DNA from: Sulfurimonas sp. HSL-3221
GTDB taxonomy: Bacteria > Campylobacterota > Campylobacteria > Campylobacterales > Sulfurimonadaceae
DNA: 64,000 nt
Direction of reading: 5' to 3'
Assembly (NCBI RefSeq): GCF_021044585.1
Contig: NZ_CP087998.1
Location: forward strand, 2,046,001 to 2,110,000
This document shows positions 1 through 64,000 of the stretch, piece by piece. Position 1 is the first letter of the stretch. Each line of letters starts with the position of its first letter. A program made the translations under genes and the position numbers. Below the pieces are notes generated by a model. It worked only from the letters and a program-made list of their open reading frames with translations. It was not told the origin of the DNA and searched no databases.

Positions 1-1705
1 GAGCCTGAAGAAAAGGGTGAAGAGCTATTTCCGCTTTACCCCCGTGCTAGCCCCCAACCCGACCCTCTCCCCCCGCATCCGCAAGATGCTCGGCGAAACC
101 GTTTCACTGAACTATATCGTCGTCGAAAGCGAACACGACGCCCTGATCCTGGAAAACTCTCTGATCAAGCAGCTCAAGCCCAAATACAACATCCTGCTGC
201 GCGACGACAAGACCTACCCCTATATCTACATCGATCGCGCCCTCCCCTTCCCCCGTTTCGAGATCACGCGCAAAGTCATTACCGGCAGTCGTATCGAATA
301 TTTCGGCCCCTATTCCGTCGGGGCGCGGGACATCCTCGACTCTCTCTACGACCTCGTACCGCTCGTGCAGAAGCAGAGCTGCCTCGGCGGGGGGAAGACC
401 TGCCTTTTCTACCAGATGAAACAGTGCCTCGGCCCCTGCGAAGGACTGGTGACGCCGGAGGCTTACGCCGCCCTTATCGACGAGGCCAAGAGCCTTATCG
501 ATTCCAAACGGAAACTGCTCTCCCGCCTGGAGGCGCGGATGGCTTTTTACGCCGAATCGCTTCGCTTCGAAGAGGCGGCGAAACTGCGCGACCGGATCGA
601 ACGGATCGAGCGCAGCGAACAGCTCTCCAAGATTGACCTGGCCAACGCCGCGGACTACGATATCTTTGCCGTCGCCCACAACGACAAATATGCCGCCATC
701 GTCCGCCTCTTCATGCGACGGGGCAAGATCGTCTCCTCCGCGTTCGACACGATCCGCATTAATGCGCTTTTCGACCCCGGCGAACTCTATGAACGTACCC
801 TGCTGGAGTTCTACGTCCATGACCAGCCCCCCATCGTCGCCCCCATCCTCGTTGCGGATGATTTCGATACCCGCGAGTGGGTCGCATCGGCGCTCTCAAA
901 ACACCTGGGGCGCAAAGTACAGATCCATGTCCCCCAGCGCGGCGAAAAACGCAAAGTGATCGATACCGCGCGCCTCAATGCCGAGGAGCTGCTCCAGAAG
1001 CAGCGGCATACGGGGGCCGAACGGACCGCGGAAGCCCTGCAGGAGCTCTGCGGACTCTCCGCCTTCCCCGAACGCGTCGAGGTCTTCGACAACTCCCACC
1101 TCGCCGGGGTCGCGCCCGTCGGTGCCATGATCGTGGCCGAAAAGGGGACGTTCCTCAAAAAGGCCTACCGCCACTACCACCTCGACTCACGGGACGAGTA
1201 CGCCCAGATGCGCGAAATGCTGACCCGCCGGATCGAGGGTTTCGGCGCCAACCCGCCGCCGGACCTCTGGATCATCGACGGAGGGCGCACCCTGCTGCTG
1301 CTGGCGACGGACCTTCTCGCCTCCGCCGGGGTCAACCTCGATGTCATCGCTGTCAGCAAGGAAAAAATCGATGCCAAAGCACACCGCGCGAAAGGCAAAG
1401 CCGCCGACCTGATCCATACGTTTGAGGAGACCCTGAGACTCCCGACGACCGACCCCCGTCTGCACTGGGTACAGCGGCTGCGGGATGAAGCCCACCGCTT
1501 TGCTATCACCTTTCACAAAAAGCAACGAGAAAAGGAGGCAAAAAGTTCAAATCTCCTGCAACTGAAGGGCATTTCCGAGGCCAAGGTCAAAAAACTTCTC
1601 AACCATTTCGGTACCTTTGAAGCCGTTTATGCAGCCCCCGAAGAGGAACTCGCCGCCCTCCTCAACATTGCTGATGCAAAAAAGATCAAAAACAGTTATC
1701 GATAA
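1..1705 (+). CDS. uvrC: UvrABC excinuclease subunit C, 5' end outside window
   Basis: Nucleotide excision repair endonuclease that makes the incisions on either side of a lesion handed over by UvrB. The reading frame is open from base 2 (SLKKRVKSYFRF), which is the end of the GIY-YIG nuclease fold, so the first part of the gene lies left of the window; the GTG at 17 is internal. A UVR domain (around FEEAAKLRDRIERIE), the RNase H-like C-terminal nuclease region (VEVFDNSHLAG, LWIIDGG) and helix-hairpin-helix repeats at the end (LQLKGISEAKVKKLLNHFG) are visible. About 567 residues are present, against roughly 600 for the family. It ends 60 bases before the signalling operon, which has its own promoter candidate. 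Confidence 0.96.
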   Translation, partial: SLKKRVKSYFRFTPVLAPNPTLSPRIRKMLGETVSLNYIVVESEHDALILENSLIKQLKPKYNILLRDDKTYPYIYIDRALPFPRFEITRKVITGSRIEYFGPYSVGARDILDSLYDLVPLVQKQSCLGGGKTCLFYQMKQCLGPCEGLVTPEAYAALIDEAKSLIDSKRKLLSRLEARMAFYAESLRFEEAAKLRDRIERIERSEQLSKIDLANAADYDIFAVAHNDKYAAIVRLFMRRGKIVSSAFDTIRINALFDPGELYERTLLEFYVHDQPPIVAPILVADDFDTREWVASALSKHLGRKVQIHVPQRGEKRKVIDTARLNAEELLQKQRHTGAERTAEALQELCGLSAFPERVEVFDNSHLAGVAPVGAMIVAEKGTFLKKAYRHYHLDSRDEYAQMREMLTRRIEGFGANPPPDLWIIDGGRTLLLLATDLLASAGVNLDVIAVSKEKIDAKAHRAKGKAADLIHTFEETLRLPTTDPRLHWVQRLRDEAHRFAITFHKKQREKEAKSSNLLQLKGISEAKVKKLLNHFGTFEAVYAAPEEELAALLNIADAKKIKNSYR

Positions 1706-1706
1706 G

Positions 1707-1734
1707 TTGCATTTTGCGGTTAATATGCTATATT
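1707..1734 (+). promoter_or_regulatory. Candidate sigma70 promoter for the PAS/HPt/kinase operon
   Basis: TTGCAT and TATATT are separated by 16 bases just after the uvrC stop, in a short AT-rich stretch, 32 bases before the PAS gene start. It reads towards the four-gene signalling operon. Campylobacterota often lack a strong -35, so the -10 is the more reliable half. Confidence 0.45.
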
Positions 1735-1765
1735 TATCCAGACACAAATTAAAACAAGGCCGACT

Positions 1766-2185
1766 ATGCAGGTAGTAGAACCGATAGATGAAGAGTTTAA
1801 ATTCGAAGGCCGTGCGATCGTGAGCGAAACGGATCTCAATGGGATCATTACCTTTGCCAACCGGAAGTTCTGTGAAATCTCCGGCTACACCAAAGAGGAG
1901 CTGATCGGACAGCCGCACAATATCATCCGTCACCCGGATATGCCGAAAAAGGCCTTTGAGATGATGTGGAATACCATCAAACAGGGTAATGTGTGGACCG
2001 GTCTTGTCAAAAACCTGCGCAAAGACGGACGGTACTACTGGGTTGAAACAACGATCACACCGATCCAGGACGATACCGGAGCGATCACCAAATATGCCGC
2101 TGCGCGCAAAGGTGCCAGCGAAGCGGCCATCGAAGAGGCCGAAACGCTTTACGAACGCCTGCGCGGCGAAGAAGCAGAATCATAA
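1766..2185 (+). CDS. CetB/Aer-like single PAS domain sensor
   Basis: 139-residue soluble protein made of one PAS domain. Motifs NGIITFANRKFCEISGY, IIRHPDMPKKAFEMMW and GRYYWVETTITPIQD match the Aer-type PAS that binds FAD and reports redox or energy state; in Campylobacter the comparable short protein CetB works with a separate transducer, CetA. No HAMP or methyl-accepting domain follows and no CetA-like gene is adjacent, so its partner may be the hybrid kinase downstream (inference). First gene of a signalling operon; the next start is 15 bases after its stop. FAD binding is inferred from family resemblance only. Confidence 0.8.
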   Translation: MQVVEPIDEEFKFEGRAIVSETDLNGIITFANRKFCEISGYTKEELIGQPHNIIRHPDMPKKAFEMMWNTIKQGNVWTGLVKNLRKDGRYYWVETTITPIQDDTGAITKYAAARKGASEAAIEEAETLYERLRGEEAES

Positions 2186-2200
2186 CCTGAAGGAGGCATT

Positions 2201-3934
2201 GTGCTGATCTACAACCACAACAAAGAATTGGTGGGTATTGACGACGAAACACTACACCATCTCGGATACAAAACCCTTTCCGAATTTCTGGCAGAACATA
2301 GGGATGTGGCTGAAATGTTTGTCAAGAAACCGGGTTACATCCACAACTTCCAGAACTTCCCCTGGATCGACTTCGTCCTCCATGCCGACGCCGAAGACAC
2401 CCGTGCCATTATCCAGAACGACAAGGTCCACTTCTCCTGCACACTGGCCCTGTCGCCGATCTTCATGACCGATGCCCCTGACAACGAAGGGTATGTCGTT
2501 CATCTCAAACAGGTTAAGGCCCTCAGCGGGGCGATGGAGCCCTTTGAACGTCCTTCCCCGGCAGAGACGCCGGCATTTGAAGAGCTCCCGGTACGTTCCC
2601 CCGAACCCGAAGCGTCGATCGTACCGCCTGCACCGGCAGAGGAGTTTGAATTTGAGGAGCTCCCGGCGATCGACCTGCCAGACATCAACCTTGACGGCTC
2701 CCTGAGCGAACCGGAGAGCTTTGAACTCGAAAGCCACGAACCCGAGCCCTTCGCCCTGGAAGAAGAGCCTTATATGCCGGAAACCTTTGAACCGCCTTCC
2801 GCCCCGGCGAAAACCGAAAGGCCGATGCTCGGCGATTATATCAACCAGGAAGAGCAGGCCTATCTGGACAACCTTCAGACGGATCATGACTACGTTTTCG
2901 ACCCCAATATCGCTGCAAGCGAACTCGGTCTTCCCGTCGAACTGATCGAGGAGTTCATCGGTGACTTTATCCAGCAGGCCCACGAATTCAAAACGGGGCT
3001 CTTCAATGCCAACCATGAAGAGGATTTCGATGAAGTCCACCTCCTTTCGCACAAACTCAAAGGGGTCGCGGCCAACCTGCGGATCGAAGACGCCTTCGAG
3101 GTTCTGAGCGTCGTCAACTCTTCACGTGACCAGGTCGAGATCGAAGCCAACTTGAAGCAGTTCTACCTTATCGTTGCCAAAATGGAAGGCAAACCGCTTC
3201 CGGAAATGACCGAAGCGGCGGCACCGGCAAGCGAAACCGTCGTACCCGAGGCCAGCGAGCCTGCTGTCTCAGAGCCGGCGGAAGAGGACGACCTCTATGA
3301 CTTCGGCGACCTTCTGGGCACTTCCGCGCCGGAAGAGTCCCCGGTCCCCAAAGAGGAGCCTGCACCGCCGACCGTCGAGGAGGAGCCGGCGTCTCTGGAG
3401 CTGGGCAGTCTGATGGACGACGATATCGAACTGCCGCCGATCAAAGATGAAAATGCCCCGGCAATCGAGGAGGAGCCCCGCGAACCCGTCGAGGATGTCG
3501 AACCTTTCAGCCTCGATATCATCCCCGAAGAGGAGCAGCACCTGATCGACGATGCCGAAGAGGGGGAACACTACCGACAACTCAGCGGCGAGGCTTCAAA
3601 AGATAGCGCCCTGATGTCCGGTGCCGAGGAGACCAAGCTCCATTACGACCTCACGCGGGCCGCGGCCGAAATCGGTCTGAGCGAATCCTTCGTCAAAAGT
3701 CTGGTGACAGATTTCGTCGAAGACGCCAAAAAGAAAAAAAGCGAAATCATGCAGGCGATCGATGACGGTAACCTGAAGAAAGTGCGCTCCGTGGCCTTCG
3801 AATTCAAAGGCCTTTCAGACAACCTTCGCATCGAAGACGTCTCCCGCAGCCTGACCAAGCTGCTTAGACATGAGCAACTTCCGGCCCTGAAAAAGGAAGC
3901 GGAACACTTTTATTCACTCTTGAAACAACTCTAA
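2201..3934 (+). CDS. Protein with two HPt-like domains, the second lacking its histidine
   Basis: 577 residues starting at GTG behind a strong GAAGGAGG. An N-terminal PAS-like segment (about 1-108) is followed by acidic, proline-rich linkers and two histidine phosphotransfer-like helical domains. In the first, HKLKGVAANLRIED carries the phosphoacceptor His284; in the second the matching stretch FEFKGLSDNLRIED has Phe533 in that place. The two blocks are clearly duplicates of each other. It sits between a PAS sensor and a hybrid kinase, so it is the likely phosphotransfer partner linking the kinase receiver to the CheY-like protein at the operon end (inference). Cytoplasmic, with no membrane segments. 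Confidence 0.75.
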   Translation: MLIYNHNKELVGIDDETLHHLGYKTLSEFLAEHRDVAEMFVKKPGYIHNFQNFPWIDFVLHADAEDTRAIIQNDKVHFSCTLALSPIFMTDAPDNEGYVVHLKQVKALSGAMEPFERPSPAETPAFEELPVRSPEPEASIVPPAPAEEFEFEELPAIDLPDINLDGSLSEPESFELESHEPEPFALEEEPYMPETFEPPSAPAKTERPMLGDYINQEEQAYLDNLQTDHDYVFDPNIAASELGLPVELIEEFIGDFIQQAHEFKTGLFNANHEEDFDEVHLLSHKLKGVAANLRIEDAFEVLSVVNSSRDQVEIEANLKQFYLIVAKMEGKPLPEMTEAAAPASETVVPEASEPAVSEPAEEDDLYDFGDLLGTSAPEESPVPKEEPAPPTVEEEPASLELGSLMDDDIELPPIKDENAPAIEEEPREPVEDVEPFSLDIIPEEEQHLIDDAEEGEHYRQLSGEASKDSALMSGAEETKLHYDLTRAAAEIGLSESFVKSLVTDFVEDAKKKKSEIMQAIDDGNLKKVRSVAFEFKGLSDNLRIEDVSRSLTKLLRHEQLPALKKEAEHFYSLLKQL

Positions 3935-3946
3935 AAAGGAAGCTAT

Positions 3947-6900
3947 ATGAATTTGGGACTTAAAAGCCAGTTGCGTCTGATCAGCCTCTTGCCGATCCTC
4001 CTCCTGCTGAGCCTTGCCAGTTTCTACGTTTATACCTCGTTCAAAGACTACCAGTCCGCGGAAGTCCTCCAAACGAAACTGGCAGAGAACAAATACCTCA
4101 ATGAACTCTTTACCAACATCTCCCGCGAACGCGGGATGACCGTTATGTACATGGGTAACCACTCCGAAGCGACGAAAAAATCGCTGCTGGCCCAGCGGGA
4201 CATCGTTGACCAGGGCCTGGCACAGCTCAGCAGTACGCTGAACGCCCAGGACAGCACCGCGCTGCAAGGAACGGCCAACACCATCGAAGAGGTCCGCAAC
4301 GCCGTCGATACCGGCAACGCAGAGTTTGAATCCGTTTATGCCGAAGCCTACGGCAGCCTGCTGACGTCAATCCTCGATATTCTCGGGCACATCACCCAGA
4401 TTTCCGACGACAAGGCGCTCTCCTCCAGTGCCTCCGCCTACTACAATCTGCTCCAGTCGGAGTTCTATACCGCTTCCGAACGCGACTTCATCTCTTTCAT
4501 TCTCGCCCGCTCCACCGCGCTTGAGACGGAAGAGGTCAACCGCTGGCTCTCACTGATCGGCCGGGCCGACGCCATCAGTTACGATACCGCCCTCGACGCC
4601 GACCTCAAAGCCGCCATGGATGCCCTCTTCAAGAGCGAGGACAATGTCGAGCTCTTTGAAGATATCACCGCCGAACGCGCCGAGATCATCCAGGCCATCA
4701 ACGACGGGCTCTACTCGACACAGTCCGGTGTCTGGTTCGCGATGCTCTCGGAAAAAACCAACCTTCTTTCCGAAGCCGAAACTGTTCTGATCGAGGCGAT
4801 GGACAAACGGGCGGCCGTCGTCCAGACCCAGGCCCTCGAGATCCTGACCGCCGCCGTCGTCATCTGGGCCATCGCGATCATTATCGCGCTGCTAGGCTAC
4901 TTCCTTGCCAACGATATCGCCCGCAACATCAAGGACCTCGAATCGGTCCTGAAACGTGCGGCAGAGGGTATCGAGACCGAAAGTTCCGATATCAACCTCG
5001 AAACAGCGAAGGGTACGGCGCAGGCCTACGCCCTGCTTGAAGGGGTCATTGAGCAGACCCGGATGGATAAGGTCTCCGCCCAGGAAGCGAGTGAAGCGAA
5101 ATCGATGTTCCTGGCGAACATGTCCCATGAGATCCGTACGCCGCTCAACGGGATCGTCGGCTTTACCGAACTCCTCAAAGACACCGACCTCCAGGAGGAA
5201 CAGCGCGAGTTCATCGATATCATTGAGAAGAGCTCCGAGAACCTGCTGGAAATTATCAACAACATTCTCGACCTCTCCAAAATCGAAAGCAACAAGCTCG
5301 AGATCGAAGAGATCGCCTTCAACCCTCTCGAAGAGTTCGAAAGCGCCGTCGAAGTCTATGCCGTCCGTGCTTCCGAAAAACATATCGACCTCGGCTGTTT
5401 CATCGACCCGAGCCTGGAACGTCCGCTCAAAGGGGACCCGACCAAGATCAAAGAGGTCCTTATCAACCTCCTTTCCAATGCGGTCAAGTTTACCAACAGC
5501 GGCGGCGCGATCAACGTCAATGTCCGCCGCGAAGCGTGCGATACGCCAAACCGCGCCCGCATCCGCTTCGATGTCAAAGACAGCGGGATCGGCGTTACCG
5601 CGGAGCAGAAAGCCCGCATCTTCGAGGCCTTCGGTCAGGCGGACACCTCCATTACCCGTAAATACGGCGGTACCGGCCTGGGTCTGACGATCTCGAGCAG
5701 CTTCATCGAGCTGATGGGCGGCAAACTCGACCTTGAAAGCGAACCGGGACAGGGAACCACCTTCTTCTTCACCCTTGAACTCGAAGAGATCGAGACCCTT
5801 AACGAATCGCTTCAAAACAGTTTCACCAATATCAACGCGCTCATTATGAACGATGAAACGCGCCAGAAGGCACAGACGGAATACCTGCTCGAGTACCTCA
5901 ACTTCTACGGCGTCAAACATACGACATTCAATGACCTCCGCGAGCTGCAGCAGCTCCAGCAGAAGGGCAGTTACGACATTCTGATCGCCGACTTCGACTA
6001 TTGTGACGAAGAGGTCCTGCAACAGGTCAGTACAACGCCGGAAGCAACCATCTTGATCACCAAGTCCTACTACATGAAGAAGATCGAGAGTATGGAGCTC
6101 GAACTGTTCAAGGTCCTCTACGAGCCGCTGAACGGTACGAAACTGCAGTCGGTGCTCGAATCCTTCGACGCCGAAGACTACGTCGTCAAAAAAGCGCAGA
6201 AAAAACGTAAAAAAGTCAGCGCTGACAGCCGTTTCGACGCGAAGGTCCTCGTCGCCGAAGACAACATCATCAACCAGAAGCTGATCCGCCGCACCCTCGA
6301 AGAGCTCGGCCTGGAGATCACCATCGCCAATAACGGTCTCGAAGCCTTCGAGAAACGTAAAAACGGCAACTTCGACCTTATCTTCATGGATATCCAGATG
6401 CCGGTCCTCGACGGGATGGAAGCGACCATGGAGATCCTCGACTTCGAAGAGGACGAAAATCAGCCGCACGTGCCTATTATCGCCCTGACGGCCAACGCCC
6501 TCAAAGGGGACCGCGAACGGTTTATGGACGTCGGGATGGATGAGTATACGACCAAACCGCTGGTACGTACCGAAATCCTCAACCTGCTCAGCCAGTTCAT
6601 CGGCGACAAGATCGTCGATGTCCGCCAAACGGAAACAGCCGAGGAGACGCTCCCGACCACAGCAGAAGCAGCCCCGGAAGAAACGGTTGCCGCTGCTGCC
6701 CCGGAGATCACCTATAGCGCCGATATCCTGCTGGTGAAAAAAGGGATTCTTGAGAGCAAGCTTTTCGGGCAACTTCTTGCCGATCTCGGCTTCACGTACG
6801 ACAGCGAAAGCGGTGCCGAAAACATGATGCATGCCCTCGAAGAGAAGGCCTACAAGCTCGTGCTGTTCGACCAGGAGATCGAGGGGCTTGACTTAGAAAG

Positions 6901-7063
6901 CCTGCAAAAGACGCTGGAAAGCAAAGGGCATAAAACCGCGACTGTCATGATGGTCGACCCGGGTGTCGAGCCCGATGAAACCACACGCAGCCGCGTGAAC
7001 GACGTCATCAAAAACGTCATTAACAAAGACCTTCTGCGTCTGATCTTTGAAAAATACGTATAA
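3947..7063 (+). CDS. NIT-domain hybrid sensor histidine kinase with three receiver-like domains
   Basis: 1038 residues. TM1 (about 10-30), a periplasmic helical sensing domain of the nitrate/nitrite-sensing (NIT) type that begins with SRERGMTVMYMGN, TM2 (about 295-320), then HisKA with His394 in SHEIRTPLNG, a HATPase_c domain (NLLSNAVKFTN, GTGLGLTIS) and three receiver-like folds. Only the middle one is canonical: DN near its start, Asp815 in FMDIQMPVLDG and a conserved TTKP lysine. The first (about 610-740) has YEPL where KP is expected, and the last (about 925-1038) lacks the acidic pair and the lysine. It starts 12 bases after the HPt gene, so the two are co-transcribed. Ligand unknown; nitrate is only suggested by the family name. 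Confidence 0.88.
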   Translation: MNLGLKSQLRLISLLPILLLLSLASFYVYTSFKDYQSAEVLQTKLAENKYLNELFTNISRERGMTVMYMGNHSEATKKSLLAQRDIVDQGLAQLSSTLNAQDSTALQGTANTIEEVRNAVDTGNAEFESVYAEAYGSLLTSILDILGHITQISDDKALSSSASAYYNLLQSEFYTASERDFISFILARSTALETEEVNRWLSLIGRADAISYDTALDADLKAAMDALFKSEDNVELFEDITAERAEIIQAINDGLYSTQSGVWFAMLSEKTNLLSEAETVLIEAMDKRAAVVQTQALEILTAAVVIWAIAIIIALLGYFLANDIARNIKDLESVLKRAAEGIETESSDINLETAKGTAQAYALLEGVIEQTRMDKVSAQEASEAKSMFLANMSHEIRTPLNGIVGFTELLKDTDLQEEQREFIDIIEKSSENLLEIINNILDLSKIESNKLEIEEIAFNPLEEFESAVEVYAVRASEKHIDLGCFIDPSLERPLKGDPTKIKEVLINLLSNAVKFTNSGGAINVNVRREACDTPNRARIRFDVKDSGIGVTAEQKARIFEAFGQADTSITRKYGGTGLGLTISSSFIELMGGKLDLESEPGQGTTFFFTLELEEIETLNESLQNSFTNINALIMNDETRQKAQTEYLLEYLNFYGVKHTTFNDLRELQQLQQKGSYDILIADFDYCDEEVLQQVSTTPEATILITKSYYMKKIESMELELFKVLYEPLNGTKLQSVLESFDAEDYVVKKAQKKRKKVSADSRFDAKVLVAEDNIINQKLIRRTLEELGLEITIANNGLEAFEKRKNGNFDLIFMDIQMPVLDGMEATMEILDFEEDENQPHVPIIALTANALKGDRERFMDVGMDEYTTKPLVRTEILNLLSQFIGDKIVDVRQTETAEETLPTTAEAAPEETVAAAAPEITYSADILLVKKGILESKLFGQLLADLGFTYDSESGAENMMHALEEKAYKLVLFDQEIEGLDLESLQKTLESKGHKTATVMMVDPGVEPDETTRSRVNDVIKNVINKDLLRLIFEKYV

Positions 7064-7080
7064 ACTCTAAAGGAAACTGA

Positions 7081-7458
7081 ATGCCGAACAAACAACTGAA
7101 AGTACTCGCCGTCGATGACGACCTGATCAACCTGAAGCTGCTCAAGTCCATGCTGATGAAAACAGGATATGTCGCCGAAGTCATTGAAGCCAAAAACGGT
7201 GCCGACGCCATCGGTGAGCTTAAAAATACCGCGGACATCGACGTCGTACTTCTCGACATTATCATGCCGGTCATGGGCGGTCTGGACATGCTTCGCGTCT
7301 TGCGTGCAGACGAGAACCTGAAGCAGCCGCCGGTCATCGTACTGACGACGGACGAGACGAAAAAAGCCGAGGCCCTCGAAGCCGGTGCCAACGGCTTCCT
7401 GATGAAACCGGTGCGTGAGAAAGAGCTCAGCGCAAAGATCTCCCAGCTGATCCTCTGA
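7081..7458 (+). CDS. Single-domain CheY-like response regulator
   Basis: 125 residues, one receiver domain and no output domain. It has the acidic pocket (VDDD), the phosphoacceptor Asp in VVLLDIIMPVMGG, a conserved Thr in VLTTD and the lysine in LMKPVREKE. It is the last gene of the PAS-HPt-kinase operon, 17 bases behind the kinase, so it is the probable end acceptor of the relay. Targets could be the flagellar switch or another protein; nothing in the sequence decides this. It converges on the exonuclease gene with only 25 bases between stops. Confidence 0.88.
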   Translation: MPNKQLKVLAVDDDLINLKLLKSMLMKTGYVAEVIEAKNGADAIGELKNTADIDVVLLDIIMPVMGGLDMLRVLRADENLKQPPVIVLTTDETKKAEALEAGANGFLMKPVREKELSAKISQLIL

Positions 7459-7483
7459 TCGGCCGGGCTCCCTCCTTTTCCCC

Positions 7484-8233
7484 CTACACGCCTGAGAGAA
7501 CGCGATTGACCGAATAGCGCATATCGTCGTCCAGGTTTTCCATCTTATCCATCATCCACTGTAGATACCCGCGATCATCCGCCGCGATTTCAAAGAGCGT
7601 CTTTCCTTTGTATTTGCCAAAGCGCATCGGCCCTTTGTAAAAGACCGGTTCCTTCGTCAGCGCGACCATCTTCTCGACAGGGTTCTCTCCGGGAAAACGC
7701 TCCTGGACACGCGCGCGCAGACGGCTCAAAAAGAGTTTCAGCGTCAGGACGTCGCCGATGGCGTCATGGGCCTTGATCTCGACCCCCAGTTTCTGCGCTT
7801 CCGCCGCTTCCTCTTTGTAAAGCCCCATCTTATAGCGGAAATACTGCAGCCGGTGGGCCTCTTCCTCTTCGAAAACATGGCGGGCACAGCGCAGAGTATC
7901 GATGAGTTTCATGCCATTGGCAAACCCCTCTTTTTCCAGCATCCCCAGGTCAAAAGGGGCATTGTGGATCACGAGGTAGTTCTCGTCCCGGTTCAGCGCC
8001 ATGAGTGCCCGGTACGCCGCCGTCTCGGTACAGAGGGGTTTACCTTCGATCATCTCCGGCGTAATGTGGTGCACTTCCATCGCGCCGAACGCGATCGGCA
8101 CTTCCGCGGAACAGAAATCGTTGTAAACCTCCGTCTGCTGTCCCGCTTCCAGGACAATGAATCCAAGCTGGATAATGCGGTCCGTTTCCCCTGCCCCCGT
8201 CGTCTCCGTGTCCAGCAATACGAATTTCGCCAT
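7484..8233 (-). CDS. DEDDh-type 3'-5' exonuclease (DNA polymerase III epsilon-like)
   Basis: 249 residues. The four catalytic acids plus histidine of the DEDDh family are visible: LLDTETTG, HNAPFDLG and HDAIGDVLTLK. The C-terminal segment KFGKYKGKTLFEIAADDRGYL resembles the small DUF3820-type module often appended to such exonucleases. It likely trims single-stranded 3' ends in repair or proofreading rather than acting as the core epsilon subunit, because the usual DnaE-contacting tail is not evident (inference). It follows the small membrane protein gene with only two bases between them. Confidence 0.85.
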   Translation of the reverse strand: MAKFVLLDTETTGAGETDRIIQLGFIVLEAGQQTEVYNDFCSAEVPIAFGAMEVHHITPEMIEGKPLCTETAAYRALMALNRDENYLVIHNAPFDLGMLEKEGFANGMKLIDTLRCARHVFEEEEAHRLQYFRYKMGLYKEEAAEAQKLGVEIKAHDAIGDVLTLKLFLSRLRARVQERFPGENPVEKMVALTKEPVFYKGPMRFGKYKGKTLFEIAADDRGYLQWMMDKMENLDDDMRYSVNRVLSGV

Positions 8234-8235
8234 GC

Positions 8236-8544
8236 CTATCGTTCCTCCTCGTCAAAAAGTTCGTTGAAAAGCCGCTCCATATCAAACACGGCCTTGGGCG
8301 TCTTCCACAGCAGATGCGGCAGCAGTTCGAGGAAAAAGTAGCCTACATAGATCATCGGGTAGAAGATCTTGACCTCGTAATAGAGCTGTTTATAGGTGTG
8401 GTGCGCACGGATCCACCGCCGTGCCATCTTCGACCCCCCCATCGCCAGGTTGACCTCGAAGGAGACAATGAAGCCCCAGACGAGATAGGTGAGAATCGTT
8501 CCGAAAAAGAGGTACCAAAAAGAGAACTGGAGTGAATAAAACAT
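8236..8544 (-). CDS. Hypothetical inner-membrane protein
   Basis: 102 residues if the start is MFYSLQFSFWYLFFGTILTY; an in-frame ATG 60 bases further up (8604) would run across the start of the divergent DUF819 gene, so the shorter form is preferred. One hydrophobic helix near the N-terminus and a second around YPMIYVGYFFLELLPHLLW, with a charged segment between. I do not recognise the family. Two bases separate its stop from the exonuclease start, which indicates co-transcription. Neither start has a convincing ribosome site. Confidence 0.6.
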   Translation of the reverse strand: MFYSLQFSFWYLFFGTILTYLVWGFIVSFEVNLAMGGSKMARRWIRAHHTYKQLYYEVKIFYPMIYVGYFFLELLPHLLWKTPKAVFDMERLFNELFDEEER

Positions 8545-8593
8545 CCTGTCATTGTGCCATAGCAAACCCGTAACTAACCAAAAAGTGTCTACA

Positions 8594-9730
8594 ATGTGTC
8601 CCATGATATCAAGTGTCTTCGGTTATCTCGGTATTGTGCTCGCACTCGGCGGCGGACTCTGGCGGATCGAGACGCGCACCCCTCTCAAACTCTTTACCTG
8701 GCTGCCCGCCATCGTCCTGATCTATCTCCTTGCCATTACGCTCTCTCAAAGCGGCCTCTTCGCCCAGAACGCTGCACAGACCTTCGCCTATAAAGAGGTA
8801 AAATCCTGGCTCCTGCCGATGATGCTCTTCATCATGCTGCTCCGGCTGGACCTGCGTGCATTCCTCACGCTGGGCAGACCCTTGCTACTGGCCTACGGTG
8901 CTGCCGTCCTCTCCATCGCCGGCGCCTTCTTCGGCATCTTTGCCCTCTTTGACTTCGGACCAGAAGCCGCCGGCGTCTTCGGAGCGCTTGGCGGGAGCTG
9001 GACCGGCGGAACGGCCAATATGCTCGCCGTCGCCGCGGCCCTTGGCATCTCCGAAGCCCAGTTGGGGCCGGCGCTGGTCGTCGACTCACTGCTCTATACG
9101 CTCTGGGTCAGCGCCCTGCTGCTTGCCGTTCCCTTTGCCCGCCGTTTTGACCGCTGGAACGGGACCAAAACCATGGAAGCGGCCCCATCGGAAACCGTAG
9201 AGGGCAGAGGCGGCTTCCGCTCTTTCCTCATCCTCACTGCTGTCGCCCTCCTTATCGCGTTCGCGCTCAGATACATCGCCGCGCTGCTTCCCCTCTTACC
9301 CGAAAGCACCTGGAGCGTACTTCTCGCGACACTTGCGGGCGTCGCAGGCAGTTTCACGCCGATGAGACGCCTGGGAGGCAGCAGCACGCTCGCTTCCTTC
9401 CTGCTCTATCTGCTGGTGGCGCTGATCGGGTCCCATGCCTCCTTGCATGGTTTCACCGAAGTGCCGCGCTACCTTGCTGCGGCCGCCTCCATTCTCATCC
9501 TTCACGCCCTCTTCATGCTCCTGATCGCACGGCTCTTCAGACTCTCGTTCTTCACGATCGGTGTCGCTTCCCTGGCCAATATCGGTGGGGTCGCCTCGGC
9601 CCCCATTCTGGCGGCTGCCTATAACCGTCTGCTCATCGGCCCCGCCGTCATTATGGCCGTAATGGGCTATCTGATCGGTACCCTCGTCGGCCTGCTGATC
9701 GCCTCCGGCCTGCAGAGTATCGCCGCATGA
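8594..9730 (+). CDS. DUF819 family membrane protein
   Basis: About 378 residues with roughly ten hydrophobic helices and the glycine-rich block GALGGSWTGGTANMLAVAAA that is typical of DUF819 (YjcL-like) proteins, a family with a transporter-like architecture. A second in-frame ATG lies nine bases downstream (8603), and neither has a clear Shine-Dalgarno. Its stop overlaps the start of the dipeptide epimerase gene (ATGA), so the two are translated together; a role in moving small murein-derived or other peptides across the inner membrane is a guess from that pairing. Confidence 0.8.
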   Translation: MCPMISSVFGYLGIVLALGGGLWRIETRTPLKLFTWLPAIVLIYLLAITLSQSGLFAQNAAQTFAYKEVKSWLLPMMLFIMLLRLDLRAFLTLGRPLLLAYGAAVLSIAGAFFGIFALFDFGPEAAGVFGALGGSWTGGTANMLAVAAALGISEAQLGPALVVDSLLYTLWVSALLLAVPFARRFDRWNGTKTMEAAPSETVEGRGGFRSFLILTAVALLIAFALRYIAALLPLLPESTWSVLLATLAGVAGSFTPMRRLGGSSTLASFLLYLLVALIGSHASLHGFTEVPRYLAAAASILILHALFMLLIARLFRLSFFTIGVASLANIGGVASAPILAAAYNRLLIGPAVIMAVMGYLIGTLVGLLIASGLQSIAA

Positions 9731-10758
9731 CCATCAGCAGTACGCGCGTCTATCGCGCATCCATCCCTCTCGCCACTCCCTTTGTCACGGCACTTCGGCG
9801 TGTTGAGGATGTCACCTTTGTCGTCCTCGAATTACACATGGACAACGGTGCTCGCGCTTACGGCAGTGCACCGGCGACCAAGGCGATTACCGGCGAAACC
9901 CTTGAGAGCATCGAACAGGCCCTTCAGACCAGCATCCTTCCGCTTTTGCAGGGGCGTCCTTTCGAACTGCAGGCACTGCTGCATACCGTCGCCACTTCCT
10001 TGCCGGGCAACAGCAGTGCCAAGGCGGCGGTCGACATGGCACTCCATATGCTGGCGGCGCAGTGCGTGGATCTCCCCCTTTACCGCTACCTCGGCGCGAA
10101 AGAAGCAACGCCCGTCACCACTGCCGTGACCGTCAGCCTCGATACACCCGAAACGATGCGGAGCAAAGCCACCGAACTTTTCGCGTGCGGATACGACATT
10201 CTTAAAGTCAAAGTCGGCGGGGGGGACGGATTGGACGCGCAGCGCATTAGGGGGATCGCCGATGCCCTCCCCGGGGCGCAGCTGCTCGTCGATGCGAACC
10301 AGGCCTGGAACCTGCAGGAGAGCCTCGCTTTCATCGATGCGTGTGCCGATCTGCCCCTCGCCCTGATCGAACAGCCCGTGCCCGCACCGGAGCTTGAAGC
10401 GCTCCGGCAGATCACCGCCCTCTCCCCCTTTCCCATCCTGGCCGACGAAGCCGTTTTCGACGCCGAGGATGCCCGGCGCGTACTCGATGCCGGTGCGGCA
10501 GACCTCATCAATATCAAGCTGATGAAATGCGGCGGTCTCGCCGGTGCCCTCGCCATCCTGGACGTCTGCCAGACCTACGGGGCCCAATGCATGCTCGGCT
10601 CAATGCTCGAAGGTCCCGTCTCCATCACCGCAGCGCTCCACCTCGCCACGGCCTACCCCGACCGTTTCGCCTGGATCGACCTCGACAGTCCCCTGCTCTA
10701 CCGCACCCTGCCCTCCGATCTGCCTTTCAGCGTCCACGGAAACTGCTATCGTCTATAG
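9727..10758 (+). CDS. L-Ala-D/L-Glu (dipeptide) epimerase, enolase superfamily
   Basis: 343 residues of the muconate-lactonizing/enolase superfamily. Key residues are visible in order: the lysine pair of ILKVKVGGGD, the metal-binding acids in LLVDANQAWN, LIEQPVPAPE and ILADEAVF, and the second catalytic lysine in INIKLMKCGGL. These fit the YcjG/YkfB dipeptide epimerases, which interconvert L-Ala-D-Glu and L-Ala-L-Glu during murein peptide recycling; other dipeptide specificities are possible. The start overlaps the DUF819 stop. Cytoplasmic. It is followed by an AT-rich gap. Confidence 0.85.
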   Translation: MTISSTRVYRASIPLATPFVTALRRVEDVTFVVLELHMDNGARAYGSAPATKAITGETLESIEQALQTSILPLLQGRPFELQALLHTVATSLPGNSSAKAAVDMALHMLAAQCVDLPLYRYLGAKEATPVTTAVTVSLDTPETMRSKATELFACGYDILKVKVGGGDGLDAQRIRGIADALPGAQLLVDANQAWNLQESLAFIDACADLPLALIEQPVPAPELEALRQITALSPFPILADEAVFDAEDARRVLDAGAADLINIKLMKCGGLAGALAILDVCQTYGAQCMLGSMLEGPVSITAALHLATAYPDRFAWIDLDSPLLYRTLPSDLPFSVHGNCYRL

Positions 10759-10974
10759 CCCGCTTCCACCCTCTTTTATCATATCTCTCCATTTTCAATA
10801 ATCCATATCAATTTCAATATTTTTTTGTCAAAATGAACATTTTCTACAGCAACTTTTCATTTTTTTCTGTTTTTAAGTTTTATCAAAATATTTCGATCTA
10901 TACTTTGGAATATTTGAATGAAAATATTTAAAAAATAACAGTTTTGTTATCAACTCTATTCGAGGTTCGAAATT
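10759..10974 (+). other. AT-rich intergenic stretch before the first MshQ-like gene
   Basis: 216 bases with long A and T runs, sharply unlike the GC-rich genes on both sides. No gene is seen. A weak -10 candidate TATACT lies at 10899-10904 without a clear -35, and an inverted repeat lies at 10935-10950. It probably carries the promoter of the secreted MshQ-like gene, and the composition break suggests acquired DNA (inference). Confidence 0.6.
10935..10950. repeat. Small inverted repeat ATAACA-GTTT-TGTTAT
   Basis: A perfect 6-base inverted repeat with a 4-base loop, 24 bases before the first MshQ-like start. It could be an operator half-site pair or an mRNA leader hairpin; it is short and AT-rich, so chance is possible. 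Confidence 0.3.
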
Positions 10975-13900
10975 ATGACAAGCAGTAAATCCATACGTTT
11001 GTTTGTCGCTGCTGCCACGACCTTTGTGCTTTTCTCCCATGATGGTCATGCGGCGTGTGAAGATCAAAATAATCTCAATCAGTGCAACCGGACCGGGTAT
11101 TGTGCCTGGGATACGGATGCTGGGGTCTGTAGAACCGGCATGCAGGAGGACCTCTGTTACGATACGCCGGTGACGGAGTGTTCTTTACATGCTGTCGTCG
11201 GCAGCGTACTTGATATCGCAACGGATGTCCTGCCCATCCTCACCCCTATCCTTGACAGCCAGGGAATCGTCTACACCGTCGTCGACGGTGTCATTTATAT
11301 CGCCTGCGATGTCGTCGATCTTGTCCAAAGTATTCTGGATGCCATCAATATCAATCTGCTGGGGCTTATCCAGATCAATTTGGGAGAGGGTATCCAGATC
11401 CTGCAAAAAAACACGATCCCGATCAAGCACGCCAATATGGACGGTGACCTTTCCGATGTTCAGGTCATCGCCGACAATTCGCTGCTCCAATCCCTGATAG
11501 GGCTCGTCGATTTCTGCGGTGTCGATGGGAACCCCGGAAACTGTCAGCGCGAAAGCGCGCTGCAGATCAATCTGGGCTACCTCGGTCTTGTCGATCTCCT
11601 GGGCGACGCCATTGTATACGACATGCCGAACATGGCCGTTGCGGACGGGAACCACACCGTCTTCGCGCTGACAACACTCAACATCGATATTCTGGCACTG
11701 CTTGGCAACGCTTCTTCGCCGCTGCTGTACGGGCGCTACGCTAAAAACGGCGAAACGTTCGGCGGCCTGATCGCCAGCTGTTCCGCCGCAGGAGGGGGAG
11801 GAAGCGGAGAGCCCTCCGTCCCCTCGACAGCGGACATCGTCGACACCGACGAATATCCCAATTTTGCGAGCCGCCAGGTTCTGAAAACAAAGGTCGCGGG
11901 GAACCCGCAGACCGCGCTGACGGTCGTCTACCTCGATCCGACGACGCATGAGCCCAAAGTCTACAACAGCAGCGGAGAGTTCAAATGGTTACCGCCCCTT
12001 GAAGTCCTGCTCTACCGCACGGACAGCAGCTGTACGGACGAGCTTCCCCTGGCGGCGCCGACGACGGGGAACCCCGTGGGCGAACCCGTCATCGCCTACA
12101 TTGAAAGCGGCACAAGCTATGCCGACGCCAATACCTTTACAATGGCTTCCGTCGCCAACAGCAATACCCGTATACTCGCCCAATACGCCGACTGGGGCGA
12201 TCTGCTCAACGATCTCGCCTCAGCCAGCAGCTGTTTTTTGAACTCCAACTGGGAGGGTAACTTCAACGGCCTTCCCCAGTGTCTGAACAACCTGGGTAGC
12301 AGCAGCGGAATTTCTCAAGAACTAATAGAGAAATACCCCAATATCGCCACGGTATGTCTCAACCCGCTTTTAACGGGCGACCAGCAGCCGTGCGGCTCCT
12401 CCGCCTACGACAACAGCGGCTCCAAGGGCTTTATCCTGCCGGAAAAATACAATCACGCCTACGGGTGCCTGGCCTGTATCCTTGACAATGCTGCGGATGT
12501 GACGGCCTGTTCAAGCGACAATTTTGCCATCCGGCCATCATCCTACACCCTGGGGCTCAGCGACTCCTCCACCCCCAAAATCGCCGGTATGTCCTATACG
12601 CTGGAATCCGACGCCCTTTACGTCGGCGGGGGAACGGCTCCGACCAGCGGTTATACCACGACGCTTGACAATAGCAACGACAAAAATGCCTCTTTCATTT
12701 TCAGTCCTGTAGCTGCCGCGACCAACTGCCCCTACGGCGATCACGGTTTCACGTTCAGCTTCACAGACGGCGTAGGCTCGGGTTCGATCAGTTACCCGAA
12801 CGTCGGCGATGTCAATATCACCCTGGCCGATGCAAACTGGACGGGTGTAGATCAAAACAAAGTCGGATGGCAGGAGTGCCTCCCCGATTCGAACAGGACA
12901 TCCCCTGACCCCGTAGGGTGTTTGGTGACGGCAAGAGTATCCGAACGTTTCATCCCCGACCATTTCGACGTCAACGCCTCGCTCGACAACGCCGGCAGCG
13001 GCTTCACCTATCTTTATGACATGAACAAAGACAACGACGTCAACCAGACAGGTTATGACTACAACCTCTCAACCGCCTCCCTGGAAATAGAGGTATCGGC
13101 GATGGGTGCGAACGGCATCGGTACCCTGAGCAACTATCTCGACAGCTGTTATGCCCAGGACACCAATATCACGCTGCAGACGGCAGGTACACAGATCAGC
13201 CCGCCGTCGGCGCTGGACTATTTCCTCTATTTCAACCCGACCGAAGCGGATCCGAATGTTTCCAACAGCGGTGAAGGAAAAACCGCCCTGCCCGCGAGCG
13301 GTCTATTAAGTTCCTTGCCCATTACCAACGTCACGGCAAGTTTCCCGTCCCGGACGGCGCCGGACGCCAACGGGACGACGTTGATCGCATACCGGATCAA
13401 CTTCGACCGTCGAGTCAATCAGCCTGTCAATCCGTTCCGGCTCTCGTTGTCCAGCGTCGACATTGTGGATACCGACGGCGTTTTCGGCTCTGACAACAGC
13501 CCAAGCCCCGATACTGCCACCTTCCTCTACGGCCGGGTACACGCACCCCGCTACCGTATTGATTGCAGCAGCGCCGCGCTGAGTTCCTGCTCGTCGACAC
13601 AACCGCTGCAGCTCTTTTTCGAGTTCTACAGCAGCGATAACAATCTGACGCTCAGACGACAATACGCCCTGGACAACGAGCGAAGCAAAGATGCGATCCT
13701 CTGGTTCCGCAACACGGACCACAGCGCCCTGCTTGAGGGCAATATCACCGTGCTCAGCCACCGCTACAACGGCTATGACCTCTATACGACATCGGCACCG
13801 CTGCATCAAAACGGCGGCATCGGCACTCCGGCAGCCGGGGCTTCCTCGGTGAGCATCGGTTATGACGGCAGCAGGGGCTACCCCTACAAATCATCCATCG

Positions 13901-14067
13901 GTCTGCATACGCAAAAGTGGTTGAACTACGACCGGTTCAATACCGATCCGGATGTCAACAGCTCTTTTATGATCGAGTTCAATGCCGTCGGCCAGAAGAC
14001 AGGCGAAGGCAACGTCCCCAATACGGATAGCGGGCCGGCCAATTCGAACAGAAGAATCATGTGGTAA
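10975..14067 (+). CDS. Large secreted MshQ-like protein 1 (DUF6701-type C-terminus)
   Basis: 1030 residues with a Sec signal peptide (FVAAATTFVLFSHDGHA) and then a cysteine-rich start. The N-terminal half has a long run of amphipathic, Ile/Leu/Val/Asp-rich sequence (about 70-260) and a Gly/Ser linker near 280, with no family I recognise. From about residue 510 (DNFAIRP) to the end it matches the second large protein at 15830: IPDHFDVNASLD, DTATFLYGR, HAPRYR, DNERSKDAILWFRNT and the terminal DSGPANSNRRIMW. Such C-termini occur in MSHA biogenesis protein MshQ, a cell-surface component of MSHA-type pili. No pilin genes are adjacent; a GIY-YIG gene follows. Confidence 0.72.
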   Translation: MTSSKSIRLFVAAATTFVLFSHDGHAACEDQNNLNQCNRTGYCAWDTDAGVCRTGMQEDLCYDTPVTECSLHAVVGSVLDIATDVLPILTPILDSQGIVYTVVDGVIYIACDVVDLVQSILDAININLLGLIQINLGEGIQILQKNTIPIKHANMDGDLSDVQVIADNSLLQSLIGLVDFCGVDGNPGNCQRESALQINLGYLGLVDLLGDAIVYDMPNMAVADGNHTVFALTTLNIDILALLGNASSPLLYGRYAKNGETFGGLIASCSAAGGGGSGEPSVPSTADIVDTDEYPNFASRQVLKTKVAGNPQTALTVVYLDPTTHEPKVYNSSGEFKWLPPLEVLLYRTDSSCTDELPLAAPTTGNPVGEPVIAYIESGTSYADANTFTMASVANSNTRILAQYADWGDLLNDLASASSCFLNSNWEGNFNGLPQCLNNLGSSSGISQELIEKYPNIATVCLNPLLTGDQQPCGSSAYDNSGSKGFILPEKYNHAYGCLACILDNAADVTACSSDNFAIRPSSYTLGLSDSSTPKIAGMSYTLESDALYVGGGTAPTSGYTTTLDNSNDKNASFIFSPVAAATNCPYGDHGFTFSFTDGVGSGSISYPNVGDVNITLADANWTGVDQNKVGWQECLPDSNRTSPDPVGCLVTARVSERFIPDHFDVNASLDNAGSGFTYLYDMNKDNDVNQTGYDYNLSTASLEIEVSAMGANGIGTLSNYLDSCYAQDTNITLQTAGTQISPPSALDYFLYFNPTEADPNVSNSGEGKTALPASGLLSSLPITNVTASFPSRTAPDANGTTLIAYRINFDRRVNQPVNPFRLSLSSVDIVDTDGVFGSDNSPSPDTATFLYGRVHAPRYRIDCSSAALSSCSSTQPLQLFFEFYSSDNNLTLRRQYALDNERSKDAILWFRNTDHSALLEGNITVLSHRYNGYDLYTTSAPLHQNGGIGTPAAGASSVSIGYDGSRGYPYKSSIGLHTQKWLNYDRFNTDPDVNSSFMIEFNAVGQKTGEGNVPNTDSGPANSNRRIMW

Positions 14068-14188
14068 AGTGACCTGTCACCCATTTTTCAGCCCGTATAA
14101 AGATGCCGCAGGCGACAATGGGGCTATCGAAGACAGCATCAATCCTGTTACGGGTCCTACCGCGCTGTCCTCTGTCGGAGGAAATACC

Positions 14189-14437
14189 ATGCCCTATAGC
14201 GTCTATATCGTTCAATGCAGCGACGGCACCTATTATACGGGCATCGCTACGGACCTTGAGCGACGCCTCAACGAGCATAACCACTCTGCCAAAGGGGCCC
14301 GTTACACGCGTGCGCGCCGCCCCGTCACCCTCGTTTACGCTGAACGCTTCCCCGACCGAAGCAGTGCACAGAAGCGCGAATACGCCATCAAGCAGATGCC
14401 CCGCACCAAGAAGAGCGCCCTGATCGAGAAGCGCTGA
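14189..14437 (+). CDS. GIY-YIG nuclease superfamily protein (UPF0213/YhbQ type)
   Basis: 82 residues, starting at the ATG behind GGAGGAAATACC; the same frame is open further upstream but without support. The fold signature is visible as VYIVQC then YYTGIATDLERRLNEHN, followed by the ARYTRARRPVTLVY strand-turn region typical of the short stand-alone GIY-YIG proteins related to E. coli YhbQ, which have reported DNA-nicking activity. It lies between the first MshQ-like gene and a small acidic protein and is not obviously related to pili. Confidence 0.85.
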   Translation: MPYSVYIVQCSDGTYYTGIATDLERRLNEHNHSAKGARYTRARRPVTLVYAERFPDRSSAQKREYAIKQMPRTKKSALIEKR

Positions 14438-14498
14438 CCTTCAAGCCTCTGCCCGCAGAGGTATGTTATAGTTTTATAAATATCTTGAAAGGCCCCCA

Positions 14499-14759
14499 AT
14501 GACCGAAGCCGAAGACCTTACCGACCTGTTGGAGAATGACGTGATCCCCGAGATCGAATCGTTTATCGACGACCTTTATGAAAAAATTGCCGAAACCAAA
14601 AACGCGACAGAAGAGGACAAGACACAGCTGGCTGAACTGCAGGAGCTGAAAAAGGAGTTCTCCTTATTGCTTGACGAGGTCAAAAACGGCGAACTGGACG
14701 AGGAAGAGTGTCGCGCCATCATCGACGAGATCGACATGATGCGTGAAGAAGAGGAGTAA
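14499..14759 (+). CDS. Small acidic coiled-coil protein
   Basis: 86 residues, about one third Asp/Glu, almost all predicted helix with heptad-like spacing (ELQELKKEFSLLLDEV). No signal peptide or membrane segment. I do not recognise a family. It ends 7 bases before the proC start, so it shares a transcript with proC; conservation next to proC would be the best clue to its role. Confidence 0.65.
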   Translation: MTEAEDLTDLLENDVIPEIESFIDDLYEKIAETKNATEEDKTQLAELQELKKEFSLLLDEVKNGELDEEECRAIIDEIDMMREEEE

Positions 14760-14766
14760 GAGAGCC

Positions 14767-15528
14767 ATGAAAAAAACAGTGACCTTTATCGGCAACGGCA
14801 ACATGGCTGTCGCCATGGCGAAAACCCTGAAAGAGCGTTATCTCATCGAGGTGGTCGGCCGGGATCTCGCGCACCTTGACACCTTTGAAGCCGCCGTCGA
14901 CACCGACGTCACCAAGCACCTCCTTAATGACTTCGACATCACCGGGAAAACCCTGCTGCTCTGTGTCAAACCGGCCAATATCGTCGAGGTCGGCGGGAAA
15001 CTCCAGGGAAAAGCCGAAGCCCTCTATTCCGTGCTTGCCGGCACAAAGGTTGAAACCCTCAAAAGCCACATTGCCGCCGCCGGGACCGTCCGCGCCATGC
15101 CCAATCTCGCCGCGACCGTCGGCAGGTCCATGACGACGCTGACCGGCGACCGGCACCTCGAAGCCGAAGCCATTGCCCTGTTCGATGCGATCGGGATGAC
15201 GCTCTGGCTCGGCAGCGAGAAAGAGCTCGATATCGCCACGGGGCTTGCCGGGAGCGGCCCCGCCTACCTCGCGCTTATCGCCGAAGCTCTCGCCGACGGC
15301 GCTGTCAAACAGGGACTCAAGCGCGATGACGCCATGACCGTGATGCGCGGGCTTTTTGCCGGTTTCGGGGAGCTGATTCAGCACGAACACCCCGCCTTGC
15401 TTAAAGACGGCGTCATGAGCCCCGGCGGCACGACGGCTGCCGGCTACAGCGCCCTGGAAGAGGCCGGGGTCCGAAACGGCTGTATCCAGGCCGTGGAGCG
15501 TGCTTTTGAGAAGGCGCGTTCCTCCTGA
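14767..15528 (+). CDS. proC: Pyrroline-5-carboxylate reductase
   Basis: 253 residues; catalyses the last step of proline synthesis, reducing pyrroline-5-carboxylate with NAD(P)H. The N-terminal Rossmann motif is TFIGNGNMAVAMA, and the C-terminal ProC signature is present around MSPGGTTAAGYSALEEAGVR. The ATG at 14767 is chosen over an upstream in-frame start because the dinucleotide-binding strand begins at once (MKKTVTFIGNG) and GAGGAG precedes it. Length is close to the family norm (about 260). Confidence 0.94.
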   Translation: MKKTVTFIGNGNMAVAMAKTLKERYLIEVVGRDLAHLDTFEAAVDTDVTKHLLNDFDITGKTLLLCVKPANIVEVGGKLQGKAEALYSVLAGTKVETLKSHIAAAGTVRAMPNLAATVGRSMTTLTGDRHLEAEAIALFDAIGMTLWLGSEKELDIATGLAGSGPAYLALIAEALADGAVKQGLKRDDAMTVMRGLFAGFGELIQHEHPALLKDGVMSPGGTTAAGYSALEEAGVRNGCIQAVERAFEKARSS

Positions 15529-15829
15529 ACAGTGCATCTTCAAGCACCCAGCTCTCCTTCTCTCCAGCGCCATCCACAGAACATTGATGGCACCCAAAAA
15601 AAGTGTGGATCAGTGGCAGCGTTACCGACTCAACTGCGGACCGAAAAACAGAATCATATGCTTTTCATAATGGTATTCAGGCGACTCCAAGTCGTTGAGA
15701 TTGTCCCATTTTTTCTATATTTTCGCTTTAAGAATAAATGAAACTATTTCAAAATACAATAGATGTAACAGGTATGAAATGTTTGATTTAAAGTATTTTT
15801 CCAAGATTTCAGACAGTAAAAGGACCACG
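15529..15829 (+). other. Gap between proC and the second MshQ-like gene
   Basis: 301 bases without a credible gene. The first part has ordinary composition and holds a 7-base inverted repeat ATCCACA/TGTGGAT (15572-15610, 25-base loop). From about 15650 it becomes AT-rich, like the gap before the first MshQ-like gene. It contains a short hairpin CGACT-CCA-AGTCG at 15682-15694 and a promoter candidate. The frame of the downstream gene stays open across much of it, but the signal peptide and ribosome site place that start at 15830. Confidence 0.55.
15695..15723 (+). promoter_or_regulatory. Candidate promoter of the second MshQ-like/pilin operon
   Basis: TTGAGA and TATTTT with a 17-base spacer (a TATATT two bases earlier would give a 15-base spacer), directly after a small hairpin and about 107 bases before the start codon. 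Confidence 0.3.
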
Positions 15830-18800
15830 ATGTTTGGAAATGTTATTTTTCATTTTGCCAAAACAGCAAGCGCAATTTTGCTCTTTTCAATGCTGTTTTT
15901 TCTTCCCCAAACCCTCTCGGCAGTTATCACAGGTGTGCCGGGTGACTGTAGCAGCGTCACAGATACCGCCGTTTTTGATCAGTCCAATCTCTCCTATACG
16001 AACTCTACCTACGTGGGGGGAGACTCAGAGAAGTGGGATTATTACTACTTCTCCGTCGATATACCGGGCGAACTTACCATTACGTTAGAGACGAACGCCA
16101 GCCTGGATCTTCTCTACAGTGAATCCTCCTGTACCACCATGACGGAGATCACCAGCCCCTATAGTATTAGCTATCTAAACCCGACGGATCTGATGGTCAA
16201 AGTCGAATCGGGCTCGGCGAACCAAAAAGATTATATTCTAAAAGTCACCTTTGTACCGGCACCGCTCTCCCTTGTGAAAACGAATGTTCCCGGGCAGATC
16301 CTGCAGAACAGCTCCACCAACATTGATTATTCACTGATGGGGGTCAACAACCAGGCTTTCGATAGCGGCAGCATCACTATTACGGATCAACTCCCTTCCG
16401 AAGCAAACCTTTCCACGTTCAACATCATCAATGACGGCGGCTGTACCTGTACAGCCCCGGATGCAACGAGAACCTTCAGCTGTAGCTGCCCTGCACTGGC
16501 TGCTGGGGATTATACGATCGTCGATTTCAACGTCACGCTCTCCGCCGGAGCGGCCCCGGATACGATCACGAACAATGCCAGTATGACGGACGGGATACAG
16601 AGTGCCGTCACCTCGTCAACTGTCGACGTTGTCGACGGCAAAGGGGTCGTCGAACTGAAAGTGGAAAAATATGCCGAAGCCGAAGCCATTCCGGTGGATA
16701 CGGATTTCTCATACTACATCTTTATCACCAACTACGACAATGCCTATGCCTATGGTGTCCAGATCTGGGACCAGATGGACCCGAACATCTACTACACCGG
16801 CTATGACACTTCGAGCGGCTGGATCTGTACCCCGCCGAACAGCCCCGCAGTCAAAGGTGACTCCTTTACGTGTAGCTACGTCGGGACAGACGGGACCGGT
16901 GCCATGGGCAAGGGGATCGTCTACCTGAAAATCAACGCGCGCACGGCCAGTGCGCTTGATACCGGCGTGACTGCCGACGTCAACGTCAGCACATGGAACA
17001 ACGTCGACTTAGACGCCGCCAATACCCTTCACAACAATTCCATCACGCATGCAAGTCGAGAGGTCAATATCACCTTGAACGATGTTGCACCGGGTGGCGG
17101 GGCCATCGGCGGTGTTTACATGAAAGGGGGCCTCGTCGAGATCTCCGAGAACGATCTCAGTGGTGGCAGAAGTACAGCAGAGCTGCGTACAAAAGTAGCC
17201 GCTCAGATCGGAAGAGCCAGCGCTTCGTACGCCACGGGTGAAATGCATGTCCCGACCTACTTTCTCAACGGCAGCAGCGACAGTGCCACGCCGACCGCCT
17301 ATAACCCTACGACTGCCGCCGGTTCCAACCCCATACCGCTGACGGTCATCATCAGACTCGCGAACGATGCGTGCGAGGAGGCAAGCCAGACATATGTCAC
17401 TTACACAAGCGATCCTGCCGTGAGCGGGGCACCGCTAAGCGCACTTTTCGAACCTGGCGACACTTCACCACGTTATGCGGGTACGAGTACAGAGGGTATC
17501 CCCGGTGATTTCAAACTGCGCAATATTGCGCTCAAAAAAGCACGCTATATTATGAAATATGTCGATATCAACGCGAAAATCGCGGATTCGGATGAAAAGT
17601 GTACACAAACCTCGACAACGCAATCAAATATCATGGGACTGCCCCAATGTATGAACTCCGGGGGTTCCACAAGCCTTGACAACAATAAATATCTCAACGT
17701 CTTTGGAACGTCCGCATTCGTACGCTGTTTCGGCCAGAACGGCAGTCCCTGCGATTCCAACAATCACGGCTACAGCTGCGGCGAAGGCAATACCAACTGT
17801 ATCGGCTACAATGCGGAATACGACCATGAATACGGATGCTACGAGTGTACGGTCGGGGGGCTCGGCTACTGTACTCAAGACAACTTTGCCATCCGCCCCA
17901 AAGCCTTTGATTCAAACATCACAACACTCGTCAGCGGCGGCGACCCCGTCAAAGCCGGTCTGGATTACGCTCTGGCGTTCAAAGGGCTGACGGGTAATAC
18001 GGCCGATCCGTCCGAAGCGACCCTCCTCTATAATGAGATAGAAGACACCCTGACCGACGGCACAACGTTCCAGATCGACCTGAACATCAGTGATCCGACG
18101 AAGGTCTGCCCGCAAACCAATATCAATATGACCCCCGCAGTCCACTTTGTTGACGGCGTAGATTCAGGCCTCTTCCGTTTTGACAATGTCGGCGATATCA
18201 ATTTCAGCATCCACGAAACGAACGGAACGGAGTTTGCGAAAGTGGATGTGAATGACACACCGTGGAGTGACAGACGTATCGAACCGTTCAACCTCTCCTT
18301 CCGCATTATTCCGGACCATTTCGAGGTCAACGCGACGCTTGACGACTACGGCGACGACTATACCTACCTCTATGACATGAACCTGTATGACGACTACAAC
18401 GTCTCGACCGCGACATTGATGTTGGACATCAAAACAATGGGTGCAGACAACAACGTCACGAGCAACTATATGGAGACCTGCTATGCCAAGGAGACCAATG
18501 TTACCCTGCAGATGCACAGCACCCAGATCAAACCGGCCGGTGCCGTGACCGAATTCCTCTATTACAACCCGGCGGAAAACAATGGAACGGCAAACAGCGG
18601 CGAAGGTTCGTACACACTGCCGGGCGGCACCCTGACATCGGTTCTGCTTGAAAACACGACGACAAGCTTCCCCGATGATGCCGTGGATGGAAACGGTACA
18701 ACCCATATCGAATACAGGCTCAACTTCAACCGGAAGGTCAACAAACCTGTCGATCCGGTGCGAATCGCGCTTAACAGTGTCTATGTGAATGACAGTGAAC

Positions 18801-19396
18801 CATCACCTTATACCGTGACCGGTTCTCATACTTCGACGGATACGGCCACCTTCCTCTATGGACGGGGGCATGCACCGCGCTACCGCGTCAACTGCGGTAC
18901 AGTCGTCACCGGCCCCTGCCTGTCGCAGAATTTGGAGCTCTTTTTTGAATTCTATGCGGACAACGACTCCAACCTGACGCTGCGCAGAGGATATGCCCAA
19001 GACAATGAGCGGAGTAAAGATGCTATCATGTGGTTCCGCAACACCAAGCACGATTCCGGGGCGGACGGCAATGTCACCCATTTGAGCCACAAGTTCTTCG
19101 GCTATGACCTCAACAGTTCGACAAGCCCCCTCTATCAGGGCACGTCGATCACCGCCCCGGGCAACGGCATTTCGAATGTGCGGATCGGTTACCGGGGCAG
19201 CGACGGTTATCCGTACAAGGCTTCCGTCAATCTCCATACGGATCGGTGGCTCAAGTACGACCGTTTCAACGCCAACCCCGACGTCAATGCGTCGTTCCTG
19301 ATTGAATTCAACGCCATCGGCGTGGAGGCGGGAGAAGGCAACCTTGACGGCACGGACAGCGGTCCGGCCAACTCAAATAGGAGAATCCGGTGGTAA
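15830..19396 (+). CDS. Large secreted MshQ-like protein 2 (DUF6701-type C-terminus)
   Basis: 1188 residues from the ATG at 15830, chosen because AAAAGGA precedes it and a signal peptide follows (SAILLFSMLFFLPQTLSA). The N-terminal half differs from protein 1: a pre-peptidase-like beta region (about 45-130), then two DUF11-like repeats (ITITDQLPSEANLS and FITNYDNAYAYGVQIWDQM). From about residue 683 (DNFAIRP) to the end it matches protein 1, closing with DSGPANSNRRIRW. Its stop overlaps the ATG of a prepilin gene (TAATG). The arrangement with three pilin-like genes fits MshQ of MSHA-type pili. Exposed or secreted location is inferred. Confidence 0.75.
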   Translation: MFGNVIFHFAKTASAILLFSMLFFLPQTLSAVITGVPGDCSSVTDTAVFDQSNLSYTNSTYVGGDSEKWDYYYFSVDIPGELTITLETNASLDLLYSESSCTTMTEITSPYSISYLNPTDLMVKVESGSANQKDYILKVTFVPAPLSLVKTNVPGQILQNSSTNIDYSLMGVNNQAFDSGSITITDQLPSEANLSTFNIINDGGCTCTAPDATRTFSCSCPALAAGDYTIVDFNVTLSAGAAPDTITNNASMTDGIQSAVTSSTVDVVDGKGVVELKVEKYAEAEAIPVDTDFSYYIFITNYDNAYAYGVQIWDQMDPNIYYTGYDTSSGWICTPPNSPAVKGDSFTCSYVGTDGTGAMGKGIVYLKINARTASALDTGVTADVNVSTWNNVDLDAANTLHNNSITHASREVNITLNDVAPGGGAIGGVYMKGGLVEISENDLSGGRSTAELRTKVAAQIGRASASYATGEMHVPTYFLNGSSDSATPTAYNPTTAAGSNPIPLTVIIRLANDACEEASQTYVTYTSDPAVSGAPLSALFEPGDTSPRYAGTSTEGIPGDFKLRNIALKKARYIMKYVDINAKIADSDEKCTQTSTTQSNIMGLPQCMNSGGSTSLDNNKYLNVFGTSAFVRCFGQNGSPCDSNNHGYSCGEGNTNCIGYNAEYDHEYGCYECTVGGLGYCTQDNFAIRPKAFDSNITTLVSGGDPVKAGLDYALAFKGLTGNTADPSEATLLYNEIEDTLTDGTTFQIDLNISDPTKVCPQTNINMTPAVHFVDGVDSGLFRFDNVGDINFSIHETNGTEFAKVDVNDTPWSDRRIEPFNLSFRIIPDHFEVNATLDDYGDDYTYLYDMNLYDDYNVSTATLMLDIKTMGADNNVTSNYMETCYAKETNVTLQMHSTQIKPAGAVTEFLYYNPAENNGTANSGEGSYTLPGGTLTSVLLENTTTSFPDDAVDGNGTTHIEYRLNFNRKVNKPVDPVRIALNSVYVNDSEPSPYTVTGSHTSTDTATFLYGRGHAPRYRVNCGTVVTGPCLSQNLELFFEFYADNDSNLTLRRGYAQDNERSKDAIMWFRNTKHDSGADGNVTHLSHKFFGYDLNSSTSPLYQGTSITAPGNGISNVRIGYRGSDGYPYKASVNLHTDRWLKYDRFNANPDVNASFLIEFNAIGVEAGEGNLDGTDSGPANSNRRIRW

Positions 19397-20055
19397 TGAA
19401 ACGCGCATTTACGATGATTGAGATGATCTTCGCAATCATCATTATCGGCATCACGGTTGCCGGCGTTTCGCAGATCATGACGCGAAGCGGGAATACAATG
19501 GAGGGCGCCCTTTCGCAAGAAGCGGTCTTCCTGGCTTCCATGGAAGCAGCCAAGATCTTTTCGCACCGATGGGACCCTAATTCCAAAGACACCTCGAGCG
19601 AACTCGCCTATTCAAAAATTCTCGATACAAACTGGGATGCCAACCACAAACGCACCTGTCTCGACACGGCTACTGGCTCAAAATATGCGGTCCCGTGTGC
19701 TGCCGACGACATCCAGACCGTCCTGCGCTACGGCGGTATCGCCGAGGACAAACACCGCCGTTTCCACAGCCAAAGTACCGCCTCCTCACAACCCTATCCT
19801 GACGGTGTCCCTAATGGTACGACGGATATCAACATCACCAATGAGCACGGCTACAAACGCACCTACCAGGTCGCCGTCAACTCCGGCTATATCGGCACGG
19901 CTTTCGCTACGGGAACGGTGGGAGGACCCACCGACATTAAAATGACCGTTGTCTCCATCAATGATAAGAACAACGGCAACGCCAATCTTGTCCGGATGCG
20001 GGTCTATTCATACAATATCGGTGAAATCGACTATGCCAAGAGGACGTTCCAATGA
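19396..20055 (+). CDS. Type IV prepilin-like protein (MshD-like minor pilin)
   Basis: 219 residues starting MKRAFTMIEMIFAIIIIG: a short basic leader, cleavage expected between Ala and Phe, Glu at +5 and a hydrophobic helix, all typical of type II/IV prepilins processed by PilD-type peptidases. The start ATG shares a base with the MshQ-like stop (TAATG); a GTG six bases up is possible. The globular domain is unlike major pilins. Length and position before an MshO-like gene suggest an MshD-like minor subunit (inference). The last bases overlap the next gene. Confidence 0.8.
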   Translation: MKRAFTMIEMIFAIIIIGITVAGVSQIMTRSGNTMEGALSQEAVFLASMEAAKIFSHRWDPNSKDTSSELAYSKILDTNWDANHKRTCLDTATGSKYAVPCAADDIQTVLRYGGIAEDKHRRFHSQSTASSQPYPDGVPNGTTDINITNEHGYKRTYQVAVNSGYIGTAFATGTVGGPTDIKMTVVSINDKNNGNANLVRMRVYSYNIGEIDYAKRTFQ

Positions 20056-20897
20056 GAATGTATTACAATAGGCTACGGCGTGCGTTTACGATGATCGAAC
20101 TGGTCTTCGTCATTGTCATTATGGGTATCCTTGCCAAGTTCGGCGTGGAAATTTTCCTGCAGATCTATGAAAGCTATACGCGGACGACCATCGCCGCCTC
20201 GCTCTTGAGCAAATCCGAGGCTGCCGTCAGTCAGATCGCCAATCGCCTGACGTATAGGGTCAAAGATTCCATCATCGCCAGCAGCAGCCCGGCGGCATCC
20301 TTCGTACCGCTCTCCAGCGTCACCGGCAACGAGACCGTCTTTGAATGGATCGGGCTGGACAGCAACGGATGGGATAAGGGCAACTTCAGCGGCATCGTCG
20401 ACCTTAATGACGGCAATACGACCTATACCCAGCTTCACAGTCCCGGGACCACCACGTTACCGGCGAACGGCGCCCTGCTCTTTATCGGTTCGAAAGTCAA
20501 TGTCCAGAACAGTTTTGGGTGGCACGACACGAATGCTTCTTCGAACAGCCACCAGGATCTTTATGTCTACGATGCCGTCGCAGTCACATCGCAGAACATC
20601 AACTTTGCCACCAACCCCTTTACGGCGGGTGATGAGATCTTTGAGTTCTATCATGTTGCGGACAGTGCATACGCGCTTGTGCTCGACACGGTCAATCATA
20701 AGCTCTATCTTCACCAGGACTATCAACCGTGGCAGGCTGAAATCTATACGGGCACGGGTGACCTGCTGACGGATAACGTCAAAACCTTTACGCTGCAAAA
20801 AGCGGGGGACATCATCAGAATCGAGCTTTGCCTCAGCAACAATGATTTCATGGGTGAAGGGGAGTATTCAATATGCAAAACAAAAATCGTGTTCTAA
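20052..20897 (+). CDS. Type IV prepilin-like protein (MshO-like minor pilin)
   Basis: 281 residues. Leader MRMYYNRLRRA, then FTMIELVFVIVIMGILAKFG with Glu at +5 and a hydrophobic helix. The gene starts inside the end of the previous prepilin gene (ATGA overlap) and itself overlaps the next gene, so the group is translationally coupled. Its larger size and its place between an MshD-like and an MshP-like gene fit MshO, a minor pseudopilin of MSHA-type pili. The assignment to MshO rather than a PilW/GspJ-like protein is tentative. Confidence 0.78.
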   Translation: MRMYYNRLRRAFTMIELVFVIVIMGILAKFGVEIFLQIYESYTRTTIAASLLSKSEAAVSQIANRLTYRVKDSIIASSSPAASFVPLSSVTGNETVFEWIGLDSNGWDKGNFSGIVDLNDGNTTYTQLHSPGTTTLPANGALLFIGSKVNVQNSFGWHDTNASSNSHQDLYVYDAVAVTSQNINFATNPFTAGDEIFEFYHVADSAYALVLDTVNHKLYLHQDYQPWQAEIYTGTGDLLTDNVKTFTLQKAGDIIRIELCLSNNDFMGEGEYSICKTKIVF

Positions 20898-21352
20898 AAC
20901 GGGGCGGCTTTGCCGTCATTGCCGCCGTTTTCATGATGCTGTTGATCACGCTCATGCTGCTGAAGATGCTCTCGTACTCCACCGACGTCTCTGCGCGTAC
21001 CAGTAACGACTATCTCAACGAGCAGGCACAGCTGCTGGCGTTCAATGCCACCGAAGACGCCGTCTACCGCATCTCGGGAGAAAACCGCGATGCAAACCTG
21101 AGCTGTACCACTTCCTTCAGTGACACCTACCCTTCAACGGGCACGGCCATGTTCAATATCAACGTGACGATCCAATACATCTGGCAAACCGGCATGATCC
21201 CCGGCGGCACCGGATGTAACAACATCCTGACCACGGTGACGACCGATACCCAGCATGGCTCCGCATTGATCGACGTTTATATTACATCGCATGCTTCACT
21301 GAATCTGGATGAACCGATCCGGTTTCACCGGCGCACGCTGCAAAAATTGTAA
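20873..21352 (+). CDS. PilX/MshP-like pseudopilin lacking Glu5
   Basis: 159 residues. The N-terminus KRGGFAVIAAVFMMLLITLML looks like a prepilin helix with cleavage after Gly-Gly, but position +5 is not glutamate, as in GspK/PilX/MshP-class tip components. The start ATG lies 25 bases inside the previous gene behind GGGGAG. The rest has a single Cys pair and no other motif. It is the last gene of the operon, followed by 41 bases and the convergent hpf gene. Confidence 0.72.
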   Translation: MQNKNRVLKRGGFAVIAAVFMMLLITLMLLKMLSYSTDVSARTSNDYLNEQAQLLAFNATEDAVYRISGENRDANLSCTTSFSDTYPSTGTAMFNINVTIQYIWQTGMIPGGTGCNNILTTVTTDTQHGSALIDVYITSHASLNLDEPIRFHRRTLQKL

Positions 21353-21393
21353 AAGAGATAACAGAAGCGCGGCGGGGCGGTGGCCCTACGCGA

Positions 21394-21930
21394 TTAGTAG
21401 AGACCGAAACGACCGTCGTTTCGTTTGTAGAGAACCCGAGTCTTCCCGTCGTTATCAAGGAAGATCTCAAACTGCTTTTCACCCGTTTTCAGCTCATCCA
21501 GCACATCGGCGACTTCCCTCGGTTTGTAACTCTCCAGTTCAACCGGGATGACTTCGTCCTCCAGTGCTTCGGCCGCCGCTTTGACGTCCGCCGAATCGCT
21601 CTTGGCATCGTTCATACTCTCATGATGATGATCGCTCAGCTTGTCATGCATACGGCGCAGCGCCTTCTGTGCCCGCTCGATCGCGATGTCGATTGCAGCG
21701 TACATATCATCGTCGCTCTGCTTGATAACAACGGTATTCTTGCCGGCAAGGTTGATGGTAAACTCCACCGAGACACCCTGTTTTTTCCCGATGCTTCGCT
21801 TGGCGCAGACCGCCTGTGCCGAAATGATGTCCAGGTTGAACTTCGAGAGCGATGCGATCGCATTTTGCAAATACTCTTTAATGGGATCGGTCAACTCGAT
21901 CGCTCTACCGGTCAGTGAGATATTCATCAT
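21394..21930 (-). CDS. hpf: Long-form ribosome hibernation promoting factor
   Basis: 178 residues from the ATG pair at 21930/21927, preceded by GAAAGG. The N-terminal domain (NISLTGRAIELTDPIKEYL to RAQKALRRMHDKL) is the S30AE/YfiA ribosome-binding fold. After an acidic linker, the C-terminal dimerisation domain (PVELESYKPREVADVLDELK to NDGRFGLY) marks the long form that pairs ribosomes into 100S particles in stationary or stressed cells. A near-perfect -10 box lies about 50 bases upstream. Confidence 0.92.
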   Translation of the reverse strand: MMNISLTGRAIELTDPIKEYLQNAIASLSKFNLDIISAQAVCAKRSIGKKQGVSVEFTINLAGKNTVVIKQSDDDMYAAIDIAIERAQKALRRMHDKLSDHHHESMNDAKSDSADVKAAAEALEDEVIPVELESYKPREVADVLDELKTGEKQFEIFLDNDGKTRVLYKRNDGRFGLY

Positions 21931-21977
21931 GGAACCTTTCCGGGCCTCGCCCTCTGTGTGAATTGTCGTAGGCAACG

Positions 21978-21983
21978 ATTATA
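21978..21983 (-). promoter_or_regulatory. -10 box TATAAT of hpf
   Basis: A perfect TATAAT on the minus strand, 48 bases before the hpf start, in the divergent hpf/recG spacer. No -35 stands out at 17 bases, as is common in Campylobacterota. Confidence 0.5.
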
Positions 21984-22029
21984 ACACAGGAAACATGTCA
22001 TTTTTCAAGCCGTAGAGCGACAAACGCGC

Positions 22030-22035
22030 TAAAAT
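22030..22035 (+). promoter_or_regulatory. -10-like TAAAAT directly before recG
   Basis: TAAAAT is followed by only five bases and then the recG ATG, with no Shine-Dalgarno between. If it is used, the transcript would begin at or near the start codon, making it leaderless. No stronger promoter is obvious in the short spacer. Confidence 0.35.
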
Positions 22036-22040
22036 ATCCC

Positions 22041-23834
22041 ATGCAAATTGAACAGGCCGATATCGAAAAATTCAAAAAACTCGGCGTCTACTCGGCCGCA
22101 GAGCTCGCCATTCACACCCCGGTCCGTTTTGAGGACCGTCGGCTTTACCCCAGGCTCAAGGAGGGCACCGAGCAGGCTATCGATGCTACCGTCGAATCGA
22201 TACACCGCTCCCCGCGGACCGTGACTATCTCCCTTTATGTGCACAACTTCGGGCATCGCATCGAGGGGGTCCTATTCAACCCGAAACCCTATATGCTGCG
22301 TTTTTTCACCGAAGGGGAACGCACCTTTTTCTTCGGCCGTATCGACTGCAGGCAGGGACGCTGCCAGATGAGCCACCCCCAGCGTATCCCCGAGGCGGGG
22401 ACGCTCACCCCCAAATACAAAACATCCCTGCGTACCGACGTCATGGCCCGACTCGCCGCACGCTACATCACCCGCAAAAATCTCCTGGATGAGGGGCTGC
22501 CCCCTGCTGTCGCCGATGCACTGCTCGGTCTACATTTCCCCAAAGAGGCTCCGCTGAAGGAACCCACACCGCAACAGCTCTACGCCCTCAAATACACCGA
22601 GCTCTACAGTTATATGCGTTCGCTCCAGGGGAAACGACGCTATTTCCATGCATTGAAAAAACTGGAAAATGACTGGCGCGGCTGGGCCATGCGTCTGCCG
22701 TTTCTCCTGACCGGTGAACAGACAAAAGCCATCGAGGCGATTGAAACGGACTTCAAAAAGCCCCATGCCGCCAAACGGATGGTCGTCGGGGATGTCGGCG
22801 CGGGCAAAACGATGGTGATACTGGCGGCAATGCAGATGGCCTCCCCCCACCGCAGCATCCTGATGGCGCCTACGACCATCCTCGCCAACCAGCTATACGA
22901 AGAGGCACGTAAGTTCCTCCCGGAAAAAAAGATTCTGCTCATCACGAATGCCACGCCGAAAAAAATGCCGCTGGGGGAGGCCGATGTCCTTATAGGCACC
23001 CATGCCCTGCTCTACCGTAACCTCCCCGAAGCCGCGCTCATCATGGTCGATGAGCAGCACCGCTTCGGTACAGCCCAGCGCCACCGGCTGGAGAAACTGC
23101 TCTCGGAGGGTACCCGTCACCCCCATTATTTGCAATTCTCCGCCACGCCCATCCCCCGTACACAGGCGATGATCGATTCCGCCCATATCGACGTCAGCCT
23201 CATTACCAAGACCCCCTTTAAAAAAGACATCTCGACCGCGGTCATCCACAAGCCCGACTTCCCCGCCCTGCTGCAGCACATCCGCGCGGAGATCGCACAA
23301 GAACACCAGGTCCTCATCGTCTACCCCCTTGTCGAAGAGAGCGAGAATTTCGGCTATCAGAGCATTGAAGAGGCCAGAGGCTACTGGGAAAAACATTTCA
23401 AGAACGTCTACGTCACCCACGGCAAAGACAAAGAGAAAGAGGCGATTCTTGAAACGTTCAGGGAGCAGGGAGACATCCTCCTAGCCACAACCGTCATCGA
23501 GGTCGGCATTTCACTGCCGCGCCTGACGACGGTTGTCATCGTCGGCGCCGAACGGCTCGGGCTGGCCACCCTGCACCAACTGCGCGGACGCGTCAGCCGG
23601 ACAGGCCTCAAGGGGTGGTGTTTTCTCTATACGAATCTGGGGGAAAGCGAGCGCCTCGACGCCTTCCGCCAAACGGACAACGGCTTTGACATCGCCGCAC
23701 TGGACTTAAAGTACCGTAAAAGCGGCGATCTACTCAAAGGCAGTATCCAAAGCGGGAAAAAGTTCCTCTGGGCTGATCTGGCAGAGGATGAGGCGATCGT
23801 GAGGGAAGTCAAAGCAGCGCTATCGCACTTATAA
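22041..23834 (+). CDS. recG: ATP-dependent DNA helicase RecG
   Basis: 597 residues; branch-migrates and reverses stalled replication forks and processes Holliday junctions. Helicase motifs are visible: Walker A GDVGAGKT, motif II VDEQHRFG, motif III FSATPIPRT, motif VI region LHQLRGRVSRTG. The N-terminal wedge/OB region is present but shortened; E. coli RecG is about 690 residues and Campylobacterota versions are nearer 600. The start lacks an upstream ribosome site. The gene converges on the M16 peptidase homologue across a hairpin-containing spacer. Confidence 0.94.
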   Translation: MQIEQADIEKFKKLGVYSAAELAIHTPVRFEDRRLYPRLKEGTEQAIDATVESIHRSPRTVTISLYVHNFGHRIEGVLFNPKPYMLRFFTEGERTFFFGRIDCRQGRCQMSHPQRIPEAGTLTPKYKTSLRTDVMARLAARYITRKNLLDEGLPPAVADALLGLHFPKEAPLKEPTPQQLYALKYTELYSYMRSLQGKRRYFHALKKLENDWRGWAMRLPFLLTGEQTKAIEAIETDFKKPHAAKRMVVGDVGAGKTMVILAAMQMASPHRSILMAPTTILANQLYEEARKFLPEKKILLITNATPKKMPLGEADVLIGTHALLYRNLPEAALIMVDEQHRFGTAQRHRLEKLLSEGTRHPHYLQFSATPIPRTQAMIDSAHIDVSLITKTPFKKDISTAVIHKPDFPALLQHIRAEIAQEHQVLIVYPLVEESENFGYQSIEEARGYWEKHFKNVYVTHGKDKEKEAILETFREQGDILLATTVIEVGISLPRLTTVVIVGAERLGLATLHQLRGRVSRTGLKGWCFLYTNLGESERLDAFRQTDNGFDIAALDLKYRKSGDLLKGSIQSGKKFLWADLAEDEAIVREVKAALSHL

Positions 23835-23942
23835 GTAATGAGACAGCTTCAGAGTTGTCAAGGCCAAAACGGTCGTTAGCGTGTCAGGCGGCTCACCGGG
23901 GAATGGAGTGTCCCGAAGGCGTCAGCCCTTTGTGCTTTCTTC

Positions 23943-23987
23943 TTCCCGGTTCGGCTTCTGCTTTACACAAGTAAAGAAGAAGGGGAA
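23943..23987. repeat. Long imperfect hairpin between convergent recG and M16 genes
   Basis: Arms TTCCC (23943-23947), CTTCT (23955-23959) and CTTTAC (23961-23966) pair with GTAAAG (23971-23976), AGAAG (23978-23982) and GGGAA (23983-23987) around an ACAA loop, with one mismatch and a 7-base bulge. It lies in the 165-base gap between two gene ends, so it could serve as a two-way terminator or an mRNA-end stabiliser, although no clear T-run follows on either strand. Confidence 0.5.
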
Positions 23988-23999
23988 CGAAAAAACCTT

Positions 24000-25295
24000 T
24001 TACTCCTCCGTCACAATCGCGAAGGTCAGTTTCTCGATCTCTTTATGCTTTTTGATGAACGCATTGAGGGTGGCAAGATCAAGTCCCTCGATCTGTTCCA
24101 GTTCACGAGCAGACGAACCGATCCCCTCTCCTTTGTAATACTCCAGGAATGTACGCGAAAGGCGCTGGGAAAGGGTCTCGACCCGCAACGGTTCGGAACC
24201 GAGCAGGAAACGCTTCGCCTGGTCAAGCTCCTCCTGGGTCGCGCCCTTCTCTATAAACGTGTCGATCACTTCGCGCACGGTTTCAAGGGCCTCCTTTTGA
24301 GAAGCGATCTTCGTCTGGAGGTAGCCGAAGAAGTAGCTGTTGGAACGGGCGATATTCGCACGGCAGTAGGCAGAGTATGCCAGGCCGCGCTTGACGCGGA
24401 CCTCCTCCATCATACGACTGCCGAAGCCCCCGCTGCCGAGAATAAACATGGCCACGCGGCTGATATAGTGCTCGGCGTCACCTACCTTCATATCAAAAGG
24501 AGCGCCGAAATAAACATAGGCCTGTTCCGTTTTTCGCTTGAACTGCTCCGTCTGTGCCGCCGCGCTGGCCGGGTAGTACCCCAGGCTCTCCAACGCCCCT
24601 TTCGGCAAGGTACTGAGCAGCCGGCGCGCGGCATCCTCTGCAGCCGTTTTGGAGATATCGCCGCCGATGACGACAATGGCCCGAGAGGCCTGGAGGTGAT
24701 TTTCGACAAAGGCTTTGACCGTTTTGAGTTCCATCGCCTTGACGCTTTCAACCGTCCCGGACGCCGGGGACGCCAGCGGCGTATCGGTGAAGAGCATTGC
24801 CCTCAGTTCGCGGTTGGCGACATAGTCGAAATCATTCTCTTTGCGGCTCAGCGCGCCGACCATGGTTGTCTTCACCTTCTGAAGAGCCTCTTTACTGAGG
24901 TTCGGAGCGGTAAGCAGCTCTTCGAGCAGACCGACCGCTTCACCGAACTCCTCTTTGAGCGAGCCCATTTCAAAGACCATCGTCTCCGTCCCGGCATGCA
25001 CGCTGAGATGGATGGCGCGTGCGTCGAGCGCCTCGGCAAAACCGACGGCGCCGCGTTTTTGGGTCCCTTCGTTGAGCATTGAGGCACTCACCTTCGCCAG
25101 CCCCGCAAGCGCACCGTCCTCGATCGAACCGCTCTGGCGGAAGACCAACTGCATGGAGACGATCGGTAACCGGGAATCGTGCTCAAATATCATCGGCACT
25201 TTGATGCCGTTTACTTCTACCTGTTCCACCGTCGTTTCAGCCATTACAATCTGTCCTGTCAAAAAAATGAATAATAGTAGCGCTTTGAGGCTCAC
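24000..25295 (-). CDS. M16 family peptidase homologue lacking the zinc motif
   Basis: 431 residues with an N-terminal signal peptide (ALLLFIFLTGQIVMA), so it is exported. The fold matches M16 (insulinase/PqqL) proteins, with both half-domains visible. Where active members have HxxEH (as in GLAHFLEHMLF) this one reads GLAKVSASMLNEGT, so the zinc ligands and the catalytic Glu are gone. In other bacteria such proteins pair with an active M16 partner; no such partner lies in the window. The start overlaps the end of mqnC by four bases, a link I also associate with other Campylobacterota. Confidence 0.85.
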   Translation of the reverse strand: MSLKALLLFIFLTGQIVMAETTVEQVEVNGIKVPMIFEHDSRLPIVSMQLVFRQSGSIEDGALAGLAKVSASMLNEGTQKRGAVGFAEALDARAIHLSVHAGTETMVFEMGSLKEEFGEAVGLLEELLTAPNLSKEALQKVKTTMVGALSRKENDFDYVANRELRAMLFTDTPLASPASGTVESVKAMELKTVKAFVENHLQASRAIVVIGGDISKTAAEDAARRLLSTLPKGALESLGYYPASAAAQTEQFKRKTEQAYVYFGAPFDMKVGDAEHYISRVAMFILGSGGFGSRMMEEVRVKRGLAYSAYCRANIARSNSYFFGYLQTKIASQKEALETVREVIDTFIEKGATQEELDQAKRFLLGSEPLRVETLSQRLSRTFLEYYKGEGIGSSARELEQIEGLDLATLNAFIKKHKEIEKLTFAIVTEE

Positions 25296-26341
25296 GCAAA
25301 AAGCTCCAGGGTTTCATACGCCGTATTCCGGATCGCCGGGGTCTCGCCAATATCGCGGATCAGGCGGACCATTTCATCCTTGGCCATACGGAAGCCCGCC
25401 CCCGCACTGCGGACAACGTTCTCCTCCATCATCGTTGAGCCCAGGTCGTTGGCCCCGAACTGCAGCGCCATCTGACCAATATAAGGCCCCTGGGTCACCC
25501 AGGAACTCTGCAGGTTCGGTACGTTGTCCAGGAAGAGACGCGAGACTGCCAACAGGCGGAGGTAGCGGTTGGCCGAATGTTTTTTCATCTCGGGGAACTC
25601 TTCGAGCAGTTTGGTATTCTCGCCCTGGAACGACCACATGATAAAGGCGCGGAACCCCCCGGTTTCGTCCTGCAAGCGGCGAACCATATCCCAGTGCTCG
25701 ACGATCTCTTCGTCCGTCTCCATCGTTCCGTACATCATCGTCGCCGTCGATTTGATCCCGAGCTTGTGCGCCTTGCGGTGGATATCGATCCAGACGTCGG
25801 CATCGATCTTGCGCGGCGCGATAATATCACGGACCCGGTCATTAAGGATCTCCGCGCCGGCACCCGGGATGGAGGAGAGTCCCTTTGCCTTCAGCCGGGT
25901 CAGGACCTCCTCCACACTGATGCGCGATACCTTGGCGATAAAGTCGATCTCGATAGCCGAAAAGCCGTGAATGGTGATCTGCGGGTATTTCGTATGGATA
26001 TGCTCCACGAGATCTTCATACCACTCGATTTTCAGTTTCGGATGGACCCCGCCCTGGAAAAGGATCTGCGTTCCGCCGATGGCGAGCAGTTCGTCAATCT
26101 TTGCATCGATCTCGTCATAGGTAAGGACGTAGGCATCCTCGTCCTTTTCATGGCGGTAGAACGCGCAGAACTTGCAATCGACCCAGCAGATGTTCGTATA
26201 GTTGATATTGCGGTCGACGACAAAGGTCGTGACCCCTTTGGGGTGCAGCGCTTTTTTGCGGGCCGTGGCAAGCTTCCCGAGGGTTTTGAGATCGGCGTTG
26301 CGGATCAGGTCAACCGCTTCTTCTTTGGTGAGTCTGCTCAT
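25292..26341 (-). CDS. mqnC: Cyclic dehypoxanthine futalosine synthase
   Basis: 349 residues, radical SAM enzyme of the futalosine route to menaquinone, which cyclises dehypoxanthine futalosine. The iron-sulfur motif is CWVDCKFCAFYR (Cx3Cx2C); YILFQGGVH-like and IPGAGAEIL blocks (here ILFQGGVHPKLKIEWYEDL and SSIPGAGAEILNDRVR) are typical of MqnC/MqnE proteins. Presence of this pathway is a marker of Campylobacterota and several other phyla. Upstream, TATACT may be a -10 box. The downstream M16 gene overlaps its stop. Confidence 0.92.
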   Translation of the reverse strand: MSRLTKEEAVDLIRNADLKTLGKLATARKKALHPKGVTTFVVDRNINYTNICWVDCKFCAFYRHEKDEDAYVLTYDEIDAKIDELLAIGGTQILFQGGVHPKLKIEWYEDLVEHIHTKYPQITIHGFSAIEIDFIAKVSRISVEEVLTRLKAKGLSSIPGAGAEILNDRVRDIIAPRKIDADVWIDIHRKAHKLGIKSTATMMYGTMETDEEIVEHWDMVRRLQDETGGFRAFIMWSFQGENTKLLEEFPEMKKHSANRYLRLLAVSRLFLDNVPNLQSSWVTQGPYIGQMALQFGANDLGSTMMEENVVRSAGAGFRMAKDEMVRLIRDIGETPAIRNTAYETLELFA

Positions 26342-26461
26342 AGTGGTTCCACTCCCTCGTACAATATTTCCTTGGCCGCAGTATACCGCTCAAGGATTCA
26401 GCTCCGCCCCCCTGTCGGGAACGGCAGCGTTTAAAAAGATTGATTTAAGCGCAGGCAGGGC

Positions 26462-26869
26462 TTAGGATGCAGCTTTCTCTTTGGCGATCGCATCGAGCAC
26501 GCCGTTAATGAACTTGGGAGACTGTTCCGTACCGAAGGCTTTGGCCACCTCAATCGCCTCGTTGATCACGACAGCGGAGTCCAGATCGCTGTGAAGCGCC
26601 TCGTAGGCTCCCAGACGGAGTGTCGCCCGTTCAATAGAACCCAAACGGTCGAAATCCCACTCCTTAAGGTGTTTGACAATCGCTTCGTCCACCTCTTCCA
26701 GATGCGCCATAACCCCGTCAAAGAGCGTCAGGGCAAAATCCTTCTGCTTGTTGCGGATCTTCTTCTCTTCGAGAATCTCATCGGTATGGTCGGCAATCGC
26801 ACCGTTACCGAGGTCATAGGCATACAGCAGGCTGACGACCGCCATGCGTGCGTGGTGACGTGTCGCCAT
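26462..26869 (-). CDS. nusB: Transcription antitermination protein NusB
   Basis: 135 residues, all-helical NusB fold; with NusE it binds boxA in rRNA leaders to prevent premature termination. Recognisable blocks are RHHARMAVVSLLYAYD near the start and VVINEAIEVAKAFGTEQSPKF (kept here under its key residues INEA and KAFG) near the end. Its ATG shares a base with the ribH stop (TAATG), so it is translated with ribH. kdsA-ribH-nusB in this order is the same as at the start of the Helicobacter pylori genome numbering. Confidence 0.94.
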   Translation of the reverse strand: MATRHHARMAVVSLLYAYDLGNGAIADHTDEILEEKKIRNKQKDFALTLFDGVMAHLEEVDEAIVKHLKEWDFDRLGSIERATLRLGAYEALHSDLDSAVVINEAIEVAKAFGTEQSPKFINGVLDAIAKEKAAS

Positions 26870-27339
26870 TACGCCTCGATCTCCGCGTACAGGTTCAGCA
26901 TCTCAATGACCGTCGTCATCGCTTCGAAACCTTTGTTCCCCGCCTTCGTACCGGCGCGTTCGATCGCCTGTTCGATCGTATCGGTCGTCAGCAGGCCGAA
27001 AGCGACCGGCTTGGCGTACTTGAGCGACACCGTCGCGATCCCCTTGGTTGCCTCCGCAGAGACATAATCAAAATGCGGTGTCGCACCGCGGATCACGGCA
27101 CCCAGCGCACAGACGGCGTCGTACTTGCCGGTGGCAAGCAGGCGTTCCGTCGCCATCGGCAGTTCAAACGCGCCCGGGACCAGCACAAGATCCAGCTCCG
27201 CGTCATTTCCGCCGTGGCGGGCATAGGCGTCTTTGGCGCCTTCGACCAGGCGGTCGGTGATCAGGTGGTTGAAACGCGCCGCGATAATGGCAACTTTCTT
27301 GTCCGTGGGGACTTGCAGTTTTCCCTCGATTACTTGCAT
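26869..27339 (-). CDS. ribH: 6,7-dimethyl-8-ribityllumazine synthase
   Basis: 156 residues; joins 5-amino-6-ribitylaminouracil with dihydroxybutanone phosphate in riboflavin synthesis. Family motifs: [40 protein letters not shown]. The start at 27339 follows AAGGAG at good spacing; a longer open frame upstream is ignored because it overlaps kdsA out of frame. It lies 41 bases after kdsA and is coupled to nusB. Confidence 0.95.
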
Positions 27340-27380
27340 CTTTCTTTCTCCTTGTTTAACTTTCTTCCGTGCCGCTTCGC

Positions 27381-28178
27381 CTAACGGCTGCACGCCTCGA
27401 TGGCGAGCAGTGTTTCCGTCAGCTGCTTCAGTCCTTCGAGCGTGATCATATTCGGGCCGTCGCTCAGGGCGCACGAAGGGTCGAAGTGGGTTTCGAAAAA
27501 GAAACCGTCGACGCCGACAGCGGCCGCCGCTTTCGCTAGATAGGGTACCATCGAGCTGTCACCGCCGGTCTTTCCGCCGCCGCTGCCGGGCATCTGTACC
27601 GAGTGCGTCGCATCGAAAACGACCGGAGCAAACTCGCGCATGATCACCGGTGAGCGCATGTCCACGACGAGGTTGCCGTAGCCGAAACTCGAACCGCGTT
27701 CGGTGAGAAGCACCTTGTGCTTTTTCGCATTCTCATACCCCACCTCATCGCAGCCGCGGGTCTTGAGGACTTTCAGGACAGAGTAGCGCATATCCGCGGG
27801 GTTCATGAACTGTCCCTTTTTGATGTTGACGATACGGTCCGTTTTTGCCGCGGCGACGAGCAGGTCTGTCTGGCGGCAGAGAAACGCCGGGATCTGGATA
27901 ATATCCGCGACTTCCGCCGTCGGTGCCACCTGGTAGGACTCATGGACATCGGTGACGATCTTATAGCCGAAATGCTCTTTCACCTTCTGCAGCAGCCGAA
28001 GGCCCTCCTCCAGGCCCGGTCCGCGGTAGCTCTCAAGGGAGGTGCGGTTGGCCTTGTCGAAACTCGCCTTGAAATAGAAGTCGAACCGCGCATCCTCATG
28101 GTAGGGCCGCAGCGCTTCTGCGATACGGAAAAGGGATGCTTCGCTCTCAATGACACAGGGACCCGCCATTAAAATCAT
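27381..28178 (-). CDS. kdsA: 3-deoxy-8-phosphooctulonate (KDO-8-P) synthase
   Basis: 265 residues; condenses arabinose-5-phosphate and PEP to KDO-8-phosphate for the lipopolysaccharide inner core. Motifs: [10 protein letters not shown] at the start, [41 protein letters not shown]. Length is typical (about 270). The start overlaps the end of the small membrane gene by four bases, so kdsA, ribH and nusB probably form one transcript with it. Confidence 0.96.
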
Positions 28179-28462
28179 TCGATACTCCCGTTACCCTCAA
28201 TCATCGCCTTGGATTCGACCGGCCGCATCTGCGGAGAGACGACCCGCTCTTTGTATTTGCTGTTCCCGACGGCATCGTCGAAATCGTCGACCGCCTGCTC
28301 ACGGAACTCCGTCAGGGAGTGGCCTGTTTCATGCGAGTAGACGATATATCCCAAAACAACAAGGACCAAAACCATTGTTTTCTTAGAGTTTGTCTGCCAC
28401 TGCATGTACGCCAGAATCAACAAAACGACGATTGTCCCCGGATAAAGCCATGATGCATCCAT
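28175..28462 (-). CDS. Small two-helix membrane protein before kdsA
   Basis: 95 residues: one hydrophobic helix at the N-terminus ([15 protein letters not shown]), a second at about 28-45 ([15 protein letters not shown]), then a soluble charged tail. I do not recognise the family. It heads the kdsA-ribH-nusB operon with an ATGA-type overlap and has a TATAAT box upstream. Confidence 0.7.
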
Positions 28463-28507
28463 GATGTACCCTTTTCGTGCTCGGCAGTGCCGCCGAAAAT
28501 AAATAGG

Positions 28508-28530
28508 ATTATACCAGAGGTTGTTAACAA
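28508..28530 (-). promoter_or_regulatory. -10 box and palindrome before the kdsA operon
   Basis: Minus-strand TATAAT at 28508-28513, about 45 bases before the small membrane gene. Eight bases further upstream is a 10-base palindrome TTGTTAACAA (28521-28530), inside the promoter region, which could bind a dimeric regulator. Confidence 0.4.
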
Positions 28531-28532
28531 AT

Positions 28533-28550
28533 CCGGCATTGTGCTGCCGG
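28533..28550 (-). terminator. Hairpin after the DjlA-like gene
   Basis: CCGGCA and TGCCGG pair around a 6-base loop, 15 bases past the stop of the DjlA-like gene on the minus strand, followed by ATTTGTT. It is a weak intrinsic terminator candidate. Confidence 0.45.
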
Positions 28551-28564
28551 TGTAAGGCACACGA

Positions 28565-29311
28565 CTACCGCGACGCCTTGATCGTTTCATAAGCAGCATT
28601 GATCTGCTGCATCTTCTGCGTAGCCTCGGCCATATACGCCTCATCCGCCCCTTTTGCCTTCATAAGGTCGGGATGATACTGCTTCACCAGAGCACGATAC
28701 TTCTTCTTGATACTCTCCATCGCTTCACCCTCTTCCGCGCCCAGCAGCGTGTACGCCTCCTGCAGAGTGGTACGGGTCGGCCCCGTTTTGTAGATCTGCG
28801 CGAACTGGGCCATGATCGCCTCGACCTGGTCCGGTGCGATCTGCAAAAACGCCGCGATCTTGGTCAGCAGATTCTCTTCGTTTCGGCTGAGCTCCCCGTC
28901 AACGAAGGCGAGATTGACAAGAAATGAGAACATCCCCAGACGCTGCTGCGGGTGGCGCACGGTCGCATAGGCCAGGCGCTGCGCAATCGCATCCGCATTG
29001 AAGCGCTGCTCCTTTTCACGGTTGAAAATCGATTTGAGCTCTTCACGGACCATCTGCGGGTCCGGAAACGCGTTGGCGATATCCGTGAAGGTGTTTCCGA
29101 TCAGTTCCGCCTCCAGGGTGTCAACCCGGCCGTCGGCTTTGGCCACCTTTGCCATCAATGCGACAAAAAGCCCCAGCTCGGAGTTGCGCACCACTTCGGA
29201 GGTCACGGGACCTCTCCCGGTCGCTTCCGCCCGGTACTGGTAGCGACCATAGCTTCTGAAAACCCAGACGAGAAAGAGCCCCACAAACAGGTAAAAAATC
29301 AGTGATCCCAT
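28565..29311 (-). CDS. DjlA-like membrane-anchored J-domain co-chaperone
   Basis: 248 residues: one N-terminal membrane helix (LIFYLFVGLFLVWVF), a TerB-like helical domain in the middle (VALMAKVAKADGRVD, LVNLAFVDGELSRNEE) and a C-terminal J domain with the HPD tripeptide in VKQYHPDLMKAKG that stimulates DnaK. The domain order matches DjlA, though DjlA is usually slightly longer. The first codons overlap the end of the preceding membrane protein gene by 13 bases. Confidence 0.88.
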   Translation of the reverse strand: MGSLIFYLFVGLFLVWVFRSYGRYQYRAEATGRGPVTSEVVRNSELGLFVALMAKVAKADGRVDTLEAELIGNTFTDIANAFPDPQMVREELKSIFNREKEQRFNADAIAQRLAYATVRHPQQRLGMFSFLVNLAFVDGELSRNEENLLTKIAAFLQIAPDQVEAIMAQFAQIYKTGPTRTTLQEAYTLLGAEEGEAMESIKKKYRALVKQYHPDLMKAKGADEAYMAEATQKMQQINAAYETIKASR

Positions 29312-29793
29312 ACGCTATCTCCCTCCACATCGATCTCGATGCCGACGATCCGATCGCACGGCACGATCAGCGTCTTTTTGGGCGCACTGACCACATAAAA
29401 CCACCGGCTCTCCGCCATCAGCGCCTCGTCATACTCCCCCGTGCGTTTGACGTCTTCGGTCTCCATCCGGCGCAGAACGACCCCGGTAGAAAATCCCTGC
29501 CGGTAATCATCGGCCGCCGTATCGACATCCGCGAACTCCACCCGGTCGGCGGTGCGGATAAGACGGCAACGGTTCTTGCGGGCCCATCCTCGCACGCCGA
29601 ACCAGAGTGTGACCATCCCAAGAAGCGCCACGCCCCCGGCGGCCACCGTGTACGTGAAAGCGACGGCGGCGACAAAGATCGTCAACGCTCCCCAGACAAC
29701 AAATGCCGCTTCGTCGATTTTTTCAAAAGCGATGACCCGGAATGCCAATACGAGCGTCCGCAAGTACTGCAGCCACGCCAGGAGTTTAGCCAT
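29299..29793 (-). CDS. Hypothetical membrane protein between phosphoribosyltransferase and DjlA-like genes
   Basis: 164 residues with two hydrophobic helices (about 33-50 and 52-68) and a soluble C-terminal half. The ATG at 29793 lies inside the end of the phosphoribosyltransferase gene; a TTG one codon earlier is also open. I do not recognise a domain. Overlaps at both ends place it in one transcript with its neighbours. Confidence 0.65.
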   Translation of the reverse strand: MAKLLAWLQYLRTLVLAFRVIAFEKIDEAAFVVWGALTIFVAAVAFTYTVAAGGVALLGMVTLWFGVRGWARKNRCRLIRTADRVEFADVDTAADDYRQGFSTGVVLRRMETEDVKRTGEYDEALMAESRWFYVVSAPKKTLIVPCDRIVGIEIDVEGDSVWDH

Positions 29794-30226
29794 CAAAACG
29801 GTCCCAGAAAAATTCGATCCACTCCGTCGCTTCCCGGCAGCTGAAATCGGGTTGCTCGCAGGCGGTGGGCTTGGACCACGGCGCGGCGCATTTGATCGTG
29901 CTTTGCGGATAGCGCTCCCGAAGGTAGGCCTTCACCTGCTGCAGGGTTTTGCCCGAGTCAACGATGTCATCGACGATCAGGATCCGCCGGAAGGTTCCGC
30001 CGGGGCAATCGCCGTCGATGGTGACCGTTTCGCGCTGGGAGGCGTCATCGTAGGACGCCACCCGCAGCAGGCCGATGTTGCGGACATCCAGGCCGTATCC
30101 GAGCAGCTGCGCCCCCATCATGCCGCCGCGCGCAAGCGCCACGATCATATCCGGCGCGTAGGCACGGCAGGCGGGGAGCAGGGAACGCATGTCCGCTTCG
30201 AAAGCCTCATAACTGTAATAAAACAT
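29786..30226 (-). CDS. Hypoxanthine/xanthine-type phosphoribosyltransferase
   Basis: 146 residues of the type I phosphoribosyltransferase fold. The PRPP-binding loop is RILIVDDIVDSGKT, and IVALARGGMMGAQLLGYGL supplies the N-terminal loop. It resembles short purine (Gpt/Hpt-like) salvage enzymes, but substrate choice cannot be read from the sequence. A perfect TATAAT ends just six bases before the ATG with no ribosome site between, so translation may be leaderless. First gene of a set continuing into the membrane protein and the DjlA-like gene. Confidence 0.82.
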   Translation of the reverse strand: MFYYSYEAFEADMRSLLPACRAYAPDMIVALARGGMMGAQLLGYGLDVRNIGLLRVASYDDASQRETVTIDGDCPGGTFRRILIVDDIVDSGKTLQQVKAYLRERYPQSTIKCAAPWSKPTACEQPDFSCREATEWIEFFWDRFDG

Positions 30227-30232
30227 GGCCGC

Positions 30233-30238
30233 ATTATA
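30233..30238 (-). promoter_or_regulatory. TATAAT six bases from the start codon (probable leaderless promoter)
   Basis: Minus-strand TATAAT, then GCGGCC, then ATG of the phosphoribosyltransferase gene. Transcription starting at the usual distance would begin on the start codon itself. Confidence 0.5.
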
Positions 30239-30292
30239 CCACTAAAGCCCCCCTTTACCCATGCATTGCTACCATGACGAAAAGGGAGTTTT

Positions 30293-31237
30293 ATGCGCTT
30301 GAATTTCTTGGCTCTTTTGACGGTCACCCTCCTCTTTTCGGGCTGCCTGACACCGACAACCCCCGAAGTCCCCGCCTGGGTCGAACACCCGCCGCCGCCG
30401 ACGGCAACAACGCTCTACGGTGTCTCCGTTGCTAAAAGCAAAGAAGAGGCGCATATCTCCGCCCTCGGCAATATCGCTACCACCATGCTCAGGGGCGCGG
30501 AACCGGCCCTTGAGCAGCGCGTCCGGGATGTCACTGAGCGCAGCCAGACCGCAGCCGCGATGCGTACGGTACTCCGGGAAATCGACTATCCGGGTGTTAC
30601 CGTCAAAGAAGAGGCGGAGATGGGAGAGGATCATGCGGTCTTGATCACCATGCCGCGCAGCGTTTTCGCCGCACAGATCGATGATCGGCTCAAAGCGCAC
30701 CGTCAAACGATCGAAGCGCACCTGCCTTCCGACGACGCCCCGCTTTTCGAGCAATTGGGCAGGCTTGGCGCTGCCCATGAAGAGAAACCGATGCTGCTGG
30801 CGGAGGTATTGCTCCTCGAAACGGCCGACCCGGCGGCCGACACGAAACCCTACTACGCGTTTATGGAAAAAACGGATGCGGCGTACAACGCCCTGAAATT
30901 CGGCGTAGCCATCAGCGTCATCAGCGATGCGGAGGCGATCGTCTACGTTGATACCGTGGAGCAGACCCTGCGCTCCGAGGGGATGACACCGACAGGCAAT
31001 CGTATCGGTCTGCTTCTGCTGCATGCCGACAGCCAGCAGGAACGGCGCAATGGCGTGTTTAACGTGACCATGCGTGTCCGGCTCGAATCCGTCGCGAAGG
31101 GCGAGCGGCTCGCACAAAACGAGTTTTTCCTGGAAGCCGTGTCGCCGCAGAGTTTCAGCGATGCCAAACGCCGCACCGCCGAAGCCCTCAAAGCACGTCT
31201 GCGGGAGCTGGGTCTGTTTCGTACACTCGGGTTTTAG
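30293..31237 (+). CDS. LPP20-family lipoprotein
   Basis: 314 residues with a lipoprotein signal peptide ending in the lipobox LLFSGC. The region after it (YGVSVAKSKEEAHISALGNIA) resembles the LPP20 domain, in which a short loop-and-helix module follows a plain start; LPP20 is a membrane-associated lipoprotein of Helicobacter. The remaining C-terminal two thirds have no motif I recognise and look like mixed alpha/beta. The start has AAAAGGGAG upstream. Not linked in an operon to its neighbours. Confidence 0.75.
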   Translation: MRLNFLALLTVTLLFSGCLTPTTPEVPAWVEHPPPPTATTLYGVSVAKSKEEAHISALGNIATTMLRGAEPALEQRVRDVTERSQTAAAMRTVLREIDYPGVTVKEEAEMGEDHAVLITMPRSVFAAQIDDRLKAHRQTIEAHLPSDDAPLFEQLGRLGAAHEEKPMLLAEVLLLETADPAADTKPYYAFMEKTDAAYNALKFGVAISVISDAEAIVYVDTVEQTLRSEGMTPTGNRIGLLLLHADSQQERRNGVFNVTMRVRLESVAKGERLAQNEFFLEAVSPQSFSDAKRRTAEALKARLRELGLFRTLGF

Positions 31238-31253
31238 TATCCGCTAACGCCGT

Positions 31254-31658
31254 TTACTCCTCCCCGAAATAGTGTTCCCGTTCGGGCTCATGTGCCCGAA
31301 GACGGTTGAACGCTTCATTGTTTCCGCTGCTCCGTGCGCTGTTCAGCGCTTTGCGCCACTCCCGCCGGGCTTCCATATATGCAATCCTGCCCCGCTGCCG
31401 GCTCGCACGCCGTTCTTCGGCGACCATGCGGTTATAGGCTCTCTCCTCTTCCCTGAGGGCGGGGACCTCCGGGGGCAGGTCAGATACGATCTGTTCCGGC
31501 AGGGCGTCCGCTGCCGGCGATGGTGGTGGCGACACCGCCTCGAACGAGGTCGGCACGGCGAGTTTTCCGTCAACCGGGGCATTTGGATGCCCCTCCATCC
31601 GTCCCGCCGCCAGGAAGGCAACGGTCATGACACCCGAGGCCAAAATAATCCAGCGCAT
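31254..31658 (-). CDS. Small secreted Pro/Arg-rich protein
   Basis: 134 residues: an N-terminal signal sequence or anchor (WIILASGVMTVAFLAAG), a proline-rich middle and an Arg/Glu-rich helical C-terminal half. No family recognised. The start follows GAGGGAG, 12 bases after the stop of the lipoprotein gene upstream, so they are co-transcribed. Likely periplasmic (inference). Confidence 0.6.
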   Translation of the reverse strand: MRWIILASGVMTVAFLAAGRMEGHPNAPVDGKLAVPTSFEAVSPPPSPAADALPEQIVSDLPPEVPALREEERAYNRMVAEERRASRQRGRIAYMEARREWRKALNSARSSGNNEAFNRLRAHEPEREHYFGEE

Positions 31659-31670
31659 CGCTCACTCCCT

Positions 31671-32858
31671 CTAGCTTGTCGGATCGCCGTCACAGTCCCA
31701 GTCTTTCGGGTCCAGCGGTCTTTCTGTCGCCCCCGGGTAGATCAGTGCGTTCGTGTCGTCGCAGTCAGGGGACCAGTCTTGGGTATAGAAGCCGTCACCG
31801 TCACTGTCGGTGCCGATCGGGACCAGGGCCGGAGCATACCAGGTCGTGGACGACCCGTTCTCCGACATCACCTCGAGGTAATAGGTCTGCGTCGTTGCAA
31901 TCCCCCCGGCATCCGGCGTGCTCATCTCGATAATGCCCCCCGGGCCTTTCGAATCGGTAATCCCCAGGGCCGCCCCGCCGTTATCGAGCAGTGCGGTCTG
32001 CAGCCCCGCTGGCCCCTGTGAATAATCCACGATATAGGCCGCACCGTGCGGCGGGAGCGTCACCTTGTAGTAGTCGGTGTCGTTTCCCGGATCGATCGTA
32101 TGGGCCAGGGTGTAGAGCGCACTTTGATAGATGATCTCGCCGACTGCGCTTTTGGTGCTGTAGATCGTCGTCGCTCCGCCCAACGTGCCATCCGGCTCGA
32201 AACCGTCGGTGCCGCTCGGGGCATCCGCCCCCGAACAATCTTCATCGATCCCGTTGCCGGCGATTTCGTTTGCGTACGGGTAGACGGCGTTATTGCTGTC
32301 GTTGCAGTCAAAGGTGGCGGAGTAGCCGTCGTTATCACTGTCGACAAAGAGCCGTACGCCGAGCTGATAACTGGCCATATCGTATGCATAAAACGAGTAG
32401 ACATGGATCAGGTAGTTCCCCGTTTCCGTAATCGTGATCTGATCAATATTGCTGTCAAAGGAGAGGAAATTGTCGTTTGACGCTACCAGCGTCACCCCAT
32501 CGGCTTTATAAAGTTCGATCACCGTGTCGGCCGTATAGTTCAGGTTCGTCGCGAAGAGTTCGTAAGTGTTGCCCGACACTAAGGCAACCTTTACCCAGTC
32601 CTCGTCCCCCTGCGGATAGATCGTGCGCGTCTGCAGTCCCCCGACCAAGATACTGCTGGGTTGGTCTTTTGTATTGTCGCCGGCGCTGCCTTCAAATCCG
32701 TCAGCGGCCGTCGGGAAGGCGGCGGCGATGATAACGCCCCCGCCTCCGCCACCGCCGCCACTACTCGCATCCGCCGTGTCGCTCTTGACCTTGCAGCCTC
32801 CGGCCATCAGTGCGATCGCCGCAAGCAGAACGATTCCTTTCTCTTTCATGGTTTTCAT
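31671..32858 (-). CDS. Lipoprotein with repeated Asp/Cys metal-binding motifs (MopE-like)
   Basis: 395 residues from the ATG behind AAGGAGG. Lipobox LMAGGC, then a run of eight glycines. Two calcium/metal-type repeats are visible: DSDNDGYSATFDCND with GNGIDEDC, and DSDGDGFYTQDW with SPDCDD, a pattern known as the 'putative metal-binding motif' in MopE-like surface proteins. Two pre-peptidase-like beta domains (around DEDWVKVALVSGNTYELFA and DTDYYKVTLP) lie before and between them. Cell-surface or outer-membrane location is inferred; ligand unknown. It is followed at once by a small secreted protein gene. Confidence 0.75.
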   Translation of the reverse strand: MKTMKEKGIVLLAAIALMAGGCKVKSDTADASSGGGGGGGGVIIAAAFPTAADGFEGSAGDNTKDQPSSILVGGLQTRTIYPQGDEDWVKVALVSGNTYELFATNLNYTADTVIELYKADGVTLVASNDNFLSFDSNIDQITITETGNYLIHVYSFYAYDMASYQLGVRLFVDSDNDGYSATFDCNDSNNAVYPYANEIAGNGIDEDCSGADAPSGTDGFEPDGTLGGATTIYSTKSAVGEIIYQSALYTLAHTIDPGNDTDYYKVTLPPHGAAYIVDYSQGPAGLQTALLDNGGAALGITDSKGPGGIIEMSTPDAGGIATTQTYYLEVMSENGSSTTWYAPALVPIGTDSDGDGFYTQDWSPDCDDTNALIYPGATERPLDPKDWDCDGDPTS

Positions 32859-32982
32859 CACTCCCTCCTTCTTATTCTTGACAGGGAAAAACGTGAATTA
32901 AAACCATCTTACAACGCGCCGCCTTTCGCTTCACGGCGGAGAAAATAACTAGCTGTTAAAATTCAAATGCATTAAATAATCA

Positions 32983-33001
32983 CAAAAAATAGTTTTTTTT
33001 G
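32983..33001 (-). terminator. AT-only hairpin after the Pif1-like gene
   Basis: CAAAAAA and TTTTTTG pair around a 5-base loop just past the helicase stop, in a 70-base AT-rich patch with T-runs on both sides. It is weak as a terminator because it has almost no GC pairs. Confidence 0.3.
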
Positions 33002-33008
33002 AAAAAAA

Positions 33009-34265
33009 TTATTCGTGACCAAACCCCAGCGCCTTGGGGTGGACGAAAGCGAGGTTTGCCCAGTTCACGCGCGGCTGTTTCAGAATCAGACTGTGGGGCG
33101 AGACCGCCCGCGAGAGGGCGACGTAGAACTGCGAGGGGGCGAAGATCTCCGTCGTGTCGATGACCAGATCGCCGATACTCATCCCCTGGGACTTGTGAAT
33201 GGTAATGGCAAATGCGAGGACGATCGGGAACTGGTAGAGGGTAAACTGCGGCACCTCGACCATCTGCTTCTCCTTCTCGACCGTGCGCTCCTCCCAACGG
33301 CTCTTCTCCGTGCCGACGCGTTCGAGTTTGACGACCGTACCGTCCTCTTTGCGGATGTGAACGTTGTCCTGTTCAAGCCGCACGACGATCCCCCGCTGGC
33401 CGTTCACGTAGTTCCAGCTGTTGCGCGTAAAGAGCACCGGCGCGCCCACCTTCAGCTCCAGTACTTCCGGGATACGGGCATCCGCCATAAAACGCTCCAC
33501 CTCCCGCGGCTGTGTCTTGGCGTCGTGGCAGACGCTCTGGGTTTCAAAGGCGTAGAGATCCCCCTCGACCGCATCAAGCTGCTCGCGGTTGTGCTCGAAG
33601 GCCGAACGGTTCGTCCCGTAGAGGAAGGTGTAACGCGAGAGGTCATCCCCCGTCGGTTTGATCAGCTCATGCAGGTAGCGGTGCTCCTCCTCCGTGACCC
33701 GGGCATGACGTACGGCGTTCAGGACCCCGTTGAATTCGGTGTCCTCACTGCGCCAGTTATGCGTCAGCGTCACCGTCTCAAAGGCAAACTGTTCCCAGCT
33801 CGGGGCCTCGAAGGCAAAACGGATTGTGCCTTTTGTGACCGGCGGAAGCTGCAGAAAATCCCCCACGGCCAGGAGTGCGCCGCCAAACCCGCACTGCAGC
33901 AGGCGCAGCCGGACCATGTCGAGCACCTCGGCACTCACCATCGAGATCTCGTCGATAACAACGAGGTCCATCGCACGCACAAGTTTGACGATCTTCTTCT
34001 TGGGGATGAGTTTCCCCCGGCGTTCGAGGTCCGTTTCACTATCGGCGATGCCCAGATCGAAAAAACTGTGCAGGGTCTGTCCGCCGATCAGGGCCGCCGC
34101 CATGCCCGTCGATGCGAGCTTGGCGACCTTTTTCCCCTCGGCACCGTAGGCGGCGATGATCTGGCGGGTCAGGGTCGTTTTGCCGGTACCGGCCCCGCCG
34201 GTGAGAAAGAGGTTCTGTCCGGATTGTAGCCCAGAGAGCAGTGCGGAAAGTGAAGTGGTTTCCAT
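33009..34265 (-). CDS. Pif1/RecD-like superfamily 1 helicase
   Basis: 418 residues. Helicase motifs: Walker A LTGGAGTGKTTL, motif II VVIDEISMVSAEVLD, LLAVGDFLQLPPV, the arginine motif THNWRS, and motif V/VI AITIHKSQGMS followed by YVALSRAVS. This set and the size fit the Pif1 family, 5'-3' helicases that unwind G-quadruplexes and forked DNA. It follows pnp after 30 bases, so it may be the last gene of the long purD-pnp transcript. Confidence 0.88.
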   Translation of the reverse strand: METTSLSALLSGLQSGQNLFLTGGAGTGKTTLTRQIIAAYGAEGKKVAKLASTGMAAALIGGQTLHSFFDLGIADSETDLERRGKLIPKKKIVKLVRAMDLVVIDEISMVSAEVLDMVRLRLLQCGFGGALLAVGDFLQLPPVTKGTIRFAFEAPSWEQFAFETVTLTHNWRSEDTEFNGVLNAVRHARVTEEEHRYLHELIKPTGDDLSRYTFLYGTNRSAFEHNREQLDAVEGDLYAFETQSVCHDAKTQPREVERFMADARIPEVLELKVGAPVLFTRNSWNYVNGQRGIVVRLEQDNVHIRKEDGTVVKLERVGTEKSRWEERTVEKEKQMVEVPQFTLYQFPIVLAFAITIHKSQGMSIGDLVIDTTEIFAPSQFYVALSRAVSPHSLILKQPRVNWANLAFVHPKALGFGHE

Positions 34266-34295
34266 GTATACGGGCCTGTCCGGCCCCGGGAGGGC

Positions 34296-36473
34296 TTAGG
34301 CGGCCGGGGCGCGGCCGAGGCTGATTTTGGTCCCTTTGAACTCGAGGATCTCGACGTCTATGTCGTCCCCCTCGCTCAGAACATCGGAAACGTTGCGCAC
34401 GTGCGAATCGGAGATTTTTGAGATGTGCAGCAGGCCGTCGACGCCGCCGGGCAGTTCGATGAAGGCGCCGAAATCGACGATCTTCTTGACCCGCCCCTTG
34501 ACGATGTCGCCGACATGGTACTCGGGTTTTTCCATCTTCGGTACGGAGACGATCTGCTCGATATGTTCGCGCGCGCCCTTGACCCCGTCGCGGTTCTTGC
34601 CCGTCACCTTCACGCTACCGGCCTTCTTGTCGATATCGATCGCGACCTCGAACTTCTCGATGATCTCTCTGATCGTCTTGCCTGCCTGGCCGATGACATC
34701 GGCGACACGGTCGGGATCGATGCTGAAGAAGTCACTGCCGGGCAGCTCCTCGCTCAGTTCGATCTTGTTCTCTGCATCGGCCATGATATCGATGATGTGG
34801 GCGCGCCCCGCCTTTGCCTGATAGAGGGCCGTTTTGAGCAGTTCCAGGGAGATGCCGCCGAGCTTGATGTCCATCTGCAGCGCCGTAATCCCCTCTTTGG
34901 AGCCCGCGACCTTGAAGTCCATATCCCCGTCGTGGTCCTCGAGGCCGGTAATGTCGGTCAGAACCATGTGCAGGTCCCCTTCGCTGACCAGTCCCATCGC
35001 CACGCCGGCGATCGGATCGGTCGTCTCCAGGTCCGCCGCTTTCAGTGCCATATAACCGCCGCAGACGGTCGCCATGGAGGAAGAGCCGTTGGACTCGAGG
35101 ATCTCGGAGACGAGGCGGACGGTCTGGCCCGGGGCCTCCAGGACCGGTTCGAGGGCGCGCTTGGCGAGGTTGCCGTGTCCCAGCTCCCGGCGGCGCGGCG
35201 GCTGGACCGGCGACGCTTCCCCGACGCTGAAGCCCGGGAAGTTGTAGTGCACCATAAAGCTCTCGTACTGCGCCGAACTGTCGGTAAGCTCCTCGTACAT
35301 CTGGGCGTCTTTGTTGCCGCCGATGGTCAGTGTCACCAGGGCCTGGGTCTGGCCACGGGTAAAGAGACAGGAGGAGTGGACGGAGGGAAGAACGTTGGTC
35401 AGAATGCTGATCGGGCGTACCTCGTCGAGACGGCGGCCGTCTGCGCGGGTCTGCGTCTGCAGGATCTGTACGCGGACCGTTTCGCGCTTGACCGCTTCGA
35501 TCGCTTTTTTAAGGGCGTGCTCGTCGAACTCCGGTTCCGCATCGAGGATCTTTTTGCGCAGGTTGCGCAGGGCCGTGGAGCGCTCGGTGCGCGCCATTTG
35601 AGCGATGGCCGCGGCGATATCGTCGCTGTGCTGCTCGCGGACGTAGGCCATCAGGTGCTCATCCGGCTCCGCGGCGATGCAGGTGAGTTTGAAGGTCTCT
35701 TTCTTGAACGGGGCGAACGCCTTCGCATAGGAGACGTTGGCCGTCGCCAGCAGCTGCTGGGCTTCGGAAAGCAGGACGATGAAATCATCCTCGCCCATCG
35801 CGTTGCTGCGGTAGCGGGCGATCGTCTCGGCGGCAAGCGCCGGATCGACGAGCGGGTCGACCATCATCGTGTCGAGCAGCTCCGTCTCCACCGAACCCTG
35901 AACCCGCATCTCGATCATCAGCAGGTCCGACTCCGTTCCCGCGAGGAAGAGGTCCAGGGTGCTGTTTTTAAGCTGCGGCAGCGTCGGGTTGAACAAGACC
36001 TCTCCGTCAACCTTCGCCACACGGACGGCGCTGACGGGGATGTCAATGTCGATGTCGGAGACATACAGGGCCGCCGAGGCGGCGTTGAGGCCGAGCACCT
36101 GGAGGTCGGCATCTTCATCCGCGCTGAGCACCATCACGGTGATCTGGACGGGGTTGGCGAACCCTTTAGGGAAGAGCGGACGCAGGGAGCGGTCGATGAT
36201 ACGGGAAGTCAGTGTTTCGAAATCGCTCGGTTTGGCCTCGCGCTTGATGAAACCGCCCGGGATCTTGCCCGCGGCGTACGCTTTCTCGATGTACTGCACC
36301 GTCAGTGGCAGAAACCCCTCTTCGACGAATTCGGTCTCGTCGATGACAACGGTGGCCAGGACAACCGTGTTGCCGGCCTTGAGCCATGCGCTTCCGTTTG
36401 CCTGTCGGGCCACGCCTGTAAGCGCATACTCTTCCGTTCTGTTCTCGACGGCTACCAGTACATCATAATCCAT
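34296..36473 (-). CDS. pnp: Polyribonucleotide nucleotidyltransferase (PNPase)
   Basis: 725 residues; phosphorolytic 3'-5' RNA exonuclease of mRNA turnover. Two RNase PH domains are visible (AYAAGKIPGGFIKREAKPSD and QTRADGRRLDEVRPIS with DITGLEDHDGDMDFKVAG), then KH (VADVIGQAGKTIREI) and S1 (YHVGDIVKGRVKKIVDFGAF) domains. Length is typical of the family (about 700). The ATG directly abuts the stop of the phosphoribosyltransferase gene, and the gene order matches Helicobacter. Confidence 0.97.
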   Translation of the reverse strand: MDYDVLVAVENRTEEYALTGVARQANGSAWLKAGNTVVLATVVIDETEFVEEGFLPLTVQYIEKAYAAGKIPGGFIKREAKPSDFETLTSRIIDRSLRPLFPKGFANPVQITVMVLSADEDADLQVLGLNAASAALYVSDIDIDIPVSAVRVAKVDGEVLFNPTLPQLKNSTLDLFLAGTESDLLMIEMRVQGSVETELLDTMMVDPLVDPALAAETIARYRSNAMGEDDFIVLLSEAQQLLATANVSYAKAFAPFKKETFKLTCIAAEPDEHLMAYVREQHSDDIAAAIAQMARTERSTALRNLRKKILDAEPEFDEHALKKAIEAVKRETVRVQILQTQTRADGRRLDEVRPISILTNVLPSVHSSCLFTRGQTQALVTLTIGGNKDAQMYEELTDSSAQYESFMVHYNFPGFSVGEASPVQPPRRRELGHGNLAKRALEPVLEAPGQTVRLVSEILESNGSSSMATVCGGYMALKAADLETTDPIAGVAMGLVSEGDLHMVLTDITGLEDHDGDMDFKVAGSKEGITALQMDIKLGGISLELLKTALYQAKAGRAHIIDIMADAENKIELSEELPGSDFFSIDPDRVADVIGQAGKTIREIIEKFEVAIDIDKKAGSVKVTGKNRDGVKGAREHIEQIVSVPKMEKPEYHVGDIVKGRVKKIVDFGAFIELPGGVDGLLHISKISDSHVRNVSDVLSEGDDIDVEILEFKGTKISLGRAPAA

Positions 36474-37112
36474 TTAGTCCCCTAGTATCTTAATAATCAT
36501 TTCATCCGAAACATCTTCTAGTTCTGAATAATAACATGATGTTTCTATATAATCCTCCAGCACGTGCGGGCAGAAGAGCGCGTCACAGAGCGGTTCGACG
36601 GCCGCATAGACCTCCTTGGGCATCACCGGTGCACAGGCATAGAGGGCATCGGGCGAGCGCGAAAGGACGGTTTTGATCGCGCACATCAGCTTCAATCCGC
36701 TCTCCGCCCCTTGGTCGACAAGCAACACTTTTTTGCCGCGCAGGGTTGTCAGCGGGCGCCCTTTGCGATAGTGGTAGATCCGGGAGAGGATCTTCTCTTC
36801 GTGCTTGCGGTGCGCCTCGCCGTAGACGTAGTCATACTGGATGCCGAAGGCCTTGACGAGGTCGTCGTTGATCACGATCTCCTCCGTCTCGCTCACCCTC
36901 CCCAGTTCGCACTGCGGGTTCTGGGGCGCTGTAATCGATTCGCCCAGCAGCCAGTCGACCTTGAGCTTCATTCGGACGTTGAGCTCCTGGCACAGTGCGA
37001 TGCCCCCCTCGGAGAGCGCGATCAGTATCCACGATTCACGCTGCATCTGCGGCAGCGGCAGCAGCTCATTCAGCGCCGAAACGGCCGCTTTTCTATCTTC
37101 AAACAGTTTCAT
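36474..37112 (-). CDS. Phosphoribosyltransferase-like protein between lptD and pnp
   Basis: 212 residues from the ATG overlapping the lptD stop (TGATG); the longer open frame upstream runs inside lptD and is not supported. The fold looks like a type I phosphoribosyltransferase, with the PRPP loop degenerate (KVLLVDQGAESGLK) and a core ILIALSEGGIALCQEL. The conserved position between lptD and pnp in Campylobacterota suggests a retained role, but the substrate is unknown. Its stop directly abuts the pnp ATG. Confidence 0.75.
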   Translation of the reverse strand: MKLFEDRKAAVSALNELLPLPQMQRESWILIALSEGGIALCQELNVRMKLKVDWLLGESITAPQNPQCELGRVSETEEIVINDDLVKAFGIQYDYVYGEAHRKHEEKILSRIYHYRKGRPLTTLRGKKVLLVDQGAESGLKLMCAIKTVLSRSPDALYACAPVMPKEVYAAVEPLCDALFCPHVLEDYIETSCYYSELEDVSDEMIIKILGD

Positions 37113-39274
37113 CACGAACCATCCAATGCATCGCTGAGTTTGTAGTTGACCTCGGTCCCCCCGATGGGGCGGAGTTCGACGGTGAAATAGACATACTTCT
37201 CCAGAAGCGAGTCGGCCTGGGCGTTGGTCAGGATCGGGCGGTTGTTCTCGACGTATCGCATCCCGAATTTCCAACAGCGCTTCGTGTAGTCGAAGCCGAC
37301 CTCGGAAAACTTCTTCACATTCGCCTCCAGATCATAGGCGTACCGGCCGAAATAGCGATAGTGGTCATTATAGCGATATGCGGCGTCAAAGGTCAGGTAA
37401 TTGACCCGGTTTGTCCCGTTAACGTCGGGCTGGTCTTCATAGAGGTCCATGGCTCCGATATTGAGCGCGCCGTCACTGTAGCGGACGCCGTTGAGCATCT
37501 TCGAAACCCGGTGGTAGTCATAGTTGTAAAAAACATCCGAATAGAGCGAGACTTCCGGGGTCACCTGCCAGTCCAGTTCGTTTTCCAGCTCGCTGAGCTG
37601 ATCCTGGTTCCGGTCGAAGGAGAGGCGCTGCGAAAGACGGTGGTAGAGCACCTGTTCGCCCACGTCATTGACGAAAAACTGGCTGAACTTCAGATCCAGC
37701 GCCTCTTCGATCTCGTTGACGGCATAGAAGTCGCACTCGGGGTAGAGCGCCGAATCGCTCCCGCTGCAGAGCGTCTGCTGGGTTTCGTAGTAGCCTGTCG
37801 CATCATCAACGCCGGCCTTGGTATAGGCGAGGTCCAGTCCGGCCGTGTGGCTGAAACCTTCAAACGCTTTCGTCACCTGTGTCCCCGCATTGAAGACATG
37901 GTAGATCCGCCCGAAAAGCCCCGTTTCATACGCGCCGCCCGTCGGGATGGCCGATACGGTCGTCGGCTCGTTTCCGAAGGTGATGTATTTACCGTTTAGG
38001 CGCGCACTGTAGGAGAGCAGCAGGTAATCCTCCAGCGCGGAGGTCTGCAGCGTGACAGGCAGGTCCACCTCCCCTTCGACCGCACGTTTCCCCGTTTCGC
38101 GGAAAATGTTGTTGCCGCGGAGATCGAAGGTATAGTAGACGTGCTCGTCGAGGAAGGTGTTGATATAGCGGTGGTAACGGAGGATCGGAAGGTTCTGCGG
38201 CGTGTCGGCATTGCTCTGTTTGTTCAGGTCGAGGTAGTAGCGGAGGTTCATGCCGTAATAGGTATCTTCTTCGTTGTAGAAGAGGTTCACCCGCGAGAGC
38301 ACCTGGTTGGAGGTGGCGTAGTTCACAGTATCGTTGGAAGAGAGGTTGATATAGTCGATATCGTTCATCCAGCTGATGTCGGCATAGAGACCCGACTGCC
38401 CGGGAAGGTCTAGCCCCAGCCAGCGCTGCAGCACCGCCGTATTGGTATAGAAAAGATCAAAGCCGTAGTGGTTCGAGTTGGCCAGGTCATAGGTGTTGAC
38501 GTAAGAGGATTTCTCCTGGAAATAGCCCGACTGGAGCGACCCTTCCGAAACGTTCGAATCGACAAAGCGGAACTTCCCGTAAACCCCCTCGCCCCGCTCC
38601 GTGCGCAGTTGCGGACGCAGCTCAACGTCCCAGGAGGGATCGATCGCGATATAGACAGGCTGCTCGAAAAAGAACCCTTCCGTACTGGAGACACCGAAGG
38701 AGGGCACCAGCAGACCGCTGCGGCGGCGGTTGTCGAGGGAGTAGCCGAAATAGGGGAAGTAGAAGACGGGAATGCCGTAGATCTTGAGGTAGGCGTTATA
38801 GACGTTCATCCAGCGCGATTCACTGTCGAAATCGGCGCTGGAGAAGTAAAGCACCCAGAAGGGATCGTTGGGATCGCAGCCTGAGACCATCCCGTCATCG
38901 ACCGTAAAGTCCTTGTCCTCCGCCCCCGAACGCGAGGAGCTCATCCAGACGTTCGTATGGCGGTCGAGCATGAAAAAGGGGGAGAACTCCCGGCTCTTAT
39001 TGGCGACATCGAGCTTGGCGTAATCCCCCATCGCGAAGTACTCCGACCCCTGCATGGCGACGATATTGCCGAAAAGCTCCAGCGTACTGCTGTTGCGGTC
39101 GAAATAGGCCTCGTTGGCGCTCAGATAGTAGCTTTTGTACAGGACGAGGACATCCCCGCTCGCATGGACGACGCTGAGGTTCGAATCGAGCCGGGTCGCG
39201 AAGAATTCAATCTGCTCTTCCGCCCGCAGCGCGGACAATACAAAAAGAAGAAGGAGCAGCAGGAACCTAGGCAT
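37112..39274 (-). CDS. lptD: LPS-assembly outer membrane protein LptD
   Basis: 720 residues from MPRFLLLLLLFVLSALRA, a cleavable signal peptide; the open frame continues upstream through the RDD gene without support. The N-terminal OstA-like beta-jellyroll (FFATRLDSNLSVVHASGDVL) and the long C-terminal barrel region rich in alternating Tyr/Asp strands are visible. It inserts lipopolysaccharide into the outer leaflet together with LptE, which is not in the window. The ORF overlaps the RDD gene by 8 bases and the phosphoribosyltransferase gene by one. Confidence 0.9.
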   Translation of the reverse strand: MPRFLLLLLLFVLSALRAEEQIEFFATRLDSNLSVVHASGDVLVLYKSYYLSANEAYFDRNSSTLELFGNIVAMQGSEYFAMGDYAKLDVANKSREFSPFFMLDRHTNVWMSSSRSGAEDKDFTVDDGMVSGCDPNDPFWVLYFSSADFDSESRWMNVYNAYLKIYGIPVFYFPYFGYSLDNRRRSGLLVPSFGVSSTEGFFFEQPVYIAIDPSWDVELRPQLRTERGEGVYGKFRFVDSNVSEGSLQSGYFQEKSSYVNTYDLANSNHYGFDLFYTNTAVLQRWLGLDLPGQSGLYADISWMNDIDYINLSSNDTVNYATSNQVLSRVNLFYNEEDTYYGMNLRYYLDLNKQSNADTPQNLPILRYHRYINTFLDEHVYYTFDLRGNNIFRETGKRAVEGEVDLPVTLQTSALEDYLLLSYSARLNGKYITFGNEPTTVSAIPTGGAYETGLFGRIYHVFNAGTQVTKAFEGFSHTAGLDLAYTKAGVDDATGYYETQQTLCSGSDSALYPECDFYAVNEIEEALDLKFSQFFVNDVGEQVLYHRLSQRLSFDRNQDQLSELENELDWQVTPEVSLYSDVFYNYDYHRVSKMLNGVRYSDGALNIGAMDLYEDQPDVNGTNRVNYLTFDAAYRYNDHYRYFGRYAYDLEANVKKFSEVGFDYTKRCWKFGMRYVENNRPILTNAQADSLLEKYVYFTVELRPIGGTEVNYKLSDALDGS

Positions 39275-39716
39275 TGACGACAACGGTGCGCGCGGTGCGG
39301 TCATGCCACGCCTGGTTATTGGGATCGAACATCGCCCAGATAAAGCCGAGGTAGAAGATGATCTCGCTGAGAATGCGGAAGACGGCGCGGTTGAATGCCG
39401 GCAGCCAGCCCGGGATCCCCCCGTCCTCAATCGCCACGACGCGGATCCGCATCGCCATCTTTCCGAGCGACGCACCGTAGAGGGCGATGAAGAGCGTCTG
39501 GTAGAAGACCTTCATCCCCAGGTACTCCAGGGCATAGGCGTTGGTAACAAAGAGGAAAGTCTCCATATCCTCCGCCTTGGAAATAGGGCCCCAGAGCATA
39601 ATCGTAAAGAGCAGGCTCAGCAGGAGCTCGTCGATCAGGAACGCCAGGGCCCGCTTCGGGATGGAAGCGAGTTGCAGTTCATGCCGGTGCAGCAGCGTTT
39701 CGATCGTCTCGTTCAC
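39267..39716 (-). CDS. RDD family membrane protein
   Basis: 149 residues with three hydrophobic helices. The RDD-type start is RALAFLIDELLLSLLF, and GASLGKMAMRIRVV is the second conserved block. Function of this family is unclear, though some members move ions or small molecules. The gene sits between purD and lptD, overlapping lptD by 8 bases, the same order as in Helicobacter (HP1218 to HP1213 region). Confidence 0.88.
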   Translation of the reverse strand: MNETIETLLHRHELQLASIPKRALAFLIDELLLSLLFTIMLWGPISKAEDMETFLFVTNAYALEYLGMKVFYQTLFIALYGASLGKMAMRIRVVAIEDGGIPGWLPAFNRAVFRILSEIIFYLGFIWAMFDPNNQAWHDRTARTVVVNA

Positions 39717-39719
39717 GGG

Positions 39720-40985
39720 TTAGAGGGCCTGGTAAGCGATATCGGTCCGCAGTTTTTTCCCTGCGAAGTGCACCTGGCCGCAGAGAAGGTAGGCGCGGTC
39801 GCGGGCCTCGCGGATGCTCTTGCCCGTTCCGACGCAGACGAGGACCCGTCCCCCGGTCGCGAAAAGCTTGCCGTCACTCTCGCTGACGCCGGCGTAGGCA
39901 ATATGCGAGTGTTCGGCCAGTTCGGTGTGAACGATCTCGTCGACGACGATCTCCGCCGGTTCGCTGCTGCTGTAGGGGTAATCGCGGCTTGCCATGACAA
40001 CGCCGACAGCGTATTCGTCCTTGAACTTCACGTCCAGGGTATCGAGCTGCTTCGTCGCGGCCTTGTAGAAGAGTTCGCTTGCCGGGGAGCTGAGCAGCGG
40101 CATCAGGATCTCGCACTCCGGGTCGCCGAAACGGACGTTGAACTCCAGGGTGATCGGTTCGCCGTTCACGATCATCAGGCCGATGAAGAGGACCCCCTCA
40201 AAGGGTGCGCCCTCCGCCTGCATCCCGTCGAGCGTCGGGCGGACGATGCGCTCCTTGACCTTCTCGTAGATTTCGTCGTTGACGAGCGGCGTCGGCGCGT
40301 AGGCACCCATCCCGCCCGTATTCGGCCCCTGGTCGCCGTCTTGAAGGCGCTTGTGGTCCTGTGCCGCCTGCAGCAGGATGAAATCCTCGCCGTCGCAGAT
40401 GGCGAACATGGAGAGTTCGTAGCCGTCGAGGAACTCCTCAATAACGACTTTTTTGCCCGCGTCGCCGAAGGAGGCGCCGCTAAGCATCTCCGAAGCGGCC
40501 TTTTTCGCCTCGTCGTGACTCATAGCGATGATGACGCCCTTGCCCGCGCAGAGACCGTCGGCCTTGACGACGACCGGCGTCGGCAGGGTCTCAATGAACT
40601 TGAAGGCCGTCTCAATATGGTCCGTTTCGATGTAGCGGGCCGTCGGGATACCGTACTTGGCGAGGAAGTTCTTCATGTAGACCTTGGAGCCCTCAAGCTG
40701 CGCCGCCGCCTTGGAGGGGCCGAAGATCGTTAGCCCCTTCGCTTTGAAGATGTCGACAACGCCTTCGGTAAGGGGCGCTTCCGGCCCGACGATCGTGAGG
40801 TCGATACTGTTGGCAATCGCGAAGTCCGCCAGCGCATCGTACTCCTTGATCGCAACATTCTCGCCCAGCATCGGCGTCGCCCCGTTGCCCGGTGCGAAAT
40901 AGAGCTTCTCTACCGCTTCATCCTGTGCCAGTACGCGCCCGATCGCATATTCGCGCCCGCCGCTGCCGATAACCATTACATTCAT
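39720..40985 (-). CDS. purD: Phosphoribosylamine-glycine ligase
   Basis: 421 residues; ATP-grasp enzyme for the second step of purine synthesis, joining glycine to 5-phosphoribosylamine. Motifs: [13 protein letters not shown] at the start, [47 protein letters not shown]. The ATG at 40985 is chosen as the first Met before the Rossmann strand; MVIG at 40976 is an alternative. A hairpin-rich spacer lies upstream and the RDD gene follows after three bases. Confidence 0.95.
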
Positions 40986-41286
40986 TCTTTTGCCGATCCT
41001 TCTTGCTGTTTTCATTCAAAAAGACGGCATCTTCTTGAATGAAAGCGGCATCTAAACCCGGGCGGCCGTTCCGCAAGATAGCTTTGGTTCTCAAAGCCAA
41101 AATAATACGGACTGAGGGCTTCCTCAGGCGGCAGTCCCTCAGGCTTGCGCCTTCAAGCAAGATCACCGGCACACAGAAGCGGCTACACCGTCCATAAAAT
41201 AGATATGTAGAACCCCCTGAAATGCGAGAGCTCGTACCGCTCAGGCTTAGAAGACAATTATAGCCGATACGCCATAAAGAGGGGCT
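40986..41286 (-). other. Hairpin-rich spacer upstream of purD
   Basis: About 300 bases without a supported gene between trpA and purD. On the minus strand it holds several inverted repeats: CTGAGGG/CCCTCAG (24-base separation), GCTTTG-AGAAC-CAAAGC, and the CATTCAA/TTGAATG hairpin listed separately. Two reading frames stay open across part of it but show no domain or ribosome site. It could be a structured purD leader or an intergenic repeat element; neither is proven. Confidence 0.45.
41013..41041 (-). repeat. Inverted repeat in the purD leader
   Basis: CATTCAA (41013-41019) pairs with TTGAATG (41035-41041), with a further partial AAGA/TCTT pairing inside and a small loop. It lies 28 bases upstream of the purD ATG. 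It is not followed by a T-run, so it is not a classic terminator. Confidence 0.5.
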
Positions 41287-41308
41287 AAAAAACGGGAGGC
41301 TTTCCCCC
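41287..41308 (-). terminator. Intrinsic terminator of trpA
   Basis: On the minus strand GGGGG-AAAG-CCTCC forms a 5-pair stem (one G-U) directly at the trpA stop, followed by CG and six Ts. This is the clearest intrinsic terminator in the window. Confidence 0.7.
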
Positions 41309-42054
41309 TACTCGTTGATGCGTTCTTTGATCGTTTTCGCGATGCGGCTGCAGTGGTTGATCTTTTCGGAGAGCGAAAGGTCTTCGCGCAGCAGCACGTT
41401 GATGAACGCCGAGCCGACGATGACCCCGTCGACCCCCTCCGCTTTCGCCTTCGCCGTCGCTTCGTTAACGCCGAAACCGACGTAAACAGGCGTCTGCGTG
41501 TGGCGGCGGATCGACGCGACGACCTCGCCGAGATCTTCGCTTTTGCCCGCACCGGTGATCCCAGCGTAGGCAACGAGGTAGATGAACTTCTGCGCCGCGC
41601 TGACGACGGTTTTCACCCGCGCATCCGTATCCGTCGGTGCGACGAAGGCGATGTTGCTGATGCGGTGCTGAGCAAAGGCATCGGCGTAGAGGGCCGCCTC
41701 TTCATGCGGCAGGTCCGGGACGATCAGGCCGCTGACACCGAGATCGTTCGCCTCGCGAAGGACCTTCTCCATCCCGAACTGGTAAAAAGGGTTGAAGTAG
41801 CCCATCCAGAGCGTATCGACGCGGGGCGCCACGGCGCGGGAGACGTCCAGGACGTCTTTGAAGCGGAACCCGTTCTCCAGGGCGACGTAGTTCGCCGCCT
41901 CAATCACCGGACCGTCGGCGACGGGATCGGAGAAGGGGATACCCAGCTCCAGCGAATCGACACCGCTCTCCCCCATCGAGAGCGCCAGGTCGATCGTAAA
42001 ATCTTTGTCGGGATAGCCCGTCGTAATGTAGCCCACCAGTTGTTTTTCCACCAA
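41308..42054 (-). CDS. trpA: Tryptophan synthase alpha chain
   Basis: 248 residues; splits indole-3-glycerol phosphate to indole and glyceraldehyde-3-phosphate. Family motifs: LELGIPFSDPVADGPVI, WMGYFNPFYQFG, LIVPDLPHEEA, VGFGVNEATAKA. The start is TTG (42054) or the next codon GTG (42051); no ATG is available. It stands alone: no trpB or other trp gene is adjacent, and it has its own terminator. Confidence 0.94.
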   Translation of the reverse strand: MVEKQLVGYITTGYPDKDFTIDLALSMGESGVDSLELGIPFSDPVADGPVIEAANYVALENGFRFKDVLDVSRAVAPRVDTLWMGYFNPFYQFGMEKVLREANDLGVSGLIVPDLPHEEAALYADAFAQHRISNIAFVAPTDTDARVKTVVSAAQKFIYLVAYAGITGAGKSEDLGEVVASIRRHTQTPVYVGFGVNEATAKAKAEGVDGVIVGSAFINVLLREDLSLSEKINHCSRIAKTIKERINE

Positions 42055-42151
42055 TTACCCTTTGACCGGATCTGCCCGTGTTCGGGCGCCGCCACCCTTA
42101 GCAACGGGACGGCGGCCTGCCATATTTATCCGCAATTGTAGCATTTTTGGA

Positions 42152-42157
42152 TAAAAT
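42152..42157 (+). promoter_or_regulatory. -10-like TAAAAT before panB
   Basis: TAAAAT in a short AT-rich patch about 70 bases before panB, so a transcript starting a few bases later would carry the whole hairpin at 42178-42208 in its leader. No convincing -35. Confidence 0.35.
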
Positions 42158-42177
42158 CGCTCTCAATTGACTAGGGC

Positions 42178-42208
42178 GCCGGAAAGGGGATTTTCCCCCT
42201 GTTCCGGC
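42178..42208 (+). repeat. Strong hairpin in the panB leader
   Basis: GCCGGAA (42178-42184) pairs with TTCCGGC (42202-42208), and GGGGA (42186-42190) pairs with TCCCC (42194-42198), giving 12 pairs around a TTT loop with a small internal loop. It ends 19 bases before the panB ATG and just upstream of the CAGGAG ribosome site. It could be a regulatory leader structure. Confidence 0.6.
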
Positions 42209-42227
42209 ATGCCCGCAGGAGCAACCA

Positions 42228-43019
42228 ATGGCTAATAAGCTGAGCGTCGGTGCCATCCGAAAGGCCAAGGGCGGGACACCGCTGATGATGATCACCGCTT
42301 ACGACGCCCTCTTCGCACGCCTTTTCGACCCCATTGCCGACATTCTCCTCGTGGGAGATTCGCTCAATATGAGCTTTGCCGGGAAACCGGACACCCTGAG
42401 CGCCACGCTCGAGCAGATGATCTACCATACCCAAGCCGTCTGCAGCGGGGCGCCAGGCACCTTTGTCATCTGCGACATGCCCTTTGGCACCTATACGACG
42501 GCCGAGCGCGCGCTGGACAACGCGATTGCCGTCTACCAGCAGAGCGGGGCCGACGCCGTCAAGATCGAGGGGGGCCGGGACAAGGCCGGTATCATCGCCC
42601 ACCTCACGGCCAACGGCATCGCCGTCTGCGGCCACATCGGCCTGCTCCCGCAGGCGGTGCGCGGCGAGGGGGGCTACAAGGTGAAGGGCAAGGACGAGGG
42701 GAATGCCCTCTCCCTGATCGAGGATGCCAAAGCCGTCGAAGCGGCCGGCGCCTTCTGCATGGTCGTCGAAGGGGTCAAGGCCGACGTCGCAACGCGGATC
42801 GCGGAAGCCGTCTCCGTCCCCGTCATCGGCATCGGCGCGGGCAGCGGCGTCGACGGGCAGGTGCTCGTCTTCTCCGACATGCTCGGCCTCTATGAGCCCT
42901 TCGTACCGAAATTCGTCAAGCAGTACATGCACGGTGCCGACGCGGTCAAAGCGGCGGTCACGCAGTACAAAGAGGAGGTCGTGGCGCGCACCTTCCCGGC
43001 AGAGGAGCATACGTATTGA
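42228..43019 (+). CDS. panB: 3-methyl-2-oxobutanoate hydroxymethyltransferase
   Basis: 263 residues; first committed step towards pantothenate, transferring a hydroxymethyl group to ketoisovalerate. Motifs: MMITAYDALFARLFD, LLVGDSLNMSFAG, ADAVKIEGGRDKAG, VPVIGIGAGSGVDGQVLVFSD. Length is typical. The next gene begins with a TTG inside the last codons, so panB, the small lipoprotein and ruvB form a compact unit also known from other Campylobacterota. Confidence 0.95.
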   Translation: MANKLSVGAIRKAKGGTPLMMITAYDALFARLFDPIADILLVGDSLNMSFAGKPDTLSATLEQMIYHTQAVCSGAPGTFVICDMPFGTYTTAERALDNAIAVYQQSGADAVKIEGGRDKAGIIAHLTANGIAVCGHIGLLPQAVRGEGGYKVKGKDEGNALSLIEDAKAVEAAGAFCMVVEGVKADVATRIAEAVSVPVIGIGAGSGVDGQVLVFSDMLGLYEPFVPKFVKQYMHGADAVKAAVTQYKEEVVARTFPAEEHTY

Positions 43020-43222
43020 TCGCTCAAACCGTGTTTGTAATCACCTTGGGGGTACTGGCCTGCGGCTGTTCCAATGAAATGCGCTACGACATGGCGCATG
43101 ACATCGCCAAACAGAACTGCCGCAATATCACCAGCCCCGATGAGCGGCGTGCCTGCGAGGGGCAGCACGACCAGCCCTATCAAGAGTACAAAGCTGCGGA
43201 ACAATATCCGGTGGGACAGTAA
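43016..43222 (+). CDS. Small putative lipoprotein between panB and ruvB
   Basis: 68 residues from a TTG start overlapping the panB stop, with GAGGAG upstream. The N-terminus ([13 protein letters not shown]) is a signal peptide with a lipobox-like end, followed by a short, charged mature part with one Cys pair ([16 protein letters not shown]). No domain recognised. ruvB starts 3 bases after its stop. Translation is inferred from spacing and signal sequence. Confidence 0.65.
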
Positions 43223-43224
43223 CG

Positions 43225-44235
43225 ATGGAACGTATCGTAGAGATCGAAAAATTCAGCGCCGAGGAGACAGTCGAAACTTCCCTGCGCCCCGAGGGGTGGA
43301 AGGATTACATCGGCCAGGAACAGATCAAAAAGAATCTCGGCGTCTTCATCGAGGCGAGCAAAAAGCGGGGCGAAGCCCTGGACCACACCCTCTTCTTCGG
43401 CCCTCCGGGCCTGGGGAAAACGACCCTGGCGCTGATCATCGCCAACGAGATGGGCAGCAGCATCAAGGTCACCGCCGCCCCGATGATCGAAAAGAGCGGC
43501 GACCTGGCCGCCATCCTCACCAACCTCGAAGAGGGGGACATCCTCTTTATCGACGAGATCCACCGCCTCTCCCCCGCCGTTGAGGAGATCCTCTACCCCA
43601 GCATGGAGGATTTCCGCCTCGACATCATCATCGGCAGCGGCCCCGCGGCGCAGACGGTGAAGATCGACCTGCCACGCTTCACCCTGATCGGGGCGACGAC
43701 GCGGGCGGGGATGCTCTCAAACCCCCTGCGCGACCGCTTCGGCATGAACTTCCGCATGAACTTCTATCACCCCGAAGAGCTCTCCCGCATCATTATGCAG
43801 GCAGCGGAGAAGCTGGGCAAGCCGATCAAGCACGACGCCGCGCTCGAGATTGCCCGCCGCTCCCGGGGAACGCCGCGGATCGCCCTGCGGCTGCTGCGCC
43901 GGGTCCGGGACTTTGCCGACGTCGCCGACGAAACAACCATTGGACATGAACGCACCGTCTACGCCCTGAACGAGCTGGGGATCAACGCCCACGGCTTCGA
44001 CGAGATGGACCTCCGCCTGCTGGAGCTGCTGGTCCAGGCCAAGGGGCGGGCCATGGGGCTCAGCACCATCGCCGCGGCGCTGAGCGAGGATGAGGGGACC
44101 ATCGAGGATGTCCTGGAACCCTACCTGCTCGCCAACGGTTACCTGGAGCGTACCGCCAGGGGGCGCGTCGCCACGCCCAAGTGCTACGATGTGCTCCGGC
44201 TCACCCCGCCCACCGAACAGAGCGGGCTCTTTTAG
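43225..44235 (+). CDS. ruvB: Holliday junction branch migration helicase RuvB
   Basis: 336 residues; the ATPase motor of RuvABC, driving branch migration of Holliday junctions in recombinational repair. Walker [15 protein letters not shown], Walker [11 protein letters not shown], sensor [20 protein letters not shown] and the winged-helix C-terminus ([13 protein letters not shown]) are visible. Length is typical. ruvA and ruvC are not in the window. The permease gene follows after 10 bases. Confidence 0.97.
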
Positions 44236-44245
44236 GAGGTACAGC

Positions 44246-45298
44246 GTGAAACCGCAGACGATCTTTGCCATCCTGCTCGCGGCGTCACTCTACTGGATGT
44301 ACCTGCTCTACAGCCCCTACCTGATGAGCATCTTGATCGCTTCGCTGCTGGCGGTCTCGACCTTTTCGTTCAAACGGCGTCTGCGGGAGTGGACCGGCTC
44401 GGTCTTCGCGGCATCGGCCCTCTCCACCCTGATGATGGCACTGCTCTTTTTCGCCCCTTTGGGCTATTTTCTCGCCAAAATTACTATCTATCTGCAGCAC
44501 TTCGACCCCACAACCCTCGAATCGGTCATGGACTATCTGCAGGAGCTCATAGAACGCGCGCCGGGGTTCTCCGGGCACTCCAAGTCATACGTCTCGAACT
44601 TTATCGCCTCGTACGATCCCGCCGAACTGACCAAGAAGGCCCTGGCCTACGCCGGGACCATCGGCAGCATCAGCGCGTCGTTCGTCAAGAACGCCTTCAT
44701 GATCATCGTCTTCTACTTCTTCGCGCACCTCTACGGACAACGGCTGGCGGGCTATTTCAAACACATCATCAACCTTCCGCCCGATGATGCCCGCCTGTTG
44801 GGTTCGGAAGTCTCTTCGGTGATGAGCATCGTCTTCTACTCCATTCTGCTCACGGCGGCGCTGGAGGGGGCGCTCTTCGGCATCGCCGTCAGTTTTATGG
44901 GCTACAACGGGCTGCTTTTCGGCATTCTCTTCGGGTTTGCCTCCCTCATCCCCGTGATCGGCGGCGCGCTGATGTGGGTCCCCTTCTCCCTTTACGAGCT
45001 CTCCCTCGGCGATGTCGGCAGCGCCGTGTTCATCGCGCTGTACACGATCATCGTCATCTCCGTCATCGCCGACACCTTCATCAAACCCGTCATCATCAAA
45101 AGCATCGACAGCCGCCTCTCCACGACCGAGAGCAAGCGTAACGAGCTCATCATCTTCTTCGCCATCATCGCAGGCCTGACGAGCTTCGGCTTCTGGGGCA
45201 TGATCCTCGGCCCTGCCATCACCGCTTTCTTCATGGCGCTGCTGACGCTGATGGAGCGTAAAAATGCCCTTGCTGATACGATAGCACAAGCCGACTGA
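44246..45298 (+). CDS. AI-2E family (PerM/UPF0118) membrane transporter
   Basis: 350 residues from the GTG behind TAGGAGG; the open frame upstream lies inside ruvB. About seven to eight hydrophobic helices are visible, with FASLIPVIGGALMWVPF and KPVIIKSIDSRLSTTES as family blocks. The family includes the AI-2 exporter TqsA and Na+/H+ antiporters, so the substrate is not determined by sequence alone. Probably co-transcribed with panB and ruvB. Confidence 0.88.
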   Translation: MKPQTIFAILLAASLYWMYLLYSPYLMSILIASLLAVSTFSFKRRLREWTGSVFAASALSTLMMALLFFAPLGYFLAKITIYLQHFDPTTLESVMDYLQELIERAPGFSGHSKSYVSNFIASYDPAELTKKALAYAGTIGSISASFVKNAFMIIVFYFFAHLYGQRLAGYFKHIINLPPDDARLLGSEVSSVMSIVFYSILLTAALEGALFGIAVSFMGYNGLLFGILFGFASLIPVIGGALMWVPFSLYELSLGDVGSAVFIALYTIIVISVIADTFIKPVIIKSIDSRLSTTESKRNELIIFFAIIAGLTSFGFWGMILGPAITAFFMALLTLMERKNALADTIAQAD

Positions 45299-45349
45299 CG
45301 ACTGTGCGGGGTGTCGGCCCCTTCCCGCCGAGCAGCAGGACCCCGGCGT

Positions 45350-46444
45350 TTACTCGACGACGCACTCCGCCTCGACGCGACGGTTCTTTGCCCGTCCCTC
45401 CTCTGAGGCGTTGTCCGCCACCGGATCGCGCATGCCTCTGCCCAGTGCCACAATGCGTTTCTGATCGATCCCCGCCTTCACCAGCAGCGTTTTGACGGCC
45501 TCCGAACGGCGCGCGGAAAGTCTCTGGTTATAGGCGGGCGTACCGGAACCGTCCGTATACCCTCTCAATATGACCTTATAGGCGGGGTTCTCATTCAAAA
45601 AGCGCACCAGCACATGTATCTGCGTTTTTCGCGCTGCGGAAACCTCCGCAGAATCATAGGGAAAGTGTACGACCTGTGCCATCGTCACCGGGCACCCCTT
45701 CGCATCCACGCGCACGCCGCCCTTCGTGCCGAGGCAGTGATCTTCCGAATCGAGCACCCCGTCATCATCGCTGTCCGTCTCCTGTGGTCGCTCCGCGGCA
45801 GCCGCTACAGGTACAGCGTCTGGTTCAACTGTCTCCGGCTCCGGTGCAGCTTCGACGGCGTGCGCAGCGCTCTGCGTGTCACCAGCGCCGAACAGATAAC
45901 TCACGCCGATCATCCCGAGCCATCCCGTTTCATTCTCATCCAGATTGAACCGTTTTTTCGCTTCCACGACGAGCTGCCATGCGTCATTCAGGGGAAATTT
46001 GCACCCGAGGCCCGGCAGGACCTGCCACTGATCCCGTCCGGTGACACCGCTGATCGTGCGGTACCCTACGGCCAGCGAGAGGTAGGGCTTCACGGCGCCA
46101 GACTCCGGGAAAAGATCATAATCGATGCCGGCCATATAATCCGTCACGTTGACATGCCCATGTCCGGGAAGATCATAGGCGGCATCGAACGCAGCCGACA
46201 GCTCGGCGACCGCCGACCATCTGCCGTAAAAGCGATAGGCGGCGCGCACACCCACGCCGGGGAACAGATCTTCTAACGGGTCGTTCTTCCCCTCCTGGAA
46301 AAGCGCGACCCCCATCAGCCCGATCTCGACCTTTTTCGGAGCGTCCGGGACGATATCGCGCACGCCTTCAGATTCCGCGCATAGCACCGCCCCCGCGAAA
46401 AGCGTGAAAAAGAGTCCTATGGTTGACATGATCTTTGCCATCAT
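45350..46444 (-). CDS. OmpA-family outer membrane protein
   Basis: 364 residues with a signal peptide (STIGLFFTLFAGAVLCAE). An N-terminal beta-barrel (about 35-195) is followed by a Pro/Ala/Glu linker, a short thrombospondin-3-like calcium motif (DSDDDGVLDSEDHC) and the C-terminal OmpA peptidoglycan-binding domain (VHFPYDSAEVS, ILRGYTDGSGTPAYNQRLSA, AKNRRVEAE). It anchors the outer membrane to the cell wall. ATG at 46444 or 46441 follows GGGGGTG. Confidence 0.9.
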   Translation of the reverse strand: MMAKIMSTIGLFFTLFAGAVLCAESEGVRDIVPDAPKKVEIGLMGVALFQEGKNDPLEDLFPGVGVRAAYRFYGRWSAVAELSAAFDAAYDLPGHGHVNVTDYMAGIDYDLFPESGAVKPYLSLAVGYRTISGVTGRDQWQVLPGLGCKFPLNDAWQLVVEAKKRFNLDENETGWLGMIGVSYLFGAGDTQSAAHAVEAAPEPETVEPDAVPVAAAAERPQETDSDDDGVLDSEDHCLGTKGGVRVDAKGCPVTMAQVVHFPYDSAEVSAARKTQIHVLVRFLNENPAYKVILRGYTDGSGTPAYNQRLSARRSEAVKTLLVKAGIDQKRIVALGRGMRDPVADNASEEGRAKNRRVEAECVVE

Positions 46445-46512
46445 CACCCCCTTTTCTGAAGCACATTTCTTGATGCTTGTGTTGCGGCGAAGCCTCCCGC
46501 CGGCGTGCCAGG

Positions 46513-47193
46513 CTAGGCACCCGGATAGGATGCTTCGAGCCCCTCGTACAGTTCATCGGGCGTCATATCTCCCTTCTCTTCCCACAGCCGCTTCATCACG
46601 ACGTTGTCCTCTTCCCCGTTCCAGATTTTGACGTAGTGCCCCTCTTTGTAACCGTGGTCCTGGCGGAACCGGTTGAGGATGTTCTTGCCGACGTAGAGAC
46701 GGTAGAGCGACGTGAGGTCGAGGTTGCTCATACGGACCAGTTCGAAGAAGTCGGCCAGCAGCTTGGTCAGGTCGGGCTTGCCGTCGAGAGCATCTTTCAT
46801 TACCGACTCCACCTGGGCCATCACCAGACGTTCGACGGCAAATCCTTCCGCCGCGTCGTTGAGCATCTCGTAAAAGGGCATGATCGCGATCGCCTTCGCC
46901 GCGTCATCGAGGCTGCCCAGATCGCGCTGCTTGTACTCCTGCAGCACCAGGCTCATGACGAAGTGCCAGACGTCCACGACCTCGATCTGCAGGTTGGCCC
47001 AGTCGGGGTCGGCGGCGATGTTTTTCCAGTGCTTCCATGCGAATGAATCGATCATCTCCGCGCACTCCATGTAGATGCAGCGCTTCCAGTTGATCGCCTT
47101 GCCGTTCTTGGTCGTACCCGCTTCCCAGTCTGCTCCGTTCGTGGCATCGTTAAGCTGCTGTTGCAGCTGCAGCATCTGTAAAGCTCTGTTCAT
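46513..47193 (-). CDS. dut: Dimeric (all-alpha NTP-PPase) dUTPase
   Basis: 226 residues from MNRALQML behind GGAGTG. The alpha-helical dUTPase/MazG-like fold has metal-binding acids in YMECAEMIDSFAWKHWK and IEVVDVWHFVMSL, as in the dimeric dUTPase of Campylobacter jejuni and Leishmania, unrelated to the trimeric form. It keeps dUTP low and supplies dUMP for thymidylate. The longer open frame upstream crosses into the divergent spacer and is rejected. Confidence 0.9.
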   Translation of the reverse strand: MNRALQMLQLQQQLNDATNGADWEAGTTKNGKAINWKRCIYMECAEMIDSFAWKHWKNIAADPDWANLQIEVVDVWHFVMSLVLQEYKQRDLGSLDDAAKAIAIMPFYEMLNDAAEGFAVERLVMAQVESVMKDALDGKPDLTKLLADFFELVRMSNLDLTSLYRLYVGKNILNRFRQDHGYKEGHYVKIWNGEEDNVVMKRLWEEKGDMTPDELYEGLEASYPGA

Positions 47194-47347
47194 GGGTACA
47201 CTCCGTATTTTTGACGACATTCTACCGGGAATTCGATTCGAACCCCCTTCCCTTAGAGCGGCGCCCCTAACCGCGCGATAAAAGTTTCCTGTATAGGCAT
47301 CGATGGGATAATGAAAGCATGGTCCTGCGGACCGGAAGGAGTCTGCC

Positions 47348-48289
47348 ATGTCCTCCGCAACCTTCACTATCGCCGCCGTCCAGGCGGAGCCCGTTTTCCT
47401 CGACCCGGAGGGGAGCATAGGCAAAGCGTGCCGCCTCATCGCCGAAGCGGCGGAGAAAGGGGCGAAGCTCATCGTCTTCCCCGAAGCCTTCATCGCGGGC
47501 TATCCCGACTGGATCTGGCAGGTCCCTCCGGGCAATATGGCTCTCAACCAGTCCCTCTACGCCCGTTTCCTCGATGCCGCCGTCGCCCTCCCCTCCCCGG
47601 AGGTAAAGAGCCTCTGCGACGCGGCAGCAGCGGCGCACGTCTACCTGGCAATCGGCATCAACGAACGCAGCGCAAGCGGCGGTTCTGTCTATAACACCCT
47701 GCTCTTTATCGGGCCGGAGGGGCGCGTGCTCGGACACCACCAGAAACTCGTTCCGACTCTCGCCGAGCGCACGGTTTGGGCCTTCGGCGACCCCGCAACT
47801 CTGGAGGTGTACGACACGCCCATGGGCAGGCTCGGCGGGCTTATCTGCTGGGAGAACTATATGCCCCTCGTGCGCCAGAGCCTTTACGAGCGGGGCATCG
47901 CCCTCTATGCCGCACCGACCTACGATGAGGGGAGCGCCTGGCAGGCAAGCATGCGCCACATCGGCAAGGAGGGGCGCGTCTACATCGCCGGCTGCTGCAT
48001 GATACTGCGCAAGCAGAGCGTGCTCGACGCCCTCCCCGAGCTTGAGCCCTATTACCGCGAAAGCGGCGAATGGATCAACAGCGGCAACAGCATGATCGCC
48101 GGTCCGAACGGCGAAGTGCTCGCCGAGCCACTCTACCAGAAAGAGGGGATCCTCTACGCCGAAATCGACCCCATGCGCCAGAAAGGGGCGAAATGGAACC
48201 TCGACGTCGCAGGCCACTACGCGCGCCCCGACGCCTTCAGGCTGGAGAGGGATTTTCTGAAAGGGGTGACGCCGGAGAGGGGGGAGTAG
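47348..48289 (+). CDS. Nitrilase-type carbon-nitrogen hydrolase
   Basis: 313 residues. The catalytic triad is visible: Glu46 in IVFPEAFIAGYPDW, Lys133 in GHHQKLVPT and Cys167 in LICWENYMPL. The CWENYMPL block and the length are those of true nitrilases (nitrile to acid plus ammonia) rather than amidases, though specificity needs testing. Its last 53 bases overlap the convergent FMN-binding gene in antisense. Confidence 0.88.
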   Translation: MSSATFTIAAVQAEPVFLDPEGSIGKACRLIAEAAEKGAKLIVFPEAFIAGYPDWIWQVPPGNMALNQSLYARFLDAAVALPSPEVKSLCDAAAAAHVYLAIGINERSASGGSVYNTLLFIGPEGRVLGHHQKLVPTLAERTVWAFGDPATLEVYDTPMGRLGGLICWENYMPLVRQSLYERGIALYAAPTYDEGSAWQASMRHIGKEGRVYIAGCCMILRKQSVLDALPELEPYYRESGEWINSGNSMIAGPNGEVLAEPLYQKEGILYAEIDPMRQKGAKWNLDVAGHYARPDAFRLERDFLKGVTPERGE

Positions 48290-48698
48290 CTTCCCAGATG
48301 AGCTTCTTTCCGAAACCGAGCCGGTTGTCGGTCAGTTTCATCCAGGAGGGCTCCAGCCGCCACAGTGTCGGACGCATCACTTTGGCATAGGGGAAACGGG
48401 CAAAGTAGCAGCGCGCGTCCGCCGCATCGCCTACGACGATCCGGCCGCGGCACTGCAGCCCCCGGATCTTTCCGACCGTATCCGTTTCCAATGCGATGCC
48501 TGCCGCCACCGAAGGATTCGCTTTCATCTGGGCAGTATGCTCCGTCTCCTCCGACGAGGCGAATACGAAGCAGTTGCGCGCATCGTCATACGCGTAAAAA
48601 AGCGGTGTGGCGTAGGGAATGCCGTCGCGGCTCGTGGCGAGGGTCAGGACATGATGTCCCCGCACAAAGTCGGCGATGGTCTTAAGGGCGGAGCGCAT
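48237..48698 (-). CDS. Pyridoxamine 5'-phosphate oxidase-like FMN-binding protein
   Basis: 153 residues with the split-barrel FMN-binding fold: HHVLTLATSRDGIPYATPLFYAYD at the start (key block TLATSRDG), FVFASSEETEHTAQMKANP and GLQCRGRIVVGD. It resembles small PNPOx-like proteins, often heme- or flavin-linked, of unknown substrate. The Pro/Ser-rich last 17 residues are encoded opposite the nitrilase end and look like an extension created by the overlap. TATAAT lies about 40 bases upstream. Confidence 0.82.
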   Translation of the reverse strand: MRSALKTIADFVRGHHVLTLATSRDGIPYATPLFYAYDDARNCFVFASSEETEHTAQMKANPSVAAGIALETDTVGKIRGLQCRGRIVVGDAADARCYFARFPYAKVMRPTLWRLEPSWMKLTDNRLGFGKKLIWEATPPSPASPLSENPSPA

Positions 48699-48730
48699 CG
48701 CGACGCCCCGGGAAGAGAGGTAATAGCATA

Positions 48731-48765
48731 GAGGGATTATAGCGCGAAAATGCGCCGCATCCCTC
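48731..48765. repeat. Composite hairpin between the FMN-binding and small unknown genes
   Basis: GAGGGAT (48731-48737) pairs with ATCCCTC (48759-48765), with an inner GCGC/GCGC pairing (48742-48745, 48752-48755). It includes the last bases of the 74-residue gene and the -10 box TATAAT of the FMN-binding gene (minus strand), so it could act as terminator of the former or operator of the latter. Confidence 0.45.
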
Positions 48766-48988
48766 AGGCGCAGCGTATCAGGTTAACATACCAGTCGTCG
48801 CGCATATAGCCGCGGCCGGGGATCAGAGAGAGCTGCATTGTCCCTTCGCAGCAGTGAACCTCGCTGATCAGCTCTTCGGGAACCTCGAGCTCTTCGCAGA
48901 GGTACTCTACCGCGACTTCGTCGCTGTCGATATCGGGCCAGCCCCAACCGTTTTCCAGATGATGGATTTCAAAGGTCGTCTCTTTCAT
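48764..48988 (-). CDS. Small unknown protein
   Basis: 74 residues, acidic, with one Cys pair (HCCEG) and aromatic residues; ends NLIRCA. No family recognised. The ATG has a moderate ribosome site (GAGTGAGCA). Its stop lies in a hairpin. It stands alone between the FMN-binding gene and the sirtuin gene. It may be a real gene because of compact spacing and coding-like composition, but evidence is limited. Confidence 0.5.
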   Translation of the reverse strand: MKETTFEIHHLENGWGWPDIDSDEVAVEYLCEELEVPEELISEVHCCEGTMQLSLIPGRGYMRDDWYVNLIRCA

Positions 48989-49081
48989 TGCTCACTCCGG
49001 ATGCAAGATGGCGCAATGATAATGGCGTTTCATCTCCTCCCTGTTACGGCAACGTCTCATTTCCATTTCATAACGCTGCCT

Positions 49082-49807
49082 TCATTCATGCAAAAAGCGT
49101 TCCACAAGCCCCGTCAGCGGTTCGGCCGCCGCCACGGCGCCCATCTGGAGGAAGTCGGAGAAGAAAGCGTCGATGTTCTGTTCGAAGGAACCAAACATCG
49201 TCACGTACTCCTCGCGACGGGGATTGACGAGCACGGAGTGTTCGAACTCCCGGGCAATGGGGACGATATCGATCACCTGCCCGCTGGTGCCGATGGCGAC
49301 GAAGAGCTCCGCATCGTTCACCGCTTCGTAGATCCGACGGTACATCGGCGCGCTCTCGCCGAACATGACGACGTTATGGCGTACGGCGGCGCTCTCGCAG
49401 CGCGGGCAGCAGTCATCTTCCGTCTGCCCGGCATAGCCGATATCCCAAAGGTGCCCGCAGCTTTCGCAGCGCAGATCCCGCAGGGTACCGTGCAGGTGGA
49501 TCACCTCGTCACACCCCGCCCGCTCCAGCAGGTCATCGACGTTCTGCGTCAGGTTCCAGATCTGCCCGGAGTAGCGCCGCTGCAATTCGGCGATGGCCCG
49601 GTGCATCGCATTGGGCGCTTTGTCCGCCAGATCGTGACGGCGGGCGTTGTAGAAACGGGTCACCAGTTCCCGGTCTGCTTCCCACCCCTCGGTCGAGCAG
49701 ACCTGCATGACGTCGTACTCTTCCCACATCCCGTCGTGGTCGCGGAAGGTCCGCAGACCGCTCTCGGCGCTGAGGCCGGCACCGCTGAGGATCATCACTT
49801 TTTTCAT
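49082..49807 (-). CDS. Sirtuin, NAD-dependent protein deacylase
   Basis: 241 residues. Family motifs: ILSGAGLSAESGLRTFRD (NAD-binding), NLTQNVDDLLERAG, the catalytic histidine in VIHLHGTL, and zinc-binding cysteine pairs CESC and CPRC. It removes acetyl or longer acyl groups from lysines using NAD. The two active-site residues typical of desuccinylases (Tyr/Arg) are not clearly placed, so specificity is left open. Monocistronic by spacing. Confidence 0.92.
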   Translation of the reverse strand: MKKVMILSGAGLSAESGLRTFRDHDGMWEEYDVMQVCSTEGWEADRELVTRFYNARRHDLADKAPNAMHRAIAELQRRYSGQIWNLTQNVDDLLERAGCDEVIHLHGTLRDLRCESCGHLWDIGYAGQTEDDCCPRCESAAVRHNVVMFGESAPMYRRIYEAVNDAELFVAIGTSGQVIDIVPIAREFEHSVLVNPRREEYVTMFGSFEQNIDAFFSDFLQMGAVAAAEPLTGLVERFLHE

Positions 49808-49907
49808 GGCCGCTCCTTCGGTAACGCTACCCGGGAAAACGCCCGGTGCATTTCGTCAGGATACCATGTCAGCCGTAAACGGAATCGTGTGCCGACACCC
49901 GCACGGC

Positions 49908-50618
49908 TCAGTGGCGCTCGGCGAGGCGGGGCGCCATCATCTCCATCTGCATTTTGATCTTGTAGGTCAGCGGTTTCAGACTGCTGACATCGGCATAACC
50001 GACTGCTTTATAGGCATGTTTCACTTCCTCGAAATAAGCCTTGTACGCATCGAGGTACTCCAACAGGGGCGCTTCCATCTCCTCGTCGAGATAGAGTTCC
50101 GAGATGGTGACACTGACTTCGGTCCAAGCCGTATCGAACGTTTTAGCCAGCCGCGCATCCGGCTCCTTGACAAAGCGCCCTTTGACGCGGCTCAGCTCCC
50201 GCCAGCCGTGCAGCAGCTCCCGCAGTCCGATGCTGCCAAGACGCCTGTTGAACTCACCGAGGCCGTCGAGAAGCCGGCGGTAGTGCTGATGAAGCTCCGG
50301 CGCGCTCTTCTGCAACTGCGTGCCGATGCCCCGGACCGTCTCCTTGTAGGTATCCAGATCGCTGAGAAGCGCTGTGCGCTCCTGCTCCGGCAGGCCCAGC
50401 GTAAGCACTTCCGCCCGGATACGGGCAAGGCTCTGTTCCTGCCCCTTTATCAGCGCGTATTCGCCGCGCTTGGTGATCGCGCTGGCGTCGCTGGCATTCT
50501 CCTTGAACTGCTTCAGCAGACCCATCCGCTGCGACGCCTTCTCATGCGTATCCGTCTCGAACAGGCCGGCCTTCAGACCCGCAAACATACAAACCGACAG
50601 GAAAAGAACTTTCATCAT
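49908..50618 (-). CDS. Hypothetical exported helical protein
   Basis: 236 residues from MMKVLFLSVCMFAGLKAG, a signal peptide behind GAGAGG, then an almost wholly helical, charged mature part rich in Leu, Glu and Arg. No family recognised; the helical pattern suggests a periplasmic coiled or bundled protein. It lies downstream of the PatB-like gene with 80 bases between, so a separate transcript is possible. Confidence 0.65.
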   Translation of the reverse strand: MMKVLFLSVCMFAGLKAGLFETDTHEKASQRMGLLKQFKENASDASAITKRGEYALIKGQEQSLARIRAEVLTLGLPEQERTALLSDLDTYKETVRGIGTQLQKSAPELHQHYRRLLDGLGEFNRRLGSIGLRELLHGWRELSRVKGRFVKEPDARLAKTFDTAWTEVSVTISELYLDEEMEAPLLEYLDAYKAYFEEVKHAYKAVGYADVSSLKPLTYKIKMQMEMMAPRLAERH

Positions 50619-50698
50619 GCCTCTCACACCCCCGTGGAGGCGCGAAAGAGCGCCCCCGTTTTTTCCGCGAAGTGTAGACAAAAGAGATTACGGTCCCG

Positions 50699-51889
50699 TT
50701 ACAGACCCGGTATCGGCTCGAAACCGCGCAGTGCCCCCTCCAGCCTTTCCAGCGCCGCATCCATGGTCGGTGTCGGTACGGCGAAGTTGAGGCGCATGAA
50801 CCCGCTCCCCTCCCTGCCGAACGAAATGCCCGGGCTCAATCCGAGGCGCGCCTCGGCGATGAAAAACTCCCGCAGGGCTTTGTCGGAGCCAAACCCCATC
50901 TTCCGGCAATCCAGCCAGGCAAGGTAGGTCCCCTCCGGCGGACGAAATCCGATCTGCTCGTAGCGTCCCAGCAGCTCTGAGAGCTTGTCGATGTTCCCCT
51001 GCAGGTGCACCAGCAGCCCCTCCAGCCACGCTTCGCCCTCCCGGTAGGCCGCTTCGAAGCCGGCATGGCCGAAGACGGTCCCCTGGGCGAAATGGATCGT
51101 GTCGTAGACCGCTTTGAACTCCGCACGCATCGCGGCATCCGTCATCGCCACGGTCGAGATCGCCAGTCCCGCGACGTTGAAACTCTTCCCCGGGCCGATC
51201 GCGGTCAGCGTGATCGCGCGGACGGCCTCCCCCAGGGCGATAAAGGGGGTATGACGATGGCCGGCAAACAGCAGGTCCGAATGGATCTCGTCGGCAAAGA
51301 CCCTGATGCCGTGGCGCAGGCAAAGTGCCGCCAAAGCTTCGAGCTCCGCGCGCTCCCAGACGCGGCCGACGGGGTTGTGGGGGGAACAGAGCAGCAGGAG
51401 TTTCGTCTTCGGCGTGATCTGCTTCTCAAGCCCCTCCAGGTCAAAACGGTAAACTCCCTCCGCATCCTGCCGCAGGGGGTTGGAGAGCACTTTGCGGCCG
51501 CTGTGCCTGATCGTGCTGACAAAGGGGGGATAGATCGGGGGCTGGACGACGACCTCATCGCCCGGCGCGGTAAAGGCGGCGATGGCGGCGGAGATGGAGG
51601 CGACGACGGAGTGCGAATACAGAAGCTCCTCCGGTTCCAGCGTCACCCCGTGGCGGCGCGCCATCCAGCCGCACTGCGCTTCAAAGGCGCTACGGGGCAT
51701 CTCCTCGTAGCCGTACACGGGGTGTTCCGCCCGCTTCATCACGGCATCGCGGACGCACTGGGGGGTCTCGATATCCATATCGGCCACCCACATCGGCAGG
51801 ACGTCTTCCGTCCCGAAAAGCTTTTGACGCAGAGCGTACTTTTCGGCGTTGCCGCCGCTGCGCTCCGTGACGCGGTCAAAGATCGACAT
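50699..51889 (-). CDS. patB: PatB/MalY-type pyridoxal-phosphate aminotransferase (cystathionine beta-lyase)
   Basis: 396 residues. Fold type I PLP enzyme: MWVADMDIETPQ at the start, LLLCSPHNPVGRVW, FADEIHSDLLF, and the PLP lysine in GPGKSFNVAGL. The family splits C-S bonds of cystathionine and related thioethers (PatB) or acts as regulator MalY. The ATG at 51889 is chosen because it begins the conserved FDRVTERSGGNAEKYALR region; it overlaps the lipoprotein gene by 14 bases, so PatB ends the long operon. Confidence 0.88.
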   Translation of the reverse strand: MSIFDRVTERSGGNAEKYALRQKLFGTEDVLPMWVADMDIETPQCVRDAVMKRAEHPVYGYEEMPRSAFEAQCGWMARRHGVTLEPEELLYSHSVVASISAAIAAFTAPGDEVVVQPPIYPPFVSTIRHSGRKVLSNPLRQDAEGVYRFDLEGLEKQITPKTKLLLLCSPHNPVGRVWERAELEALAALCLRHGIRVFADEIHSDLLFAGHRHTPFIALGEAVRAITLTAIGPGKSFNVAGLAISTVAMTDAAMRAEFKAVYDTIHFAQGTVFGHAGFEAAYREGEAWLEGLLVHLQGNIDKLSELLGRYEQIGFRPPEGTYLAWLDCRKMGFGSDKALREFFIAEARLGLSPGISFGREGSGFMRLNFAVPTPTMDAALERLEGALRGFEPIPGL

Positions 51890-52511
51890 CGCTGCGGTCG
51901 ACCTTTGCCTGCGCGTCACACTGCTGCACCAGCCACGCGATCAGTGCCGTTTTAAATTCGGAGACCCCTGCGCTCCACCCTTCCATCGCGCTTCGCACAT
52001 CCGAAACAGCGCTCTTGTACCGGTAGGCGAAGGTCTTTTGCGCCAGGACACGCCGGCTGTATTGGTCGACGAGAACGGCATAAAGCATCAGCTCCGTTTC
52101 ACCCGCCCCCGTTTCGCCGATCGTCTGCAGCATCTGTTCGATGCGCACTTCAAGCAGCCAGTCGTTCTTGGCCAGGGATTTGTACGGCACGACCCCGACG
52201 AAAAGTCGGCTTTCGATGACGCTCTTTTCGATCATCTGCTGGATCTGCTGCACCGGGGACTGTTCCCAGCGCGCCTGCGTATAGCGGTAGAAGCGGTGGT
52301 CCGACCCGGCGTAATGGATCGCGGTCCCCCCCAGCCACTGCGGAGCTTCGATAAGGGCGATGCGGATCACACGCTCCCGGCACCCCTCCGCACTGCTCAC
52401 GACGATTTGCGCCCCGTCGTTGAGCCGGTAGCTCTGTACCGGCGGCGCTTCGCGCGTCAGGCTGCATCCGCTGACCAGCAGCGCCATCAGGACTCCCGTT
52501 ATCCATTTCAT
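51876..52511 (-). CDS. Auxiliary lipoprotein of the Mla-type lipid transporter
   Basis: 211 residues with a lipoprotein signal ending LLVSGC. The rest resembles ABC-type transport auxiliary lipoproteins (PqiC/LptE-like family) that sit in the outer membrane or periplasm with MCE proteins. It starts within the last bases of mlaD, so it is the fourth component of the mlaE-mlaF-mlaD set, likely receiving lipid at the outer membrane (inference). Confidence 0.8.
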   Translation of the reverse strand: MKWITGVLMALLVSGCSLTREAPPVQSYRLNDGAQIVVSSAEGCRERVIRIALIEAPQWLGGTAIHYAGSDHRFYRYTQARWEQSPVQQIQQMIEKSVIESRLFVGVVPYKSLAKNDWLLEVRIEQMLQTIGETGAGETELMLYAVLVDQYSRRVLAQKTFAYRYKSAVSDVRSAMEGWSAGVSEFKTALIAWLVQQCDAQAKVDRSDVDL

Positions 52512-53476
52512 TTCGCTTCTCCCGGTCCCACCTGCGGCGGTTGATGTTCAAAGAGCATATCCGAAGGGTTTTCACCATAGCGCAGCAGCATCTGGTTGAG
52601 CAGGGTCAGGCTCTGCTCCATCTGGCGCATCGTCACTTCGAACTGCGCCATGCCCGGCCCCATCGTCTCTTTGATGCTGTAATCGCCGTTTTTGTTCCGC
52701 GCATTGATCACCTCCAGCGTCTTGGCCATGGAGTCAAAACTCTCCTGCAAAGAGGCCAGAGAGACCTTGACCTGTCCCATCGCGGCGTCGCTGCTCTGCA
52801 GCAGTTGCGGGAGTGACGACGTCCTGGCATCGAGCGCCGTCGCCAACTTCCCGATCTTCCGAATGGTCCCGTCCAGATGCGCAAACCGTTCCTTGGTCAG
52901 CCCGGTGTCTATCTTTTCCACGATATTCGCACTGTGATAGAGCAGCCGGGTCAACTCCTCCTGGTTCTGTTCGCCGATCAGCTCCTTTAGGCGCAGCAGG
53001 AGCTCTGAGATGTTCTCGGATGCCGACCCGAAGGTACGCTCCAGGGTGACAAAAAAGGAGGGTTCGAAGGGGATTGTCGGCATGGCGTCCTCATCCTCTT
53101 TGGATCTGAGCAGCGGGGCGGCCTCGCTCCCGCGGCTCAGGTCCACGTAACTCAGCCCCGTAATACCCTGCGACTTGAGCTTGGCGATCGTATCCGTTTT
53201 CACCGGGGTCGTCTTCCACACATCGATGATGACCTCGATCTTCTCGATATTATTGGGACTGATGCGGATGGCACTGACTTTCCCGACCGTCACACCGCGG
53301 AACTTGACCGGGGAATCGACGTTGAGGCCCGACACGGACTCGCCGAACTCGATACGGTAGCTCTGCAGCTCATCCTTTTTCGCCGGCTGAAGCATCCAGA
53401 TCACAAAAAAAGCCATCAGTGCCAATGAGAGCAGCACAAATATGCCGACGACCGTCTCGTTCGTTTTGGCGTTCAC
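52508..53476 (-). CDS. mlaD: MCE-domain protein MlaD
   Basis: 322 residues: one N-terminal helix (VGIFVLLSLALMAFFVIWML) then the MCE domain (YRIEFGESVSGLNVDSPVKF, GVTVGKVSAIRI). The C-terminal half is a long helical region (about 150-320) longer than in E. coli MlaD (183 residues), closer to the extended type of many Epsilonproteobacteria. It forms the ring that passes phospholipid between the inner membrane complex and the periplasm. Overlaps mlaF and the lipoprotein gene by four bases each. Confidence 0.9.
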   Translation of the reverse strand: MNAKTNETVVGIFVLLSLALMAFFVIWMLQPAKKDELQSYRIEFGESVSGLNVDSPVKFRGVTVGKVSAIRISPNNIEKIEVIIDVWKTTPVKTDTIAKLKSQGITGLSYVDLSRGSEAAPLLRSKEDEDAMPTIPFEPSFFVTLERTFGSASENISELLLRLKELIGEQNQEELTRLLYHSANIVEKIDTGLTKERFAHLDGTIRKIGKLATALDARTSSLPQLLQSSDAAMGQVKVSLASLQESFDSMAKTLEVINARNKNGDYSIKETMGPGMAQFEVTMRQMEQSLTLLNQMLLRYGENPSDMLFEHQPPQVGPGEAK

Positions 53477-54213
53477 GACACGTCACCTCCAAAAAATGTA
53501 CGGATAAACGGACTCGGCACCCCTTTGACCTCCGACAGCGTCCCCTCGGCGGCGATGCGCCGCTCGTCGATAATCGCCATACGATCGAGGGTCGTCTCGA
53601 TCGAGGCGAGGTCGTGGGTGACCATTACTACGGTTAATTGTAGCATGTCCCGCAGTCGCATGATCAGGGCATCGAACTCCCGGGCCGAAACGGGGTCGAG
53701 CCCCGAGGTCGGTTCGTCCAGAAAAAGCAGCGGCGGGTCCAGAGCCAGGGCCCGGGCCAGGGCGACTTTCTTTTTCATCCCCCCGCTGAGCTGGGAGGGG
53801 TAGAGCTTCCCCTCTTTGGGCGTGAGCCCGACGATGTCGAGTTTGAAGGCAACGATCTCGTCGATCAGCGCGACCGGGAGCGCCGTGTACTCCTTGAGCA
53901 TCACGGCAATGTTTTCGGCCACGTTCAGCGAGGTGAAGAGCGCATTGGACTGGAACAGCACCCCCCATCGGCGCCGCAGCGCCTGTGCCGCGTCGAAAGA
54001 GAGCCTGTCAAGCGGATCGCCGAAAAGGCGGATGCTGCCGCTCTGAAGCGGCTCGAGAAGGATGATCTCGCGCATCAGCGTCGATTTTCCGCAGCCGCTG
54101 GGGCCGAGGAAGCCGTAGATCTCCCCGGCATTAACGTGCAGCGACACCCCGTCATGCACCAGGCGCTCTCCGAAGCGCGTCACGACGTTTTCGACCTCTA
54201 TGACCGCCGCCAT
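53473..54213 (-). CDS. mlaF: ABC transporter ATPase MlaF
   Basis: 246 residues from the ATG one base after the mlaE stop. Walker A GFLGPSGCGKSTLM, ABC signature QLSGGMKKKVALARALA, Walker B PLLFLDEPTSGLDP and the switch histidine in VMVTHDLAS are all present. It powers the MlaE permease for retrograde phospholipid transport that keeps outer-membrane asymmetry. Overlaps mlaD by four bases. Confidence 0.93.
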   Translation of the reverse strand: MAAVIEVENVVTRFGERLVHDGVSLHVNAGEIYGFLGPSGCGKSTLMREIILLEPLQSGSIRLFGDPLDRLSFDAAQALRRRWGVLFQSNALFTSLNVAENIAVMLKEYTALPVALIDEIVAFKLDIVGLTPKEGKLYPSQLSGGMKKKVALARALALDPPLLFLDEPTSGLDPVSAREFDALIMRLRDMLQLTVVMVTHDLASIETTLDRMAIIDERRIAAEGTLSEVKGVPSPFIRTFFGGDVS

Positions 54214-54214
54214 C

Positions 54215-55333
54215 TCAGAACCCCAACTTCGTAAAGACGATGGAGAAGAGCGCATCGCAGATGATCACGGCAAAGATCGCCTCGACGACGCTTTTGGTCG
54301 TATTGATCCCGATACTCTCCGTATCGTTTTTCACCTTCAGACCTCGGTAGATCCCGATGGAAGCGATAAGCACGGCGAAGAAGGGCCCCTTCACCAGCCC
54401 GACCCAGAAGTGTTTGAGGGCCACCGCCTCGGTAAAGCGGTCCATAAAGAGCGTGACCGAAAGTCCCAGCTCCGTATGCGCGATCAGCATGCCGCCGAGC
54501 ATGCCGAACCCGTCGGCGAAGAAGATGAGGATCGGCATCATGATGATCAGGGCGAAGAGGCGCGGCAGGACCAAAAAGGCATAGGGATCGAACCCCATCG
54601 TCCGCATCGCGTCGATCTCCTCGGTCATCTTCATCACCCCGATCTGTGCGGCGTAAGAGGAGCCGCTGCGTCCGGCGACGACGATGGCGGTCAGCATGGG
54701 GGCGAGTTCGCGCAGTATCGAGATGCCCAGCGCGTCGACAATGAAGATGTTGGCGCCGTAGGTTTTCAGCTGTACCGCCGACTGGTAGGCGACGACGACG
54801 CCGACAAGGAACATCGTCAATGCGATGATGCCCAGGGCCTTGATGGCGCTCTCCATAATCTGGTAGCCCGTCTCTTTGTAGCGGAACCCTACTTTGCGCG
54901 AAAGCAGGTGCATAAACGCCAGGAAGGTCCGGCCGATAAAGGCGACGATGCCCGCACCGTTGGCCGCCACCTCCGCCGCGTTCCGTCCCGTCTGCGCCAG
55001 GAGACCGGGAACGGGAACGGCAAAATCGATATCGGGGTGGCCGTAGCGCTGCGTCATCGCCAGCACCCGTTCAGTCTGGGCGTCCACCCCCTGCACCACC
55101 ACGACATTGCCGGCCTCTTCCAGGCCGCGCCGGAGCCGCTGCAGCAGCAGGGCCCCCGCCGTGTCGATCTGTTCGATGGCCGAAAGCTCAAGGAGCACCT
55201 CGTACTCCTTCAGACGGGCCAGCTCCTCCCCGCTGATCGCCCCGGCGACCGCGTCAAGCGTCATGGCGTGCCACGGGCCGCTGCAGTGTACCGTCATCCC
55301 GCGTTCGGTCTTTTCGATCTGCAGCTGCGCCAT
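54215..55333 (-). CDS. mlaE: MlaE permease with N-terminal STAS domain
   Basis: 372 residues. N-terminal STAS-like domain (about 1-100, with SAIEQIDTAGALLLQRLR), then the MlaE membrane domain (about five helices; ELAPMLTAIVVAGRSGSSYAA and MKMTEEIDAMRTMGFDPY). In E. coli the STAS part is a separate protein, MlaB; the fused form is common in Campylobacterota and many other groups. ATG at 55333 is preferred, 6 bases after the LpxH-like stop. Inner membrane. Confidence 0.92.
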   Translation of the reverse strand: MAQLQIEKTERGMTVHCSGPWHAMTLDAVAGAISGEELARLKEYEVLLELSAIEQIDTAGALLLQRLRRGLEEAGNVVVVQGVDAQTERVLAMTQRYGHPDIDFAVPVPGLLAQTGRNAAEVAANGAGIVAFIGRTFLAFMHLLSRKVGFRYKETGYQIMESAIKALGIIALTMFLVGVVVAYQSAVQLKTYGANIFIVDALGISILRELAPMLTAIVVAGRSGSSYAAQIGVMKMTEEIDAMRTMGFDPYAFLVLPRLFALIIMMPILIFFADGFGMLGGMLIAHTELGLSVTLFMDRFTEAVALKHFWVGLVKGPFFAVLIASIGIYRGLKVKNDTESIGINTTKSVVEAIFAVIICDALFSIVFTKLGF

Positions 55334-55338
55334 GGCTC

Positions 55339-56082
55339 CTACCCCTCGTTCCACTCCTGCGCTTGCAGGGTAAAACCGTTTTGCTCGTTCCTAACGATAG
55401 CATAGTGAAGATTACAGGCAAATGCGGCGGGATTGAAGTAGCGCACACCGTCCACGTCGAACCGCTTCCCCTGGTGGTAGTGCCCCTCAATGAAAATGTC
55501 AACGTCTGCCAAGGCCAGCGGGGCGAGATGGGCCCGCACGAACGTCTCGAAACCCGCCATCGTATGGCAGTGGTTCTTCCGCTCCAGGTAGGCCTCGAGC
55601 TTCGCGATGATCCCGTTGCCGGTCAGGCGGTTAATGACACCCAGCAGACGCAGTACCGCGCCGTTTCGGATCAGCGCCGTGTAGATCCTGTAGGAGAGCG
55701 GCTGGTTGAAATCGCCGTGGGCCAGGAGCACGGCACGATCGGCGCAGCGGCAGGCAAAGGGCTGGTAGGAGAGCGGCACGACGGTGGCCTCCGGGAAGAG
55801 CGCGGCAAGGTTGTAGTCGTGATTGCCTTCGAGGTAGAGGACGGGAATACGGCGGCTGATGCGCTGCAGCACGGCAACGGCCTCGGCGTTCATCGCATGG
55901 GTCACCTTGATCTGCCCGAAGAGCAGATCGAAGATATCCCCCATCAGCAGCAGCTGCGGAACCGCCAGCCTCCCCGTATCGATCGCCAACAGGAGTGAGA
56001 GCAGCTGCGGGCGTGTTGCGGAGTAGTGGGCATCGCTGATCAGCAGGGCGCCGGGAAGGATCTCGTAGGGGTCACGGGACAT
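55339..56082 (-). CDS. LpxH-like UDP-2,3-diacylglucosamine diphosphatase
   Basis: 247 residues of the metallophosphoesterase superfamily. Motifs: LLISDAHYS, LLLMGDIFDLLFG, YLEGNHDYNLAALF, LLAHGDFNQP and FIEGHYHQGK. They fit LpxH/LpxH2-type enzymes in lipid A synthesis, though the exact substrate remains inferred. The gene overlaps the argC end by 11 bases and is followed by mlaE, which links lipid A production and outer-membrane lipid homeostasis in one operon. Confidence 0.85.
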   Translation of the reverse strand: MSRDPYEILPGALLISDAHYSATRPQLLSLLLAIDTGRLAVPQLLLMGDIFDLLFGQIKVTHAMNAEAVAVLQRISRRIPVLYLEGNHDYNLAALFPEATVVPLSYQPFACRCADRAVLLAHGDFNQPLSYRIYTALIRNGAVLRLLGVINRLTGNGIIAKLEAYLERKNHCHTMAGFETFVRAHLAPLALADVDIFIEGHYHQGKRFDVDGVRYFNPAAFACNLHYAIVRNEQNGFTLQAQEWNEG

Positions 56083-57079
56083 AGGCGATGATCGGGATGC
56101 CCGTGTTCTCCTCCAGTCCCATCATCAGGTTCGCGTTGGCAACGGCCTGGGAAGAGGAGCCGCGGACGATGTTGTCCACGCTGCTGTTGACATAGAGCTT
56201 CTTCCCGCGGACCTTGGCGTAAATGTCGCAGAAATTCGTGCCCGAACAGGCTTTGATATCGACCGGGTTTTCAAAGATGCGCACGAAGGGTTCGTCGGCA
56301 TAATACGCCTTCAGGACGGCGATCGGGTCGATCTCCTCTTTGAGCAGGGCATAGGCGTCGATCAACTCGCCGCGGGTCGCCGGGATCAGGTGCGGGACGA
56401 AGTTGATATCGAAATCTTTTCCGCTGTCGAGGAGGAGCTTTTCGCGGATCTCCGGTTCGTGGCGGTGTTCGAAGGGTTTGTACGCGAAGATGTTTTCGTT
56501 GATCGAAACGAAATGGGTGCTGGTCGTGCACTTCTTGCCTGCGCCGCTCACACCGCTCTTTGCATCGATGAACACGGGAAAATCTTCATCAATGTATTTC
56601 GTAAAGGGAAGCAGGCCGAGAATCGATGCCGTCGGGTAGCACCCCGGATTCGCGACGAGCCGCGCGGATTTGATCGCCTCGCGGTTGAGTTCGGGCAGGC
56701 CGTAAACGGCGTGCTCAAGGTTCTCAGGGTCGATATGGGGCACATAGTGCGCCTCGTAGGTCTCGCGCTTCAGGCGGTAGTCCGCGGAGAGATCGACGAC
56801 CTTGACCCCCAGCGCCATCAGCTCTTTGACGAACCCCATCGCCGTCATATGCGGCAGGGCGAGGAACGCCAGCTCGCAGGAAGCGGCAACGGCCGCGGCA
56901 TCCGCTTTGTGCACATCGCAGTCAAAGATCCCCTGCATCGCCGGGTGCAGCTCGGTCAGACGCATCCCCCCTTCGCTGGTGGCCACGTATGCCAGTTCAA
57001 AGCGGGGGTGCCCGACCAGAATTTTGACCAGTTCCAGGCCGGTATAACCGCTGGCCCCGATGACCGCGACGTTAATCAT
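56072..57079 (-). CDS. argC: N-acetyl-gamma-glutamyl-phosphate reductase
   Basis: 335 residues from MINVAVIGASGYTGLELVK (GxSGYTG NAD(P)-binding start). Motif LVANPGCYPTAS contains the active-site Cys. It makes N-acetylglutamate semialdehyde in arginine synthesis. Overlaps the greA stop by 8 bases and the LpxH-like gene by 11, so it is coupled to both. Other arg genes are not in the window. Confidence 0.95.
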   Translation of the reverse strand: MINVAVIGASGYTGLELVKILVGHPRFELAYVATSEGGMRLTELHPAMQGIFDCDVHKADAAAVAASCELAFLALPHMTAMGFVKELMALGVKVVDLSADYRLKRETYEAHYVPHIDPENLEHAVYGLPELNREAIKSARLVANPGCYPTASILGLLPFTKYIDEDFPVFIDAKSGVSGAGKKCTTSTHFVSINENIFAYKPFEHRHEPEIREKLLLDSGKDFDINFVPHLIPATRGELIDAYALLKEEIDPIAVLKAYYADEPFVRIFENPVDIKACSGTNFCDIYAKVRGKKLYVNSSVDNIVRGSSSQAVANANLMMGLEENTGIPIIAYVP

Positions 57080-57578
57080 GGCACTCAAAGATGATCTCCT
57101 GGTATTTGACTTCGATGACCTCGAACTCTTTTGTCCCGCCGGGGAGCTTGGCTTTGAGCTCGTCGCCCTCCTCTTTGCCCAGCAGCTGCTTGGCCAGTGG
57201 AGAGGCAAAAGAGATCAGCCCCAGCTCGGGGTTGCTTTCGCAGCCGCCGACGATGGTGTAGGTCATCTCTTCGTCCGTCTCCATGTCGCACAGCACGACC
57301 GTCGAGCCGAAACTGACGCGGCTGTGTTCCAGGGTAGAGGGGTCCACGAGCTGCGCATTGCCCAGCATCTCGGCCAGCTCGCCCAGACGGTCGTCGATCT
57401 GCCCCTGGCGCTCTTTGGCGGCATGGTACTCCGCGTTCTCCTTCAGATCCCCCAGCGCCACGGCCTCTTCGATCGCCTTGACGATCTCCGGGCGTTCGAC
57501 CGTTTTAAGATGGTTCAGCTCCGCTTGCAGTTTTTCGTATCCGAAGCGGGTCATCGGTTGTGGCTGGCTCAAAATCAT
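57072..57578 (-). CDS. greA: Transcription elongation factor GreA
   Basis: 168 residues; rescues backtracked RNA polymerase by stimulating transcript cleavage. The coiled-coil N-terminal domain (MTRFGYEKLQAELNHLK, DLKENAEYHAAKERQ) and the FKBP-like C-terminal domain (VGGCESNPELGLISFASPLA) are visible. The ATG at 57578 gives an N-terminal extension as in Campylobacter GreA; the internal ATG at 57554 (MTRFGYEKL) is possible. First gene of the long argC/lpxH/mla/patB transcript. Confidence 0.93.
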   Translation of the reverse strand: MILSQPQPMTRFGYEKLQAELNHLKTVERPEIVKAIEEAVALGDLKENAEYHAAKERQGQIDDRLGELAEMLGNAQLVDPSTLEHSRVSFGSTVVLCDMETDEEMTYTIVGGCESNPELGLISFASPLAKQLLGKEEGDELKAKLPGGTKEFEVIEVKYQEIIFECHD

Positions 57579-57601
57579 TCCTCGTTTTTAGAGGAATTAT
57601 A
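57579..57601 (-). promoter_or_regulatory. greA promoter with inverted repeat over the ribosome site
   Basis: On the minus strand: TATAAT (57601-57596), then TCCTC, a 7-base spacer, then GAGGA touching the ATG. TCCTC and GAGGA pair, so the probable Shine-Dalgarno (GAGGA) is one arm of an inverted repeat that starts right after the -10. The transcript start would lie inside the repeat. Confidence 0.55.
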
Positions 57602-57746
57602 GCGCACATCGCTCTCCCTTGCCAGACCAAGCGCGCGGCACGAAACGGCGGGTTAATCATTTTTTGTCTACTATTTTGGTTTCAAGCGTATCCAAAACGT
57701 CCAACAAACGGTCTCTACCCGACCCCAATATACCGGAGCTATTATC

Positions 57747-59096
57747 ATGAAATTTTCCCGCAGAGACGCCCTGAAACTCGGTGGAGCCCTTGCGGCCGCC
57801 ATGGCGGCCGGCGGTACCGCCGAAGCCGCCGAGGCGACCCCGAAAACCGACACAGCCGACAGCCCGGCCCCGCTGCCAACTCCCAAAGGCCCCCGCGTCG
57901 TCGTTGTCGGCGGCGGGTGGTCCGGGCTCAGTATGGCGAAGTACACCAAACTTTTCGCCCCGACGGCCGAGGTCGTTCTCGTCGAACAGCGCGACGTTTT
58001 CATCTCCTGTCCCGTCAGCAATATGTGGCTGGTGGACAAGGTCGGCCTGGAGTTTATCACCCACGATTACTACCAGGCGGCCCAGCACCACGGCTACTCC
58101 TACTTCCATGCCGCGGCGACGGGCGTGGACAAAGTCAACAACACGCTGTATACGACGCGGGGCGATATCGCCTACGACTACCTGGTCCTCGCCCCGGGCA
58201 TCGACTACGACTACTCCTTCTGGACCGACGACCCAGGTGTGGAGAACCGCCTTCGCCAGGAGTACCCGGCGGCGTTCCGTCCCGGCTCGGAACATATGAC
58301 GCTCAAACGCAAGATCCACAGTTTCCAAGGGGGGACTTTCCTCCTTACCGTCCCCGGCGGGAACTACCGCTGCCTGCCCGCCCCCTACGAGCGCGCCTGT
58401 CTGATCGCGGACTATTTCAAGCACAACGGGATCAAGGGCAAAGTGCTCCTGCTGGACGAGAACAACGACATCACGATCAAAGCGCACGGCTTCCACACGG
58501 CGTTCGAGGAGCTCTACAAGGAGTACATCGTCTACGAACCCAACGCCGTCATCGAGGCGATCGACCTCGACAAGAAGCAGGTCAAAACGGAATTCGACAC
58601 CTTCGCCTTCGACGACGCCTCTTTCTACCCCCATGTCCGGGGCGGTCGGCTTCTCGAGGTGTGCGGGGTCGCCAAGGATACCGTCTACAACCGGTTCGAG
58701 GGGGACATCGACCCGATGACCTACGAGGTCCGCGGCCATCCCAACATCTACATCACCGGCGATGCCCGCCCCACGGGCTTCTCCAAGTCGGGGAACACTT
58801 CGCTGAGCGAAGGGCAGAACGTCGCGAAAATGCTCGCCGCGAAGATCAATAAACAGGCCCCCCTCAAGTGGATGTCCCCGGTGACGCTCTGCATCTCCGC
58901 TGTCTCCGCCTTTCCCGAGCACGGGATCTTTATCCACTCCGAATACGCCTACAACCCGAAACACAAACAGTTCGAGTTCGCCACCCCGGTCACCGATGAA
59001 CACTGGAAAGGCGAAGAGGGGCTGGAGAATGCCCGTAACATCTACGGCTGGGCGGAAGCCTGCTACATCGATATGTTCGGGGCCGCCAAGAGCTGA
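57747..59096 (+). CDS. Tat-exported flavocytochrome c/sulfide dehydrogenase-like flavoprotein (FccB-like)
   Basis: 449 residues with a twin-arginine signal (KFSRRDALKLGG), so it folds with FAD before export to the periplasm. FAD-binding VVVVGGGWSGLSMAKY and IYITGDARPTGFSKSGN are present. It matches the flavoprotein subunit of flavocytochrome c, which oxidises sulfide. Cys209 in YRCLPAPYERACL fits one redox cysteine; where the second (CPxDP) is expected I read GDIDP (Gly319), with a Cys306 nearby instead. No cytochrome subunit gene is adjacent. Role in sulfide or related oxidation is inferred. Confidence 0.78.
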   Translation: MKFSRRDALKLGGALAAAMAAGGTAEAAEATPKTDTADSPAPLPTPKGPRVVVVGGGWSGLSMAKYTKLFAPTAEVVLVEQRDVFISCPVSNMWLVDKVGLEFITHDYYQAAQHHGYSYFHAAATGVDKVNNTLYTTRGDIAYDYLVLAPGIDYDYSFWTDDPGVENRLRQEYPAAFRPGSEHMTLKRKIHSFQGGTFLLTVPGGNYRCLPAPYERACLIADYFKHNGIKGKVLLLDENNDITIKAHGFHTAFEELYKEYIVYEPNAVIEAIDLDKKQVKTEFDTFAFDDASFYPHVRGGRLLEVCGVAKDTVYNRFEGDIDPMTYEVRGHPNIYITGDARPTGFSKSGNTSLSEGQNVAKMLAAKINKQAPLKWMSPVTLCISAVSAFPEHGIFIHSEYAYNPKHKQFEFATPVTDEHWKGEEGLENARNIYGWAEACYIDMFGAAKS

Positions 59097-59146
59097 ACCT
59101 CAACCAAACGCTCCCTATCGACTACCGGTACGGGTGCCGTTTCCCC

Positions 59147-60094
59147 CTACCCCAGAAGACGTATCATGACCGTCACCGTCACCATGCTGCCGAGCAGCGT
59201 GGCAAACACCAGATGTGAGGCGAGCGCAACGTCACAGCCGTAGCGCTTGGCGAAGGCGACGCTCAGCATCGCCGAAGGCATGGCGGACTCGATGACCAGC
59301 ACCTGGAGCTGCCACGGTTCAAGCGCGACATAGTGGGCCGGCAGCGCAATAAGCAGAGGGGAAGCGACCAGTTTCAGGACAAGCACGACGGCAGCGATAC
59401 CGGCGATCTCCCTGAGGCGGTCGAATCCGAGTGAAACCCCGACGAGCAGGGTGACCAGCAGCGTATTGGCCTTCGCGACGATCTGCACCGCGTCAAAGAG
59501 CGGTGAGAATACCATGCCCGTCACGGGCAACCCGGCAACGCTCCAGGCACTCCCCGCCGCAATGGCAATAAAGATCGGCGAACGGAAAAAGGCCGCCGCT
59601 CCGCTCCCGCCGGAACCCGACGCTTTTTTACCGCCGTAGTGCATGGCGATCATCGCCCCCAGCGTGAACAGCGGCAACCCCACCCCCAGTTCCGAGACCA
59701 GCGACGCTTCGGCCATCGCCGCCGCGTTTTTCCCAAAGACTTCCGCCACCAGGGGATACCCCAGGAGCGTGGAACTCCCGAAAACGGCCGCAAGGATAAA
59801 ACTGCCCGTTTTCGGCGCGGAGAGTCCCATCACTCTGCTGGCAGCCCACGCCAGCAGGAAAAGAAGCAGTTCTCCCGCCAGCATCAGGCCCGTGACAAGC
59901 AGGTATTTCCACTCCAGCACGGCATGCGAAAGCGCATAAAAGATCAGCGCCGGCAGGGTCAGCTGCGTGATCATAGAGGCGAACAGCGAGCCGTGATCGG
60001 GGCTGAACATGCCCGAGCGGCGTAGAAAAGCGACGAGCAGAATGATACCGGTGAGCACCAGCATCGAGCTCAGCGTGTGCACATAAATATCCAT
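59147..60094 (-). CDS. AEC family (auxin efflux carrier-like) transporter
   Basis: 315 residues with about ten hydrophobic helices in two five-helix halves; FGSSTLLGYPLVAEVFGKNA and IESAMPSAMLSVAFAKRYG are family-type blocks. AEC proteins carry small organic acids or similar solutes; the substrate cannot be told. It lies 18 bases after the thioredoxin-NHL gene, so it may share its transcript. Confidence 0.85.
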   Translation of the reverse strand: MDIYVHTLSSMLVLTGIILLVAFLRRSGMFSPDHGSLFASMITQLTLPALIFYALSHAVLEWKYLLVTGLMLAGELLLFLLAWAASRVMGLSAPKTGSFILAAVFGSSTLLGYPLVAEVFGKNAAAMAEASLVSELGVGLPLFTLGAMIAMHYGGKKASGSGGSGAAAFFRSPIFIAIAAGSAWSVAGLPVTGMVFSPLFDAVQIVAKANTLLVTLLVGVSLGFDRLREIAGIAAVVLVLKLVASPLLIALPAHYVALEPWQLQVLVIESAMPSAMLSVAFAKRYGCDVALASHLVFATLLGSMVTVTVMIRLLG

Positions 60095-60112
60095 GATGCC
60101 CCTCCGCGTGTT

Positions 60113-61402
60113 TCAGGCGATATAGGTCTCGAAAGACATAGATGACAAATCATACCTGATGACACGGTGCGCCCCGCTTTCGGCAATATAGAGGCTGCAC
60201 CCCTGCTTGCACAATCCTGTAGGTTCGTTAAGTTCTTCCATCAGTGTCATCATCCGGCCGCTTTGAGGGTCGTACACCTTGAGCTTGCCGTTATAGGTAT
60301 CGGCGATAAAGAGGCGCCCGCCGCCGCAGCCGTCCCCGATCCGGCCGCAGGTGATGCCCTGGGGATGCTGCAGCAGGATCGGGTCGCTGTCCGCGTCCCC
60401 CCAGGTGAACAGCCCCTCACCGACGAGAGTCTGCACGTGATCGTTCTCAATAGAGCGCAGAGCCGAGCTCTCCGCGTCGACGAACCAGAGTATGCCGTCA
60501 TCGCAGCGCGTCATGCCCATCGGCTGGGCCAGCTGCGCCGCATCCCCCGCCCCGTCGCGCAGCGCTTCGAAGCGGTTGCCGTAGGTCTGCAGCGGACGCA
60601 GCGTCTCTTTATCGTAGACCGTGACGGTGTGCGCCCCCGCCTCGGCGATCGTGATCGTCTCTGCCTCCACAAGCAGTGCCGAGGGGGCGCGCAGCTGCTC
60701 GAACAGGACCGTCCGCTCCTCGCTGCGCAGATCGATGCGGCAGACGCTGCCGCCGGCGCGGTCGGCGATATAGAGCATCCCCTCCGAGAGGGCCAGGGCC
60801 GCGGGGGTCCGAAAGGGGGTAAAACGGCGGACAAGCCGCCCGGCCGCGTTGTATTCGCGCACATCCCCGCCCCCGCTGTTGGCTATGAACGTTTGTTCAC
60901 CCGATACCAGCACGGCTTCGGGAAAGCGCAGCGGGCCCTTCAGTATCGCACTTTCGGCCGCGCCCTCCCGCGGGAGCAGGCCCAGCTTTTGAAGCGCCAG
61001 GTCGATGGCGACGCCTTGCGCCTCCCCCCGGAACGTCGCCGCGATGTACCCCTCTGCGTTGACCAGGACCATCGTCGGCCACGCCTTGACCGCGTATTGA
61101 TCGACCAGGGCGCCCTCCGGGTCGTTCAACACTGGGTAGGTAATCCCCAGCCGCGCGACGGCGGCACGGACGGCGTCGACATCTTTCTCATGGGCGAATT
61201 TTCCGCTGTGCACCCCGATGACCTGCAGGCCGTCGCCGTAGCGGGCCTGCAGCCGTGAGAGCATCGGGAGGTTGTTCATGCAGTTGATGCAGCCGAAGGT
61301 GAAGAAGTCGAGCAGCACGGCCCGGGGGCGCAGACCGCGCAGGGAAAGCGGCCCTCCGGCGATCCACGCGCCGTGGTCGAGCTCGGGGGCGCGGACACTC
61401 AT
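60113..61402 (-). CDS. Thioredoxin-like/NHL-repeat fusion protein
   Basis: 429 residues. The first 140 are a thioredoxin/TlpA-like domain with a CxxC motif in FTFGCINCMNNLPML, and the rest is a six-bladed NHL beta-propeller (repeats such as LFIADTYNGKLKVYD, LYIAESGAHRVIRYD). The architecture resembles NHLRC2-type proteins. There is no signal peptide, so it is probably cytoplasmic. The start overlaps the TcdA-like stop (ATGA). Function unknown; thiol-disulfide chemistry is likely because the CxxC is intact. Confidence 0.85.
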   Translation of the reverse strand: MSVRAPELDHGAWIAGGPLSLRGLRPRAVLLDFFTFGCINCMNNLPMLSRLQARYGDGLQVIGVHSGKFAHEKDVDAVRAAVARLGITYPVLNDPEGALVDQYAVKAWPTMVLVNAEGYIAATFRGEAQGVAIDLALQKLGLLPREGAAESAILKGPLRFPEAVLVSGEQTFIANSGGGDVREYNAAGRLVRRFTPFRTPAALALSEGMLYIADRAGGSVCRIDLRSEERTVLFEQLRAPSALLVEAETITIAEAGAHTVTVYDKETLRPLQTYGNRFEALRDGAGDAAQLAQPMGMTRCDDGILWFVDAESSALRSIENDHVQTLVGEGLFTWGDADSDPILLQHPQGITCGRIGDGCGGGRLFIADTYNGKLKVYDPQSGRMMTLMEELNEPTGLCKQGCSLYIAESGAHRVIRYDLSSMSFETYIA

Positions 61403-62040
61403 TTTGAACCGATGAGCCGCCGTACCGCCAGCGAGCACATGGTCAGACCGAAGGCGGCGGTCACCCCCATGAAACTCCCCTTGACTTTCACCCGCGGCGG
61501 TTCGCTGCTGAAGATGACCGGGTATTTCTTGCTGAAACGGCGCTTTTTGAGCTCGTAGCGCAGCTTGGAGGCGAAGCGGTCGCCGTGGGCCGTCCAGATG
61601 GTCCCCACCTCGATTTTTGTCGGGTCCAGCCGTTTGGCGGAGCCTGTCGCGCTGATCAGCTTCTTGTAGCACTTCTGCGCGAGGGCCAGCTTCGCCTTCG
61701 TATCGTCGATGGCGTCGAGCACAAGGTCGTAAGGCTCGAAGTCGAAGGCCTCCACCCACGCCTCGTCAATGCGTGTTTCGATCACGGTGATCTGCGGATA
61801 GTGGGTCTGCAGCGCCTTGACTTTCGACTCGCCGAGGTGGTGTTCGCTCCAGAGCTGGCGGTTCTGGTTGCTCTCGTCATAGGTGTCGAAATCAACGATG
61901 GTGATGTCATTCACCCCCGAACGGATCAGACAGTCCAGGCAGAAACTCCCGACCCCCCCGACGCCCAGCAGCAGCAGTTTTGCTCCCTGCAGCTTCTCAA
62001 AATCCTCTCCCAGGAGCATACGGGAACGTTCATAACGCAC
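61399..62040 (-). CDS. tcdA: TcdA-like tRNA threonylcarbamoyladenosine dehydratase (ThiF/E1 family)
   Basis: 213 residues. E1-like nucleotide-binding motif LLLLGVGGVGSFCLDCLI and DESNQNRQLW are as in TcdA, which cyclises t6A37 of tRNAs with ATP. It is shorter than E. coli TcdA (268), lacking part of the C-terminal tail. The ORF overlaps the thioredoxin-NHL start by four bases and follows surE by two. Confidence 0.85.
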   Translation of the reverse strand: MRYERSRMLLGEDFEKLQGAKLLLLGVGGVGSFCLDCLIRSGVNDITIVDFDTYDESNQNRQLWSEHHLGESKVKALQTHYPQITVIETRIDEAWVEAFDFEPYDLVLDAIDDTKAKLALAQKCYKKLISATGSAKRLDPTKIEVGTIWTAHGDRFASKLRYELKKRRFSKKYPVIFSSEPPRVKVKGSFMGVTAAFGLTMCSLAVRRLIGSK

Positions 62041-62042
62041 GC

Positions 62043-62816
62043 TCAGACTCCCAGCCAGGCATCAAGTGTGGGCATGGAAGCGTAGGCGCTCAGGTCCAGC
62101 ATGATCGGCGAAACGGAGATGTGCCCACGCATCACCGCCTCGAAGTCGCAAAGCTCTTCGCGCCCCTCTCTGGCCTTGTACTCCAGAGGATGCAGGCCCA
62201 GCCAGTAGTACTCTTTGCCCCGGGGGTTGCGGTGCAGGTGGGCGTCGTTGGCGTAGAAGCGGTGGCCCGCGTAGGTTACTTTCGTTGCGGCCGACGTCAC
62301 CTCCGGCGGGATATTGACGTTCAGGAACTGGCGCGGCGGCAGGGGGAATTCGGAAGCGAAGATCTTTTCCACGAGGTTGGAAACAGTTTCTTTCGCCAGC
62401 GCGAAATCCGGCAGGGGCTTTTCAAAGTCCATCACCTGTGAGACGGCGATGGCCGGCACCCCGTGCAGCACCGCCTCCATCGCCCCGGCCGCCGTGCCGG
62501 AGTAGGTAATGTCCTCGCCCATGTTCGAGCCCTTGTTGATGCCGCTGACGACGAGGTCCGGCTTTCGCCCCTCGAACATCGAGTGCAGCGCCAGGTAGAT
62601 GCAGTCGCTCGGCGTCCCGTCGTCGAGCTTGAAAAAATCGTCGCCGACGCTGATAAAACTGAGCGGGTGCGACAGGGTCAGGGAGTGGCCGCAGGCCGAT
62701 TTCTCGCTCGAAGGCGCGACGACGGTCACCTGGCCGTGGGGCCGGAGTGCTTCCACCAGTGCCAGCAGCCCTTCCGATTCGTATCCGTCATCGTTGGTGA
62801 CCAGAATTTGCTTCAC
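62043..62816 (-). CDS. surE: 5'/3'-nucleotidase SurE
   Basis: 257 residues from a GTG behind AAGGA. Metal-binding motif ILVTNDDGYESEGLLAL, VSGINKGSNMGEDITYSGT and CGHSLTL are typical of SurE, a survival-related phosphatase acting on nucleoside monophosphates and short polyphosphate. Length typical (about 250). Start of a tight minus-strand set (surE, tcdA, thioredoxin-NHL, AEC). Confidence 0.94.
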   Translation of the reverse strand: MKQILVTNDDGYESEGLLALVEALRPHGQVTVVAPSSEKSACGHSLTLSHPLSFISVGDDFFKLDDGTPSDCIYLALHSMFEGRKPDLVVSGINKGSNMGEDITYSGTAAGAMEAVLHGVPAIAVSQVMDFEKPLPDFALAKETVSNLVEKIFASEFPLPPRQFLNVNIPPEVTSAATKVTYAGHRFYANDAHLHRNPRGKEYYWLGLHPLEYKAREGREELCDFEAVMRGHISVSPIMLDLSAYASMPTLDAWLGV

Positions 62817-62890
62817 GTTGTTTTTCCTTATGGGTTGTGATATTATTATTTTGTATAACTTGATTTTATTCTGAGATCGGAGTTCGTCCC

Positions 62891-63271
62891 ATGCCTATGA
62901 CACAACAGCATAACGGGGATATACACGTCCCGAAATCTTTTGCAAAACAAGAAGTCGACCTCACCAAGGTCTTTCCCATGCCGGAAGGGTATGAGCACCT
63001 CTTTCTTGGACTCTATTTTATCACGATCCCCTATGTCGCGGGGCTGTTCTTTCTGTTTATCTTTATCGCCAAGGGGAGTTTCAACAACTTCTTCTCCCTC
63101 GATATCGCCATGTTCGCCGCCGTCTGGGCGATCGGGTACGAGGTCTGCGCCGCCGTCGCCCTGACGGTCATCTTCTATAAGATGTTCCGCTACCACCGAA
63201 CCCACAAAAGCCTCGTCCGCACGAAGGAGCGCAAAACGAAACCCCTGCACGAGGTGCATAACCTCTCATAG
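62891..63271 (+). CDS. Small hypothetical membrane protein
   Basis: 126 residues. Two hydrophobic helices (FLGLYFITIPYVAGLFFLFI and FAAVWAIGYEVCAAVALTVIF region) flanked by a soluble N-terminal tail and a basic C-terminal tail. No family recognised. The ATG follows GGAG, downstream of an AT-rich spacer with a TATAAC -10 candidate. Its end overlaps the histidine kinase end by 6 bases (convergent). Confidence 0.7.
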   Translation: MPMTQQHNGDIHVPKSFAKQEVDLTKVFPMPEGYEHLFLGLYFITIPYVAGLFFLFIFIAKGSFNNFFSLDIAMFAAVWAIGYEVCAAVALTVIFYKMFRYHRTHKSLVRTKERKTKPLHEVHNLS

Positions 63272-64000
63272 CGCAGTAATATAGAAGCGGTTGACCCCGT
63301 CGTCGTATGCGTAGGCCAGCTGCAGATCGTGAGCGTGCAAGATCGCATCCACCAGGTAGAGCCCCAGCCCGAAGCTGTTGCGCGCCGGGTGTTCCTTCGT
63401 GAAAGGCTCCACGTAATAGCGCAGCGGGTGGCGCAGCTTCTCCCCCCTGTTTTCGAAGACGAGTTCTTTGCCCTCCATGCTTATTGCCACCCGTTTGTCC
63501 GGCGAATACTTCACGCCGTTGTCGATCATATTTTTGATGACCGTCGCCATCATCGTGAAATCGCAGGCCATCCGCTCGCTGCTGTCGACATCGACGCTGA
63601 TCATCTCCGGCTCCAGCATGGACTGGTCGATCGCCTCGTCGATCAGGTCCACCAGCCGGTAGGTCCCGATGTTCTTGTTGCCGAAGCCCGAGGAGGCCTC
63701 CTCGATCATCGCGAACTCGTTGATGAGCTGCTCGAGGCGCAGGAAAATATTGTTGAATCTCGCTTTCTGCTTGGGTTCGGCGAGCAGCTCCGCGGAGATC
63801 CGCCCCTTGGCGATGGGCGTTTTGAGCTCATGCATCACGTTGCGCAGGAAGAGAGTCCGGGATTCGATGAGGGTATTGATATTCTTGCGCGCCTGCTCGA
63901 GCTCGTTGGCGAGGATGGCGATCTCGTTGCCCCCTCTCATTTCGAACACGACGTCCCTGTCGCCGCCGGCGTAGCGGATCACCCGCTTTGTCAGGATGCG
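63266..64000 (-). CDS. ArsS-like sensor histidine kinase, N-terminal part outside window
   Basis: About 245 C-terminal residues; the frame stays open past the window edge (RILTKRVIRYAGGD upstream). Part of a HAMP-like linker, then the phosphoacceptor His in NVMHELKTPIAKGR, the N box (IKNMIDNGVKYS) and a G box NSFGLGLYLVDAI. The sequence resembles the ArsS/CosS group of Campylobacterota, involved in acid or envelope stress. The partner regulator would lie to the right of the window. Confidence 0.85.
   Translation of the reverse strand, partial: RILTKRVIRYAGGDRDVVFEMRGGNEIAILANELEQARKNINTLIESRTLFLRNVMHELKTPIAKGRISAELLAEPKQKARFNNIFLRLEQLINEFAMIEEASSGFGNKNIGTYRLVDLIDEAIDQSMLEPEMISVDVDSSERMACDFTMMATVIKNMIDNGVKYSPDKRVAISMEGKELVFENRGEKLRHPLRYYVEPFTKEHPARNSFGLGLYLVDAILHAHDLQLAYAYDDGVNRFYITAL

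Follow-up and report, generated by a model that had tools for sequence, protein, structure and literature searches.

Gene content and organization of the locus

The analyzed DNA (the window) is a 64,000-nucleotide stretch of the Sulfurimonas sp. HSL-3221 genome (positions 2046001–2110000). Four overlapping genes, encoding one large MshQ-like protein (Q) and three pilin-like proteins (D, O and P), were distinguished within it by means of the ORF list and profile searches. The following features were recognized (window coordinates):

10975–14067, + strand: Q1, a second Q paralogue (1030 aa; DUF6701, 31.3 bits), with no D-O-P after it
14743–15528, + strand: proC (context)
15830–19396, + strand: Q, MshQ-like (1188 aa)
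about 16655–17023, + strand: DUF11 region of Q (domain search)
about 17825–19393, + strand: conserved C-terminal part of Q
19379–19393, + strand: C-terminal tail of Q (RRIRW)
19390–20055, + strand: D, MshD-like minor pilin (221 aa with GTG 19390 as start codon, 219 aa with ATG 19396)
20052–20897, + strand: O, MshO-like minor pilin (281 aa)
20873–21352, + strand: P, MshP-like, without Glu5 (159 aa)
21394–21975, − strand: S30AE ribosome-associated factor gene, convergent to P (context)

The ATG start codon of Q (15830) sits within a longer frame that opens with TTG at 15695, and the motif AGGAGA (19379–19384), lying within the tail codons of Q, is placed where the ribosome-binding site of D would be. 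The genes each overlap the next, as the original prediction stated, by 7 (Q/D), 4 (D/O) and 25 bp (O/P). Promoter- and terminator-like sites at the locus did not rise above the level of shuffled sequence. No match to T2SSE, T2SSF, the A24 N-terminal domain or a secretin was found in the window, in agreement with the prediction that no assembly ATPase, PilC-like or secretin gene lies nearby. Gene Q1, which the original prediction did not include, shares 50% identity with the Q C-terminal query across query residues 16–564. In six relatives belonging to another family, the gene read as proC is located directly 5' of D.

Pilin-like proteins and their Aeromonas counterparts

Proteins D and O carry the N-terminal methylation motif of type IV pilins together with Glu5. 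A search of the whole genome placed both above the Pfam cut-off for N_methyl (D 23.3 bits, O 25.7 bits); with hmmscan O was again above it (22.3 bits), while D, at 19.8, fell below 21.2. Glu5 is invariant in all 24 D rows and all 27 O rows. The N terminus of P is hydrophobic and, as read by eye, lacks Glu5; this and the missing Pfam N_methyl match are as expected of a capping subunit.

The family profiles were run against 15–16 Aeromonas proteins, at full length and without the N-terminal helix. At full length every profile placed its namesake at the top: MshD (38.8 bits; next 23.0), MshO (34.5 bits; next 30.9, a lead over MshA of 3.6 bits only), MshP (20.6 bits; next 10.7) and MshQ (26.0 bits; next below 0), the piece of Aeromonas MshQ being recognized as DUF6701 at 333 bits. 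After removal of the helix, MshD was still the best match of the D profile (E 2.5e-4 among 16 proteins), the only profile that stayed significant; MshO dropped to third place, and neither its match nor that of MshP was significant. Of the names originally proposed, MshQ- and MshD-like are upheld by this comparison; the labels of O and P depend chiefly on gene position and the N-terminal helix.

The Q protein

The N terminus of Q, read by eye, resembles a signal peptide. In the genome profile search Q (30.8 bits), like Q1, exceeded the DUF6701 cut-off of 27; hmmscan with default filters listed this domain in neither Q protein of the window. The N-terminal (head) modules vary within the family. 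Among 34 full-length Q proteins, Laminin_G_3 is present in 6, Calx-beta in 3 and H_lectin in 2, and the domain list for 26 Q C-terminal parts contains none of the three. Of 60 Q proteins, 40 have W as the final residue. When plasmids were searched with the C-terminal part of one Q, there was no match.

The structures predicted for O and for the C-terminal part of Q had low confidence, with mean pLDDT values of 49.7 and 54.5 for the two models, and were not used. The same applies to the Foldseek lists derived from them: the O model had no match at E 0.001, and integrins and Ig-like bacterial adhesins were among the matches of the Q model, with query TM-scores of at most 0.28 in the rows shown. 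A literature search under DUF6701 returned no papers, and the term MshQ was swamped by an unrelated acronym. In the text available from work on V. cholerae, MshQ is called a putative adhesin, and strains without mshQ have fewer surface pili, which are not abolished and continue to retract (PMC7096442); an excerpt of another paper counts MshQ among the MSHA components and describes its function as unknown (PMC9815625).

An MSHA-type machine encoded elsewhere in the genome

The complete genome carries one MSHA-type cluster (689–698 kb), more than a million bases from the tip genes, as anticipated by the original prediction that these subunits use a machine encoded elsewhere. It comprises nine genes in a single run, in the order I-J-K-L-M-N-x-E-G (names I, J, K and N were given by position and weak similarity), with T2SSE and MshEN domains in E, T2SSF in G and AAA_22 in M. 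MshL exceeds the curated cut-off of TIGR02519 (276 vs. 250.2 bits), a threshold passed in none of the 14 control genomes. The original assignment to a Campylobacterota genome and to the MSHA type was supported. Only two secretins, MshL-type and GspD, are present in the genome. The search for machine homologues and other pilin operons further revealed three PilT-family ATPases above cut-off, a single prepilin peptidase with both A24 domains and three pilins at 617–619 kb, which are major-pilin candidates; Aeromonas MshA matched one of them (55.8 bits).

Conservation in Campylobacterota

A local rearrangement, our first guess for the gene order, was rejected by the neighborhoods of 61 loci with D-O-P: a Q gene is located nearby in 48 of them, and in all 48 it lies upstream. 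The order does differ from that of the Aeromonas caviae operon (A-C-D-O-P-Q), but it is not peculiar to this chromosome: Q-D-O-P is widespread in the phylum as an inherited arrangement. Chance can reasonably be dismissed as the source of this module, given that its gene families are found again, in the same order, in other members of the phylum.

Q and full-length O occur together in 95 of 200 genomes, Q alone in 1, O alone in 3 and neither in 101. Patchy acquisition, considered when DUF6701 was detected in only 9 of 200 genomes, was rejected, as the family's own profile finds Q in 202 of 397. An MshL-type secretin above the curated cut-off was found in 154 of the 200 Campylobacterota genomes, although 101 have neither Q nor full-length O.

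Besides the stand-alone loci there is a second class, in which MSHA machine genes lie downstream of Q-D-O-P (15 loci). Among complete loci of stand-alone type, the machine order I-J-K-L-M-N-x-E-G is kept in 9 of 11; K is unlabelled in L161, and M was not called in L165. In the O tree, one branch (100/100) splits 46 stand-alone from 16 linked sequences, and Q proteins of linked and stand-alone loci form one family (hhalign 100%, E 3.4e-64). The MshE tree contains one clade of 12 rows, all of stand-alone type (98/97), and another of 11 rows, ten of them linked (100/100); the eleventh is L167, labelled stand-alone and cut by a contig end, and two further rows labelled stand-alone (L163 and L164) fall outside both clades.

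Proposed function and alternative explanations

We consider it quite likely that the four overlapping genes encode the tip of an MSHA-type pilus, made up of a priming complex and a modular adhesin, and that the machine of this pilus is encoded elsewhere. This reading is based on the gene content, the conserved order, the co-occurrence of Q and O, the two classes of tip and machine genes, and the Aeromonas matches; the unlinked position of tip genes and machine in the Sulfurimonas sp. HSL-3221 genome is a counterpoint. Also to be set against it are the missing DUF6701 entries in hmmscan, the narrow lead of MshO and the non-significant helix-free matches of O and P, the pili that persist and retract in V. 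cholerae without mshQ, the three deviating rows of the MshE tree, and the 101 genomes with neither Q nor full-length O. Prepilins D, O and P would be cleaved by the single prepilin peptidase and would build the priming complex, with P, lacking Glu5, as the cap. A putative Sec-type signal would export Q, the conserved C-terminal part and the tail would fix it at the tip, and its variable N-terminal modules would provide adhesion. A filament of the major pilin, probably one of the 617–619 kb set, would be assembled by the 689–698 kb machine (MshE, MshG and MshL) and leave the cell via MshL, and the PilT-family ATPases may be able to retract it.

That D, O and P belong instead to a type II secretion pseudopilus is very improbable. 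The genome does carry a T2SS (2121–2132 kb), and D, O and P with their N-terminal helices all resemble GspG, P being closer to it than to the 617-kb pilins (probability 93.5 vs. 85.5); however, for D (95.8 vs. 81.9) and O (97.0 vs. 94.9) the 617-kb pilins are nearer than any T2SS pseudopilin, and all these likenesses disappear without the helix. The T2SS has pseudopilins of its own, namely a GspG above cut-off and genes at the H, I, J and K places (I scores below its cut-off; the names H, J and K were assigned by eye and from gene position). With these and the prepilin peptidase present, neither of the two outcomes originally named as counter-evidence was obtained. Moreover, GspD does not reach the cut-off in 75 of the 98 genomes with O (at least five of these come just below it), and the loci read show no gene labelled gsp D, E, F or G next to D-O-P. 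A decaying remnant without function is scarcely credible: the machine is unlinked to the operon and Q is absent from its D-O-P position in one family, but the four frames are all open with precise overlaps, and Q is present in 50 of 51 own-family genomes among those listed.

A role in DNA uptake, with the module tipping a competence pilus and Q serving as a DNA- or surface-binding tip alongside or in place of adhesion, seems unlikely. It would fit the 617-kb pilins, which directly precede a gene read as PriA; in C. jejuni, Cj0683, which acts in competence and has an N terminus like that of a pilus protein, presumably adjoins priA. A K-L-M-N-E-G run of 103-470-202-195-519-393 aa in two genomes of genus g14 fits the lengths of the Cts proteins of C. 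jejuni, which serve DNA uptake (CtsD 472, CtsP 202, CtsX 195 and CtsE 519, according to the accessible text of PMC8308473), but lengths differ in two of the four g14 genomes. These four (G084, G102, G111 and G173) are not among the Q-bearing genomes and their best O matches are weak (about 5e-7 to 3e-9), so a Cts-type machine needs neither Q nor O. Their MshE rows form long branches outside both machine clades; kinship therefore rests on gene order and lengths. By these the Campylobacter Cts machine looks like a reduced relative of the MSHA-type machine, which is why a competence role is retained among the readings. A broader proposal, which we regard as doubtful, is that one inherited MSHA-type pilus both sticks and takes up DNA, with Q-D-O-P as an exchangeable tip, lectin-like heads swapped on a fixed W-tailed mount, and Campylobacter Cts as the remainder after loss of the tip genes.

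The adhesive tip reading mostly extends known biology, MshQ having already been called a putative adhesin. It points to many natural variants, in which differing head domains are carried on one C-terminal family; cells with two classes of machine and two of tip genes make tip specificity testable, and the Cts system is likewise given a family.

Comparison with known systems

The module resembles the MSHA systems of Vibrio, Aeromonas and Shewanella in machine order (L-M-(N)-E-G), secretin type, D/O/P/Q families and the presence of DUF6701 at the Q end. It differs in being arranged as Q-D-O-P rather than D-O-P-Q, apart from the machine in Sulfurimonas sp. HSL-3221, and in the tail of Q, which reads R-R-I-x-W here and YRREVLH in Aeromonas MshQ. 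In the published MSHA model, as excerpted, mshA is allowed to stand alone and the order D-O-P-Q is not a defining feature (PMC6668835). According to a passage of a review, MSHA is too poorly characterized to be tabulated and is found in few Proteobacteria only (PMC10191384).

The type II secretion pseudopilus shares pilin-type signals and minor subunits encoded in an operon, but a separate T2SS is present in the genome and Q-D-O-P occurs in genomes without GspD above cut-off. The Cts system has its machine genes in the same succession, and in two genomes taken as Campylobacter their lengths match as well, whereas Q and full-length O were not found in the g14 genomes, and M and N are shorter there. 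The PilY1 family (PF05567) was found in 0 of 200 genomes and also in 0 of 14 controls, so this search is uninformative on absence. In architecture, the module is like the tip complex of T4aP (PilC/PilY1 with PilHIJK), which, as outlined in a section of the same review, likewise combines a large modular non-pilin protein with minor pilins and a cap without Glu5 (PMC10191384).

Organization of the Q-D-O-P locus

The original prediction had claimed a set of overlapping minor-pilin genes, and four plus-strand open reading frames, each overlapping the next, were indeed distinguished; they resemble mshQ, mshD, mshO and mshP and are named here Q, D, O and P. The overlaps are 7 bp (Q/D), 4 bp (D/O) and 25 bp (O/P). 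The prediction had not included a second Q paralogue (Q1), located further upstream, which shares 50% identity with Q across the last 549 residues.

Genes of the Q-D-O-P region (window coordinates)
10975-14067, Q1, second Q paralogue, further upstream of Q
14743-15528, proC, upstream of Q
15830-19396, plus strand, Q, open reading frame
19390-20055, plus strand, D, open reading frame
20052-20897, plus strand, O, open reading frame
20873-21352, plus strand, P, open reading frame

Q1 and Q are separated by a GIY-YIG gene, a gene encoding 86 amino acids and, following these two, proC; a 301-bp gap (approximately 40% G+C) precedes Q, and a convergent S30AE gene lies downstream of P. In our reading, Q carries a putative export signal; structure models of the Q C-terminal part and of O were both of poor quality. 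A search of the window for tRNA genes gave a single one, for tRNA-Gln (CTG; 48089-48176).

Pilus assembly genes elsewhere in the genome

The genome is a single contig of 2,524,721 bases, of which the window is a part. As predicted, the window contains no assembly ATPase, platform or secretin gene, and whole-genome searches placed all of them elsewhere: two secretins, two PilC/GspF-type platform proteins, one prepilin peptidase, two PilB/GspE-type ATPases and three shorter ATPases. A machine of the kind that the original prediction had placed outside the window was found as an MSHA-type cluster at 689-698 kb. The cluster has the order I-J-K-L-M-N-x-E-G, with an MshL secretin scoring 276 bits (cut-off 250.2), an MshEN domain in E and an AAA domain in M. 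Genes I, J, K and N were named by weak similarity and by position, following the gene order of Vibrio; family models searched on these four proteins gave no meaningful match. The second set, at 2121-2132 kb, belongs to type II secretion, with GspD and GspG both above cut-off, a C-like PDZ gene, and genes where H, I, J and K would stand. Three PilT-family ATPases reach the cut-off, and three pilins are encoded at 617-619 kb, ahead of a gene read as PriA.

Identity of the MSHA-like proteins

The DUF6701 model, whose value as a marker of MshQ was tested on Aeromonas caviae, matched the two window Q proteins (31.3 and 30.8 bits; cut-off 27) and none of the 14 control genomes. With default filters, hmmscan did not list this domain for either window Q protein; it was listed in 6 of 26 Q C-terminal parts and in 1 of 34 full-length Q proteins. 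The reference was A. caviae NZ_AP026896.1 (filed as a 4.9-Mb plasmid, it looks like a chromosome), whose gene names are ours, based on order and similarity, because the record is unannotated. The msh genes there follow the order L-M-(N)-E-G-(F,B)-A-C-D-O-P-Q (bracketed genes not called), with an interrupted mshQ, a piece of which matches DUF6701 at 333 bits. When 15-16 of its proteins were ranked per profile, each profile placed its namesake at the top: Q (26.0 bits; runner-up below 0), D (38.8 vs. 23.0 bits for the next), P (20.6 vs. 10.7 bits) and O (34.5 vs. 30.9 bits for MshA). Without the N-terminal helix, a significant match remained for D only (E 2.5e-4), and the O profile put MshO third.

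Conservation of gene order and distribution

Gene neighbourhoods were compared at 69 loci: that of the window, 40 centred on matches to Q, 20 centred on matches to O and 8 of the 17 loci from a named-genome scan. These are no random sample, since they were picked by similarity to Q or O. D, O and P exceeded our thresholds (50, 80 and 50 bits, respectively) in 61; seven loci with Q only and one that ended ahead of P were left out. Q was nearby in 48 of the 61, always upstream of D, at a spacing of up to 100 bp in 45 and overlapping D in 40; in three loci of the linked class (defined below) the distance is approximately 2 kb. One further locus (L138) has a large, below-threshold open reading frame with a Q-like tail, and in six loci of one family (f5) a gene read as proC stands directly 5' of D, with Q elsewhere in those genomes. 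Named members with the locus include Sulfurimonas and Sulfuricurvum, and the O tree places the window among rows labelled Sulfurimonadaceae, which is thus the probable family of the host. One genome (G040) has three consecutive Q genes, D-O-P not being beside them. On a Legionella adelaidensis plasmid (8403-19827), four genes whose annotations name pilin-type or T2SS proteins, the fourth encoding 563 amino acids, lie upstream of an mshL cluster ending in a GspE-type gene, which is another case of pilin genes ahead of a machine.

The Q profile matched 202 of 397 Campylobacterota genomes, in 41 of 68 genera, and 50 of the 51 own-family genomes among those listed. In the genus of the window, another genome (G288) likewise gave two matches to Q, with 5 kb between them, and G191 and G359 gave one each. 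Among the 200 genomes common to both searches, with Q scored as present by a match at 0.001 and O at a best E of ≤1e-20 (our threshold), 95 have both genes, 1 Q alone, 3 O alone and 101 neither, counts that are not independent events, as the genomes are related. An MshL-type secretin scored above cut-off in 154 of the 200 genomes and in none of the 14 controls. Of the genomes that the MshL model did not match, 20 were listed by name and three more were not; one of these 20, G144, belongs to the 98 O-bearing genomes. It has Q and an O split over two frames, a gene set possibly reflecting decay. GspD was not above cut-off in 75 of the 98, and at least five of these 75 have one just below it. PF05567 (PilY1) was matched in none of the 200 genomes but in none of the 14 controls either, so this negative does not show that the family is missing.

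Two classes of Q-D-O-P genes and machines

In 15 loci, termed linked, the MSHA machine genes follow Q-D-O-P and one more pilin; a sixteenth (L123) was classed by Q type and extra pilin only. Stand-alone loci lie apart from the machine. In 14 genomes a second full-length O gene, distinct from the first, is present, and in every case one of the two lies in a linked locus; the other was read in seven of them and was stand-alone in all seven. In a further genome (G105), two O matches have equal scores. A single branch of the O tree (62 rows; support 100/100) parts 46 stand-alone from 16 linked rows. In the MshE tree (30 rows), 12 stand-alone-type rows form one clade (98/97) and 11 rows another (100/100). 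Ten of these 11 are linked; the eleventh (L167) was labelled stand-alone although its flank is cut off by the end of the contig. Two further rows labelled stand-alone (L163 and L164) group with those of genus g14, outside both clades.

The Q families of both classes are clearly related. Among 60 Q proteins, the tail ends in W in 40, in [FLY]R in 16 and in other residues in 4; W is terminal in 39 of the 43 proteins nearer the stand-alone profile, and [FLY]R in 16 of the 17 nearer the linked one. AGGAGA within the RR codons of the window Q might double as a ribosome-binding site for D. The W tail is not merely a by-product of the overlap, because some Q genes preceding D use other codons and, in seven loci without D-O-P, eight of nine Q proteins still end in W. 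The tails of a third Q class (L089, L116 and L117) read TPATR or APA[IT]R; in the O tree this class has a deep branch to itself.

Comparison with known systems

Domains in the 34 full-length Q proteins include Laminin_G_3 (6), Calx-beta (3) and Big_9, H_lectin, Laminin_G_2, Cadherin_5 and DUF11 (2 each), others occurring once; none of these was listed in 26 Q C-terminal parts, and they are therefore N-terminal in those proteins. An adhesin role of MshQ is already a known idea: two studies describe V. cholerae MshQ as a putative adhesin without which surface pili are fewer (PMC7096442), and an effect of mshQ variants on host choice in V. fischeri (PMC4094467).

MSHA-type genes in Campylobacterota are likewise in print, as MshL and MshM are listed for Campylobacter ureolyticus in one paper (PMC3758288). 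Genus g14 is, we infer, Campylobacter; its branches in the MshE tree are long, so a possible kinship is suggested by the order of the genes and their lengths. In two of its genomes (L148 and L149) the run K-L-M-N-E-G has lengths of 103-470-202-195-519-393, differing slightly in L151 and more in L150, in which M was not found; these lengths resemble those given for the C. jejuni Cts DNA-uptake system: ctsD 472, ctsP 202, ctsX 195 and ctsE 519 (PMC8308473).
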